From positions 1 through 43,833 of the forward strand of contig JBCDMB010000026.1 of the NCBI GenBank assembly GCA_038744685.1: a stretch of 43,833 nt of DNA, read 5' to 3'. The notes beneath the pieces were generated by a model, which was given only the letters and a program-made list of their open reading frames with translations, had not been told where the DNA came from and did not search any database. The stretch is from Verrucomicrobiota bacterium (GTDB taxonomy: Bacteria; Verrucomicrobiota; Verrucomicrobiia; Opitutales; Puniceicoccaceae). The position numbers and the translations under genes are program-made. Every line of letters begins with the position of its first letter. Position 1 is the first letter of the stretch. Below are positions 1 through 43,833 of the stretch, one piece after another.

Positions 1-1
1 C

Positions 2-142
2 TCAGAAGCCTTCGTCAGAGAACAGGCTGTGGCCCAGCCGCCGCCCGCTTCCGTAAGACCCCCGGGACCCAAGCCCATGAGAGGGGCAAACTGGCGGGGA
101 CTCTCCACTCTTGGAGGACTCAGAAAAAATCTCTTCGGGTAA
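2..142 (+). CDS. C-terminal end of an unidentified protein (partial, cut by window start)
   Basis: An open frame enters from the left edge and ends with TAA at 140-142, giving about 46 residues. The visible tail is rich in Pro, Arg and Gly (it contains PPPASVRPPGPKP) and ends in NLFG. The stop lies 6 nt before the start of the next gene on the same strand, a spacing typical of an operon. The tail is too short and too low in complexity to name a family. It could also be chance reading-through, since no start is visible and other frames are open across part of the same stretch. Confidence 0.35.
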   Translation, partial: SEAFVREQAVAQPPPASVRPPGPKPMRGANWRGLSTLGGLRKNLFG

Positions 143-148
143 AATCGG

Positions 149-505
149 ATGAATCCACTACTCTTTTTTCTGACAAAGGTCATTATCTCCGCTCTCGTTG
201 TCGCAGTTGTGAGCGAAGTAGCAAAAAAATCCGGCCTCTTGGGTGCGCTGATCGCCTCGATCCCTCTGACATCGCTCCTTGCTATCATCTGGCTATATCT
301 CGACACGGGAAATACTAAACAGATCGCATCGCTGGCAACGGGTATACTGTGGCTCATTCTCCCTTCCTGTCTCTTTTTCTTCGCATTACCCCTACTCCTT
401 CGATCTGGACTCAACTTCTGGATCTCCCTTTTTATCTCCTGCGCTACTACTGCTCTTGCCTACGCGTTCACCCTATGGATCTTACAAAAACTTGAACGTG
501 TATAG
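149..505 (+). CDS. DUF3147 family small integral membrane protein
   Basis: This is a 118-residue protein with about four hydrophobic segments (roughly residues 5-22, 28-50, 62-85 and 90-112), so it should sit in the inner membrane. The N-terminal half carries the pattern typical of DUF3147: a Ser-Glu-x-Ala-Lys stretch (VSEVAKKSGLLGALIASIP) followed by PLTSLLAIIWLYLDTG. Length fits the family. No function is established for DUF3147. It follows the truncated upstream gene by 6 nt and lies 107 nt before carB, so it may share a transcript with the upstream gene; a link to pyrimidine synthesis is not implied by the sequence. Confidence 0.8.
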   Translation: MNPLLFFLTKVIISALVVAVVSEVAKKSGLLGALIASIPLTSLLAIIWLYLDTGNTKQIASLATGILWLILPSCLFFFALPLLLRSGLNFWISLFISCATTALAYAFTLWILQKLERV

Positions 506-612
506 ATCGGATACCGGTGGATCCCCATCGGATTTGACCTGAAAAAAGACGAAACCTCAAAAGTCATAGTTTTTGCTTCATCCTGTAGGGTCGATCCTTC
601 ATCTTGCGCTTA

Positions 613-3600
613 ATGCCAAAAAGAGACGACCTCCAAACCATACTAATCATCGGCTCCGGCCCCATAGTAATCGGCCAGGCTTGCGAATTTGATTACAGTG
701 GTGCCCAAGCATGCAAGGCTCTGCGAGAGGAAGGCTACAAGGTTGTCCTGGTGAACAGCAATCCTGCCACAATTATGACGGATCCGGAGTTTGCCGATGT
801 CACCTACATAGAGCCCCTCGTACCCGAAATTTTAGAAAAGATTATTGCCAAAGAAAAGCCCGACGCCCTACTCCCGACTCTCGGAGGACAAACCGGACTA
901 AATCTCTCCATGGATCTCGCCCGCGAGGGAATTTTAGAGAAATACAACGTCCAGTTAATCGGTGCAAATTTTGCAGCGATCGAAAAAGGCGAAGATCGAG
1001 AACTCTTCAAAGAGGCCATGCTCAAGATTGGTCTCGACGTTGCGCGATCCAGAACCGTCTCGTCCATGGCTAAAGCAGAAGAGGCACTCTCAGAACTTGG
1101 AAGTTTTCCCGTGATCATTCGTCCCAGCTATACTTTAGGCGGAAGCGGTGGAGGAATTGCCTACAATCGACTCGAATTTGTCGATATCGTCGAAAACGGC
1201 CTTGAATTATCGCCTGTGCATGAAGTCTTGATCGAAGAATGTCTACTCGGTTGGAAAGAATACGAGATGGAGGTGATGAGGGACCATAAGGACCAGTGCG
1301 TGGTCATTTGTTCTATCGAGAATTTTGATCCAATGGGAGTCCACACCGGAGATTCCATAACGGTCGCACCCGCGATGACATTGTCAGACAAGGAGTATCA
1401 GCTGATGCGCGACGCATCGTTTGCCTGTATCCGCGAGGTAGGCGTTGAGACAGGAGGAAGCAACATACAGTTCGCAGTCGATCCGGAAACCGGACGAATG
1501 GTCGTCATTGAAATGAATCCACGCGTCTCGCGAAGTTCGGCATTGGCCTCCAAGGCAACCGGCTTCCCAATCGCAAAAATTGCGGCCAAGTTGGCTGTCG
1601 GTTACAGTCTTGACGAGCTGTCGAATGATATCACGCGCAAAACCCCTGCCTCATTCGAGCCAAGTATTGACTATGTTGTGACAAAGATTCCCCGATTCAC
1701 TTTCGAAAAGTTCCCCGGTGCAGATGACACCCTAACGTCTTCGATGAAGTCTGTTGGGGAAGCCATGGCAATCGGAAGAACGTTTAAAGAATCTTTCCAG
1801 AAAGCGTTTCGCTCGATGGAAATCGGAATCGAAGGATTTGCAGATGACCGGTGGAATAGTCATGAAGAGGAGGAAATTCGCTCAGGCCTGGCGAGGGCTA
1901 CTCACTTGCGCCCTTTTCACGTGCGCAACGCCTTGAAGAACGGATTCTCCATTGAAGAAATTCACAAAATCACCGCTATCGACGTCTGGTTTCTTCATCA
2001 ATTAAGAGAGATTTGCGAAATTGAAGAAGAGCTTCGAACAACAGACTTCGATGAGCTTGATTCTTCATTCTTCCGAAAAGCCAAGGAAGCAGGGTTTTCC
2101 GACCAGCAAATTTCGAGACTCTGCGACACCACCCGCCAAACTGTTCGCAAAAGAAGGGAGGGGCTCGGAATAAAAACGACCTACCGCCTGGTGGATACCT
2201 GCGCAGGCGAGTTCGAGGCCTACACTCCCTATTACTATTCGTCCTACGGTGATGAAAACGAGATCACCAAGTCTGACCGGAAAAAGATTATGATCCTTGG
2301 GGGAGGTCCAAACCGTATCGGACAGGGAATCGAGTTCGACTACTGCTGCGTTCATGCCTCATTCGCCCTACGTGAAGCCGGATTTGAGACCATCATGGTC
2401 AACTCAAATCCGGAAACCGTTTCGACAGACTATGATACTTCGGACCGACTCTTTTTTGAGCCACTTACCCTTGAGGATGTGCTTGAGATTTACTCACAGG
2501 AACAGTGCTCAGGAGTGATTGTTCAATTCGGCGGCCAGACTCCGTTGAATCTCGCGACCGACTTAAAAGCTCACGGCGTCAACATCATCGGCACCTCACC
2601 TGACAATATCGACCTCGCCGAGGATCGGGGAAGGTTTAAGAGGATTCTTGAGAAAACCGGACTGAAACAACCCGTGAACAAGGCAGCGATCTCTCCCGAG
2701 GAAGCCTATGAAATGGCAGGTGAAATCGGTTTCCCAATTTTGCTCAGGCCCTCCTTCGTCCTTGGAGGAAGAGGAATGTTCATCGTTTACGACACACAGG
2801 AGCTCAAGGCCGTCGTAAGAGAGGCCTTCGATGCGGCTCCCGGCAAACCTGTCCTTCTCGACAAATTTCTCGAAGACGCGATCGAAGTGGATGTTGACTG
2901 CATATCCGACGGCGAGACCACAGTCATTGGCGGAATGCTGGAGCACATTGAGTATGCAGGCGTCCATTCAGGAGACGCGGCCATGGTTCTACCGCCGCAC
3001 ACCCTAAAAAATGAACTGATAGACGAAATGAGGACGGCGACCCATAAACTGGCAAAGTCTCTCGGAGTCGTTGGTTTAATGAACATCCAGTTCGCGATCA
3101 AAGACGATGAAGTATACCTCCTAGAAGTAAACCCTCGAGCTTCCCGCACCGTGCCTTTTGTTAGCAAAGCAACCGGTGTCCCACTCGCAAAGTATGCTGC
3201 TCGGGTGATGGCAGGAGAGAAATTGATTGACCTTGGATTTACCAAAGAAGTCACCCCGCCCTACTTTGCGATTAAGGAGTCGGTCTTTCCGTTCTCACGA
3301 TTCTTGGGGGCGCCCATCGTTCTGACTCCTGAGATGCGGAGCACTGGCGAAGTCATGGGTATCGACGAGGATCTCGGCATTGCATTCGCCAAAACCCAAA
3401 TGGCTGTGCAACCGCCTTTACCGAAAGAAGGCAATGTTTTCGTTTCGGTGAAACCTGCGGACAAGCAAAGAAGTGTCGAGATTGTCAAAGACCTGATTGA
3501 TCTCGGATTTTCAATCGTCGCCACACGAGGCACCGCAAAATTTCTGCAAGATAACGGTTTTGAGGTCACTACCATCGAGAAGATCAGCGACGGAGGACGA

Positions 3601-3858
3601 CCAAACGTGTCCGACCTAATCAAGAACAATGACGTTCAGATGATCATCAATACCCCTGTCGGGATGATGCCGCGAAAAGATGAAGGAGTCATCAGACGGG
3701 AGGCAATTCTCCATCGGATCTGTATAATGACCACGCTTTCAGGTGCAGCAGCAGCCGTGAAGGGGATTCGTTCCATAAGAGAGAAGCCCATTGAGGTCCG
3801 TTCGATACAAGAATTTGTCGAGATGACCCGCAAAGCACACAAAAAAACTCTTAACTAA
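613..3858 (+). CDS. carB: Carbamoyl-phosphate synthase large subunit
   Basis: The 1081-residue product matches CarB end to end. CarB makes carbamoyl phosphate from bicarbonate, ammonia (from the CarA glutaminase) and two ATP, feeding arginine and pyrimidine synthesis in the cytoplasm. Two homologous ATP-grasp halves are visible: the first begins with [20 protein letters not shown], the second with [16 protein letters not shown] near residue 560. Metal/ATP-binding stretches [18 protein letters not shown] and [19 protein letters not shown] are intact, and the C-terminal MGS-like allosteric domain ends in [12 protein letters not shown]. The ATG at 613 (MPKRDDL) matches the family start; an in-frame TTG three codons earlier is less likely. 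No carA is in the window. No clear Shine-Dalgarno precedes the start. Confidence 0.98.
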
Positions 3859-3938
3859 GGTCGCGCCCGTCTCTTGGATCTCCCTCAACCGCGAGGAAAG
3901 GTTGGAAAGCTAAAGGGCAAAATTCCCGTGAGTAATTT

Positions 3939-3987
3939 TTGACAAGGCTAATCCCGACCTGGTAGCAGGGCTTTCTGCTGGTTGACA
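3939..3987 (+). promoter_or_regulatory. Possible promoter region before the chaperone gene
   Basis: Two perfect -35-like TTGACA hexamers occur at 3939-3944 and 3982-3987 in the 158-nt gap after carB. Neither is followed at 17 nt by a good TATAAT match. The second lies 35 nt before the ATG at 4017, so use of it would give a very short leader. A small GCAG/CTGC inverted repeat lies between them. This is a weak call from consensus alone. Confidence 0.25.
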
Positions 3988-4016
3988 CCACTCGGTTCCA
4001 TGCGTCAAAAGAGAGG

Positions 4017-5654
4017 ATGATTTCTTGGATTCAGAACACCCTTGAGAAAAAGGGGCGGTTTATCTTCATCCTCCTTTTAGCGGTTGTGATCGTCTCATTT
4101 GTCTTCGTGATCGGAGAGACACCCGGGTGCGTAAGCGGCGAGGTTGGCGTCTCGTCCCGCGACTATTACGGCTATGACCTGAATTCTGAGTCAGAAACCC
4201 GTGGCCTTATTCAGGAGGTAATCGTCAGCTCTATCGTTACGCGGGGGCAAAGACCACAGAATCAGCAAATGCTGGAACAGGAAATCCTTTCGCGGGCCGC
4301 CCTCCTTCACCTTGCCGATGTCGCAAAAATTCCCGAGCCTTCCCAAGAAGCATTTGTCCAGTATCTAGCTTCCATCCCTTTTTTCCAAGATTCCGAGGGA
4401 ATCTTTGACCCGACACGCGTCACCAGCTTTCTTGACCTCACCCAACTCAGCCGGCAATTCGACGAGGCAACGATCGACAGAACACTCAGCAACGACTATC
4501 GCATTCAGCAACTCATGAGTGCTATTGCAGCTCCTGGATTCACTCTACCTTTTGAAATCGAAGAGCAGGCTCGTCGGACAGCCGCAACCTACGATCTGTC
4601 GGTAGCCACCTTGTCCTCAGATAGTGTCCCAGCCCCGACCGGACCTTCCGAAGAAGATCTAAACGCGTTTTTCGAGCAGCGAGTCGAAGCTTACAGGATT
4701 CCAGAGACTCGACTTCTCTCCGTTGTCCGTTTCGACCCCCAGAAATTCGCTGAGACATCTGAAGAACCCACTGAAGATCAGATAGAGGAGTTCTTTTCCA
4801 ACCGCCGTTCGGACTACATCGATCCAGATGCGGAAGACCCTGCGCTCGCGCTGCCAAATCTTGAGAATGTCCGCGATCGTGTCGTCTCAGATTGGAAGGC
4901 TGAACAATCACAAACCGTTGCCGGAGAATCTTCTGCCGAATTTGTTTACGCGCTTTTCGATCAGGAGATCGACTATGGAACCCCGGAATTTGAACAGACA
5001 GTCGATGCCTTTTCAGGTGATTTAGAGGAATTACCAGAGATGGTAGGCACCACCCTTCCATTGAACGCCGGCCTTCCTCAATCGGCTCAAAATGAGGCAC
5101 TTCGCTTGGACCAGATCCGTTACTACTCGGACCCCATGTCGACAGACAAGGATATCGTCGTCCTGATTCTTCGCGAAATCGTTCCATCCTCCATTCCCAC
5201 GTTGGATGCGGTAAAAGAAAAGGTGACCGCGGACTTCAGAGCAAGTGCCGAGCAGGAAGCATTCGTTGCGAAAGGAACCGAAGTTCAGAAGGAGCTCTCG
5301 GAAAAGATTGCTGCAGGAAGTACCTTTTCAAGCGCAGCTGAAACTCTAGGCCTCTCAATCGAAAGCTTCACGGGAGCAAGCTGGGAAGAAATTCCGGAAG
5401 GAATGGACAGCTCAATTCTTCAACGCGCAGAAAGCCTACCAGACGGAGAGGTTTCCTCTATGGTAGTTACAGGAGACTCTGGTAACTTCCTTTTTGTCAG
5501 TTCGCGGACGGCCCCGGAACTTGGTCCTGACTCTGAGAATTACGCCCGCACACGGGATATGCTCGCTTCCAGCACTGCCCGACTGTACCTGTCCTCTTTT
5601 ATTGGTGATCTGATTCAGTTCGGGCTTGCTCAGGCGGACCCAAGCAGTCGGTAA
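4017..5654 (+). CDS. Membrane-anchored periplasmic folding factor, PpiD/SurA-like
   Basis: The 545-residue protein starts MISWIQNTLEKKGRFIF and has one N-terminal membrane span (about residues 14-34), followed by a long soluble region that should lie in the periplasm. This matches the layout of PpiD-type chaperones, which hold unfolded outer-membrane and secreted proteins. A SurA_N-like helical region spans about residues 60-190. A parvulin-like remnant is suggested near the end (LPDGEVSSMVVTGDSGNFLF), but a clear intact rotamase domain is not obvious, so isomerase activity is uncertain. A purine-rich GAGAGG touches the ATG at 4011-4016, closer than usual. The acylase gene follows after 21 nt, suggesting co-transcription. 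Confidence 0.75.
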   Translation: MISWIQNTLEKKGRFIFILLLAVVIVSFVFVIGETPGCVSGEVGVSSRDYYGYDLNSESETRGLIQEVIVSSIVTRGQRPQNQQMLEQEILSRAALLHLADVAKIPEPSQEAFVQYLASIPFFQDSEGIFDPTRVTSFLDLTQLSRQFDEATIDRTLSNDYRIQQLMSAIAAPGFTLPFEIEEQARRTAATYDLSVATLSSDSVPAPTGPSEEDLNAFFEQRVEAYRIPETRLLSVVRFDPQKFAETSEEPTEDQIEEFFSNRRSDYIDPDAEDPALALPNLENVRDRVVSDWKAEQSQTVAGESSAEFVYALFDQEIDYGTPEFEQTVDAFSGDLEELPEMVGTTLPLNAGLPQSAQNEALRLDQIRYYSDPMSTDKDIVVLILREIVPSSIPTLDAVKEKVTADFRASAEQEAFVAKGTEVQKELSEKIAAGSTFSSAAETLGLSIESFTGASWEEIPEGMDSSILQRAESLPDGEVSSMVVTGDSGNFLFVSSRTAPELGPDSENYARTRDMLASSTARLYLSSFIGDLIQFGLAQADPSSR

Positions 5655-5675
5655 GGCCTCTGATAAATCCCTGCC

Positions 5676-8021
5676 TTGCGAGTCAAAAGAATACTTCAGG
5701 CAGCTACGGCCGTTTGTTCAGCAACGGTCGCTATACTCATTCTTCTCTTTCTCGGAGTTGGGTGCCGCGCGCTATTTCCCAAACAAGTATCCAGCGAGAA
5801 CCGGATCTCTAGTTTCCCCAGTAGCAATCTCCCGATCGAAGCTCCCATAGAGATATACTGGAACGAGTACCTCGTCCCGTTCATTATCGCCAAGTCCGAC
5901 AACGACCTCGCTTTTGCCCTTGGCCTCTTTCACGGTCATTTTCGTGAAGGTCAATTGACCACCTTACGGATGATCTCTCAGGCAAGGCTTTCGGAAATGG
6001 CAGGACCCATCGCCGCCGATATAGACGATGCCTTGCGGAGACTCGACTTCGGGAAGGCAACCGAGGCCACCTTAGCGCTTCTGGAACCTTCCACCAAAGA
6101 CTGGTTGGAAGCCTATGTCCGAGGTATCAATACAGCAATTGAACGATCTCCGCAGGTCCCGCCGGAATTTGGCTTTCTTGGCCTTAAGCGTGAGCCCTTT
6201 ACCGTTGAGGATCTACTTACCTTCGGAAGGCTTGCGGGAACCGATGTAAACTGGCTCACCCTCATCTCGCTCCTCTCCGAACGAGGAACCGCACAGTTTC
6301 CGGAGATTCTCGACCACGCCAACCTCGTGAGCCGCAAGAGCACCACAAGCTTTTCATCAGCCAACAAGGAGGAGGGAACATTTCTCCATGGTGATTCTCA
6401 AGGATCCCAGCCTACCGGAAAGCATGCTCCAGACGATTCCCACCTTCTGCGAAAGCAAATTTCCCAAATTCTTCTATCGTCCAGTCGTAGTGGCAGCAAT
6501 ACGGTTGCGATTGGAGCTGATCGGTCTGCAGACGGTCACGCGATGATCGCAAGTGACCCTCATCTCGGCCAAGCTCTTCCCAATTTCTGGACCGTTGTTG
6601 GTATGAAATCTCCCAACTACCACGCAGTTGGACTGATGATTCCCGGTCTTCCATTTCTCGGCCTTGGCCGCAATGAGAACATCGCGTGGGGTGGCACCAA
6701 CATGCGTGCAGCCAGCTCTGAGCTCATCGACGCAACAAACTTGCCGATCACCGAGACTCGCACCGAAACCGTGGGTATCCGTTTTTGGCCTGACCGTGAA
6801 ATCGAAGTTAGAGAAACTGAGTTTGGACCAATCCTCAGCGATTCCGAAGTCTTTCCCGCTGCACCTGGAGAAACCATCGCCCTCCGCTGGATGGGTCACC
6901 AACCATCCGATGAGATAACGGCTTTCCTCAACGCAAACCGGGGGCAGAGTGTCGACGAGTTTCTTTCTGCCTTTGGTGGCTACTCGGTTTCCGGGCAGAA
7001 CATGATCGCTGTCGACGACTCTGGAAGCATTGGAATGGTTCTCGCAGTCGCCCTGCCCCAAAGAAGTTACGACGAACTCGCGGACATTGTGCTCGACCCG
7101 GACGACGTTCGCGATGACTGGGATGTCATTCTCGATTCAGACGAACTCCCGCAAATCAAGGACCCTTCCTCTGGGTTTCTTGCCTCGGCGAATAACCTTC
7201 CGGTCGAGATGGTCCCACCGATCGGCTATCTATTCAACGAGTCGGAACGGATTGATCGGTTGATTGAGCTTCTGGAAACGCGTGAAAAGTGGACGGTTTC
7301 GGACCTGATGAGTTTGCAGCAAGATGTCTTCTCACCGGCCTCCTTCAAGCTTGCTCGTTTCCTAGTCGACTGGAATTCCACTGATGCGGATTCACCTATC
7401 ATGCAGGCAATTGATTCCTGGGACGGAAACTATGACGTCAACTCAGAAGGAGCAGCTGCCTTTGAGCTGTGGCTGGCCAGTCTTCTGGAGCAATTTCCAA
7501 GCGATAAATTTGGTTCCTCGTATTTCAGCGATTGGCGTTACGTAGCCACAGGCTTCTTCGACGATCTGGCCGGTCTCAGTGATCGTGAAAAAGAAGAGCT
7601 AATCACCGTCAGCCTCGCAGAAGCAGAAGCACGGTTCGACGAATATCCGACCTGGGGTGATCTACATTTCATCGAAGCTGGCCACATCCTTAAGGCACTT
7701 CCAGTGGTTGGCGATCGTTTTGTCTACCAGCGCTTTCCGGTTCCCGGTTCCCGTGAGACCATCTACAAAACCGCTCATAGCGTAATTACGGAACCCCACA
7801 CTTCACGATATGGTTCTCAATCACGTCATATTTCCTCCATGGCAGACGCCGACGACAATTGGTTTGTCCTCTTTGGCGGACAGGATGGATGGATTGGAAG
7901 CGCGCACTTTGACGATCAGATCCGCCTTTGGCAGGAGGGTAAATACATGAAAGTCCCACTGCGGATCAAGACGGTCGAGACGCAGTTTCGCAGAAAAATT
8001 GTATTGGAACCCTTGCAGTAG
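5676..8021 (+). CDS. Penicillin acylase family protein (Ntn amidohydrolase)
   Basis: The 781-residue protein belongs to the penicillin/AHL acylase family: N-terminal nucleophile amidohydrolases exported and self-cleaved into alpha and beta chains. The new beta-chain N terminus is expected at Ser274 in SGSNTVAIGADRSADGH, followed by the family stretch ASDPHLGQALPNFW and GRNENIAWGGTN. A hydrophobic N-terminal segment (residues 12-30) is a signal peptide or membrane anchor; the LGVGCR end is not a canonical lipobox. The start is TTG at 5676: two in-frame stops lie just before it and no other start precedes the signal segment. It follows the chaperone gene by 21 nt. Substrate cannot be told; quorum-signal acylation, beta-lactams and other N-acyl compounds are all possible. 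Confidence 0.87.
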   Translation: MRVKRILQAATAVCSATVAILILLFLGVGCRALFPKQVSSENRISSFPSSNLPIEAPIEIYWNEYLVPFIIAKSDNDLAFALGLFHGHFREGQLTTLRMISQARLSEMAGPIAADIDDALRRLDFGKATEATLALLEPSTKDWLEAYVRGINTAIERSPQVPPEFGFLGLKREPFTVEDLLTFGRLAGTDVNWLTLISLLSERGTAQFPEILDHANLVSRKSTTSFSSANKEEGTFLHGDSQGSQPTGKHAPDDSHLLRKQISQILLSSSRSGSNTVAIGADRSADGHAMIASDPHLGQALPNFWTVVGMKSPNYHAVGLMIPGLPFLGLGRNENIAWGGTNMRAASSELIDATNLPITETRTETVGIRFWPDREIEVRETEFGPILSDSEVFPAAPGETIALRWMGHQPSDEITAFLNANRGQSVDEFLSAFGGYSVSGQNMIAVDDSGSIGMVLAVALPQRSYDELADIVLDPDDVRDDWDVILDSDELPQIKDPSSGFLASANNLPVEMVPPIGYLFNESERIDRLIELLETREKWTVSDLMSLQQDVFSPASFKLARFLVDWNSTDADSPIMQAIDSWDGNYDVNSEGAAAFELWLASLLEQFPSDKFGSSYFSDWRYVATGFFDDLAGLSDREKEELITVSLAEAEARFDEYPTWGDLHFIEAGHILKALPVVGDRFVYQRFPVPGSRETIYKTAHSVITEPHTSRYGSQSRHISSMADADDNWFVLFGGQDGWIGSAHFDDQIRLWQEGKYMKVPLRIKTVETQFRRKIVLEPLQ

Positions 8022-8135
8022 GATTGCAAACCGAAGGAGCAAACCGAGCTTGTGAGATAGAATCCGTCATAGTCGGGAGATTTCACCTCAAACTTCCCAC
8101 TTGTTCCTGAGAAAGGAAACCACTACCTCTGCCTT

Positions 8136-8561
8136 ATGACCAATTCCGTTCCGTCCTACTCAACTCCCGTTAAAATCGTTAGTTGGATACTCCGCCTACT
8201 CGCAGCTTTCATTTTACTGCAAACGCTGTTCTTCAAATTTACCGGCGCAGCGGAGAGTGTCTACATATTCTCTCAACTGAATGCTGAGCCATGGGGCAGG
8301 TATCTGAGCGGAGTTTTTGAGCTTATTGCCGGAATCCTGCTTCTCATTCCCAAAACAGTTGTTTACGGAGCAATTCTCGCCCTCGGAGTGATCTCTGGTG
8401 CCATTGGCGCCCACCTGACCAAGCTGGGTATTGTCCTTACCATCAATGGCGAGTCTGACGGAGGATCGCTCTTCGCGCTGGCCGTTACCATCTTTGTATC
8501 CTGTTTAATCATTTTGATTATCCATCGAAAAGAAATCCCTGTGATTGGTCAGAAACTTTGA
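8136..8561 (+). CDS. DoxX-like membrane protein
   Basis: This is a 141-residue protein with four hydrophobic segments (about residues 14-32, 52-70, 74-92 and 108-130). The pattern FKFTGAAESVYIFSQL, EPWGRYLSGVFELIAGILLL and SGAIGAHLTKLGI is typical of DoxX/SURF4-like proteins. The family is loosely linked to redox-related membrane functions, but the role of most members is unknown. It stands alone: 114 nt after the acylase and 42 nt before the Lrp-type regulator. The start is preceded by a pyrimidine-rich leader with no ribosome-binding site. Confidence 0.8.
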   Translation: MTNSVPSYSTPVKIVSWILRLLAAFILLQTLFFKFTGAAESVYIFSQLNAEPWGRYLSGVFELIAGILLLIPKTVVYGAILALGVISGAIGAHLTKLGIVLTINGESDGGSLFALAVTIFVSCLIILIIHRKEIPVIGQKL

Positions 8562-8603
8562 CCTAAGCAGCACTCCCTTTTTACTCATTCTAGACCCCTA
8601 ACC

Positions 8604-9086
8604 ATGAGTTCGGTTCTCAATCTTCTCCTTCGCGGTGAACGCCTTTCCACTTCTGAGATGGCGGAAGTTCTTCGCGTTGGGCCCGAAGTGGTAGAAAAGG
8701 AGATCCAGAAACTTCAGCAAGACGGAACCTTGCTCGGTTGGTTGCCAGTAATAAACCCGGAAAAAGTAGAAGAGCAACGAGTCTCTGCTGTGATTGAGTT
8801 GCGGATCAGCCCAGAGCGAGAAGGAGGCTTCGATCGAATCGCCCTCCGTGTCAGTAAATTTGAAGAAGTGCAGACGTGTTACCTGATGTCTGGCGCTTAC
8901 GACCTGTTGGTGATTGTTCGAGGAAAAAACCTTCAAGACGTGGCGCGATTCGTCTCCGAGAAACTCGCCACCCTCGGTGGCGTTCTTTCTACTGCAACGC
9001 ACTTCCTGCTACGCCCTTACAAGGAACAAGGCCACCTCCTCCTTCTTGAAGAAGGAGCATCCGAGAAACCAGCGGTAAGCCCCTAG
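8604..9086 (+). CDS. Lrp/AsnC family transcriptional regulator
   Basis: The 160-residue protein has an N-terminal winged-helix region (about residues 5-50, LSTSEMAEVLRVGPEVVEKE) and a C-terminal RAM/AsnC ligand-binding domain (about residues 58-145, with YLMSGAYDLLVIVRGKN). Family members sense amino acids or related small molecules and control genes of their metabolism. The stop lies 3 nt before an aminotransferase gene, and pairing of Lrp-type regulators with such aminotransferases is common, so autoregulation and control of the neighbour is a fair inference. The leader before the ATG is C-rich (GACCCCTAACC) and has no Shine-Dalgarno. Confidence 0.9.
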   Translation: MSSVLNLLLRGERLSTSEMAEVLRVGPEVVEKEIQKLQQDGTLLGWLPVINPEKVEEQRVSAVIELRISPEREGGFDRIALRVSKFEEVQTCYLMSGAYDLLVIVRGKNLQDVARFVSEKLATLGGVLSTATHFLLRPYKEQGHLLLLEEGASEKPAVSP

Positions 9087-9089
9087 GCT

Positions 9090-10286
9090 ATGTCCAGTTC
9101 CGAACATTCAAACCGGACTGGTGACTCGGCCCGGTTCATCGCCGATCACGTGATTGACCTACCACGGTCGGGAATCAGGGACTTTTTTGCGATCGTTGCA
9201 AAAATGCCTCAGGCAATTTCCCTCGGGATCGGAGAGCCCGATTTTGTGACTCCGTGGCACATTCGGGAAGCGGCAATATTCGCCTTGGAAAGAGGGAAAA
9301 CCTCTTACACGGACAACAAAGGTCTCCTCCGGCTTCGCAAAGAAATCAGCAAGTACTTGGAGCAGAAATTCTCCATTTCCTATTCTCCGGAGGAGGAAGT
9401 TCTGGTTGCAGTTGGGGTATCCGAGGCGATGGACCTTGCTCTTCGCGCGATGGTAAACCCTGGCGACAAAGTCCTCTTCCACCAGCCCTGTTACGTCTCC
9501 TATTCTCCGAGTATCCGGCTTTCACACGGTGTAGGCATCCCAATTCCCACGTCCGCAGACAACCAATTCGGTCTCGATCCGGAACAGTTGAGAAAATGTT
9601 GGGAACCTGGCTGCAAGATTCTGGTCCTCAATTTCCCGACCAACCCGACAGGAGGAACCGTTGATCGAGAAACCCTCGAACAGGTAGCCGCCTTTGCCCG
9701 CGAAAAGGATCTTCTCGTGTTTAGTGATGAAATCTACGCTGAGCTTACTTACGAAGGTGAACATCTAAGTATCGCATCACTTCCGGGAATGAAAGAGCGG
9801 ACGATTTTCCTCCATGGCTTTTCAAAAGCCTACGCGATGACTGGGTTCCGGATCGGTTACGCTGCTGGTCCTGCGGCGTTAATCGAAGCCATGATGAAGG
9901 TGCATCAATACTCGATGCTGTGTGCTCCGATACTCAGCCAGGAAGCTGCCTGTGAAGCTCTTCGCAATGGACAGGATAGTGTTGAAAAGATGAAGGATCA
10001 GTATCGCGACCGGAGAGACTTTCTTGTCCATCGATTCAACGAGTCAGGCCTTCCCTGTCACCTGCCAAGAGGTACCTTCTACGCCTTTGCGGACATCCGC
10101 CAAACCGGAATGGACGAAATGACCTTTGCTAAAAAACTTCTCGAGGAGGAGGAGGTAGCAGTCGTTCCAGGGACCGCCTTTGGCGAGAGCGGAAAGGGTT
10201 ACGTGCGAGCCAGCTTTTCAACCAGTTTTCGCAGGCTTCGCGAGGCAGCCGATCGTATCGAACGATTCGTGCAGAATTCACAATGA
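9090..10286 (+). CDS. Class I/II pyridoxal-phosphate aminotransferase
   Basis: The 398-residue cytoplasmic enzyme belongs to fold-type I aminotransferases of the aspartate/PatA-like group. The PLP-binding Lys246 lies in HGFSKAYAMTGFRIGYAAG; the substrate/PLP stretches NFPTNPTGG and FSDEIYAEL are intact, and the C-terminal carboxylate-binding Arg is seen in GYVRASFSTS. Such enzymes move amino groups between an amino acid and 2-oxoglutarate; the exact substrate is not visible. It is between the Lrp-type regulator (3 nt upstream) and der, whose ATG overlaps its TGA (ATGA, 10283-10286), so the three genes very likely form one transcript. Confidence 0.92.
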   Translation: MSSSEHSNRTGDSARFIADHVIDLPRSGIRDFFAIVAKMPQAISLGIGEPDFVTPWHIREAAIFALERGKTSYTDNKGLLRLRKEISKYLEQKFSISYSPEEEVLVAVGVSEAMDLALRAMVNPGDKVLFHQPCYVSYSPSIRLSHGVGIPIPTSADNQFGLDPEQLRKCWEPGCKILVLNFPTNPTGGTVDRETLEQVAAFAREKDLLVFSDEIYAELTYEGEHLSIASLPGMKERTIFLHGFSKAYAMTGFRIGYAAGPAALIEAMMKVHQYSMLCAPILSQEAACEALRNGQDSVEKMKDQYRDRRDFLVHRFNESGLPCHLPRGTFYAFADIRQTGMDEMTFAKKLLEEEEVAVVPGTAFGESGKGYVRASFSTSFRRLREAADRIERFVQNSQ

Positions 10287-11698
10287 ATGAGGCCACGGTG
10301 GAAGCCCTTCCAAAAGTCGCTCTGGTAGGCCGTCCCAATGTAGGAAAAAGCCGCTTGTTCAACCGGATTAGTGGTGGACGCGAAGCTATTGTTCACGACA
10401 AGCCGGGAGTGACCCGGGACGTAATGGAGCGTGTGGTCGATGACCGCTTCACCTTGCTGGACACCGGGGGGATCGGATTACCAGAAGAGAATGCGCCGGG
10501 GAGAATTGTAGATGCAGTGGAAGAGCAGGTCTTCGTCGCGGTAGAGTCATCTGAAGTGATCCTGTTCATCGTCGACGGGAGGGAAGGAATTGTTCCACTC
10601 GATGAAGAGATCGCCTCCCGACTGCGCAAAGATGCGAGGGGACCAGTGATTGTAGTAGCCAACAAATGTGACAATGAAAACGTCGCTAATGACATTCACG
10701 AGTTTTCTAAACTCGGATTTGGAAACGCCCTACCCGTTTCAGCTGAGCATCGAATCGGCATCGGACAGCTCCTGCGGGCAGTTGGAGTAGCTTTACCAAA
10801 AGATGCTTCGCCGAATCGGGGGACGGATACCGAAAGTCGAATTCGAATCGCCTTTGTCGGAAAACCAAACGTAGGAAAGTCATCCATCACCAACCATCTC
10901 CTGTCCTCTCAACGACTCATAGTCAGCGACGTCCCCGGCACCACGAGAGACTCGATTTCACTCAATTTGGATTTTCCCATGCCAGATGGGAGAACGGGTA
11001 GATTCCGCCTCATCGACACGGCCGGAATCCGCTCGAAGCATAAGGTCGATAGTTCCGTCGAGTATTTTTCCAACCTACGAACCCGTCGAGCGATCGAAGA
11101 GAGCGATGTAGTGTTTCTACTTCTAGACGCAATGACCGGTGTGACCCGTCAAGACAAAGCCCTTGCGGGCGAAATCCTCGAAGCGGGTCGATCATTGGTG
11201 CTTGTTGTAAATAAGTGGGATTTGGCGTTGGAGGCTTTTCGAAAGGGGGGTGTAGAAGGTTTTAAGAATCCGAAGGATTTTCAGGCCAACTATCGAAAAG
11301 CTGCCGAGAAGGAACTCTTCTTCCTTCCGCAGAGCCCTTGTCTATTTGTTTCAGCCAAGACTGGTTTCGAGACGATCTCTGTGCTTGGAACGGCCGAAAA
11401 AGTGGATCACCTCCAACGCATGACTCTACCAACCGGTCAGCTCAACCGGACCATCCACGATTTGGTAGAGGCCCGGCCGCCAAAACGAATGCACGGCAAG
11501 CCGTTCAAGGTCTTCTACGCGGTTCAAACAGGATTTCAGCCTTTTCGTTTCCGTCTTTACTGCAACCGACCCGAGAAATTCGAAGACACCTATCGACGTT
11601 ATCTTGAGAACGGAATCATCAGCACCTTTGGTCTGGAAGGAAGCCCTATCCGTTTTCAACTAGTGGGGAAAGAGCGCCGAAATGCGGACGAACGGTAG
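10283..11698 (+). CDS. der: Ribosome biogenesis GTPase Der (EngA)
   Basis: The 471-residue protein has the double-GTPase layout unique to Der, which acts in late assembly of the 50S ribosomal subunit. The first P-loop is GRPNVGKS (residues 16-23) with GVTRDV and DTGGIG switches and a NKCD base motif; the second P-loop is GKPNVGKS (about 193-200) with GTTRDS, DTAGIR and NKWD. The C-terminal KH-like RNA-binding domain follows (from about residue 360, PPKRMHGKPFKVFYAVQ). A 25-30-residue insertion lies between NKWD and the SAK motif of the second domain, making it slightly longer than the E. coli-type length in that spot. Start overlaps the aminotransferase stop by ATGA. Confidence 0.96.
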   Translation: MNEATVEALPKVALVGRPNVGKSRLFNRISGGREAIVHDKPGVTRDVMERVVDDRFTLLDTGGIGLPEENAPGRIVDAVEEQVFVAVESSEVILFIVDGREGIVPLDEEIASRLRKDARGPVIVVANKCDNENVANDIHEFSKLGFGNALPVSAEHRIGIGQLLRAVGVALPKDASPNRGTDTESRIRIAFVGKPNVGKSSITNHLLSSQRLIVSDVPGTTRDSISLNLDFPMPDGRTGRFRLIDTAGIRSKHKVDSSVEYFSNLRTRRAIEESDVVFLLLDAMTGVTRQDKALAGEILEAGRSLVLVVNKWDLALEAFRKGGVEGFKNPKDFQANYRKAAEKELFFLPQSPCLFVSAKTGFETISVLGTAEKVDHLQRMTLPTGQLNRTIHDLVEARPPKRMHGKPFKVFYAVQTGFQPFRFRLYCNRPEKFEDTYRRYLENGIISTFGLEGSPIRFQLVGKERRNADER

Positions 11699-11750
11699 GT
11701 GTTGAGCCTAATGACACTTAGATATTAGTTCTAAAGCGTCCCCCGTAGCG

Positions 11751-11766
11751 TCGGTCGTGAGACCGA
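11751..11766. repeat. Short perfect hairpin, TCGGTC-GTGA-GACCGA
   Basis: A 6-bp perfect stem with a GTGA tetraloop lies 52 nt after the der stop, in the der-fmt gap. It is not followed by a T-run on either strand, so it is not a standard intrinsic terminator. Together with the palindrome at 11830-11862 and the repeat at 11871-11950 it makes this 253-nt gap a cluster of palindromic elements of the REP kind. Confidence 0.5.
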
Positions 11767-11829
11767 TGATCAGGAATGCCTACGGTAACTGACACGGCCA
11801 AAGTCATCCGCTTGGGCGGACTTCGGTCC

Positions 11830-11862
11830 TTCGACAGGCTAAGGGCGGTGAGCTTTGTCGAA
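11830..11862. repeat. REP-like palindrome (TTCGACA ... TGTCGAA)
   Basis: The arms TTCGACAGGCT and AGCTTTGTCGAA pair around a GGGCGGTG-containing centre. The sequence closely resembles a repetitive extragenic palindrome motif (TTCGACA-aGCT-CAGGGCGGTG type) that I recall from many bacterial genomes; that resemblance is from memory and not from a search. It is intergenic, between der and fmt, and could end or stabilise transcripts. Only this one copy was noticed in the window. Confidence 0.55.
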
Positions 11863-11870
11863 CCGCGAGT

Positions 11871-11950
11871 TCAGTCGAGTCTCAGCTGCTTTCGATACCG
11901 ATTTCGATTTCGATTTTCGCAATCATCCTTTATCTACGGAGCGGTTGAAC
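11871..11950 (+). repeat. Dispersed intergenic repeat, copy A (before fmt)
   Basis: This stretch contains GCTTTCGATACCGATTTCG, a short tandem run of TCGATT units, then TTTTCGCAATCAT and CGGAGCGGTTGAA. It aligns with 37687-37780 over its whole length, apart from an extra AGCGAT unit in the other copy and scattered substitutions. It ends 1 nt before the fmt ATG, so it makes up the fmt leader. The frame reading FDFDFDF through it is most likely not coding. Confidence 0.7.
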
Positions 11951-11951
11951 C

Positions 11952-12896
11952 ATGAAACTACTCTTTCTCTCCAGCGATCCGATCTCCTTACCCTCTCTTC
12001 GTGTGCTGGCAGCTGGCGATATATCGTCCGTCAGCGTTAGCGGAGTCATTACCGGCACCGACCGAAAAAAAGGCAGAGGAAAAAAGCTACAGCGGAATCC
12101 AGTTGCCGAAGCTGCTGAAGGCTTTGGTCTCCCGGTTCTGCAAACTGAAAAACTGACCGCTTCCGAACTAGAGAACTTTACACCGTTCGACATGGCTTTG
12201 GTCTTTGCCTTTGGGCAGATTCTTTCGTCCAAGATTCTCTCTTTGGCTCCCCATCGCTTTATCAACCTTCACGCCTCTCCATTGCCACTGTTACGAGGGG
12301 CATCCCCCATCGAAACCGCCATTGCCGAAGGGTGGACGGAGACGGCCGTCTGCCTGATGCAACTCGTTCGTGAAATGGATGCCGGTCCTGTTGCGGCGAA
12401 AGTCGATATTCCGATTACGAGCAGTGAAACAGGTGTGGAGCTTAGAAGAAAAGTCGCAGATTCCTGCCCCACTCTTCTTTCCCTGCTTTCCGGTCAGTCC
12501 CTTTCATGGAAGGAGCAAAATCACTCCGAAGCCACATGGTGCCGCAAGATCACAAAGGCTGATGGTCTAATCGACTTTTCCATGACAGCAAAAGAAGTTG
12601 TTAATCGTGCAAGGGCTTTCGCCGGATGGCCCGGATCTTCTTTTTTGTTGAACGGAGAACTTGTGAAAGCTGAACAGATTGAAATGAACGACCAGACCGG
12701 ACTCCCCGGCACCATCTTAGAGGCATCACACCGTCTAATTATTGCCTGCCAAGATAGTTCTGTATCCATTAAAAAGATACAACGACCCACCCGAAAGATG
12801 ATCCCGTTCCAGGATTTCCAAAACCAAACTCCAGTCATTGAAGGGAGCCGCATTGACTTTCAAAAATCCCAGCCTCTTCAGTGGAGCAAAGTCTGA
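11952..12896 (+). CDS. fmt: Methionyl-tRNA formyltransferase
   Basis: The 314-residue enzyme transfers a formyl group from 10-formyltetrahydrofolate to Met-tRNAfMet for translation initiation. The formyltransferase domain (about residues 1-190) carries the signature INLHASPLPLLRGASPIETA, with the catalytic Asn and His, and REMDAGPVAAK with the catalytic Asp. The C-terminal tRNA-binding domain (about 200-305) includes RARAFAGWPGSSFLLNGE. No def (peptide deformylase) gene is adjacent. The gene ends 22 nt from the convergent RmlD-like gene. The start has no Shine-Dalgarno; the leader is the dispersed repeat described at 11871-11950. Confidence 0.95.
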   Translation: MKLLFLSSDPISLPSLRVLAAGDISSVSVSGVITGTDRKKGRGKKLQRNPVAEAAEGFGLPVLQTEKLTASELENFTPFDMALVFAFGQILSSKILSLAPHRFINLHASPLPLLRGASPIETAIAEGWTETAVCLMQLVREMDAGPVAAKVDIPITSSETGVELRRKVADSCPTLLSLLSGQSLSWKEQNHSEATWCRKITKADGLIDFSMTAKEVVNRARAFAGWPGSSFLLNGELVKAEQIEMNDQTGLPGTILEASHRLIIACQDSSVSIKKIQRPTRKMIPFQDFQNQTPVIEGSRIDFQKSQPLQWSKV

Positions 12897-12918
12897 ACGG
12901 AAAGGATAGTCTGGAAGC

Positions 12919-13845
12919 CTACAGGATTCCCTTCTCTCGAATCCAGCGATAGAGATGGGGCGGAGGCTTAAGCTCACTCATCTGCGCCTGAAGCGATGCC
13001 GGCCTTGTCTTTAGCTTTCCTGCAAGCGGTTCCAGCTCGAGGGTAAGGTCTTCCGGGCGAGTAGAGGAATCGGAGAACGAAGCGATCGAGGCCGCTTGAA
13101 TCGAATCCTCAGGAAAACCAAACCGTTCAAGGATTGCTTTACCGAGGTCATAGCGGGAAACCGGCTCACTCCCCGCCCAATGAAAAATCCCGTGAAGATC
13201 GTTTCTCTCAATCAATTCGACAATTACCTCAGCCACGTTTTCCGCAGAACAAGGCTGCCGCTTTTCATCCGTGAAGAGAGATGGTTTCTCACCAGCAAAA
13301 ACCGCGCTTAGGATCTTCTCGTGGACGCTACGCTGTCCCGAAACGCTATTGCCGTTCACGATTGTAATTCGGAGAACCACCGGTCTTTCGGAGTTAAACT
13401 TCAGCACTTCACGCTCCGCCATGAGTTTAAGCTGGCCGTAGAGACTAGTCGGATTGGGAACTGCCGTCGACCGGTAACCTCCTTCTCTCCCGTCGAAAAC
13501 CATATCGGTCGACAAGTGGATCAATTGAGCACCGAGATGTCGGGTGAGCATTGCCAACTGTCGGGGAAACGCCACGTTGACCTTCTCGGCAAAAGACGGG
13601 TTTTGATCAACGTCCGCAGGACTGCTGACTGCAGCAGCATTGACCACTACGTCCGGCCACTCTTCGAGAATCAACCGCTCGACTGATTCCTGGTCAGTGA
13701 TGTCGAAGGTTCTCTCGGAAGCAATTCCTTCTACGCCTGAAGCCCTACTTCCAACAAAGGAGAATGTCTCTATTCGCCTACGCACGAGCGACCTTGTCAC
13801 AGCAGAACCGACTAGCCCGGAAGCACCGAATACGAAAACCTTCAT
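12919..13845 (-). CDS. RmlD-like NAD(P)-dependent sugar-nucleotide reductase
   Basis: The 308-residue protein is an extended short-chain dehydrogenase of the dTDP-4-dehydrorhamnose reductase type. The Rossmann dinucleotide motif is GASGLVG (residues 7-13), the conserved VVVNAAAVSSPADVDQNP follows, and the catalytic Tyr136-x3-Lys140 is in SLYGQLKLMAE after HLSTDMVFDG. RmlD makes dTDP-L-rhamnose for surface glycans; no rmlA, rmlB or rmlC is nearby, so a related reductase role (or a MAT2B-like regulatory role) remains possible. It is the last gene of the - strand run starting with trpS, after a GT4 glycosyltransferase, which supports a surface sugar role. GTAAGG lies upstream of its ATG. Confidence 0.8.
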   Translation of the reverse strand: MKVFVFGASGLVGSAVTRSLVRRRIETFSFVGSRASGVEGIASERTFDITDQESVERLILEEWPDVVVNAAAVSSPADVDQNPSFAEKVNVAFPRQLAMLTRHLGAQLIHLSTDMVFDGREGGYRSTAVPNPTSLYGQLKLMAEREVLKFNSERPVVLRITIVNGNSVSGQRSVHEKILSAVFAGEKPSLFTDEKRQPCSAENVAEVIVELIERNDLHGIFHWAGSEPVSRYDLGKAILERFGFPEDSIQAASIASFSDSSTRPEDLTLELEPLAGKLKTRPASLQAQMSELKPPPHLYRWIREKGIL

Positions 13846-13927
13846 AGGGAAACCTTACTTACTGCAACAAAGGCTACAATCGTAATACCAATGGAACTGT
13901 AGGGCACGTGAATCATCCTCTTTTCGA

Positions 13928-13943
13928 AACGGCTATTGCCGTT
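13928..13943 (-). terminator. Possible weak hairpin after the GT4 glycosyltransferase
   Basis: AACGGC-TATT-GCCGTT makes a perfect 6-bp stem 9 nt past the stop of the glycosyltransferase on the - strand; with one mismatch the stem extends to 9 bp. No T-run follows on the - strand, so factor-independent termination is doubtful; it may only stabilise the RNA end. Confidence 0.25.
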
Positions 13944-13952
13944 CCGCTATCT

Positions 13953-15107
13953 CTATTGCTCTACAGCGTTTGTTGGCTTATGATCCGTTGCGACGCGCGC
14001 AAGCATCTGCTCAAAGAGGTTGATCGTAGCTGTCCATGGGTAACCCTCCGCAGTTTTGCGCGCTTCCTGTCGAATCGAGCCCCACGAATCGTGATGTTTT
14101 ACGAGGTCTCCTGCCATGCTTTGGAATGCCTCCCGGTCCCCCAGCGGGACCAACATTCCATTCTCTCCCGAATTAATGAACTGCCGGCCAGCCGCGTAGT
14201 CATAGGTGAGGACGACTAGACCGCTCGCTAGAGCCTCGACGACTACATTCCCGAATGTCTCCGAAGTACTTCCAAAGAGAAACAGATCCGCTGAAGCATA
14301 ATGACGCCCCAAATCATCGTCGTAACGCATCCCAGCAAAAGTCACCTCGGGCCATCGTTTCTCCAGCTTTTTCCGCACGGGACCGTCACCCACGACTACC
14401 ATCTTCAGCCCCGGAAAAACTTCCCGAGCCCTCTGCCACGCCGATAAAGCGAGCGGTACATCCTTTTCTGCGGCAGCCCTGCCCACATAAATCGCGACGG
14501 GATCATTTTCTGTAGCACCCCATTCTGCACGCAATCCAGGATCTCTCTTCGACGGATCAAAAAGAGCGGTGTCTGCCCCGCGTCCCAGCATCTCTAGCTT
14601 CCGGATTCCCTGTTCCTCGAGGCGTTCAATCAAGACCGGGTCGGGAACGTTCGTTAGAGCGCAGGCGTTGTGAAACCAACGGAGGTAACGCATCGTAACG
14701 CCTTCCAAAAACCGAAAACCATAATCCTTACAGTAATCCTGAAAATTCGTGTGGAAGGTCGAAGTTACCGGGATGCCGAGTTTGCGCGCAGCACGAAGGG
14801 CTGCAAAACCGAGGGGACCTTCTGTCGCTATGTGAACGACATCGGGTTGAACTCGTTGAAAAAGCGATCGCATCCTACCAGGGCGAGGTAGACCAAACGA
14901 GAGCCCTGCATAGCCGGGAATCGGAACTCCGAGAACAGGCACGAGCGCTAGATTCTCAACTTCCTCGCCGTTCCTCGCTTTTCCCGGTTTGATCAGCGTG
15001 ATCTCATGCCCTTTCGCCAAAAGACCACGCACCAGCCTCTGATTTGTCATGGCAACGCCATTGACCTGTGGTGGGTAAGTCTCGGTAACGAGCGCTATCT
15101 TCATCAT
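13953..15107 (-). CDS. GT4 family glycosyltransferase
   Basis: The 384-residue cytoplasmic or membrane-associated protein has the GT-B fold layout of family GT4, with the N-terminal KIALVTETYPPQVNGVAMTN typical of mannosyl- or glucosyltransferases acting on lipids (MgtA/PimB-like). The nucleotide-sugar site shows IYVGRAAAEKD, VVVGDGPVRKKLEK and the E-x7-E element SETFGNVVVEALASG. The donor is likely GDP-mannose or UDP-glucose and the acceptor a membrane lipid, by family analogy only. The start is taken at the first of two ATGs (MMKIALV); a GTG five codons upstream is also open. It sits 82 nt after folA and 107 nt before the RmlD-like gene. Confidence 0.87.
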   Translation of the reverse strand: MMKIALVTETYPPQVNGVAMTNQRLVRGLLAKGHEITLIKPGKARNGEEVENLALVPVLGVPIPGYAGLSFGLPRPGRMRSLFQRVQPDVVHIATEGPLGFAALRAARKLGIPVTSTFHTNFQDYCKDYGFRFLEGVTMRYLRWFHNACALTNVPDPVLIERLEEQGIRKLEMLGRGADTALFDPSKRDPGLRAEWGATENDPVAIYVGRAAAEKDVPLALSAWQRAREVFPGLKMVVVGDGPVRKKLEKRWPEVTFAGMRYDDDLGRHYASADLFLFGSTSETFGNVVVEALASGLVVLTYDYAAGRQFINSGENGMLVPLGDREAFQSMAGDLVKHHDSWGSIRQEARKTAEGYPWTATINLFEQMLARVATDHKPTNAVEQ

Positions 15108-15189
15108 CAATCCAGTAGACACTCATCTACCTGACGACGAATGAATTGTGACCCAGAAGTCATTCGTTTCCGTCAATCTTCAGTCACAA

Positions 15190-15702
15190 TTACCGGCCTG
15201 GCGCCAGCACCAGGAATGAATACGACCACCCGTTTTCGACACCTTCCCGTCTCATCAGTTCGCGGGTGTACCGCTCGCACCAGTCTGGAAAGTAAGTGTC
15301 CCCGACTACCTCAGAATCGATCAAAGTAAGGTAAAGAGCTCGCCAATGCAGAAAGCTCTCCCGGTAAAGCTGTTCTCCACCTGCAATCCAAACTGCTCGT
15401 TCAAAACCGGCGAGCGACGCGTAGGCCTCGGCTAGCGAAGAAACTCTCTCCGCTCCAAGAGGACTCCATCCTCTACGGCTGCTCACAACGACCGTTCGCA
15501 AGGCTCCTGGAAAACCGCCATTCCGGCTTTCATAGCACCGTCTTCCTTCAATGACTGCTCCCCCTCGGACGTTCTCGCGTAAATACCTTTCATCCGAAGG
15601 GATTTTCCAAGGGAGCCCTCCGTCCACCCCTATTACACCATTCCGCGACACCGCTACGATCGCCCGAAGGTCCATTCCGGGAGGTGGGGTAGTTTCAGCC
15701 AT
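15190..15702 (-). CDS. folA: Dihydrofolate reductase
   Basis: The 170-residue enzyme reduces dihydrofolate to tetrahydrofolate with NADPH. It shows AIVAVSRNGVIGVDGGLPW, the active-site acid Asp37 in LPWKIPSDERYL, the NADPH-binding RTVVVSSRR and VWIAGGEQLYRE, and the C-terminal LTLIDSEVVGDTYFP, in the standard order. Length is close to the E. coli enzyme. The first nine residues (MAETTPPPG) are an extension; translation could begin at Met10. No thymidylate synthase gene is adjacent, unlike in many bacteria; instead it lies between a trpS-linked membrane protein gene and a glycosyltransferase gene on the same strand. Confidence 0.92.
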   Translation of the reverse strand: MAETTPPPGMDLRAIVAVSRNGVIGVDGGLPWKIPSDERYLRENVRGGAVIEGRRCYESRNGGFPGALRTVVVSSRRGWSPLGAERVSSLAEAYASLAGFERAVWIAGGEQLYRESFLHWRALYLTLIDSEVVGDTYFPDWCERYTRELMRREGVENGWSYSFLVLAPGR

Positions 15703-15792
15703 TTACCACCGTTAAAACGCAATCCACGAACGACGCAAATAACCGTCGCTGAATCGGCACCTTCGGAGCTTTTGAATGCTCAACCCTAGGGT

Positions 15793-16365
15793 TCAAGAGT
15801 CTTCTTTTGCGTCTTTGAACGGAAACCCTTTTCCTTTTCCTGCACCCGAGAGCGCTTTAGCGAGCAAACCGGAAGGGAGTCTCCGTTCAGCATCGTCCCG
15901 CTCATTCGGTAGGAGTGGACGCAACTGTTCCGCAAAGTCCTCGAAGTCGAGTTTTAGCCGTGAGAGGGCTTCCTCGAATTCGTCTTCGCGTTCTCTACCG
16001 AAGGTTTCACCAGCTTTCGACGTGGGCTGCCGGGCCATCTCTCCTACTCTCTCCAAGGCATCCCGAAACTCGCGCAGGTTCTCAAACACTTCGTCAAACG
16101 CCTCTTCGATTCGATCAGGAAGCGGTGGAGTCATCCGCAAGGCGGCATAGTAGCGAAAATACTCGGGCAACACCAAAAGGAGAGAACCCATTACTATCGA
16201 GACACCAAAAACAACTATTCCGATCAACGAGAAATCGCGCCAAACCGCTATTCCCGCAAACACCGCTGCTCCATAACAAAGGACCCCGGAAAATCGGGAA
16301 ACCCATGGATGCCAGTCGGGCAGGCTACCGAATCGGTAGGAGCGGCTAGCAAAACGGTCCGTCAT
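15793..16365 (-). CDS. Unknown membrane protein with coiled-coil C-terminal half
   Basis: I do not recognise a family. The 190-residue protein has two hydrophobic segments (about residues 24-42 and 45-66), then a highly charged, helix-forming half rich in Glu, Arg and Leu (about 80-165, e.g. EEAFDEVFENLREFRDALER) that may form a coiled coil in the cytoplasm. It starts 3 nt after the trpS stop, so the two are surely co-transcribed. Nothing suggests a link to tryptophan charging other than position. The next gene (folA) is 90 nt further. Confidence 0.75.
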   Translation of the reverse strand: MTDRFASRSYRFGSLPDWHPWVSRFSGVLCYGAAVFAGIAVWRDFSLIGIVVFGVSIVMGSLLLVLPEYFRYYAALRMTPPLPDRIEEAFDEVFENLREFRDALERVGEMARQPTSKAGETFGREREDEFEEALSRLKLDFEDFAEQLRPLLPNERDDAERRLPSGLLAKALSGAGKGKGFPFKDAKEDS

Positions 16366-16368
16366 TCA

Positions 16369-17454
16369 TCAACGAGGCCGCGGATAGTAGCCAACTTTAC
16401 GATAGACTTTTGAAAGAGTCTTGTAAGCGCGCTTCTGCGCAGCCTCTGCCCCTCTCTTTAGAACTTCTTCCAAAAAGCCCTTGTCCGCCATCAAATCCGC
16501 ATAGTCTTTCTGGACGGGTTCCAAAATGCTGACAACGGAATCAACTACGGCGGTTTTCAATTCCGCATACCCTTTACCAACAAACTCCTGCTCTAACTCG
16601 GGAACCTCAATTCCGCTGGTCACAGACAGAACCTGAAGAAGATTTGCCACTCCTGGTTTATCCTCAGTCGACCGAATCTCAGATCCAGAATCCGTCACCG
16701 CAGACATGATCTTACGCCGAATCGTTTTTGGCTCATCAAGGAGAAAGAGCGTAGCAAGAGGATCATCGTCTGACTTGGACATCTTTCGAGTCGGATCCTG
16801 CAAGGAGCGTATTCGAGAACCAGCTTTCGGAATTAGAGCTTTCGGAACTGTGAACGTGTCCGAGTACTGGTGGTTGAATCGGCGGGCAAGATCCCGGCAT
16901 AGTTCAAGATGCTGCCGCTGATCCTCTCCTGTTGGCACCTGGTCCGCATTGTACAGTAAAATATCAGCCGCCATAAGAACGGGATAAAAGAGAAGACCGG
17001 AATTGACCGTTGCCTGGGCGCGGGCACCCTCATGGCTAAAACGCATCCCAGTTTCCTCAGCAGACTCGTCAGTCACTGAGAATCCGAGCCTCGCAGCTTT
17101 TTCCTTGAACTGAGTCATTCGCTGCAAATCACCAATTGGCGTCAGGCAGCTCAATATCCATGCCAACTCTGAGTGGCCAGTAACATGCGATTGAATAAAT
17201 AGAGAGCACTTCTCAGGATCCATTCCAGACGCTATGTATTGCGCTAAACAAGACAGGGTATTCTTTCGGAGATCCGCTGGAACGGTTTTTGCTGTCAGCG
17301 AGTGCATGTCCACAATTCCAAAGAAACACTCCGACTCATCGAGCAGGCTTGACCAATTCCGGAGAGCACCCAGATAGTTGCCCAAGGTCAGCGCTCCTGA
17401 AGGCTGTGCACAGGTGAGTGTAACTGGTTTTTCCGACTGTTTTGGTGTTTTCAT
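16369..17454 (-). CDS. trpS: Tryptophanyl-tRNA synthetase
   Basis: The 361-residue class I synthetase charges tRNA-Trp with tryptophan. The HIGH-equivalent is in QPSGALTLGNYLGALRNW (TLGN) and the KMSKS loop is at residues 224-228 (PTRKMSKSDDD). Other family stretches are QSHVTGHSELAWILSCLTP and VLMAADILLYNADQVPTGED. Compared with E. coli TrpS there is an extra stretch of about 25 residues (roughly 123-150, SVTDESAEETGMRFSHEGAR) before NSGLLFYPVLMAAD. The 193-nt region upstream is shared with the divergent ACP-dehydratase gene. No tryptophan attenuator or T-box was seen there. Confidence 0.95.
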   Translation of the reverse strand: MKTPKQSEKPVTLTCAQPSGALTLGNYLGALRNWSSLLDESECFFGIVDMHSLTAKTVPADLRKNTLSCLAQYIASGMDPEKCSLFIQSHVTGHSELAWILSCLTPIGDLQRMTQFKEKAARLGFSVTDESAEETGMRFSHEGARAQATVNSGLLFYPVLMAADILLYNADQVPTGEDQRQHLELCRDLARRFNHQYSDTFTVPKALIPKAGSRIRSLQDPTRKMSKSDDDPLATLFLLDEPKTIRRKIMSAVTDSGSEIRSTEDKPGVANLLQVLSVTSGIEVPELEQEFVGKGYAELKTAVVDSVVSILEPVQKDYADLMADKGFLEEVLKRGAEAAQKRAYKTLSKVYRKVGYYPRPR

Positions 17455-17647
17455 TCAAAAATTCGTGAACGTTCCGGGTGATTGTTGCGTCATACTTGCA
17501 GACAACCGGTAATATTACTATTGCAGGATACCATTAGGAGCTTCAATACTTCCGATCATTCAACTCAAAATTTCGGCATAACTCATTTTCATCCAAGGAT
17601 CTTCGTTTTTTTAACCGAAGACGTGATCGCTTGAATTCTATTCAAAA
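17455..17647. promoter_or_regulatory. Divergent promoter region, trpS / ACP-dehydratase
   Basis: This 193-nt gap separates two divergent starts (trpS ATG on -, fusion gene GTG on +), so it should hold both promoters. It is AT-rich around 17500-17600. A small inverted repeat TCTTCG (17600-17605) / CGAAGA (17616-17621) with a T-rich loop lies 26 nt before the + strand start. No strong -35/-10 pair was found by eye on either strand. Confidence 0.4.
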
Positions 17648-18589
17648 GTGGCTACAGCAACCTTATCTCCTGAAGATACCCTTAGACTGAAAGAATCCTT
17701 GAAAAGGTGCCCCTCGGGGACTTTCGAGGCTGCCGTTGAGTACCGGGAAACCTCCAGACCTGAACTCGTGCCGGTAATCGTTTCGGGAATCATCGAACGT
17801 TTTCTTGAGCCAGAGGTTAAACCACAACTGAAGTCGGGTCGGCCCGACATTCGTCTGTTTGAAGATCTCGGGATTGATTCTCTCACCATGATGGAAATCG
17901 TCATTTTGGTCGAGGAAACACTCAACATATCATTCGAGAACGAAGAACTAAAGGAGCTTCGGACGCTGGAAGACATTCAGGCCTACATGGACAGCAAGGT
18001 GACTGGAGCCCCAGTTCCAAAACGCGCTGCTTCACTCAACTTCGAAGAAATCGCATCCGTTTTGCCACAGCAGCCTCCTTTCCTCTTTTTGAACAGAGCT
18101 TCGGTGAGCACCGACTCTGCGAAAGGCGAATACCAGGTGGAGGGCAGTGAGTTTTTTCTCGAAGGACACTTTAAAAACAATCCGGTAGTCCCCGCTTCAA
18201 TTATGATTGAGGCACTTGGCCAGCTTGCCGTTCTTTTCCTGCTCAAATCCGGAGGGTCTGCGGTTCCGGGGAAAGTCTCGCCAGAGACGGTTTTCTTCAA
18301 GAGCTGCGACGGAGTTCGTTGCCACCGAATCTGCAAACCGGGAGACCTTTTCTCTATGGAGGTCAAGTTGAAGCGGATCCGTCGCCCAATTGCCATTTTC
18401 GAGGGAACCATTACCGTAGGCGATGAGAAGACTGCGTTTGCGGAAGAAATTTCTCTCGCCTTCGACTGTGTCCCAGAGGAAGAGACTACTCCTGATCCAG
18501 CCGCCAAAGTCCACACTAACGGCACCTCCCCAGCTGAGCCAGTTGTCAAGGTCAACGGCAACGCGCACGCTTCCGTCCACGCTTCCTAG
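17648..18589 (+). CDS. Acyl carrier protein fused to a FabZ/FabA-like dehydratase
   Basis: The 313-residue protein has three parts. Residues about 35-118 are an acyl carrier domain, with phosphopantetheine Ser78 in LFEDLGIDSLTMMEI. Residues about 130-275 are a hotdog-fold 3-hydroxyacyl-ACP dehydratase domain: LPQQPPFLFLNRA matches the FabZ entry, and catalytic-type His174 and Glu188 lie in EGHFKNNPVVPASIMIEALG. The usual HFPGxPVxPG is changed to HFKNNPVVPA, so activity may be altered. A 40-residue Ala/Pro/Val tail follows. The start is GTG with no Shine-Dalgarno. It precedes two glycosyltransferase genes, suggesting a dedicated acyl chain for a lipid or glycolipid; that is inference. Confidence 0.85.
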   Translation: MATATLSPEDTLRLKESLKRCPSGTFEAAVEYRETSRPELVPVIVSGIIERFLEPEVKPQLKSGRPDIRLFEDLGIDSLTMMEIVILVEETLNISFENEELKELRTLEDIQAYMDSKVTGAPVPKRAASLNFEEIASVLPQQPPFLFLNRASVSTDSAKGEYQVEGSEFFLEGHFKNNPVVPASIMIEALGQLAVLFLLKSGGSAVPGKVSPETVFFKSCDGVRCHRICKPGDLFSMEVKLKRIRRPIAIFEGTITVGDEKTAFAEEISLAFDCVPEEETTPDPAAKVHTNGTSPAEPVVKVNGNAHASVHAS

Positions 18590-18618
18590 GGAAACGGGCG
18601 TAGCATCGGGCGACAGCA

Positions 18619-19893
18619 GTGGGCTCCAGTCCCCACCGAACCGCAAACGTCAATCGCCCAAAAGTCCTCTACCTTTGCACAACGTTTCCGAGGTTATCGG
18701 AAACCTTTGTTGAGCGAGAGGTAAGGCACCTTTCTTCAAAAGTTCCGCTTCAGGTCATCTCCCTGTGGAAGGGCCACAACCTGGACGGGATCGAGGTAGA
18801 GCCGATTCGTTTTCACCGCCTGCTAAGCCTGGTGTTTCATCTTCCCTATTGGCTGGCTCGCAATCCGAGAGGTCTCGTTCGCATTTTGCAGCAACTTCTA
18901 GGGCGTTTCCCTCGATCCTTTCTCAATCTTCAGGAAACTCTGCTGGGAATGGGGATGGGAGTCCTGCTCGCCAAAAGAGTCTCCAAGGAACCTCCACTTT
19001 GGATCCACGGGGTTTGGGCCACTGCTCCGGCAACGACCGCATTGACCCTCCACCTTCTCACCGGCTCAAGATTTTCCTTTGGAGCCCACGCTTACGATCT
19101 CTTTCAAAATGGAGGTGACTGTTTACTCGCTGAGAAAATAAGATATGCGGCCTGGATCCGGACTTCGACCTTGGCTGCGGCGAAAGAAATCGAACGAAGA
19201 GGTGCATCCAGAGAACGCGTATTCGTGATCCGCCGTGGGCTGGAGGAGCTTCCCGATGAATCCACACCCCGCGAAACGAGGGAGCCACTTCATCTCGTTT
19301 CGGTAGGTCGTCTGGTGCCGAAGAAAGGACATCACCGATTTCTCAAGACCTGTCGTCTGCTCAGTCAGAGAAAGGTAGAATTTACCGCTGAACTGATAGG
19401 AGACGGACCTCTTCGCAAGAGTCTCGATCGGGAGATTAAGAAGTATCACCTCAATGAACAGGTCGCGTTGACCGGAGCACTACCGCATGAAGAAGTGAGT
19501 CTGAGATTAGCAAGAGCAGACCTCTTTTTGTTTACGGGCGGGGTTTCTGAAGACGGCAACCGAGATGGCCTTCCGAATGTGTTGCCGGAAGCAATGGCCC
19601 ACGGTATTCCGGTGCTAACCACCCCCGTGGAGGGAGCTCTAGAGGCCATCAAAAACGGGGAAACCGGCATTGTCCTCGAGGCCGAAGATCCGGAGGCCTG
19701 GGTAGCGCAGATTCTCGATCTTTGGAGAAATCATCGTGCCCGAAAGACTCTCGCTGAAAATGCTCGACAGTGGGTGGAGGCGAATTTTCTCACTGCCATG
19801 AACACCGGTCAGCTAGTCGATTTGATTCTCGCTTCATCCTCCGATCCTTCGCCGAAAGAGACCGTCCATTCGGAAAGATGCCAGATCCAATGA
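18619..19893 (+). CDS. GT4 family glycosyltransferase
   Basis: The 424-residue protein has the GT-B layout of family GT4: RPKVLYLCTTFPRLSETFVE at the N terminus is typical of exopolysaccharide or LPS glycosyltransferases, HLVSVGRLVPKKGHHRF and LIGDGPLRKSLDREI mark the C-terminal nucleotide-sugar domain, and GNRDGLPNVLPEAMAHGIPV holds the donor-binding acidic residues. The start is GTG at 18619, the first start after an in-frame stop at 18601; the first 12 residues are not conserved-looking, and a later start is hard to find. It lies 29 nt after the ACP-dehydratase gene, and its TGA overlaps the ATG of the next gene. Substrates are not visible. Confidence 0.87.
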   Translation: MGSSPHRTANVNRPKVLYLCTTFPRLSETFVEREVRHLSSKVPLQVISLWKGHNLDGIEVEPIRFHRLLSLVFHLPYWLARNPRGLVRILQQLLGRFPRSFLNLQETLLGMGMGVLLAKRVSKEPPLWIHGVWATAPATTALTLHLLTGSRFSFGAHAYDLFQNGGDCLLAEKIRYAAWIRTSTLAAAKEIERRGASRERVFVIRRGLEELPDESTPRETREPLHLVSVGRLVPKKGHHRFLKTCRLLSQRKVEFTAELIGDGPLRKSLDREIKKYHLNEQVALTGALPHEEVSLRLARADLFLFTGGVSEDGNRDGLPNVLPEAMAHGIPVLTTPVEGALEAIKNGETGIVLEAEDPEAWVAQILDLWRNHRARKTLAENARQWVEANFLTAMNTGQLVDLILASSSDPSPKETVHSERCQIQ

Positions 19894-20894
19894 AAGAGAT
19901 CATCATCAGCCGAACGGATCGGATTGGAGATGTCATCCTCACAACCGCGACTTTCGCTCCGCTCCGGCAACGTTTCCCAAATGCGCACATTCGCGTGCTT
20001 GCCCAACCGGAGATTGCTCCTCTACTCAATGGACAGAAACACGTTGAACCGGTCGCCTGCGCTTCCGGTAAAGGAGCAAAGCGAATGAAATCCGACCGTA
20101 TCCGTCAGTGGAAACGCTATTTCAGTGACAATCCGGCAGACTGCATTGTCTTTCTCCACCCTGACAACGACCTTCAGATTGCAGCGGCACTTGCACACAT
20201 ACCCCGACGAATCGGATACCGGAAGCAGATGGGTGGACTCGCCCTCAACGAAACGATCCCTTACAGACGCCACCTCGGCCTCAAGCACGAAGCCGCTTGC
20301 AATTTTGACCTTCTCACCAAAATCGGGTGCCCAGAACCCAAAAGGATAGAACCCCACCTGGTGGCACACGAATCTTCGCCTATCATCGGTGAATTTGCGG
20401 TCTTTCACACAGCAGCTTTTGGCAACAAGCCACGCTGGCCCACAAAACACTTTGCCGCTCTCGCTGAGGAGATCATTGAAGAGTTTGGCTGGAAGATCGT
20501 CCTGATTGGGGCCGAACCAGAAGTTGAGACTGTAGAAGCCTTTCACGAAAAAGGAATCTCTGCATCTTCTTGGGAGGATCGCTGTGGAAAGGATAACTTG
20601 GAGGCTACCGCTGCGATCTTACGAAACGCACAGGTAGTCGTTTCACGCGACAGCGGACCCGCCCACTTGGCGTCAGCATTGGGAACCCCGCTTGTCTGTT
20701 TAATGGGTCAATGCGATCCGATCCACTCTCCCCGCCGTTGGGCTCCTATCGGGGATAGGGTCGAGACCATTATCTCTGACTTATCCGCTTTGAAAGGAGA
20801 GAGCAGGGAGGCCCGTTGGCAGCGCTGCTTTGAAGCCATCCATCCCGATAGAGTCATGGCTGGCATCAAGTCCGTCTATCGTCAGCAATCGTAA
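19890..20894 (+). CDS. GT9 family glycosyltransferase (heptosyltransferase-like)
   Basis: The 334-residue protein matches family GT9, which adds heptose or related sugars to the LPS inner core at the cytoplasmic face. The N terminus IIISRTDRIGDVILTTATFA, the middle AVFHTAAFGNKPRWPTKHFA and the C-terminal VVSRDSGPAHLASALGTPLV (with the D-x-G-x-x-H element) are typical. The start ATG at 19890 overlaps the previous stop as ATGA; another ATG four codons upstream (MPDP) is possible, and the frame is open further back inside the preceding gene. With the ACP-dehydratase and GT4 genes it forms a three-gene envelope run. True heptose use is not proved by the sequence. Confidence 0.88.
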   Translation: MKEIIISRTDRIGDVILTTATFAPLRQRFPNAHIRVLAQPEIAPLLNGQKHVEPVACASGKGAKRMKSDRIRQWKRYFSDNPADCIVFLHPDNDLQIAAALAHIPRRIGYRKQMGGLALNETIPYRRHLGLKHEAACNFDLLTKIGCPEPKRIEPHLVAHESSPIIGEFAVFHTAAFGNKPRWPTKHFAALAEEIIEEFGWKIVLIGAEPEVETVEAFHEKGISASSWEDRCGKDNLEATAAILRNAQVVVSRDSGPAHLASALGTPLVCLMGQCDPIHSPRRWAPIGDRVETIISDLSALKGESREARWQRCFEAIHPDRVMAGIKSVYRQQS

Positions 20895-20949
20895 TCAGCC
20901 GCCATATTGTTTCTTTTGCGCTTAGCCGAACCTCTCTTAGCCTCTCCCC

Positions 20950-21429
20950 ATGCCTTTTTGGAAAAAAGCCGTTATCTGTATAGTCACGATTGAAGTTCTC
21001 GGCAACGCAAGTGGACTGGTTACCCTTTTTTCACTGGAAGGATGGTATGACTCTCTCAAGAAACCTCCGGGAACTCCACCGACAGGAACGTTTGGTCCGG
21101 TCTGGCTGATCATCTACGCTATGATGGGTCTTTCGCTCGCACTCCTACTGAGCAAGGAGGCCCAACGGTCGCTTAAACGGAGGGCACTTACCTGGTTTGT
21201 GGTCCAGTTTTGTCTCAACCTATCGTGGACGCCGGCATTTTTCGGCCTTCAACGAATCGACCTGGCTCTTGTGATCATCATCCCCATGCTTCTCGCCATT
21301 CTCATGACGATTCGATCCTCCTGGCCAGTAAGTAAGACTGCGGCACTGCTGCTGCTGCCCTATCTCCTTTGGGTAGGCTATGCCACCTACCTAAACGCCG
21401 GTTTTCTCGTGCTCAATCCTCCCGGTTGA
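20950..21429 (+). CDS. tspO: TspO/MBR family membrane protein
   Basis: The 159-residue protein has five membrane segments and the family pattern: WYDSLKKPPGTPP after the first, FGPVWLIIYAMMGLSLAL in the second, NLSWTPAFFGLQRIDLAL, and PYLLWVGYATYLNAGFLVLN at the end. TspO proteins bind porphyrins and cholesterol-like ligands and act in tetrapyrrole or stress responses. Length matches bacterial members. No tetrapyrrole gene is nearby. The ATG follows a C-rich leader (CCTCTCCCC) without a Shine-Dalgarno. It is 55 nt after the GT9 gene and converges with a small membrane protein gene. Confidence 0.93.
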   Translation: MPFWKKAVICIVTIEVLGNASGLVTLFSLEGWYDSLKKPPGTPPTGTFGPVWLIIYAMMGLSLALLLSKEAQRSLKRRALTWFVVQFCLNLSWTPAFFGLQRIDLALVIIIPMLLAILMTIRSSWPVSKTAALLLLPYLLWVGYATYLNAGFLVLNPPG

Positions 21430-21487
21430 CGGGTGTTCGAGTCGATTTGATCGCCTCTTTCCGAGGCTTCCACCAAATTTGGAATCA

Positions 21488-21868
21488 CTATTCCAGCGGC
21501 GCGGCGCTTCGATTTCGACGAGCGTCTACGAAGGACTTCACGCAGAGCACCAAAAAAATTCCGCAGACGACCAGCATGGCGATCATCGAGCCGCCTGCGA
21601 GATTGAGCTGGAATTCGCCTTTTGCTGCGGTAGGAATGATTCGACCCAAAGGGGCGAGAAAACCCAACAACCCAAATGTCGCCGCGATGTGCATACCTAG
21701 CTTCAATCGATCAGGGTTTAAGGCGAGAAGAGATGAAAGGAGAATGGGCACTCCGGCTACCGCCGGAATGAACGCGGTAAAGCTCTTGGCTTCACTGGCA
21801 AAGTAACCAAAGAGAGAGATCGCGATGAGAAGAACACCGGTAACAATACCAATTTTTGCGTAATTCAT
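21488..21868 (-). CDS. Unknown four-span membrane protein
   Basis: The 126-residue product has four clear hydrophobic segments (about 5-23, 31-48, 60-78, 95-113) separated by short loops and a basic C-terminal end (KSFVDARRNRSAAPLE). It has the look of small conserved inner-membrane proteins frequent in Verrucomicrobiota, but I cannot name a family. It converges with tspO, leaving a 58-nt gap with a short GCCTC-TTTCC-GAGGC hairpin at 21453-21467. The ATG at 21868 has GGAGGG just upstream on its strand, a good ribosome-binding site. Confidence 0.7.
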   Translation of the reverse strand: MNYAKIGIVTGVLLIAISLFGYFASEAKSFTAFIPAVAGVPILLSSLLALNPDRLKLGMHIAATFGLLGFLAPLGRIIPTAAKGEFQLNLAGGSMIAMLVVCGIFLVLCVKSFVDARRNRSAAPLE

Positions 21869-22282
21869 CCCTCCGACTAGAAGGAAGACTACCCTTTAGG
21901 CAAGACCGACTTCCGCAACTTCACTCTCAACCGATTTCTCAAACTCCCCATGGACTGATCATCTTTCAGAATGAACACTCGCTATACCCATCCAACAAAC
22001 CGCCAGCCTCGTAAACCATCCGAACTCGTCGTTTTACAAGCTTTGGCTCGAAATCTTCACTGGCGTAGCCTGTGGTCTATCGGTCATTAAGGTGAAAAAA
22101 TGGGACACGATTCGGTCCTTGAGCAAATCGTGATGGCGAGTCTGCTGCACTCGGAGGGCCTGATCAACGACGGCCAAAAGCGACTGGAGGAAGGATTCAC
22201 ACTGGAAAAGGAAGTCGAGATACCCTCTTAACGACGAAGCAATTTCCTCTGTGTAGGTGACAGTTCTGAGCAACTTTTTAGT
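21869..22282. other. 414-nt stretch without a convincing gene
   Basis: Only short frames are present: a 39-codon + strand frame at 21971-22090 (begins MNTRYTHPTNRQPRK), a 43-codon + strand frame from about 22100 to 22231 (begins MGHDSVLEQ) and a 79-codon - strand frame at 22034-22273. None resembles a family I know and they overlap one another. The stretch may hold decayed coding DNA at the left border of the accessory island. The PEP-CTERM gene ends at 22283. Confidence 0.4.
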
Positions 22283-23026
22283 TCATCCTTTGCGGCTTCT
22301 CGTCCGTCGATCAAACAGGAGAACACCGATCGATACAACTGCCATCATGGAAAACGTGTTTGCCTCTGGGATAAAAGTCGTCTCAGCGTTGCCTCCTGGA
22401 GCAAGTAAACCGAGCGCGGTCTGGATGATCTGACGCTGATCGAAGTCAATGGCGAGAGCCCCAGAGTTCCCCAAGACTAGTTGTGAAAGACTTCCCGAAT
22501 CGCCTACTACAATCGAGCCGCTCACTGTTACGCTACCCAAAAGCCCTTGCCCGCCTGAAGGATCGTAAAAATCCAAATGAAATCCGATGTATCTGTCCTG
22601 AGTAAGTCCGCGAAGAGCATCGGATGATGAATCAAACCCTCCTGTGTCAAACTCGATCTCGACCCCCAGAAAACCGAGCCCTCCAAAATTTAGTTCACTT
22701 TCAGGTCTCGATTCGATGATCAAAGAGTCTGCACTCCCGAGAAACTCTATATGAGCACTAGAGCTCTCGAATAGAAAGCCAGCTTCCGGAACCCCAAATT
22801 GGAAACTGGTCACATAGCTCTCAACAGTAGAAGGGTCGGTTTCCCAGCCTCCGATGGACTCATCGCTAAAATCAATCTCGAAGAGCACCTCCTGACCAAT
22901 CTCAAATGCATCAGGCATCCCTGCATTCAAGTAGTTGAATGCGGTTTGAATCGAGACCGGATATCCCGAATGGGACAAAGCCATCCCAATGACGGTGGGG
23001 AGGAGGAAAATAGATTTACGATTCAT
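22283..23026 (-). CDS. Exported protein with PEP-CTERM-like sorting signal
   Basis: The 247-residue protein begins with a signal peptide (about residues 1-20, MNRKSIFLLPTVIGMALSHS) and ends with IPEANTFSMMAVVSIGVLLF then RRTRSRKG: a short motif, a hydrophobic span and an Arg-rich tail, as in PEP-CTERM proteins handled by exosortase. The motif reads Pro-Glu-Ala instead of Pro-Glu-Pro. The middle is beta-rich, with Gly, Ser and Asp, and no enzyme motif. Expected fate is export, then cleavage and surface anchoring or glycosylation. No exosortase gene is in the window. It is 82 nt downstream of the archaemetzincin-like gene on the same strand. Confidence 0.75.
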   Translation of the reverse strand: MNRKSIFLLPTVIGMALSHSGYPVSIQTAFNYLNAGMPDAFEIGQEVLFEIDFSDESIGGWETDPSTVESYVTSFQFGVPEAGFLFESSSAHIEFLGSADSLIIESRPESELNFGGLGFLGVEIEFDTGGFDSSSDALRGLTQDRYIGFHLDFYDPSGGQGLLGSVTVSGSIVVGDSGSLSQLVLGNSGALAIDFDQRQIIQTALGLLAPGGNAETTFIPEANTFSMMAVVSIGVLLFDRRTRSRKG

Positions 23027-23108
23027 AGGATTCTCTCATACAGGCTGAATCACTAAGCCGTTTATGTAACGAATACAATGCAGGTCTTCGTTATCGACCA
23101 GACGAATC

Positions 23109-24140
23109 TCACCATTCACCAAGATTGATTCGATCAAGTGCAGGAATGCCGGTTATCGGGGAAAACATGATGCGGTCAGGATCGCTTACTCTCTCGTATT
23201 CGAAATACTGCAAGCCAATCGCACGTTTAAGCAATTTAAGGGTTCTCACCATAAACACTTCAGAATTCTGGGGGTTTTTCTCATCAACACTCCCATACCT
23301 CCCGGTTCCTATGAGAGACAAACGTTCGTCCCAATGAGCACTGAAAACAAAACGGAAGTTAGCTGATTCTAGGTAGATATCTTTATCGGTGATAAAAATC
23401 ACTGCCGTTCGGTCGGTTCTTTCAGGAAGCATCGCGGACACCTCTTCCATACCATGATGAAAAGACTCTGCCACATATTGGTCGCGAAACTGATTGTAGT
23501 AAGCGAAATCCATCGCGGATGCTGGCATTGCTTTTACAAATAATCCAGTGTCTTGGGAAAGCCAAGACGCCAGATCTTGCGCCAAAGGCTCCGGGAATCC
23601 GTCTAATGGAACAAGGTAAACCGCTGGCCTGTCGGAAAGAGAATGCACCGATGAATCCGTGCCGGGAGGAGGAGTTTTCTCAAAAGAGCCAGAACGTGCC
23701 CCAGAGATCGCACTTATAGTCGCTACAATCACAATCGGAACCGCAATCATTTTCAAGACTCTCAGCCAACTGCCCTTTGCAGACTCCTCATAGTCTTCCC
23801 ATATCTCAGGTGGCACCCGCTCGTTACCAAGAGCGACAGATTCGATCTCTTGGCACTCAAGATCAAGAAATGCCATGTCCTCCTCGGAAAAGGACTGGCC
23901 AAACGAATTGACGCTATATTTCGCAACTAAAAAATCTCCTTTTCGATAGACGCGGACCCTCGTCCTAACCTTGCTCATATTGAAAGACAAAAGATTACCA
24001 AAGAAACTGCCCCGCTGGAAAACCTCTTCATCCAAGGTCCCTTGGATCTTTCTAAATCCACGCTCAACCAAATATTCGGACAAACGCGTCTGACCGACAT
24101 GTTCGGATTCTTTCCATGGAATCATAATCCTCGTAAGCAT
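23109..24140 (-). CDS. Membrane protein with archaemetzincin-like domain lacking the zinc motif
   Basis: The 343-residue protein has an N-terminal region of about 125 residues without a known family, one membrane span (about 127-147, MIAVPIVIVATISAISG) and a C-terminal domain (about 170-340) that follows the archaemetzincin pattern: VYLVPLDGFPEPLAQDL, the TDKDIYLESANFRFVFSAHW equivalent of the family's T-D-x-D-L...FVFG, and IMFSPITGIPALDRI like the family's C-terminal VM-F-S...LDR. The family's HExxHxxGxxHC zinc motif aligns with KLLKRAIGLQYF, so all metal ligands are replaced and protease activity is not expected. Fold assignment is by eye. Topology suggests an extracytoplasmic domain. Met1 (24140) and Met6 are both possible starts. 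Confidence 0.6.
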   Translation of the reverse strand: MLTRIMIPWKESEHVGQTRLSEYLVERGFRKIQGTLDEEVFQRGSFFGNLLSFNMSKVRTRVRVYRKGDFLVAKYSVNSFGQSFSEEDMAFLDLECQEIESVALGNERVPPEIWEDYEESAKGSWLRVLKMIAVPIVIVATISAISGARSGSFEKTPPPGTDSSVHSLSDRPAVYLVPLDGFPEPLAQDLASWLSQDTGLFVKAMPASAMDFAYYNQFRDQYVAESFHHGMEEVSAMLPERTDRTAVIFITDKDIYLESANFRFVFSAHWDERLSLIGTGRYGSVDEKNPQNSEVFMVRTLKLLKRAIGLQYFEYERVSDPDRIMFSPITGIPALDRINLGEW

Positions 24141-24513
24141 TATTTCTTAACTAGCGCATTAGGTGGAAAGAACGCCTCGACATAATCTTCATCGATCTAT
24201 CGAGGCAAGATTACTTCCAGCAACGCCTTGAAAACAAAACCAGAAACGCTATCGAGTAGATTGCTCCGACGGTACTACGCATCGAGCTTACGAAAGAGCA
24301 GGCCAACCCCACACATCCAGAAAAGCCGAGGGTTCGGAGGCGGCTCTCGGCAGAAACGGGCGATTCGGATCGGTGTTGGAGTTGCAGGGTTCGGATTGGA
24401 ATTTCGTAAATAGTCAAGACGTGACGTCTTTCTGTCTGTCTTTAAGACGTGACGTCTTTCTGTCTGTCTTTCTGTCTTCGTGATGCAATCATTAAAGTCG
24501 AGAAGTGACGTGC
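24141..24513. other. 373-nt intergenic stretch in the accessory island
   Basis: No convincing gene was found. A 68-codon - strand frame at 24211-24417 has a hydrophobic end (YSIAFLVLFSRRCWK) but no known family and no clear ribosome-binding site. A GC-rich inverted repeat GCCGAG...CTCGGC lies near 24327-24353. The tandem palindromic repeat at 24416-24471 is the most structured part. It should also hold the promoter of the archaemetzincin-like gene. Confidence 0.4.
24416..24471. repeat. Two perfect 28-bp tandem copies with internal palindrome
   Basis: The unit runs 24416-24443 and 24444-24471 with no differences. Each unit holds the palindrome AAGACGT-G-ACGTCTT (7-bp arms, 1-nt centre) followed by TCTGTCTGTCTTT. 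A partial third TCTGTCTT run follows, and a diverged palindrome AAGTGACGTGCTT lies near 24504. The block is between the small membrane protein gene (ends 24514) and the archaemetzincin-like gene (starts 24140), both on the - strand. Confidence 0.85.
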
Positions 24514-24843
24514 TTACAGGTCTTGATCTGTTCCTGATCTCCTTGTGTTTAGACCATTTAGCATACGGCTCTGTTCCTCTGGAGGAAGTTCTTTAAATCT
24601 CAGTAATGCTCGGAAGTGGGTTAGGTATATTGGAATAGCCCCGATAAAAGTTATTAAAAAAAAGGCCAAAGACATAAAAATCGTGACGTGCTTTCCTTCT
24701 TGATAAGTCATAATTCCACAATAGTTCAAGGTGACACTTCCCACAATCCCAGCTAGAAAGCCGAGGGTAAGGCCAACTACAGGCATGGCTAAAAGAAACA
24801 GAACGAATATTCTAAGATGTTCTCGTATAAGAATAATTTTCAT
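24514..24843 (-). CDS. Small membrane protein, candidate immunity partner of the RHS protein
   Basis: This 109-residue protein has two to three hydrophobic segments (about residues 12-36 and 50-75) and a charged C-terminal tail (PPEEQSRMLNGLNTRRSG). I recognise no family. Its ATG overlaps the TGA of the RHS gene (ATGA, 24840-24843), which is the usual position of immunity genes after RHS/polymorphic toxin genes. The DNA here is visibly richer in A and T than the chromosomal genes on either side, also common for such cassettes. A membrane immunity protein would fit a membrane-acting toxin end, but this is inference from position. Confidence 0.6.
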   Translation of the reverse strand: MKIILIREHLRIFVLFLLAMPVVGLTLGFLAGIVGSVTLNYCGIMTYQEGKHVTIFMSLAFFLITFIGAIPIYLTHFRALLRFKELPPEEQSRMLNGLNTRRSGTDQDL

Positions 24844-25985
24844 TTGAAAGAATTGCCTGTAAACGAATTACTATTTCCCCAATTACCGCCAAATTCGAAG
24901 CCATTGAATCCGTAGCTTTGTGCACTTACGGGAGAGTGGAAAAAATTAGAACCGCTCGATACTAGACTACTGGCAGCAGTGCCTACCACCTGGCCTATAG
25001 TTGGGAACGAAGAGGAGTTGGAGAGTTCCAATTGGCCTGATAATATCAAACTTTTAGCTAAGCCTGTTGCTCGGGTTTTAGTTAATGCTGAGAATACAGA
25101 GGTTACACCTTCCCCAGTGAGAGATCCAAGACCGCTAAAAGTAAAACCCAATGCTGCACTTCCCAGAACGCTCTGCTGGTCGGCTTCACTCCTGAATTGA
25201 TTACGAATACCAGTGTTTACTGCCGACAAGCCTCCGCCAATGCCGGCATTCGCGAGTGTCCGAGCCCCTAATTTGCCAGCAGCACTAAAAGATGTTCTCG
25301 CAATATTTTTGGCAACTACCTGCGAAAGTCCTGCACCTGTGGCTCCTAGGGCAGCACTTCCAACAATTGAAATTATATTCACTTCACTTAGGGTTCTACG
25401 TTCGATTACGAGCTGCCCAAATAAGTCTGCAAAACCACCGATTATTGCACCGATAATTGCCAACTCCCCATCCGGATCGACATACATCAACGGGCTATTG
25501 TTCGCATACGCATACCAGTTGAGTCCTCCGTCGAAGCGGATGGGATCGCTGTTTATAAAACGCTGTAGTTCCGGTGAATAATACCGTGCGCGCATGTAGA
25601 GAAGTCCGTTTGTTTCCTGCTCGATCCCAAACTGACCCGCATAGAGATAGGGAGTATCCGTTGTTCCCATTCGATAAGTAATGGCTCCGAATGGCGAATA
25701 TTCCATCCGGTCAGTGATCTCCCCTGAATCGTTGCTCAATGCTATGGTAGAACCTGACTGATCAAAGTGATAAGTAACGGTGGCATCGATCTCGTCTACT
25801 TCGTAGAGGAGACCGATCCCGTAAACGTAGTAGGTGAGCGAACCATCCGGCTTCTCTCTTATTAGCACACGGGGAAGGGCGTCGCCGTGTGGATCGATGA
25901 CATAAGAGGTCGTGCCTATACCGTGGGTCTTCGCAACGCGGTTGTTTTCCGCATCGTACTGATAGGTGAGCCCGCCAACTCCCAT
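24840..25985 (-). CDS. RHS repeat core protein with variable C-terminal region
   Basis: The 381-residue product contains YD/RHS repeats (TYQYDAENNRVAK, TYYVYGIGLLYEVD) and the RHS core element from about residue 96 to 173: MEYSPFGAITYR, YLYAGQFGIEQETNGLLYMR, ARYYSPELQRFINSDPIRF, NWYAYANNSPLMYVDPDG. After the DPDG end the remaining 208 residues are Gly/Ala/Ser-rich with several hydrophobic stretches and no known toxin motif. In RHS proteins the core forms a shell and the C-terminal end is the effector. The ATG at 25985 overlaps the stop of the upstream gene (TGATG), but the frame stays open back to 26063 with RHS-like residues (FVSYAFDARNRL), so this gene and its neighbour look like one protein split by a frame change. 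Confidence 0.85.
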   Translation of the reverse strand: MGVGGLTYQYDAENNRVAKTHGIGTTSYVIDPHGDALPRVLIREKPDGSLTYYVYGIGLLYEVDEIDATVTYHFDQSGSTIALSNDSGEITDRMEYSPFGAITYRMGTTDTPYLYAGQFGIEQETNGLLYMRARYYSPELQRFINSDPIRFDGGLNWYAYANNSPLMYVDPDGELAIIGAIIGGFADLFGQLVIERRTLSEVNIISIVGSAALGATGAGLSQVVAKNIARTSFSAAGKLGARTLANAGIGGGLSAVNTGIRNQFRSEADQQSVLGSAALGFTFSGLGSLTGEGVTSVFSALTKTRATGLAKSLILSGQLELSNSSSFPTIGQVVGTAASSLVSSGSNFFHSPVSAQSYGFNGFEFGGNWGNSNSFTGNSFK

Positions 25986-26656
25986 CAGGCGGTTGCGTGC
26001 GTCAAACGCGTAGCTGACAAAGCTCTCTTCGGTCGGCAGAAATCCTGTAAAACTAAAGTCTCTTTATAGTGTTCGACGGTCCAATCCCATGCAATTCGTT
26101 CTGCTTCAGCAACCGGTCCCAACGGCACACCTGGTAAAGCTTCTTCAGGTAGGTTAAGCCACGAGAAACCGGTGGGTTCGAGCGAATTGAAACTGTCGTA
26201 ATTAACGATGTTCCACTCAGTTGCGTATCCGGCCGGATATCCCGCTGCTCTCAGTAAGGCGACCAGCAGTGAGGCTTGGTCGTAATCGTTGCCTGCTCCT
26301 TCAAGTAGGGTGAGACGGGCCCCCCGCTTGCTGCCATAGTAGTGCTCGTAGGTGATCGAGTTAAAAACGAACTCGGTGATTTTTGCGGGATCGTTACCAA
26401 GCGAGTTGGCGAGGGCAGTGATTTCCGGGAAAATCTGGTCCGCCACGCCACTCGTAAGGCTCACAGCAGGAACGCTGACACTGAGAGCCGTGAAGACCTC
26501 AGGACCGGATGTAGAAACTTGAATCGCATCGATGATTTGATTCTCTGGATCGGAATAGTCGACACCGGATTCGAATTCCCAGTCTTGGGCGTTCACCAAT
26601 TTGAGAGAGAGGAACAGCAAGAGTCCTGCGAGAGTATAGTCTCTGAGGGATTTCAT
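25985..26656 (-). CDS. Exported transglutaminase-like protein, N-terminal part of a split RHS protein
   Basis: The 223-residue product begins with a signal peptide (residues 1-23, cut after VNA). Residues about 75-150 resemble the transglutaminase-like domain that precedes RHS repeats in many exported proteins: EFVFNSITYEHYYGSKRGAR, then LLEGAGNDYDQASLLVALLR and GYPAGYATEW. The position of the catalytic Cys of true transglutaminases is Asp124, so cross-linking activity is not expected. The last 15 or so residues (CRPKRALSATRLTHATA) are the out-of-frame reading of RHS sequence that continues correctly in the next gene, which points to a frameshift between 25988 and 26063. It could be a true split with TGATG coupling, a pseudogene, or an assembly error. 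Confidence 0.7.
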   Translation of the reverse strand: MKSLRDYTLAGLLLFLSLKLVNAQDWEFESGVDYSDPENQIIDAIQVSTSGPEVFTALSVSVPAVSLTSGVADQIFPEITALANSLGNDPAKITEFVFNSITYEHYYGSKRGARLTLLEGAGNDYDQASLLVALLRAAGYPAGYATEWNIVNYDSFNSLEPTGFSWLNLPEEALPGVPLGPVAEAERIAWDWTVEHYKETLVLQDFCRPKRALSATRLTHATA

Positions 26657-26681
26657 AGGATTTTGGTAAAACTGTATGGAA

Positions 26682-27365
26682 CTATTGCGCGGCCTCTACA
26701 TTGCCCTCGGCGTCGTAGCTCAAGGTTCGTGGATTATCCTTCAGCTGGTGGGTCAGCAACCAACCGCGATCATCATAGGTGTATTGGTCCACCATAAAAA
26801 CATGGTCTGCGGACTGGTCGATTGTTGGATCCGTCCGGGCTAGCCACTCGTATTTATCCAAGATTCCGTCGCCGTCATAGTCACCGCTCCCATCGCGGGA
26901 TAGATCGCCAAAGTGGTATTGCTCCCAATAGTCCGGCAGTCCATCTGGTTCGCTGTCGGCAACGGTCTCAGCGGCGAAGATGTCGAAAGGGGGTCCTGCA
27001 ACCAGTTCATCCCCATTACTGATGCCATCCTGATCCGCATCGAGAATGTAAGGGGGCGAGTTGGTATCGTCGGTGAAACTGAGGCGAAAAAAGAGGCGGT
27101 CAGCGGTCGTATCGAATTGAATCCCGGCTACATCGTCATCGCCGATGGTGGCATAACGAAACCAGCTCCAATCCATGAGGTCCGTCGATTGCTGAATAAA
27201 ATAATAGTGATCAAGACGACTGAACCAACGGAGAGAGTAGGGCTTTGTGCCTCCCGGATCAATATGCTCAAGGACGAGGCCTTCGTTCAGGTCGTCCGAG
27301 GATTGCGCCGCTAGAATTGCCGGCGCGACGAGTCCTAGAAGCATAGAGTTTACTCGATTGTTCAT
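26682..27365 (-). CDS. Exported Asp-repeat protein ending in a YD motif
   Basis: The 227-residue product has a signal peptide (about residues 1-20, cut after AILA). Residues 35-100 form a beta-rich region of the kind common in verrucomicrobial exported proteins (DHYYFIQQSTDLMDWSWF). Residues about 105-180 carry calcium-binding thrombospondin-3-like Asp repeats (DADQDGISNGDEL, DYDGDGILDKYEWLARTDP). The end is a single YD/RHS-type motif (YTYDDRGWLLTHQLKDN, LSYDAEGNVEAAQ), then TAG. It lies 9 nt after the upstream exported protein and 25 nt before the transglutaminase-like gene, so it shares their operon. Whether it once continued into the RHS protein or works as a separate partner is open. Confidence 0.75.
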   Translation of the reverse strand: MNNRVNSMLLGLVAPAILAAQSSDDLNEGLVLEHIDPGGTKPYSLRWFSRLDHYYFIQQSTDLMDWSWFRYATIGDDDVAGIQFDTTADRLFFRLSFTDDTNSPPYILDADQDGISNGDELVAGPPFDIFAAETVADSEPDGLPDYWEQYHFGDLSRDGSGDYDGDGILDKYEWLARTDPTIDQSADHVFMVDQYTYDDRGWLLTHQLKDNPRTLSYDAEGNVEAAQ

Positions 27366-27374
27366 GGGTTTGCC

Positions 27375-28256
27375 TTACCGGATTGGAGAGAAGTTTATGA
27401 TTATGTCTTTCTCGACGGGGGGGTTTGCTTCTTTCCAACGCTTATGGGCGGCGGCTAGGGCCTCGCGGCGTTGGTAGAGAACTTTGAGTCGGTCCTCGTT
27501 TGCAGCATAGTATCGATGGAGTGCGTCCAGTTGCTCAAAAAGTTCTTCAGGAACGGCTTCTTCGCTTTTGGCGTACACGATATATTCTGGAGTCGTAGAA
27601 GAAAAGAGACTTGGGTCGGGTCCGGTTTTGGGTCGGTAGGTTGTTCCAAATAATCTGGCTCGCTCGCTCAAGTCCTGTTCTTGCTCCGAGTCGATGTTCC
27701 CGACCATCATCAAGGAACTCCAATGTGCAGCCTCATCCTCAAATGAAGCGAAGCCACTCAAGTAATTGAAATCAATGTTGCTGACGGCCTTAATCTGCCG
27801 GCCGGTTTCATCGCGATAGAGAATCTCGGAAATCTTTCGGTCGTAGACTGTAACCGAGAGTGATATAGTTCGATAGGGGCGTTCATCTAAGAACTCGTAG
27901 GGGAAAAGATCGCTTTCCCGCAAAGACCGGTTTTCAACTAAATCAGGCTTCAAGGGTGTTGGTCGGGCTAGAACCAGTGGACCTGCTGTCTCCCGTATGA
28001 TCATTCGGGCAGACTTCTCCGGAGAGATCTTGTAGGTCGAAACGAACAAAGGCGTTTCGTTCAGAAGGGTCGACCGCTTCTCTGCTTCCCTATCAGCTCT
28101 CTCGGTCATCTTCCGCTCGACGATCAGGTCGGCCTCCGATTCGTTCAAATGGTGGTTTCCGGAGAGCGACGGATTTTCTCCTGCTAATTTAGATAAACTT
28201 ACAAATATAGTTAAAAATATAATTATTGCTAATTTCTTAATAACGAACCTTGACAA
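27375..28256 (-). CDS. Unknown exported protein, first gene of the RHS operon
   Basis: The 293-residue product has a hydrophobic N-terminal signal or anchor (about residues 7-22, LAIIIFLTIFVSLSKL). The rest is charged, with an acidic/basic helical stretch near 45-65 and 265-280 (YQRREALAAAHKRWKEANPP). I recognise no family. The start is TTG at 28256: an in-frame TGA lies five codons upstream and no ATG or GTG precedes the signal segment. The first 60 nt are very AT-rich, unlike the body of the gene. The next gene begins 9 nt after its stop. Its place at the head of the run suggests an export, display or processing role for the RHS products; that is inference. Confidence 0.65.
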   Translation of the reverse strand: MSRFVIKKLAIIIFLTIFVSLSKLAGENPSLSGNHHLNESEADLIVERKMTERADREAEKRSTLLNETPLFVSTYKISPEKSARMIIRETAGPLVLARPTPLKPDLVENRSLRESDLFPYEFLDERPYRTISLSVTVYDRKISEILYRDETGRQIKAVSNIDFNYLSGFASFEDEAAHWSSLMMVGNIDSEQEQDLSERARLFGTTYRPKTGPDPSLFSSTTPEYIVYAKSEEAVPEELFEQLDALHRYYAANEDRLKVLYQRREALAAAHKRWKEANPPVEKDIIINFSPIR

Positions 28257-28318
28257 ACTAGGATTATGTCAACGGGTTTTGGCGTCAATGTTAATTTTAC
28301 GGACTGTAGTCCGTTAAC
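28250..28318. promoter_or_regulatory. Two inverted repeats between the RHS operon and the XRE regulator
   Basis: TTGACA (28250-28255) and TGTCAA (28267-28272) form a 6-bp inverted repeat spaced by 11 nt; it overlaps the TTG start of the RHS operon and looks like an operator or -35 element on either strand. ACGGACT (28299-28305) and AGTCCGT (28308-28314) form a 7-bp repeat with a 2-nt centre, 35 nt before the regulator start. Either could bind the XRE protein encoded next to them. Confidence 0.4.
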
Positions 28319-28348
28319 ATCATCGCCCCGGGGGTGTATCCATGAAGG

Positions 28349-28570
28349 GTGCGTGTTGATCAAAAAGTTCTCGACAAGCTGGGGGAAAACATCAGGCGGG
28401 AGCGTGTAGCGGCAAAACTAACGCAGGAAAAGCTTTCCGAAAAAGTTGGAATGGATATTACCAATCTTCAACGAATCGAGTCTGGCCGCTACAATACCAA
28501 GGTCACGACACTCGTTCGTTTGAGAAATGTATTGGGAGTAGATTGGGAAGCACTCCTGCCGGATCAGTAA
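28349..28570 (+). CDS. XRE family helix-turn-helix regulator
   Basis: The 73-residue protein is a single HTH_3/XRE domain: LGENIRRERVAAKLTQEKLS, VGMDITNLQRIESGRYN (recognition helix and following turn), then TLVRLRNVLGVDWEALL. Such proteins bind operators as dimers; this one has no second ligand or protease domain, like phage Cro/C-type controllers and toxin-antitoxin antitoxins. The start is GTG at 28349; an ATG at 28342 is out of frame and runs into a stop. It is divergent from the RHS operon with inverted repeats in the shared 92-nt region, so it is the obvious candidate regulator of that operon. Confidence 0.85.
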   Translation: MRVDQKVLDKLGENIRRERVAAKLTQEKLSEKVGMDITNLQRIESGRYNTKVTTLVRLRNVLGVDWEALLPDQ

Positions 28571-28771
28571 GCCTCTGAATCGAGGACGCCAAAGAGCGTT
28601 CACTGTAACTGTAAACCACTATCGGGGTGCATCCGTATACCTGAGGCCTCACAAACAGTCCTAGGAACGAAAATCTCTGCCCGCATATCGAAGGATGAAT
28701 CAACTTCTCGCTATTCAAACGATCTTTCCCAATGCTGACTCCTAGAAGCTAGAAAACACTCGTCCGCATCC

Positions 28772-29524
28772 ATGCCCTCTTCTTCCAGAGTCCGCCTTGA
28801 TCAATTGCTGCTGACCCGTGGATATTGCGAGAGCCGCAACCAGGCCAGAGGGCTCATCCTTGCCGGCAAAGTTCGGAGCGGCACGACCATTCTGGATAAA
28901 CCCGGGAAGGAGATTCCAATGGATGCAGAATTGGAAGTCGAGACGCCTCCCCGTTTCGTCAGTCGCGCTGGTGAGAAACTCGCCGGGTTTCTTGACGAAT
29001 TTGGCTACGATCCATCCGGCAAGACGGTACTCGACGTAGGTGCTTCAACTGGAGGTTTCACCGACTGCCTTCTCCAGCGGGGAGCCGTTCACTCCACCTG
29101 CGTGGACGTAGGCCGGGCCCAGCTCCACCAGAAAATTAGGAGTGACTCGCGAGTATCCAATTTTGAACGACTGCATGCAGCAAAGCTTCCGGATACCAGA
29201 CTTCCCTACCCAACATACGACTGGATCGTTATGGACCTCTCCTTTATCTCGCTTCGCAAGGTCCTACCTTCTGTCTGGCCCCGGTTGGATACGGAGGGGC
29301 TCTTGATTGCCCTCGTAAAACCGCAATTTGAGGCTACACGCAGCGAAGCGGATGCGGGAAAGGGAATCATTCGAGATCCCGGGATACGCGAGCGGGTGCT
29401 TAGCGAGGTCGTCGGATTTGCAGTTGATCACCTCGAAGGATGCCAAATACTCCAAAAAGTGGAATCAAAACTTCCCGGGACGGATGGCAACGTCGAATAT
29501 CTGGCTTCTTTCTGCCACCGATGA
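28772..29524 (+). CDS. tlyA: TlyA family rRNA 2'-O-methyltransferase
   Basis: The 250-residue protein has an N-terminal S4 RNA-binding domain (about residues 5-65, [19 protein letters not shown]) and a C-terminal FtsJ-like SAM-dependent methyltransferase domain ([17 protein letters not shown], the SAM site [20 protein letters not shown], then [16 protein letters not shown] and LVKPQFEA). TlyA methylates 16S and/or 23S rRNA cytidines; older names call it hemolysin A. The ATG follows a C-rich leader (CGTCCGCATCC). It converges with the type III polyketide synthase gene, leaving 5 nt between the stops. Confidence 0.92.
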
Positions 29525-29529
29525 AAGTC

Positions 29530-30585
29530 TCACCTTCGGGTAAATTCACAGGAATGGCAGGCAAAGCCAGCACCGAAAGACGTAGCCCACGCATTGAGCG
29601 GCCCGCTCTTTGTATTCTCTAGGAAACGTTCGAGCGCAAACAACACGGAGGGACTACTCATGTTTCCAAATTCCGCGAGAATCGATCGGGAATGACTTAA
29701 ATCGGGAGATCCCAAGGCTTTCTCCACCTCGTCTAGGACATCGCGCCCACCCGCATGAGAGAGAATATCGACATTGTCGTTCATCCTACTATCGAAGAGT
29801 GTCTTCACTGCGGTCGCAGCCTTTTCTGGAACTGATCGATGCAAGCGATTCCGAAGTTTGCCTTCCGCATTTTCGAACCGTAAGAGATCACGGTCCTCCG
29901 GAACGTGAAGAGTGTCAAAATGGCTGCAGTGGACCGCCTCTCCGTTTAAACCTGAAGGAGACCCCTTCCATACCGACGCTGCTGCCCCATCGCCAAACAA
30001 GCAAAGACTAATCAAAACCCCGGGATCATCATCCAGGTAAAATGCAGCCGAGCAAATTTCGACAGCCACGCAAGCTATCGTCAGTTCCGGATCGGTCTTG
30101 GCTAGTGCATGTGCCTGCCTCAATAGCGGTATCGCAGCGCCGCATCCCAGTCCAACCACATCAGAAAGAAAGACATCCGAGCGCATCCCCATTTCTTCTG
30201 CCACGTAGCTGGAAACGCCCGGACACAGGTAACCCGTGCAAGTGCAGATGAGCAAAGCGTCGACGTCTTGCGGCTTCACATAAGACCGTCTCAATGCCGA
30301 ATCCAGAGCGGTTGTTGCCAAGCGGGGAGCCTCTCTCTCGAATCCCCGATTCAATTCCTCGGCATCCAGGTCAAACAGCCTCTCTACTTGAGGCATCGCG
30401 AAATGGCGTGTTCCTATTCCGTTGTCGCCGGTAAGAACTTTCTCCAAAAGCCGCTTAGACCGGTCTTTTAGAGGTTTGAACTGTTCGCTGGCCTGCAAAA
30501 TTTCCCAACAGTCCGCTTGGGAGAAGCGAGCTTCCGGAGTCTGGCATGAGATTCCCTGCAAATACACTCTCTGCACATCGCACAA
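29530..30585 (-). CDS. Type III polyketide synthase (chalcone synthase-like)
   Basis: The 351-residue protein is a homodimer-type condensing enzyme that extends an acyl-CoA starter with malonyl-CoA and cyclises the chain. The catalytic triad is complete: Cys148 in SDVVGLGCGAAIPLL, His277 in DILSHAGGRDVL and Asn308 in LAEFGNMSSPSVLFA. Thiolase-fold elements LLICTCTGYLCPGVSSYV and SLCLFGDGAAASVW are typical. The length fits bacterial members. The partners often found with it (a methyltransferase or an FAD oxidoreductase) are absent: it converges with tlyA and is divergent from an unknown exported protein gene. Likely products are alkylpyrones, alkylresorcinols or similar phenolic lipids; the sequence does not decide. 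Confidence 0.93.
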   Translation of the reverse strand: MCDVQRVYLQGISCQTPEARFSQADCWEILQASEQFKPLKDRSKRLLEKVLTGDNGIGTRHFAMPQVERLFDLDAEELNRGFEREAPRLATTALDSALRRSYVKPQDVDALLICTCTGYLCPGVSSYVAEEMGMRSDVFLSDVVGLGCGAAIPLLRQAHALAKTDPELTIACVAVEICSAAFYLDDDPGVLISLCLFGDGAAASVWKGSPSGLNGEAVHCSHFDTLHVPEDRDLLRFENAEGKLRNRLHRSVPEKAATAVKTLFDSRMNDNVDILSHAGGRDVLDEVEKALGSPDLSHSRSILAEFGNMSSPSVLFALERFLENTKSGPLNAWATSFGAGFACHSCEFTRR

Positions 30586-30688
30586 ATCTCAGAAAATCAC
30601 AAACTTCGGTTATCCTCGAAAGCAACCAAGAGACGGTTCCGGAAGTTTTTGTTGGATTCTCCGAACTGGAGCACTACGGTTTCCTTCG

Positions 30689-31255
30689 ATGAACCTCAAA
30701 CTGCTTTCGGCTCTGGCATTTTTGCATGTGGTTGGTGTAGCCCTCTCCGCGCAGAATGAGACTATTGAGCAAAAGATCGAAGAGTTTGCTCCGAATTTTA
30801 CCCTGACTGAGCAAGTACTCGCATTTGGTGGCAGCCCAGAAGCAGCGGAGCGGGCCGCAATGATCCGTGCCTGGGAAATCGCGCGGGAGGGCGTTTTCAA
30901 AGTGAAAAACGTCGGCCTCTCCAAGGCTGACGGTGAGGACTACTGTGTTCTAACGATTCAGCACCGGGTTTATCAACCGCCAGACACCAATAAGGTCGGT
31001 GAGATGGTAGTCGGTTATGGCCGCGACCCCCGACAGGCACTTGCAAACGCCTACACCAAAGCCATGCAGCGGATCCGAGACAACCCTCGATCCCGTCCGA
31101 ATCTTACCCGTTCAACACTTCCTTTTCGTTCATCTGGCATCATGCCAATGCCTAAAGATAAAGAACGGGACTTTATCGACACCAGCATACGTTTTTGGGG
31201 AAAAGGGAGCGACTGGCGCTGTTATTTCAAGTTCGATTACCTCGAAATGAAGTAA
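30689..31255 (+). CDS. Unknown exported protein
   Basis: The 188-residue product starts at ATG 30689 with a clear signal peptide (MNLKLLSALAFLHVVGVALS, cut near SAQ). The frame is open further upstream, but that part overlaps the 5' end of the divergent polyketide synthase gene and encodes no signal. The mature part is about 165 residues with no known motif; a helical stretch (SPEAAERAAMIRAWEIAREG) is followed by a region with VLTIQHRVYQPP and an aromatic end (WRCYFKFDYLEMK). It is probably periplasmic or outer-surface. The next gene, glnD, starts 116 nt further on the same strand. Confidence 0.7.
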   Translation: MNLKLLSALAFLHVVGVALSAQNETIEQKIEEFAPNFTLTEQVLAFGGSPEAAERAAMIRAWEIAREGVFKVKNVGLSKADGEDYCVLTIQHRVYQPPDTNKVGEMVVGYGRDPRQALANAYTKAMQRIRDNPRSRPNLTRSTLPFRSSGIMPMPKDKERDFIDTSIRFWGKGSDWRCYFKFDYLEMK

Positions 31256-31331
31256 TCCCCTGGAGGACCCTCCATCCAAACCGCTCTCGACGCCTAACTC
31301 TCAAACCTGCATCCCTACCACGGAAGCTGGG

Positions 31332-31361
31332 TTGACCTTTTACAAGGCACTCGCCTCTAAT
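31332..31361 (+). promoter_or_regulatory. Candidate glnD promoter
   Basis: TTGACC (31332-31337), an 18-nt spacer and TCTAAT (31356-31361) give a good sigma-70-like match just 10 nt before the glnD ATG at 31372. Transcription from it would begin within a few nucleotides of the ATG, so the mRNA would be nearly leaderless. No Shine-Dalgarno is present before that ATG, which agrees. Confidence 0.35.
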
Positions 31362-31371
31362 TGATGGAAAC

Positions 31372-34194
31372 ATGGTTACTCTGGAAGATCCTCTCTATCG
31401 CCGGGTAAGGGCGCATGCCGAGTCACGGATCAACTTTTTAGGGGACGACATTCCTGAGAGAGCGGTTCGCACCGAAGCATACCGCAATTTTTTCCGCCTA
31501 GAGCAGTGCATGGTGGAACGTTACCATCGTAAAGGGGACTCTGGTCTCCGGGTCGCCCGAGCAAACGCTATCATCTACGATGTGCTCATGGAAATGATTT
31601 TTAAGGCGGCTGAGGTTGTGGTCTCTCATTCCATTAGCGGTTGGACAAATCGAGTTTCTCTACTCGCCCTTGGTGGGTATGGACGAGGTGAAATGTGCCC
31701 GTACAGCGACGTCGATATTCTTATTTTATATCCTAGCAAAGCGGAGGCCCCAAACCTCAGCGAGTTCGAGAAACTCTTTACAGAGGAAATGCTCTACCCG
31801 CTCTGGGACCTCGGATTTACCGTAGGGCACTCCAGTAGGAACGTCAAACAAGTGCTCGAAGAAGCGGCCGCAGAACCAAAATCAAAGAATGCGCTGCTTG
31901 AGTGCCGCTTTATCTGCGGGAATCCTGATCCTTATCGGCAGTTTCTAAAAAAATTTCGACCAACCTACCACCATAAGGCTCCACTGGAGTACATCGACTC
32001 TCAAATCCGTGTTCAAAGGGAGAGAAGGAAGAAGTCGGGCGATTCTATCTACATGCAGGAACCGGATATCAAGAACGGTGTCGGTGGCCTTCGTGACTAC
32101 CAAAACGCGCTTTGGATGAGCCGCATCAAATTCGATGGCGGAGATCTTCGGACACTGCTCAGAAACGGTATCCTTTCAGAGGAAAGAGCATCTGCATTCC
32201 GCGAATCCTACAGCTTTCTTCTCCGTGTGAGAATAGACCTCCACTTTTTAGCGAAACGCGCAACCGATGTGCTCACCCTCGAGAGGCAGCCAACCGTTGC
32301 TGAGCGCCTTGGCTATCCGCAAACCGATATATTTGAACGAGTCGAAGCGTTCATGAAAGACTACTATGCCCACGCAAAAAACATACTTCGAACAGCATCC
32401 CTCGTCGAAGATAGAATTCTAAGGCGGAAACTCCCGATTCGGTCTGATCGATTCCGCCTGAAGGATGTTATTGCTTCGCGTAAGTATATCCGTGCAGAGA
32501 GGATCGACGGTTTTCTACTCAAAGAGGACACCCTATTCTACGAATCAAAAAACGTCTTCGATCAAGATTCTATTCGATTGGTCAAAGTGTTTCGGATCGC
32601 CCAAGAAAGAGGTGCTACCCTACACCCTGATCTGGAGGAGCTGATTGAGGACAAAGTGAATCTATTGATTACCGGAAACCACTGGCCGGAATCTCTCAGA
32701 AAGTGTTTCCAATCCATTCTCAGAGAAGCAGGCAGAGTTTACCCGACTCTGCTGAAAATGCATCAGTTGGGGGTCCTGGGCCGCCTCATTCCGGAATTCG
32801 GCCGCCTTACCTGCTTGGTTCAACACGAGTTTTTTCATCGCTACACTGCTGATATCCACACTCTAAACACCATCCGCCACCTCGACGAGGTGTTTCAGAA
32901 ATCAGAGGAGCCATTCAACTACTATCTTAAGGCAATCCGAAAAACAGAAACTCCAACGCTGCTCTATCTGATCCTTTTACTCCATGATATTGGAAAGGCT
33001 GACGGCATCCGCGGGCACGACCGCCGAGGAGCAGAATTGGCAGGTCCGATTCTTGGCCGGATGGGTGTCCCAAGAAGCCTCCAACGTCAAATTTTGTTTA
33101 TAATCGAGAACCATCTGGAAATGGCACGATTCTGGCAGAAGTTTGACCTCGATGACCCCGTCACGATTCAGTCATTCGCAGGTCTCATGGAAGAGGAGTC
33201 TCACCTCTGCTACCTTTACGTGCACACCTACTGCGACGCTCGAGGCACCGCTGAAGGCCTCTGGAACAGCTACAAACAGTCTCTTCACTCGATGCTCTAC
33301 CTTAGAACCCTCGCCATCTTTACTGAGGAGAGGGATCCGGAGTTGGAAGAACAAAGGCTCCGTTCGATGGTAGAAGAAGACCTTTATTCGCGGCCGATAG
33401 CTTCCGAGCTTTCGAAAGACGAGCTGGACGCACACTTCAATCTGCTTCCGGATCGATACTTCGCCCACAATACTATTGGAGAAGTCGAGTTGCACCTCAG
33501 GATGGTGCATAAGCTGCTTACTCAAATCCAGTCAGCTGAATCCGTCGGAGCGTTGGCTCCGGTAATTGACTGGAAGAAGAACATGGAGTTGGGCCTCACC
33601 GTAGTAAACGTCGTCACGTGGGACCGCGCTGGCCTCTTTTACAAACTCGCTGGCGCTCTCAGTGTGTGCGGGCTAAACATCCTCAGCACAAAAGCAATTA
33701 CCCGGACGGACCACATTGCTATCGACACTTTTTATGTTGTCGGCACGAAGGGCGAACCCGTCGGTGGAGATGAGCTTGAAAAGAAGTTTGAAGATCACGT
33801 CCGATCGGCATTGGTCGATGGCAAAGACCTAATGGAACTCATCGAAGTCGAGGCTCGAAAAAGCCGTTCGGGTTTCATGCCGAAACCAGCCACTCATCTA
33901 CCAGTGCGCTTTGAACCTGTTGTTAATGTGTACCATGAGCTTTCGCTGAAAAGAACCATCATCGAGGTCCATGCTACCGATTCCGTTGGACTGCTCTACC
34001 AAATATCCAAGATCATTACCGAGCATGACTTCGACATTACCTTCGCGAGAATAGCTACCGAAAACGGTGTTGCGAACGACACTTTCTATATCGAAAGCAT
34101 CAAGCCTAACGAACAAATCGATAACGAGAACCTTCTCGCGCTGCGACAGGTTCTTGCAGAGGCAGTTAAGAATACAGAAGCTAAGGCAAGCTAG
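31372..34194 (+). CDS. glnD: PII uridylyltransferase / uridylyl-removing enzyme
   Basis: The 940-residue protein has the full GlnD layout. A nucleotidyltransferase domain carries GGYGRGE (residues 101-107) and SDVD (112-115); a GlnE/GlnD middle region contains EPDIKNGVGGLRDYQNALWM; an HD hydrolase domain has LLHDIGKADGIRGHDRRG with His538-Asp539; two C-terminal ACT domains follow (about 740-815, DRAGLFYKLAGALSVCGLNI, and 857-935, DSVGLLYQISKIITEHDFDI). GlnD senses glutamine and adds or removes UMP on PII proteins, steering nitrogen uptake and glutamine synthetase. No glnB or amtB is in the window. The gene converges with a lipoprotein-like gene 21 nt away. Confidence 0.96.
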   Translation: MVTLEDPLYRRVRAHAESRINFLGDDIPERAVRTEAYRNFFRLEQCMVERYHRKGDSGLRVARANAIIYDVLMEMIFKAAEVVVSHSISGWTNRVSLLALGGYGRGEMCPYSDVDILILYPSKAEAPNLSEFEKLFTEEMLYPLWDLGFTVGHSSRNVKQVLEEAAAEPKSKNALLECRFICGNPDPYRQFLKKFRPTYHHKAPLEYIDSQIRVQRERRKKSGDSIYMQEPDIKNGVGGLRDYQNALWMSRIKFDGGDLRTLLRNGILSEERASAFRESYSFLLRVRIDLHFLAKRATDVLTLERQPTVAERLGYPQTDIFERVEAFMKDYYAHAKNILRTASLVEDRILRRKLPIRSDRFRLKDVIASRKYIRAERIDGFLLKEDTLFYESKNVFDQDSIRLVKVFRIAQERGATLHPDLEELIEDKVNLLITGNHWPESLRKCFQSILREAGRVYPTLLKMHQLGVLGRLIPEFGRLTCLVQHEFFHRYTADIHTLNTIRHLDEVFQKSEEPFNYYLKAIRKTETPTLLYLILLLHDIGKADGIRGHDRRGAELAGPILGRMGVPRSLQRQILFIIENHLEMARFWQKFDLDDPVTIQSFAGLMEEESHLCYLYVHTYCDARGTAEGLWNSYKQSLHSMLYLRTLAIFTEERDPELEEQRLRSMVEEDLYSRPIASELSKDELDAHFNLLPDRYFAHNTIGEVELHLRMVHKLLTQIQSAESVGALAPVIDWKKNMELGLTVVNVVTWDRAGLFYKLAGALSVCGLNILSTKAITRTDHIAIDTFYVVGTKGEPVGGDELEKKFEDHVRSALVDGKDLMELIEVEARKSRSGFMPKPATHLPVRFEPVVNVYHELSLKRTIIEVHATDSVGLLYQISKIITEHDFDITFARIATENGVANDTFYIESIKPNEQIDNENLLALRQVLAEAVKNTEAKAS

Positions 34195-34215
34195 GGCGAG
34201 AAACACTCGGTCGCG

Positions 34216-34734
34216 CTAGTCTCCGGTATTCGAAGGACTATCGTCTGCCGCACTCCAGATTTCTTTTAAAGATTGGCCTGCCTGGGTCCATGCTTCGGCG
34301 ATCTCCTTCTTCACCTCAGGCCATTGCGCGGCAGTGGCATTGGAAACACGCTGGCTTGCATCGACAATTTCATCACGGGCCTTTTTCAGACCTTCGATAC
34401 CCTCGTCCATTTTCGCTTTTGCCTTTCCGGTCAGCTCAGCAGCTTTCGATTGAGCAGCATCTATTTGGTCTTTCATCAGGGCCGACGCATTCTCGAGAGA
34501 CGCCTTCACTTTCGCAGTATTTTCAACTGTCGACTCCTCGATCGAATCCCAAGTATCAATCATCCAATAGCCCGCGTCTCTGGTCCAATCCGAAGCTGTA
34601 TCTCCGGCTGATTGGACAGCTGCAGCTGCACTCTCCACTGTGGGGCTTTCTGCTCCCTCGCCATCCTGTCGGTCATTTGCGCAGGAAACGAAAACTACAG
34701 GGAACAGTAGAATAAGAGGCCGTAAAATCTTCAT
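34216..34734 (-). CDS. Putative helical lipoprotein
   Basis: The 172-residue product starts with a lipoprotein-like signal (MKILRPLILLFPVVFVSC; Cys18, with Phe at -3, not a perfect lipobox). The rest is strongly helical and charged, with long Ala/Lys/Glu stretches (KASLENASALMKDQID, AKAKMDEGIEGLKKARDE) like apolipoprotein- or LEA-type coils. I know no function. It would sit in the periplasm, tethered to a membrane. It ends 21 nt from the convergent glnD; the 269-nt stretch upstream separates it from the DUF697 gene on the same strand. Confidence 0.65.
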   Translation of the reverse strand: MKILRPLILLFPVVFVSCANDRQDGEGAESPTVESAAAAVQSAGDTASDWTRDAGYWMIDTWDSIEESTVENTAKVKASLENASALMKDQIDAAQSKAAELTGKAKAKMDEGIEGLKKARDEIVDASQRVSNATAAQWPEVKKEIAEAWTQAGQSLKEIWSAADDSPSNTGD

Positions 34735-35003
34735 GTCTTTGAAAATGTCAGATTAGCAACGTCTCGAAAAGCCCGTATTTACGCCTTCCAGTTCAGGATA
34801 CGGCTTACCCTACGTTAGGCTGTCGATCCAACCTAGAGGATTGATGAGAATTTTTTAGAATGGAAAAACGGACAACTTCACCACCTGCGCAAGAGGACAA
34901 ACTCTTCCCGGGAGCCTAATAAAGCCGCGACTCTACCAAACGACAAAATCCCATCTCTTCTCCACCCACTTGAGTGGAGCCAGTCTTAGGATGCAACCGC
35001 TCT
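34735..35003. other. 269-nt intergenic stretch, no gene seen
   Basis: No frame of use was found. CCACT-TG-AGTGG (34966-34977) makes a perfect 5-bp inverted repeat 27 nt past the stop of the DUF697 gene on the - strand; it lacks a following T-run. The other end should hold the promoter of the lipoprotein-like gene. Confidence 0.3.
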
Positions 35004-35987
35004 CTAGTTCGGAAATGGATGAAGCCGCCGAACCATACGGTTCCCCAATCTCCTAACAAAAACGGCCGTTGTGAGTCCCTCAGCAATCTTCGGAGCGAGT
35101 GCTTTCGTGGCGGCTGCTCCAGTTTCAGCCGAAACCTGTGCGGTAAGACTATCGACAAGGTCGGAACTAACGTCTTCTACGACCACTGCAAGGAACGTGC
35201 TTAGAAAGGTGTCGAATGCAAAAGCAACTGCGACCGATTGATCCGGTCTGATTCCGTGGATCTTCAGAACTTCGTGAGCCGACTGGATCGCACCGTTGAA
35301 CGCCACTATTGCATCCAAAATTCGCCAGGGGGAAAGAGCTGCACTCGCCCCAGCAGTCAGTGCAATCTGCCTTACTTTTCTGCGCGCCTCTATTCCCAAA
35401 GGTCCTAGAACCAATCGGTTGTAATCATTGAGCCACTCGCCCGCTGGATGAGACCTTGCCTCACTTTCCAGCCGGTCGAGGAGGTGTTCTATGTCGACAC
35501 CCTCCGGTAGACCCTGATTCCGCAGATAGTCTAACTGCTTCAATAGCTGATCCCTGATCGCCTCCTTTCTCCCGCCTGACAACTGATTCAATTCTCCCGG
35601 CTCTAACCTATCGATAATCGGCATCCGTCGAATAGACCATAGGATCCTAAGCAGCCGGTAAACTGCATAGATCACTAGTGCGAAAAGCACCCCAAGCACC
35701 GGCCAGCCCACCCAAGCAGGCCATGTAAGAAGTAAGTTGATTGTTTGGACAAATTCCAGTGCGAGGAAAAAAAACAAAACCCCAAAACCAACCACAAGGA
35801 GTCCGCCTAGAGCTCTTCGAAAAACAGTCCGCCTACCATTTGATTGAAGAGGCCTCCCTACAGCTTCTGAGGAAATCCCTGGAGTGGAATTGTCAACTTC
35901 CTCCTCATTGAAGGGGGGTGGGACAACAGTCCGTCCTGAGGTCGCTCCTTCCAGGAGCTCACCGGGCATTGGCCAGTGTCTTCTCAA
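35004..35987 (-). CDS. DUF697 (YcjF-like) membrane protein
   Basis: The 327-residue protein has a cytoplasmic N-terminal part, two hydrophobic segments (about residues 60-80 and 90-112) and a C-terminal DUF697-type region with RRKVRQIALTAGASAALSPW and ILDAIVAFNGAIQSAHEVL, as in YcjF and related Era-GTPase-linked proteins. No YcjX-like GTPase is next to it. The start TTG at 35987 is chosen because AGGAGG lies 12 nt upstream; ATG at residue 7 is an alternative. Its frame is open back into the degP-like gene, which ends 29 nt upstream, so the two form a transcript. The function of the family is not known. Confidence 0.75.
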   Translation of the reverse strand: MRRHWPMPGELLEGATSGRTVVPPPFNEEEVDNSTPGISSEAVGRPLQSNGRRTVFRRALGGLLVVGFGVLFFFLALEFVQTINLLLTWPAWVGWPVLGVLFALVIYAVYRLLRILWSIRRMPIIDRLEPGELNQLSGGRKEAIRDQLLKQLDYLRNQGLPEGVDIEHLLDRLESEARSHPAGEWLNDYNRLVLGPLGIEARRKVRQIALTAGASAALSPWRILDAIVAFNGAIQSAHEVLKIHGIRPDQSVAVAFAFDTFLSTFLAVVVEDVSSDLVDSLTAQVSAETGAAATKALAPKIAEGLTTAVFVRRLGNRMVRRLHPFPN

Positions 35988-36016
35988 CTCGTTGACCCGC
36001 CTCCTACCGGCCTCTT

Positions 36017-37528
36017 CTACTTCTCGTAAGTGAGGTAGTCGTAAGAAGTCTCCCTACTCCAAACATAAAGGGAATTGATCCCCTCTCGAAGGCTGTCAGC
36101 AACTTCGCTCAAAGAGGTCACCTTGTCTCTGTTAATCTCCACGATAACCATCCCTTCTTCAAAGTCTTGGTTCCGTGGAGTCACACGCTCAATCCGGGCG
36201 ATGAGAACCCCTTCTACCGAAGACGGGATTGAATACTCAGACCTGAGTTCATCGGTTAACTCTTCTAATACAAGATATTCAATTGCACTACCTTCCTCGC
36301 CCTGTCGAGGAGTCGATGCCATTCGCTCTCCCAGAGAGCCGAGGGTTACCTCTTTTGTAATTTCATTTCCATCACGAATGATCTTGAGACTCACGGTTTC
36401 TCCAGGAGGAGTTTGCGCGATCGCAATCCGTAGCTCTGCGCCAGAGTCGATGAAGCGTCCGTCTACTTCGGTAATGATGTCGCGATGTTCGATGCCAGCG
36501 GCTTTTGCTGCACCTTCAGGCTCAACTTGACGAACAAGTGCCCCTTTCGTAGAGGAAAGGCCCCAAGCCTCAGCCAGCTCTGGTGTCAGGTCTCCCGGAA
36601 CAACCCCCAAGAAACCGCGTGGCACCTCTCCTTGCTCGATTAGACTTTCCATCACATAACGGACAAGGCTGGAAGGTATCGCCAAACCGATTCCGATATT
36701 CCCGCCGGTTCTGGAAATGATTGCCGTGTTGATTCCAATCAACCGCCCGTTTGCATCCACCAGCGCCCCACCAGAATTGCCCATGTTGATCGCAGCATCG
36801 GTCTGGATAAAATCTTCATAGCCTTGAAAACCGAGAATGCCGATGTTTGTGCGGCCAAGTGCAGACACCAGTCCCTGAGTCACTGTCAGGCCAACCCGCA
36901 AGGGATTGCCGATAGCAAAACAAACATCACCCACCCTCAACAAGTCGCTGTCGGCAATTGTCAGTGCGGGAAGCTCCTCGTCGACATCTATTTTTAGCAC
37001 CGCGACATCTGTTCGCTCGTCGCTTCCAACAAGCTCAGCGGTAAACTCCCTTCCGTCGATCAACTGGACGATAATCTCATCCGCCAGCTCATCAGATCGA
37101 CCCACTCTGACTACGTGGTTGTTGGTGATAACGTATCCGTCGGAGGATACAATGACTCCGGAACCCATCCCAACGGCTTGACGCCTCTCGTCCTGATCGT
37201 CGCCATCATCAGGTTCTTGCGCAGGCGGCAAACCAAACAAGCGCCTCATGTAGTCCTCTTGAGACAGCCCCCGTCGTCCAGAGACTACCTCTGTCGTTAC
37301 CACTCCCACCACGGACGGTGTAGCCTGTTCGAGAACGTCGGCATAGCTCACAGGCTGGCCGTTAGCCAACTCGCTGACTGGATTCTCGTCTACAAGGAGT
37401 GTCGGTAACTCTCTCGCTTCGTCGCTTCGTTCTCCGTTTTCATCAGCACCAACCCAAATAGCTGTGCCTGCAAAAAGACCAATTGTAGCCAGAATCAACG
37501 AATACCTAACAGATTTTTGAACCGTCAT
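36017..37528 (-). CDS. DegP/HtrA-like periplasmic serine protease
   Basis: The 503-residue protein has a signal peptide or anchor (about residues 9-28), a trypsin-like domain and two PDZ domains. The catalytic triad is His138 (GYVITNNHVV), Asp174 (RTDVAVLKID) and Ser252 (NMGNSGGALVDANG). The first PDZ (about 295-390, with GFLGVVPGDLTPELAEAWGL) is clear; the second (about 410-495) is more divergent. The family degrades or refolds damaged periplasmic and outer-membrane proteins. An acidic linker (QEPDDGDDQDERRQ) sits in the LA loop. The DUF697 gene follows after 29 nt. Confidence 0.92.
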   Translation of the reverse strand: MTVQKSVRYSLILATIGLFAGTAIWVGADENGERSDEARELPTLLVDENPVSELANGQPVSYADVLEQATPSVVGVVTTEVVSGRRGLSQEDYMRRLFGLPPAQEPDDGDDQDERRQAVGMGSGVIVSSDGYVITNNHVVRVGRSDELADEIIVQLIDGREFTAELVGSDERTDVAVLKIDVDEELPALTIADSDLLRVGDVCFAIGNPLRVGLTVTQGLVSALGRTNIGILGFQGYEDFIQTDAAINMGNSGGALVDANGRLIGINTAIISRTGGNIGIGLAIPSSLVRYVMESLIEQGEVPRGFLGVVPGDLTPELAEAWGLSSTKGALVRQVEPEGAAKAAGIEHRDIITEVDGRFIDSGAELRIAIAQTPPGETVSLKIIRDGNEITKEVTLGSLGERMASTPRQGEEGSAIEYLVLEELTDELRSEYSIPSSVEGVLIARIERVTPRNQDFEEGMVIVEINRDKVTSLSEVADSLREGINSLYVWSRETSYDYLTYEK

Positions 37529-37852
37529 GACCCCTTATACGGTGCAAATCGCTTTAAGGAACGCAAATGGGAATCTACCTTCTCTCGATAAGCGATGAAA
37601 CGAGAACCCGAGCGTAAAACCAATTGTTTTCCAAGAATACACCTCTTTATTGCCAATTCGCTACTTAAAGAGAACAAACTCGGGAATCGAAATCGGGTCT
37701 CGAGCGCTTTCGATAGCGATACCGATTTCGACTTCGATTTTTGCGATAATGCTTTCTATGCGGCGCGGTTTAATAAACCGTGACATTCAAAACCCGATCA
37801 AATATCCCTTCTGAATGACCGGTAAAGCCGTTCCGAGCCTCCAGACCACCCC
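37529..37852. other. 324-nt divergent intergenic stretch (degP-like / DUF4212)
   Basis: It separates the - strand protease from the + strand symporter pair and so should hold both promoters, none of which I could place firmly. The dispersed repeat copy B fills 37687-37780. A 62-codon frame at 37595-37783 contains the repeat translated as FDSDTDFDFDF and is most likely not a gene. Confidence 0.4.
37687..37780 (+). repeat. Dispersed intergenic repeat, copy B (before DUF4212 gene)
   Basis: This aligns with 11871-11950: TCGGGTCTCGAGCGCTTTCG, then CGATAGCGATACCGATTTCG, ACTTCGATTTTTGCGATAAT and a CGGCGCGG end. It has one extra AGCGAT hexamer. It also contains CGAAATCGG...CCGATTTCG (9-bp arms) and ends with the near-perfect palindrome CGGTTTA-A-TAAACCG (37766-37780), which copy A lacks. 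It ends 72 nt before the DUF4212 start. Confidence 0.7.
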
Positions 37853-38179
37853 ATGATTTCGGAACCAAATACCCCTTCCACATCAGATTCTGAGAGAGAT
37901 TCGCGAATCTTAAAGAGCTACTGGCGGAAAAACCTCGGCTTGATGCTGGTTCTTCTACTGATCTGGGCGGGCGTGAGTCTCGGCTGCGGAATACTTTTCG
38001 CCGACTCCCTCAACCAATACTACCTTCCCATGACCGGATATCCACTCGGCTTCTGGTTTGCTCAGCAAGGAAGCATTATAGTCTTCGTTCTCCTGATTCT
38101 GATCTATGCATTGGCGATGAACCAATTAGACAAAGCCCATCAAAAGAGCAGGACGTCTGGTAAAGACACTCCCTCATGA
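37853..38179 (+). CDS. DUF4212 small subunit of a sodium/solute symporter
   Basis: The 108-residue protein has a charged N-terminal end, then SYWRKNLGLMLVLLLIWAG, GYPLGFWFAQQGSIIVFVLL and a second hydrophobic span, which together are the DUF4212 pattern. Members are found next to solute:sodium symporters of the VC_2705 (ActP-like) group and are thought to be small subunits. Its TGA overlaps the ATG of the symporter gene (ATGA, 38176-38179), matching that role. The leader before its ATG is C-rich (AGACCACCCC) without a Shine-Dalgarno. Confidence 0.92.
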   Translation: MISEPNTPSTSDSERDSRILKSYWRKNLGLMLVLLLIWAGVSLGCGILFADSLNQYYLPMTGYPLGFWFAQQGSIIVFVLLILIYALAMNQLDKAHQKSRTSGKDTPS

Positions 38180-40014
38180 CAGTTCAGGGCTGGACCTATC
38201 TTTTCGTGGGGCTCACTTTTGCGCTCTACCTCGGAATCGCATGGTGGAGTCGAGTCCGCGATACCAAGGGTTTCTACGTTGCCGGACGTGGGGTTCCTGC
38301 AGCCGCTAATGGAATGGCTACAGCAGCGGACTGGATGAGTGCTGCCTCATTCATCTCGATGGCAGGCCTTGTCTCGACCATGGGTTATGCTGGTGGCGTG
38401 TACCTGATGGGGTGGACTGGTGGTTTTGTGCTTCTGGCCCTTCTTCTCGCTCCTTACCTTCGCAAGTTCGGCCATTTCACCGTGCCGGATTTCATGGGCG
38501 ACCGCTACGATTCGAAACTGGTTCGGATAGTCGCCGTGATCTGCGCTCTTTTCATCAGCTTTACGTACGTGGCGGGTCAGATGCGTGGTGTCGGCGTTGT
38601 CTTTTCCCGATTTCTTGAGGTCGACGTCAACGTCGGAGTCGTCGTCGGTATGGTCATCGTTTTTGTTTACGCAACGCTGGGCGGGATGAAGGGAATCACC
38701 TGGACTCAGGTAGCGCAGTACTGGGTCCTCATCACTGCCTTTCTCGTCCCCGCAATTGCGATTTCCATTAAGCTGACGGACACCGGCATCCCTCAAATTG
38801 GACTCGGGTCTGAGATCAAAGAAACAACCGTCAGTCTTCTCGCCCGTTTGGATGGGATTCAGGAGGAATTTGGGTTTGGGCCTTATACCGAACCTTTCGT
38901 CGGAAAATGGGACAAGGTAAACGTCTTTTTCGTGGCGCTCGCTCTGATGGTTGGAACCGCCGGCCTGCCTCACGTAATCGTCCGATTCTACACGGTCAAA
39001 AGTCCAAAAGCTGCTCGCTGGAGTGGCTTTTGGGCACTTCTGTTTATCGCATTCCTCTACCTGACGGCACCTGCAATCGCTGGATTTGCACGATACTTCA
39101 TGCTCGATTCCCTCAACAGTGCGAAGGAGGAACAGCTTCCGGACTGGTTTGAAAGCTGGGAGAAAACGGGCCTTATCCTGTGGTTTGATGACGGAGATGA
39201 TGCCGTTCGCTACAGCGCTGGAGATAGAAATGAAATTTTCCGGGCTGGTTCCATTTCAGGTCCGGAGCTAGCCAGAATTAGCCGGAACCACCAGCAATGG
39301 ATCGAGTCCAAGGGAGAGCGCGGAACCGACGCGAGAACACTGCTGACCGAGGAAGGGCTCAGTGGCCCGGATCGGGACATCATCGTTCTTGCGACTCCTG
39401 AAATGGCAGAGTTATCCAATTGGATCATTGCTTTTGTAGCTGCGGGTGGTCTTGCGGCTGCACTGTCAACGGCCAGTGGCCTACTACTCGTCATTTCTTC
39501 CAGTGTAGCCCACGACCTGTATTACAAGATTCTCAATCCTTCTGCTTCGGAAAAACAAAGACTTTTAGTCGGGCGGGGCACTATTGGACTTGCAGTGGTT
39601 GTTGCGGGACTGTTCGGGATCTACCCTCCCGGATTTGTGGGCCAGGTGGTTGCGTTCGCATTCGGCTTTGCCGCAGCGAGCTTTTTTCCCGTCATCGTGC
39701 TCGGCATCTTTTGGAAGCGGGTCGGGACGATACCCGCTCTATGCGGAATGGTCGCTGGAATCGGAGTGACTGCGTACTACGTAGTTGGAGTCGTCTTTTT
39801 CGGAATGGATAAGTGGACCCTTGGGCTAAGCGCCCAAGGTATTGATCCTCAAGGCGTGGGAACTTTCGGCATGGTGGTTAATCTCGTGGTTACCGTGGCC
39901 CTGACACCTCTTTTCCCGGCACCGTCGAAAAAAGTCCAAGCTCTCGTCGACCGAGTTCGTGAGCCGGAAGGGTGGTCGCCACCGATCAACATCGACGAAA
40001 GCACCAAACAGTAG
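38176..40014 (+). CDS. Solute:sodium symporter (SSS), VC_2705/ActP-like
   Basis: The 612-residue protein has about 13 membrane spans and family stretches: DTKGFYVAGRGVPAAANGMA, ATAADWMSAASFISMAGLV, FVYATLGGMKGITWTQVAQY, GTAGLPHVIVRFYTV and AALSTASGLLLVISSSVAHD. A soluble insert of about 100 residues (roughly 315-410) lies between two spans, as in the VC_2705 group rather than in classic ActP. Sodium-driven uptake of acetate or another small carboxylate is likely by family analogy, unproved here. It is coupled to the DUF4212 gene and converges with an MFS gene. Confidence 0.92.
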   Translation: MTVQGWTYLFVGLTFALYLGIAWWSRVRDTKGFYVAGRGVPAAANGMATAADWMSAASFISMAGLVSTMGYAGGVYLMGWTGGFVLLALLLAPYLRKFGHFTVPDFMGDRYDSKLVRIVAVICALFISFTYVAGQMRGVGVVFSRFLEVDVNVGVVVGMVIVFVYATLGGMKGITWTQVAQYWVLITAFLVPAIAISIKLTDTGIPQIGLGSEIKETTVSLLARLDGIQEEFGFGPYTEPFVGKWDKVNVFFVALALMVGTAGLPHVIVRFYTVKSPKAARWSGFWALLFIAFLYLTAPAIAGFARYFMLDSLNSAKEEQLPDWFESWEKTGLILWFDDGDDAVRYSAGDRNEIFRAGSISGPELARISRNHQQWIESKGERGTDARTLLTEEGLSGPDRDIIVLATPEMAELSNWIIAFVAAGGLAAALSTASGLLLVISSSVAHDLYYKILNPSASEKQRLLVGRGTIGLAVVVAGLFGIYPPGFVGQVVAFAFGFAAASFFPVIVLGIFWKRVGTIPALCGMVAGIGVTAYYVVGVVFFGMDKWTLGLSAQGIDPQGVGTFGMVVNLVVTVALTPLFPAPSKKVQALVDRVREPEGWSPPINIDESTKQ

Positions 40015-40032
40015 GGAACAAGACAGCGAACG

Positions 40033-40099
40033 CTAAACTTTTAACTTCCAACACAAAACGTCGAAGGAAGATGACTTTTGTTCAAAGTTGGACGTTTAG
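40033..40099. terminator. Nested imperfect hairpin between convergent genes
   Basis: CTAAAC, TCCAAC and ACAAAA (40033-40058) pair in order with TTTTGT, GTTGGA and GTTTAG (40076-40099), with a 7-nt bulge and small internal loop, making a 67-nt hairpin between the stops of the symporter and the MFS gene. It is likely a two-way transcription end. Nearby GTTCAACGTT-like runs (40105-40118) suggest it belongs to a repeat family. Confidence 0.45.
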
Positions 40100-40109
40100 A
40101 GTTTGACGT

Positions 40110-41558
40110 TCAACGTTCGATATCCGATCGCGCGGATTTTCCCAGCAACGGAACCAGTAAAACTGTTCCCGCGACCGCCGCCACGGATGCCACCGTGGTC
40201 ACCATACCGTAACTGTATTCCTGTGCAATGAATCCACCGACGACCGCTGCTCCCACGCTAGCGACAGCCATAGCCGCGTTAAAGATCCCCATGGCAGCCC
40301 CCTGGGAGAACTCGGCCAATTCGCCAGCAAGAGCGGAGCCACCCACGATCAATGGCGACCAGGCAATCGGTAAAATCCCAAAGGAAAGGGGCACGAGTAT
40401 CATCTGCAGGACCGATGGCGCCGGGATGAGCAGGACCAGTGAAACGTTGGAGATGATGAGACCAATTGCTCCTACCAGGACGACCCGGGAACTCCCGATT
40501 TTCTCTGACCAAGAACCAGACGGAGCGTAAAGAAAAATCCCGATAGTGGCCGCGATTCCATAACAAAGGGATGATTGTGCAGCAGTAATCCCGTAGTTGG
40601 ATTTCATCATGAGCGGGAGAAAATTCATGATCATCCAGAACCCTATCATTAGAAAGAACCAGCTGGTGATCCACAAGACGTACTTGCTGAAAAGCTTACT
40701 CAGGCCACCGAAGAAGCCGTCCAAGGAAAAGTGCTCGTAGTGGCGAACAACACACGCTGGCGAGATAGCAGGACCCATGGTCGGTTTGCGATGATGAACC
40801 TTCTGTTCCCGTCTCACTTCACCCTTGTTTTTGCCTTTCCCAACTGCAGGCAAACCCACTCGCGCAAGAAGGAGTCCTGGAATCATGAGGATTGCGCAAA
40901 GCACCATTCCGAAAGCAGTAAAGGACTGAAGAAGTGCTGCTAGTAATAAACCCATAGCTTGCCCGGTTCCATAAAACGTCTGAAGCCATCCCAGATGCCT
41001 ATCCCACTCATCGTGAGGGCGAAATTCAACGATGTAGCTAAATGCAGTGGTATTTGTCATACCGGCACCAATTCCTAGCAGAAGCGCACACATCACCCAG
41101 AGACGAGTCGAATCCACAAAGACGAATCCAGCTGATCCAGCTGCAATCAGAACAAAGCCTCCGAGAAAAAACCCCGCAAACCATTGCGTCTTATCGGCAA
41201 TCTTCCCTACCAGTGGCGAGAACACCTGCCCAAAATAAAATGCACCCACGACCAGACCGACAGCAGAAGGAGACCCATTTCGCGCAACAAGGATCGGGAT
41301 AAGAATTGGCATCATCCCAAGAATAACCGCCCCTTGAAACAGATAGCCCCAAAACCAAGGATCGGTGTTGGCCTGCTCCTCTTTCCCAAGGCGAATGGCA
41401 AGTTTCCTGGCAAGCCTGGACACAGCGCAATCGTGGGTGAGTTGGCAGAGACGTGAAAGAAGAAAAACCGTTTGCACTTTTTCGTGGAACCCGTGTTCTC
41501 GAAATCCCTCCGCCCGAAGCCGCTCGAGGCAAATTTTCAGTCTTGATCGCGACTCCAA
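40110..41558 (-). CDS. Major facilitator superfamily transporter
   Basis: The protein has about 12 membrane spans in two halves split by a basic cytoplasmic loop (GKGKNKGEVRREQKVHHRKP). The first half shows the MFS motif A-like GKIADKTQWFAGF after AFYFGQVFSPLV; the second half has a weaker equivalent (PSGSWSEKIGSSRVVLV). Substrate is not visible; glycoside or sugar, peptide and drug transport are all possible. The start is uncertain: TTG at 41558 has GAGGGTGA next to it, but the first 45 residues are not typical, and GTG at 41423 would place about 20 residues before the first span. It is divergent from the sulfatase gene. Confidence 0.82.
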   Translation of the reverse strand: MESRSRLKICLERLRAEGFREHGFHEKVQTVFLLSRLCQLTHDCAVSRLARKLAIRLGKEEQANTDPWFWGYLFQGAVILGMMPILIPILVARNGSPSAVGLVVGAFYFGQVFSPLVGKIADKTQWFAGFFLGGFVLIAAGSAGFVFVDSTRLWVMCALLLGIGAGMTNTTAFSYIVEFRPHDEWDRHLGWLQTFYGTGQAMGLLLAALLQSFTAFGMVLCAILMIPGLLLARVGLPAVGKGKNKGEVRREQKVHHRKPTMGPAISPACVVRHYEHFSLDGFFGGLSKLFSKYVLWITSWFFLMIGFWMIMNFLPLMMKSNYGITAAQSSLCYGIAATIGIFLYAPSGSWSEKIGSSRVVLVGAIGLIISNVSLVLLIPAPSVLQMILVPLSFGILPIAWSPLIVGGSALAGELAEFSQGAAMGIFNAAMAVASVGAAVVGGFIAQEYSYGMVTTVASVAAVAGTVLLVPLLGKSARSDIER

Positions 41559-41654
41559 TCACCCTCGAGTTCATCCGCCTCACTTGCAAATCCTTCCAAA
41601 GTAGGCTTTTCTCGCCACCTTGGTACTCTCTTGATTCACCCAAACCCCACCCAA

Positions 41655-43229
41655 ATGAAAAGACTGTGTCCTCTAATTACCCTCCTCGCTTCTGGAATGC
41701 TCTTTACGCTCTCCGGGCAAGATAAGCCAAATATCGTCGTCATCTGGGGAGATGATATTGGTCAGTCGAACATCAGCGCCTATACCAAAGGCTTGATGGG
41801 CTACCACACTCCCAACATTGACCGGATCGCAAAGGAAGGGATTATCTTCACTGACTATTATGGCGAGCAGTCTTGCACTGCTGGCCGTTCTTCTTTCATC
41901 ACCGGCCAAAGTGTTTTTAGGACCGGCCTTTCAAAGGTGGGTCTTCCGGGCGCGAAAGAAGGAATGATGGCCGAGGACCCAACGATTGCGGTAATCCTGA
42001 AGGACCTCGGCTACGCAACCGGACAATTCGGTAAAAACCATTTGGGGGATCGTGACGAGCATCTTCCGACCAACCACGGCTTCGACGAATTTCTCGGAAA
42101 CCTCTACCACCTCAATGCGGAAGAAGAGCCGGAGAACGAAGATTACCCGGGCGACTTTATTCTCAGGGATGGCAGGACCTTCTTGGAGGCCTACGGTCCA
42201 CGAGGTGTCATCAAATCTTCGGCAAACGGCTCTATCGAGGATACCGGTGCCCTCACCAAGGAGAGGATGGAAACCATCGATGATGAAACCGTTGCTGCAG
42301 CCCTTGATTTTATGGAACGCAAAGCGTCCACCGATGCACCGTTTTTCCTTTGGTGGAACGGCACCCGGATGCACTTTCGCACCCATGTCAGTGAAGAGAA
42401 AATGGCCGCGATCAAGGAAAGGTATCCTTACGCAGATGAATACACGATGGGCATGATCGAACACGACATGCACGTTGGTGAGATCCTCGACAAGATCGAT
42501 GAGCTTGGTATCGCCGACAACACCCTTGTCTTCTACTCCACCGACAACGGCCCGCACTACAATACTTGGCCGGACGCAGCGGCCACTCCGTTTCGCGGTG
42601 AGAAAAACACCAATTGGGAAGGTGGATGGAGAGTTCCTTCCATGGTGCGTTTTCCCGGCACTATTGAGCCCGGGTCTGTGTCCAACGGAATCGTCCATCA
42701 CATGGATTGGCTGCCGACCTTCGCAGCGATTGCCGGAGATCCAAGCATCAAGGAACAATTGAAAGGGGGATACACCTCTCCAGAACTGGGTCGCAACTAC
42801 AAGGTTCACTTGGATGGCTACAACATCCTGGATCATCTCAAAGACCCGCAAGGAGTAGAGAGTCCTCGAAAAGATATATTTTACTTCTCGGACGACGGTG
42901 ATATGACTGCCCTTCGTTATGGTCCGTGGAAGTTGATTTTCATGGAGCAGAAAACGGACGGAACATTCCGAACATGGATGGAGCCCTTCACACCGCTCCG
43001 CGTTCCTTTGATTTTTAACTTGCGCCGTGACCCATACGAGCGCGCGGAAATTACTTCGAACACCTACTACGACTGGTTGCTCGACCGTGCGTACCTCCTT
43101 GTACCCGCTCAGGTATACGTCGCTCAGTTTATTGAAACCTTCAAAGAGTTCCCCCCCAGGCAAAAAGCTGCAAGCTTCAACCTGGAGCAGGTCATGGAGA
43201 TGCTCGAGAAACCCGTTGGAAATCCCTAA
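41655..43229 (+). CDS. Type I sulfatase (arylsulfatase-like), exported
   Basis: The 524-residue enzyme starts with a signal peptide (about residues 1-22, LITLLASGMLFTLSGQ). The formylglycine signature is Cys74-Thr-Ala-Gly-Arg (EQSCTAGRSSFITG), to be oxidised by an anaerobic- or FGE-type activating enzyme not present here. Metal ligands Asp33 and Asp34 are in VVIWGDDIGQS; GQFGKNHLGD and FYSTDNGPHYNTWPDA are family stretches. Such enzymes remove sulfate from aromatic compounds or sulfated glycans, frequent in marine Verrucomicrobiota. The start at 41655 (MKRLCPL) is preferred over an upstream ATG. A HAD-type phosphatase gene follows 80 nt further. Confidence 0.93.
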   Translation: MKRLCPLITLLASGMLFTLSGQDKPNIVVIWGDDIGQSNISAYTKGLMGYHTPNIDRIAKEGIIFTDYYGEQSCTAGRSSFITGQSVFRTGLSKVGLPGAKEGMMAEDPTIAVILKDLGYATGQFGKNHLGDRDEHLPTNHGFDEFLGNLYHLNAEEEPENEDYPGDFILRDGRTFLEAYGPRGVIKSSANGSIEDTGALTKERMETIDDETVAAALDFMERKASTDAPFFLWWNGTRMHFRTHVSEEKMAAIKERYPYADEYTMGMIEHDMHVGEILDKIDELGIADNTLVFYSTDNGPHYNTWPDAAATPFRGEKNTNWEGGWRVPSMVRFPGTIEPGSVSNGIVHHMDWLPTFAAIAGDPSIKEQLKGGYTSPELGRNYKVHLDGYNILDHLKDPQGVESPRKDIFYFSDDGDMTALRYGPWKLIFMEQKTDGTFRTWMEPFTPLRVPLIFNLRRDPYERAEITSNTYYDWLLDRAYLLVPAQVYVAQFIETFKEFPPRQKAASFNLEQVMEMLEKPVGNP

Positions 43230-43309
43230 GTCCGACGCCATTTCACAGAGCCTCTATGACAGTCCGTCGCGGCTCGCTCGAACACCTCTTCATTGACCCC
43301 AGGAAAGCT

Positions 43310-43833
43310 ATGAACCCTATCAAACTTCTGTTGCCCCTGATTTGGTTATCCGGCGGCGTATTCTCTGATCCACTTCCTTCTTGGAATAACGGCGAAACCA
43401 AAGAGGCGATTATCACTTTTGTTGATAGCGTTACAGACGAGAACTCAGAACTTTTCGTCCCAGTTGAAGACCGGATTGCGGTATTCGACAACGACGGCAA
43501 CCTATGGGCGGAAAAGCCGGTCTACCCTCAAGTTTATTTTGCACTCGATCGAATCAAAGCCATGGCTCCCGATCATCCGGAGTGGCGAACACAGGAACCA
43601 TATGCCTCGGTTCTTCGCGGCGATCTCCAAGGCCTTGCCTCCTCAGGAGAGGATGGCATCGTGGAAATCGTTGTAGCCAGCCACATGGGCATGACGACCA
43701 GTGAATTCGAAGAAATCGCACGAGAGTGGATTCAAACGGCGAGAAATCCTGAAACCGGGCTTTTGTTTACCGAAATGGTTTACCAGCCCATGCTCGAACT
43801 ACTCGACTACCTGAGAGAAAACGATTTCGAGAC
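43310..43833 (+). CDS. Exported HAD-superfamily phosphatase (partial, cut by window end)
   Basis: The frame starts at ATG 43310 with AGGAAAG just upstream, a good ribosome-binding site, and is open to the last base; 174 residues are visible. A signal peptide covers about residues 1-19. HAD motif I is IAVFDNDGNLWAEKPVYPQV, with two Asp of the DxD type (here with Asn-Leu in place of the common Thr-Leu). ASHMGMTTSEFEEIAREW and FTEMVYQPMLELLDYL match exported HAD phosphatases of the phosphoserine phosphatase-like group. Motifs II-IV lie beyond the window. Its position after the sulfatase suggests a joint role in scavenging sulfate or phosphate, by inference. Confidence 0.82.
   Translation, partial: MNPIKLLLPLIWLSGGVFSDPLPSWNNGETKEAIITFVDSVTDENSELFVPVEDRIAVFDNDGNLWAEKPVYPQVYFALDRIKAMAPDHPEWRTQEPYASVLRGDLQGLASSGEDGIVEIVVASHMGMTTSEFEEIAREWIQTARNPETGLLFTEMVYQPMLELLDYLRENDFE

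What the first reader, a model, noticed from the sequence alone, without database searches (positions are those of the whole stretch)
24514..28570. Possible split RHS surface or toxin system with its own regulator
Five tightly packed - strand genes (gaps of 9, 25, overlap, overlap) encode three exported proteins, an RHS core with a non-conserved end, and a small membrane protein, headed by a divergent XRE gene. The RHS work seems shared between separate polypeptides: an Asp-repeat protein ending in one YD motif, a transglutaminase-like protein and the RHS core. Each of the first three carries its own signal sequence. I do not know this exact layout as a described system.
Basis: partly seen in the sequence, partly recalled or inferred. 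Interest (0 to 1): 0.65.

Follow-up and report, generated by a model that had tools for sequence, protein, structure and literature searches.

The report
Broken RHS toxin in swappable cassette
This is one copy of a recurring bacterial gene cassette that seems to export a large caged toxin with helper proteins and its own switch gene; in this genome the toxin gene has lost its middle and is probably disarmed, but the cassette layout itself looks new and worth testing.

Summary
The genes are as described; relatives separate design from decay. In related Verrucomicrobiota the transglutaminase-like part and the RHS core are one protein of about 2,040-2,115 residues. Here about 1,460-1,490 residues are missing and the frame changes at the join (window ~26,048-26,090), so that split is a remnant, not a design. 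The rest holds up: the exported first protein (N), the Asp-repeat protein (D) ending in a YD unit as a gene separate from the transglutaminase-RHS gene, a small gene close behind, and a divergent XRE gene all recur in other genera. A divergent XRE-like ORF lies within 400 bp of 22 of 37 N genes, against 1 of 279 control ORFs. The RHS core is 75% identical to a relative's, while the C-terminus and membrane protein have no relative in 371 other genomes. Two of 12 relatives examined carry recognised nuclease toxin domains, one beside a SUKH immunity-type gene. So this is a polymorphic-toxin locus. Unexpectedly, XRE type and cargo type vary independently of N: a mix-and-match cassette. My paper searches found no description of it. 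The window copy is probably inactive as a toxin; an assembly fault is not excluded.

The parts
28349..28570 (+). Divergent XRE-type regulator gene (73 aa)
   Evidence: HTH_3 E 2.6e-12; a divergent XRE-like ORF sits next to 22 of 37 N genes; 83.6% identical to the XRE of L025
28299..28314 (.). Candidate operator: 16-bp inverted repeat (7-bp arms) between the XRE and N genes
   Evidence: Only occurrence in the genome at up to 1 mismatch; identical in L025; inverted repeats at a similar distance from the XRE start in 11 of 23 regions
27375..28256 (-). N: exported protein of unknown fold (293 aa)
   Evidence: N profile matches 27 of 372 order genomes and 19 of 387 phylum genomes; no Pfam, NCBIfam or PDB match
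26682..27365 (-). D: exported protein with beta domain, Asp-rich TSP3-like repeats and a YD tail (227 aa)
   Evidence: Alignment A5 with L066, L074, L080; the YD-tailed form is seen in 6 loci
25985..26656 (-). 5' remnant of a transglutaminase-RHS gene: signal sequence and part of the transglutaminase-like domain; the last codons read RHS DNA out of frame
   Evidence: Transglut_core E 4.7e-9; matches residues 30-190 of L074; active-site Cys position is Asp
26048..26090 (.). Stretch holding the join left by the missing middle of the RHS gene
   Evidence: L074 and L080 matches stop at 26090 or 26186 in one frame and resume at 26030 or 26048 in another; both frames shown
24840..25985 (-). 3' remnant of the RHS gene: core end (about 173 aa) and variable C-terminus (about 208 aa)
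   Evidence: Rhs_assc_core; core 74.6% and C-terminus 28.9% identical to L066, shuffled C-terminus 28.1%; matches only the end of solved RHS shells
24514..24843 (-). Small membrane protein (109 aa), candidate immunity protein
   Evidence: 4-nt overlap with the RHS ORF; hydrophobic segments; no relative in 371 other genomes

Best explanation
A Verrucomicrobiota polymorphic-toxin cassette whose RHS gene is broken in this genome. Inferred working of an intact copy: the XRE protein binds an inverted repeat in the shared promoter region and holds down its own gene and the operon. When released, three proteins leave by their signal sequences: N (unknown fold), D (beta domain, Asp-repeat rod, YD tail) and a transglutaminase-RHS protein of about 2,040-2,115 residues, whose YD shell encloses a variable C-terminal toxin that is cut off at the DPxG core. 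The YD tail of D probably docks on the RHS shell; the transglutaminase-like domain, mostly without its Cys, probably anchors or caps; the small protein behind protects the producer. Shown by sequence: gene order, conserved core with variable ends, toxin and immunity-type domains in some relatives, recurrence of the regulator, and the missing middle here. Inferred: export, docking, repression, toxicity, immunity. Here only the head genes, the last ~15% of a shell, the C-terminus and the small protein remain, so toxin delivery is probably lost.
For: One-ORF relatives and missing residues; only the shell's end left; no close copy of the middle elsewhere in the assembly. Variable C-terminus and partner on a conserved core. 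GH-E nuclease in L080 with a SUKH-1 gene behind it; Tox-HNH-HHH in L148. 15 of 19 RHS-like giants have a same-strand ORF close behind. XRE at 22 of 37 N genes against 1 of 279 controls. YD-tailed D before transglutaminase-RHS.
Against: The window C-terminus matches no known toxin family, nor do 10 of the 12 relatives examined; only 1 of 10 downstream genes tested matches an immunity family. 15 of 37 N genes have no XRE nearby, and singly only 2 of 23 inverted repeats are significant. 14 labelled N loci carry cargo other than RHS, so N is not specific to toxins. The D model is poor (pLDDT 61), so docking is unsupported by structure. The XRE profile was trained on genes next to N.
Confidence: 0.6

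Rival explanations
1. The split is functional: separate transglutaminase-like and short RHS proteins work together by design.
For: Tight packing with a TGATG stop-start overlap; in L066 the two parts are also in different frames.
Against: RHS homology runs 45-63 nt upstream of the 381-aa ORF's start, inside the 223-aa ORF in another frame, and about 1,460-1,490 residues are missing; in L066 nothing is missing, so that is a frame change in an otherwise full gene. L074, L080, L140 and G002 have one ORF.
Confidence: 0.05
2. The missing middle is an assembly fault and the real gene is full length.
For: RHS genes are repetitive; two other contigs of this assembly end inside near-identical N genes (99.3% over 144 nt).
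Against: No contig holds a close copy of the missing part; the contig runs through the join without a gap. Reads cannot be examined here.
Confidence: 0.15
3. Not a simple deletion: an orphan RHS C-terminus/immunity module recombined behind a truncated transglutaminase-RHS gene, as part of the cargo exchange seen in the family.
For: The core is closest to L066 (73.9%), while the transglutaminase part is closest to L080 and G002 by identity (54.5% over 66 and 48.1% over 81 residues) and 33% to L066. Cargo type changes at least 9 times on the N tree. Orphan modules are described in rhs loci (PMC3150448, passages).
Against: A single deletion explains the same layout with one event; only one RHS locus remains at this place.
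Confidence: 0.15
4. The family is a surface or adhesion system, not a toxin system; the nuclease domains are exceptions.
For: 14 labelled loci carry non-RHS cargo with Ig-like, lectin-like or beta-helix matches; 10 of 12 RHS C-termini examined match no toxin family.
Against: Conserved core with C-termini and small partners that change and two clear nuclease domains, one with a SUKH gene.
Confidence: 0.1

Closest known systems
RHS polymorphic toxins with an N-terminal inactive transglutaminase domain (Zhang et al. 2012, PMC3482391; passages seen)
   Same: Signal sequence, transglutaminase-like domain that lost catalytic residues, RHS repeats, variable C-terminal toxin
   Different: The passages seen do not mention the N protein, the YD-tailed D protein or the divergent XRE gene; the window copy lacks most of the shell
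T6SS Rhs effectors such as RhsA (PMC8765631; abstract and passages seen)
   Same: RHS core that ends the shell; variable C-terminus behind it
   Different: No PAAR match in the window proteins; signal sequences suggest Sec export
Tc toxins, BC components (sequence match to solved chains)
   Same: An RHS system spread over separate polypeptides; the core matches the TccC end
   Different: The separate partner here is a TSP3-type protein with a short YD tail; no other Tc-type subunit was matched among the window proteins
Orphan rhs-CT/rhsI modules (PMC3150448; passages seen)
   Same: What is left here: core end, C-terminus and a small downstream gene
   Different: The head genes and the 5' end of a transglutaminase-RHS gene still stand upstream

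Membership tests
RHS polymorphic toxin | RHS-associated core | tested here: met
   TIGR03696, E 3e-22, residues 96-173
RHS polymorphic toxin | Full YD-repeat shell | tested here: not met
   Window: about 1,460-1,490 residues missing, only the last ~160 residues of solved shells matched. Relatives L065, L066, L074, L080 have the repeats
RHS polymorphic toxin | C-terminus varies on a conserved core | tested here: met
   74.6% against 28.9% (shuffle 28.1%) with L066; no C-terminus relative in 371 other genomes
RHS polymorphic toxin | Small immunity gene directly behind | tested here: inconclusive
   Position fits (4-nt overlap; 14 of 19 giants have an ORF within 20 nt), but only L080's next gene matches an immunity-type family, of 10 tested
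RHS polymorphic toxin | Toxicity relieved by the partner | not testable with these tools
   Needs an experiment
T6SS Rhs effector | PAAR or similar T6SS domain | tested here: not met
   No such match among the window proteins of the locus
Tc toxin BC component | TcB- and TcC-type subunits beside a TcA | tested here: not met
   No such Pfam match among the nine window proteins scanned; only the RHS core end resembles TccC
XRE-regulated operon | Divergent XRE gene retained with the operon in relatives | tested here: met
   22 of 37 N genes against 1 of 279 control ORFs; absent at 15 of 37
XRE-regulated operon | Binding to and repression at the intergenic repeat | not testable with these tools
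   Candidate repeat only

The most novel reading that the evidence does not exclude
A new modular export cassette of Verrucomicrobiota: a fixed exported head (N plus the start of D) framed by exchangeable parts, a private XRE/operator switch on one side and interchangeable cargo (RHS toxins or other large exported proteins) on the other. In one RHS version the D protein completes or tethers the RHS shell in trans through its YD tail, a two-protein RHS cage unlike TcB/TcC. Private switches would let several copies in one genome be turned on separately.
Probability: 0.3. Interest if true: 0.75.

Novelty: new variant of a known kind. Interest (0 to 1): 0.55.

Why it matters
RHS toxins are best known from T6SS and Tc systems. 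How signal-sequence RHS toxins of Verrucomicrobiota are assembled and controlled is, to my knowledge, open. This locus names concrete partners (N, and D with a YD tail) and a regulator with a candidate operator, all testable in laboratory E. coli. The exchange of both regulator and cargo around a fixed exported head is unusual and could explain how one genome keeps several such loci under separate control.

Tried and rejected
Designed separation of transglutaminase-like and RHS proteins: rejected. A close copy of the missing middle elsewhere in the genome: not found; the other RHS matches there are 26-38% identical. Synteny: from 28772 rightwards the window is shared with G002 and G003 and partly with G001, but no window gene left of it matched in the stretches fetched there, so no empty site was read. 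Fold of N: model pLDDT 71, no PDB fold match at E 0.001 or better and no PDB sequence match. Fold of D: pLDDT 61; many Fn3-like folds among its weak matches, best E of any match 0.02. Anti-phage defence: only the XRE matched, to regulator models. TMEM238 on the small protein is under the cut-off and is not used. My first XRE pattern was too strict and missed the window's own gene; a profile replaced it. XRE identities of 25-33% I take as noise.

Limits of the counts. The XRE profile was trained on genes upstream of N, which leans towards the 22 of 37; the 279 control ORFs were scored with the same profile. Dropped before counts: L146, L147, L150 as duplicates; L090, L093, L095 as duplicates, not in the set; N genes with under 600 bp upstream. 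Not all N matches were fetched. Cargo labels were set by hand for 29 of 39 rows; the tree is a quick one with four long rows (L078, L151, L154, L155). The Cys count uses 6 of the 8 proteins; in L024 the pattern hit another place and in L065 it hit nothing. One search listed only part of its matches.
Full report
What is there. Domain searches give XRE (73 aa), Transglut_core (223 aa), sub-threshold TSP3 and RHS repeats (227 aa) and the RHS-associated core (381 aa). The 293-aa protein, here N, matches nothing in Pfam or NCBIfam and nothing significant in the PDB by fold or sequence. The 227-aa protein is called D.

The RHS gene is broken. In same-genus genome G002 the transglutaminase-like part and the RHS core lie in one 2,115-aa ORF; in L074, L080 and L140 in ORFs of 2,074, 2,075 and 2,037 aa. 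A translated search of the window with the L074 protein covers residues 30-190 in one frame and 1653-1985 in another; with L080, residues 81-179 and 1672-1864. About 1,460-1,490 residues are missing. RHS homology starts 45-63 nt upstream of the 381-aa ORF's start, inside the 223-aa ORF but in another frame, so the end of the 223-aa protein is RHS DNA read out of frame. Against solved RHS shells only the last stretch is left, for example residues 993-1151 of a 1,152-residue chain. The missing part has no close copy elsewhere in the assembly. An assembly fault is not excluded. In L066, nearest by RHS core, the two parts are also in different frames but nothing is missing, so that is a frame change in an otherwise full gene.

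The rest of the layout is conserved. A profile of N matches 27 of 372 genomes of the order, in 15 of 100 genera, and 19 of 387 drawn from the phylum, 10 of them outside the order. Of nine loci from named genome records, six titles name Opitutales or Puniceicoccaceae, one Verrucomicrobiia, one Verrucomicrobiota and one Chthoniobacter. Of 39 distinct N genes read, 31 have as next same-strand ORF one that matches the D profile, 29 of these within 30 nt or overlapping; one more has N and D in a single ORF; seven have no D-profile match, though in one of these (L025) BLAST finds a D-like ORF. In six D proteins (window, L066, L074, L080, L139, L140) the chain ends just after the same YD unit. Behind it L074, L080 and L140 have an intact transglutaminase-RHS ORF, L066 a frame-changed one, L139 runs off its contig in a transglutaminase-like start, and the window has the broken one. 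A longer protein in G002 ends alike before its RHS gene. Other D proteins lack the tail, including some followed by other RHS genes (L024, L065, L148, L149, L154, L155, L158). So the separate YD-ended protein is a real feature of one subfamily.

It is a toxin-type locus. The window RHS core is 74.6% identical to L066 over 173 residues, while the C-termini are 28.9% identical, the level of shuffled sequence (28.1%). The window C-terminus and the 109-aa protein have no relative in the other 371 of 372 genomes. Of 19 RHS-like giants, 15 have a same-strand ORF within 250 nt behind, 14 of them within 20 nt, and 11 of the 15 have a hydrophobic segment. L080 carries PT-TG and GH-E nuclease domains and is followed by a SUKH-1 gene; L148 carries Tox-HNH-HHH. 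These are 2 of 12 relatives examined; the other 10, and the window, gave no toxin match, and 9 of 10 downstream genes gave no immunity match. The Cys of the transglutaminase-like domain is replaced in 5 of the 6 proteins where its place could be read, as Zhang et al. 2012 describe for RHS toxins (PMC3482391, passages).

The regulator belongs to it. A divergent XRE-like ORF lies within 400 bp of 22 of 37 N genes with at least 600 bp upstream, against 1 of 279 other ORFs of 200 aa or more in the same loci; that one precedes a YD-tailed D gene with no N between (L140). Between the window's XRE and N genes is a 16-bp inverted repeat found nowhere else in the genome at up to one mismatch and identical in L025. 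In 11 of 23 such regions the best inverted repeat is centred 38.5-45 nt from the XRE start (100 simulations: mean 5.3, maximum 9 in any stretch of that width), with different sequences in different loci. Singly only 2 of 23, the window's and L025's, reach p 0.05.

Mix and match. On the N tree (39 rows, 29 labelled by hand) RHS and other cargo change at least 9 times and are no more clustered than chance (193 of 500 shuffles as low). L074 and L097 have N proteins 76% identical but different cargo and XREs 29% identical; window and L025 have XREs 84% identical but N proteins 38.5% identical; over 253 pairs XRE and N identity are uncorrelated (rho -0.06). Position is kept while regulator and cargo are exchanged. 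The non-RHS cargo is mostly unnamed, with Ig-like, lectin-like, beta-helix, weak hydrolase and weak CHAT matches.

How it works. I infer export of N, D and the RHS protein by their signal sequences (judged by eye), a closed RHS shell with the toxin cut off at the core as in RhsA (PMC8765631, abstract and passages), D docking by its YD tail, protection by the small protein, and XRE autorepression. None of these steps is shown. In this genome the shell is gone; the leftover core end, C-terminus and small protein resemble the orphan modules described in rhs loci (PMC3150448, passages). Whether one deletion or a recombination made this is open: the core is closest to L066, the transglutaminase part to L080 and G002.

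Novelty. Transglutaminase-RHS polymorphic toxins are known. Paper searches (listings seen) showed no title or abstract start describing an N/D/XRE cassette; Opitutales with Rhs gave 0 papers. The library holds open-licence papers only, so this is weak evidence of absence. I rate it a new variant of a known kind, with a broken copy in this window.

Noticed in passing
window 24416-24471: Two exact head-to-tail copies of a 28-nt unit just downstream of the small membrane-protein gene.
   Followed up: no
window 23109-24140: Next gene downstream weakly matches archaemetzincin (E 2.6e-8, under the model's cut-off).
   Followed up: no
L085:1-216 and the end of L086 (G000 contigs C45 and C20): Two further N genes cut by contig ends, 99.3% identical over 144 nt, so this genome holds more copies of the cassette head than the window's.
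   Followed up: partly
L082:1-4677: N and D matches in one 1,559-aa ORF, a possible fusion, at a contig edge.
   Followed up: no
window 24840-25985, L066, L074, L080, L155: These RHS C-termini, otherwise unlike each other, all end in Phe-Lys; L140 ends differently.
   Followed up: no
L140:7064-7735: A YD-tailed D gene with a divergent XRE 177 bp upstream and no N gene between.
   Followed up: no
L067:2857-6474 and L076:3971-7102: Non-RHS cargo behind the same head with weak alpha/beta-hydrolase (DUF900) and CHAT matches, both under the cut-off.
   Followed up: partly
window 29530-30585: A type III polyketide synthase-like gene beside the FtsJ-like gene, an order shared with G001, G002 and G003.
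   Followed up: no
G000 contig C4, about 96298-96672 (L101): A 298-aa open frame with an RHS core match, perhaps another short RHS remnant in this genome.
   Followed up: no
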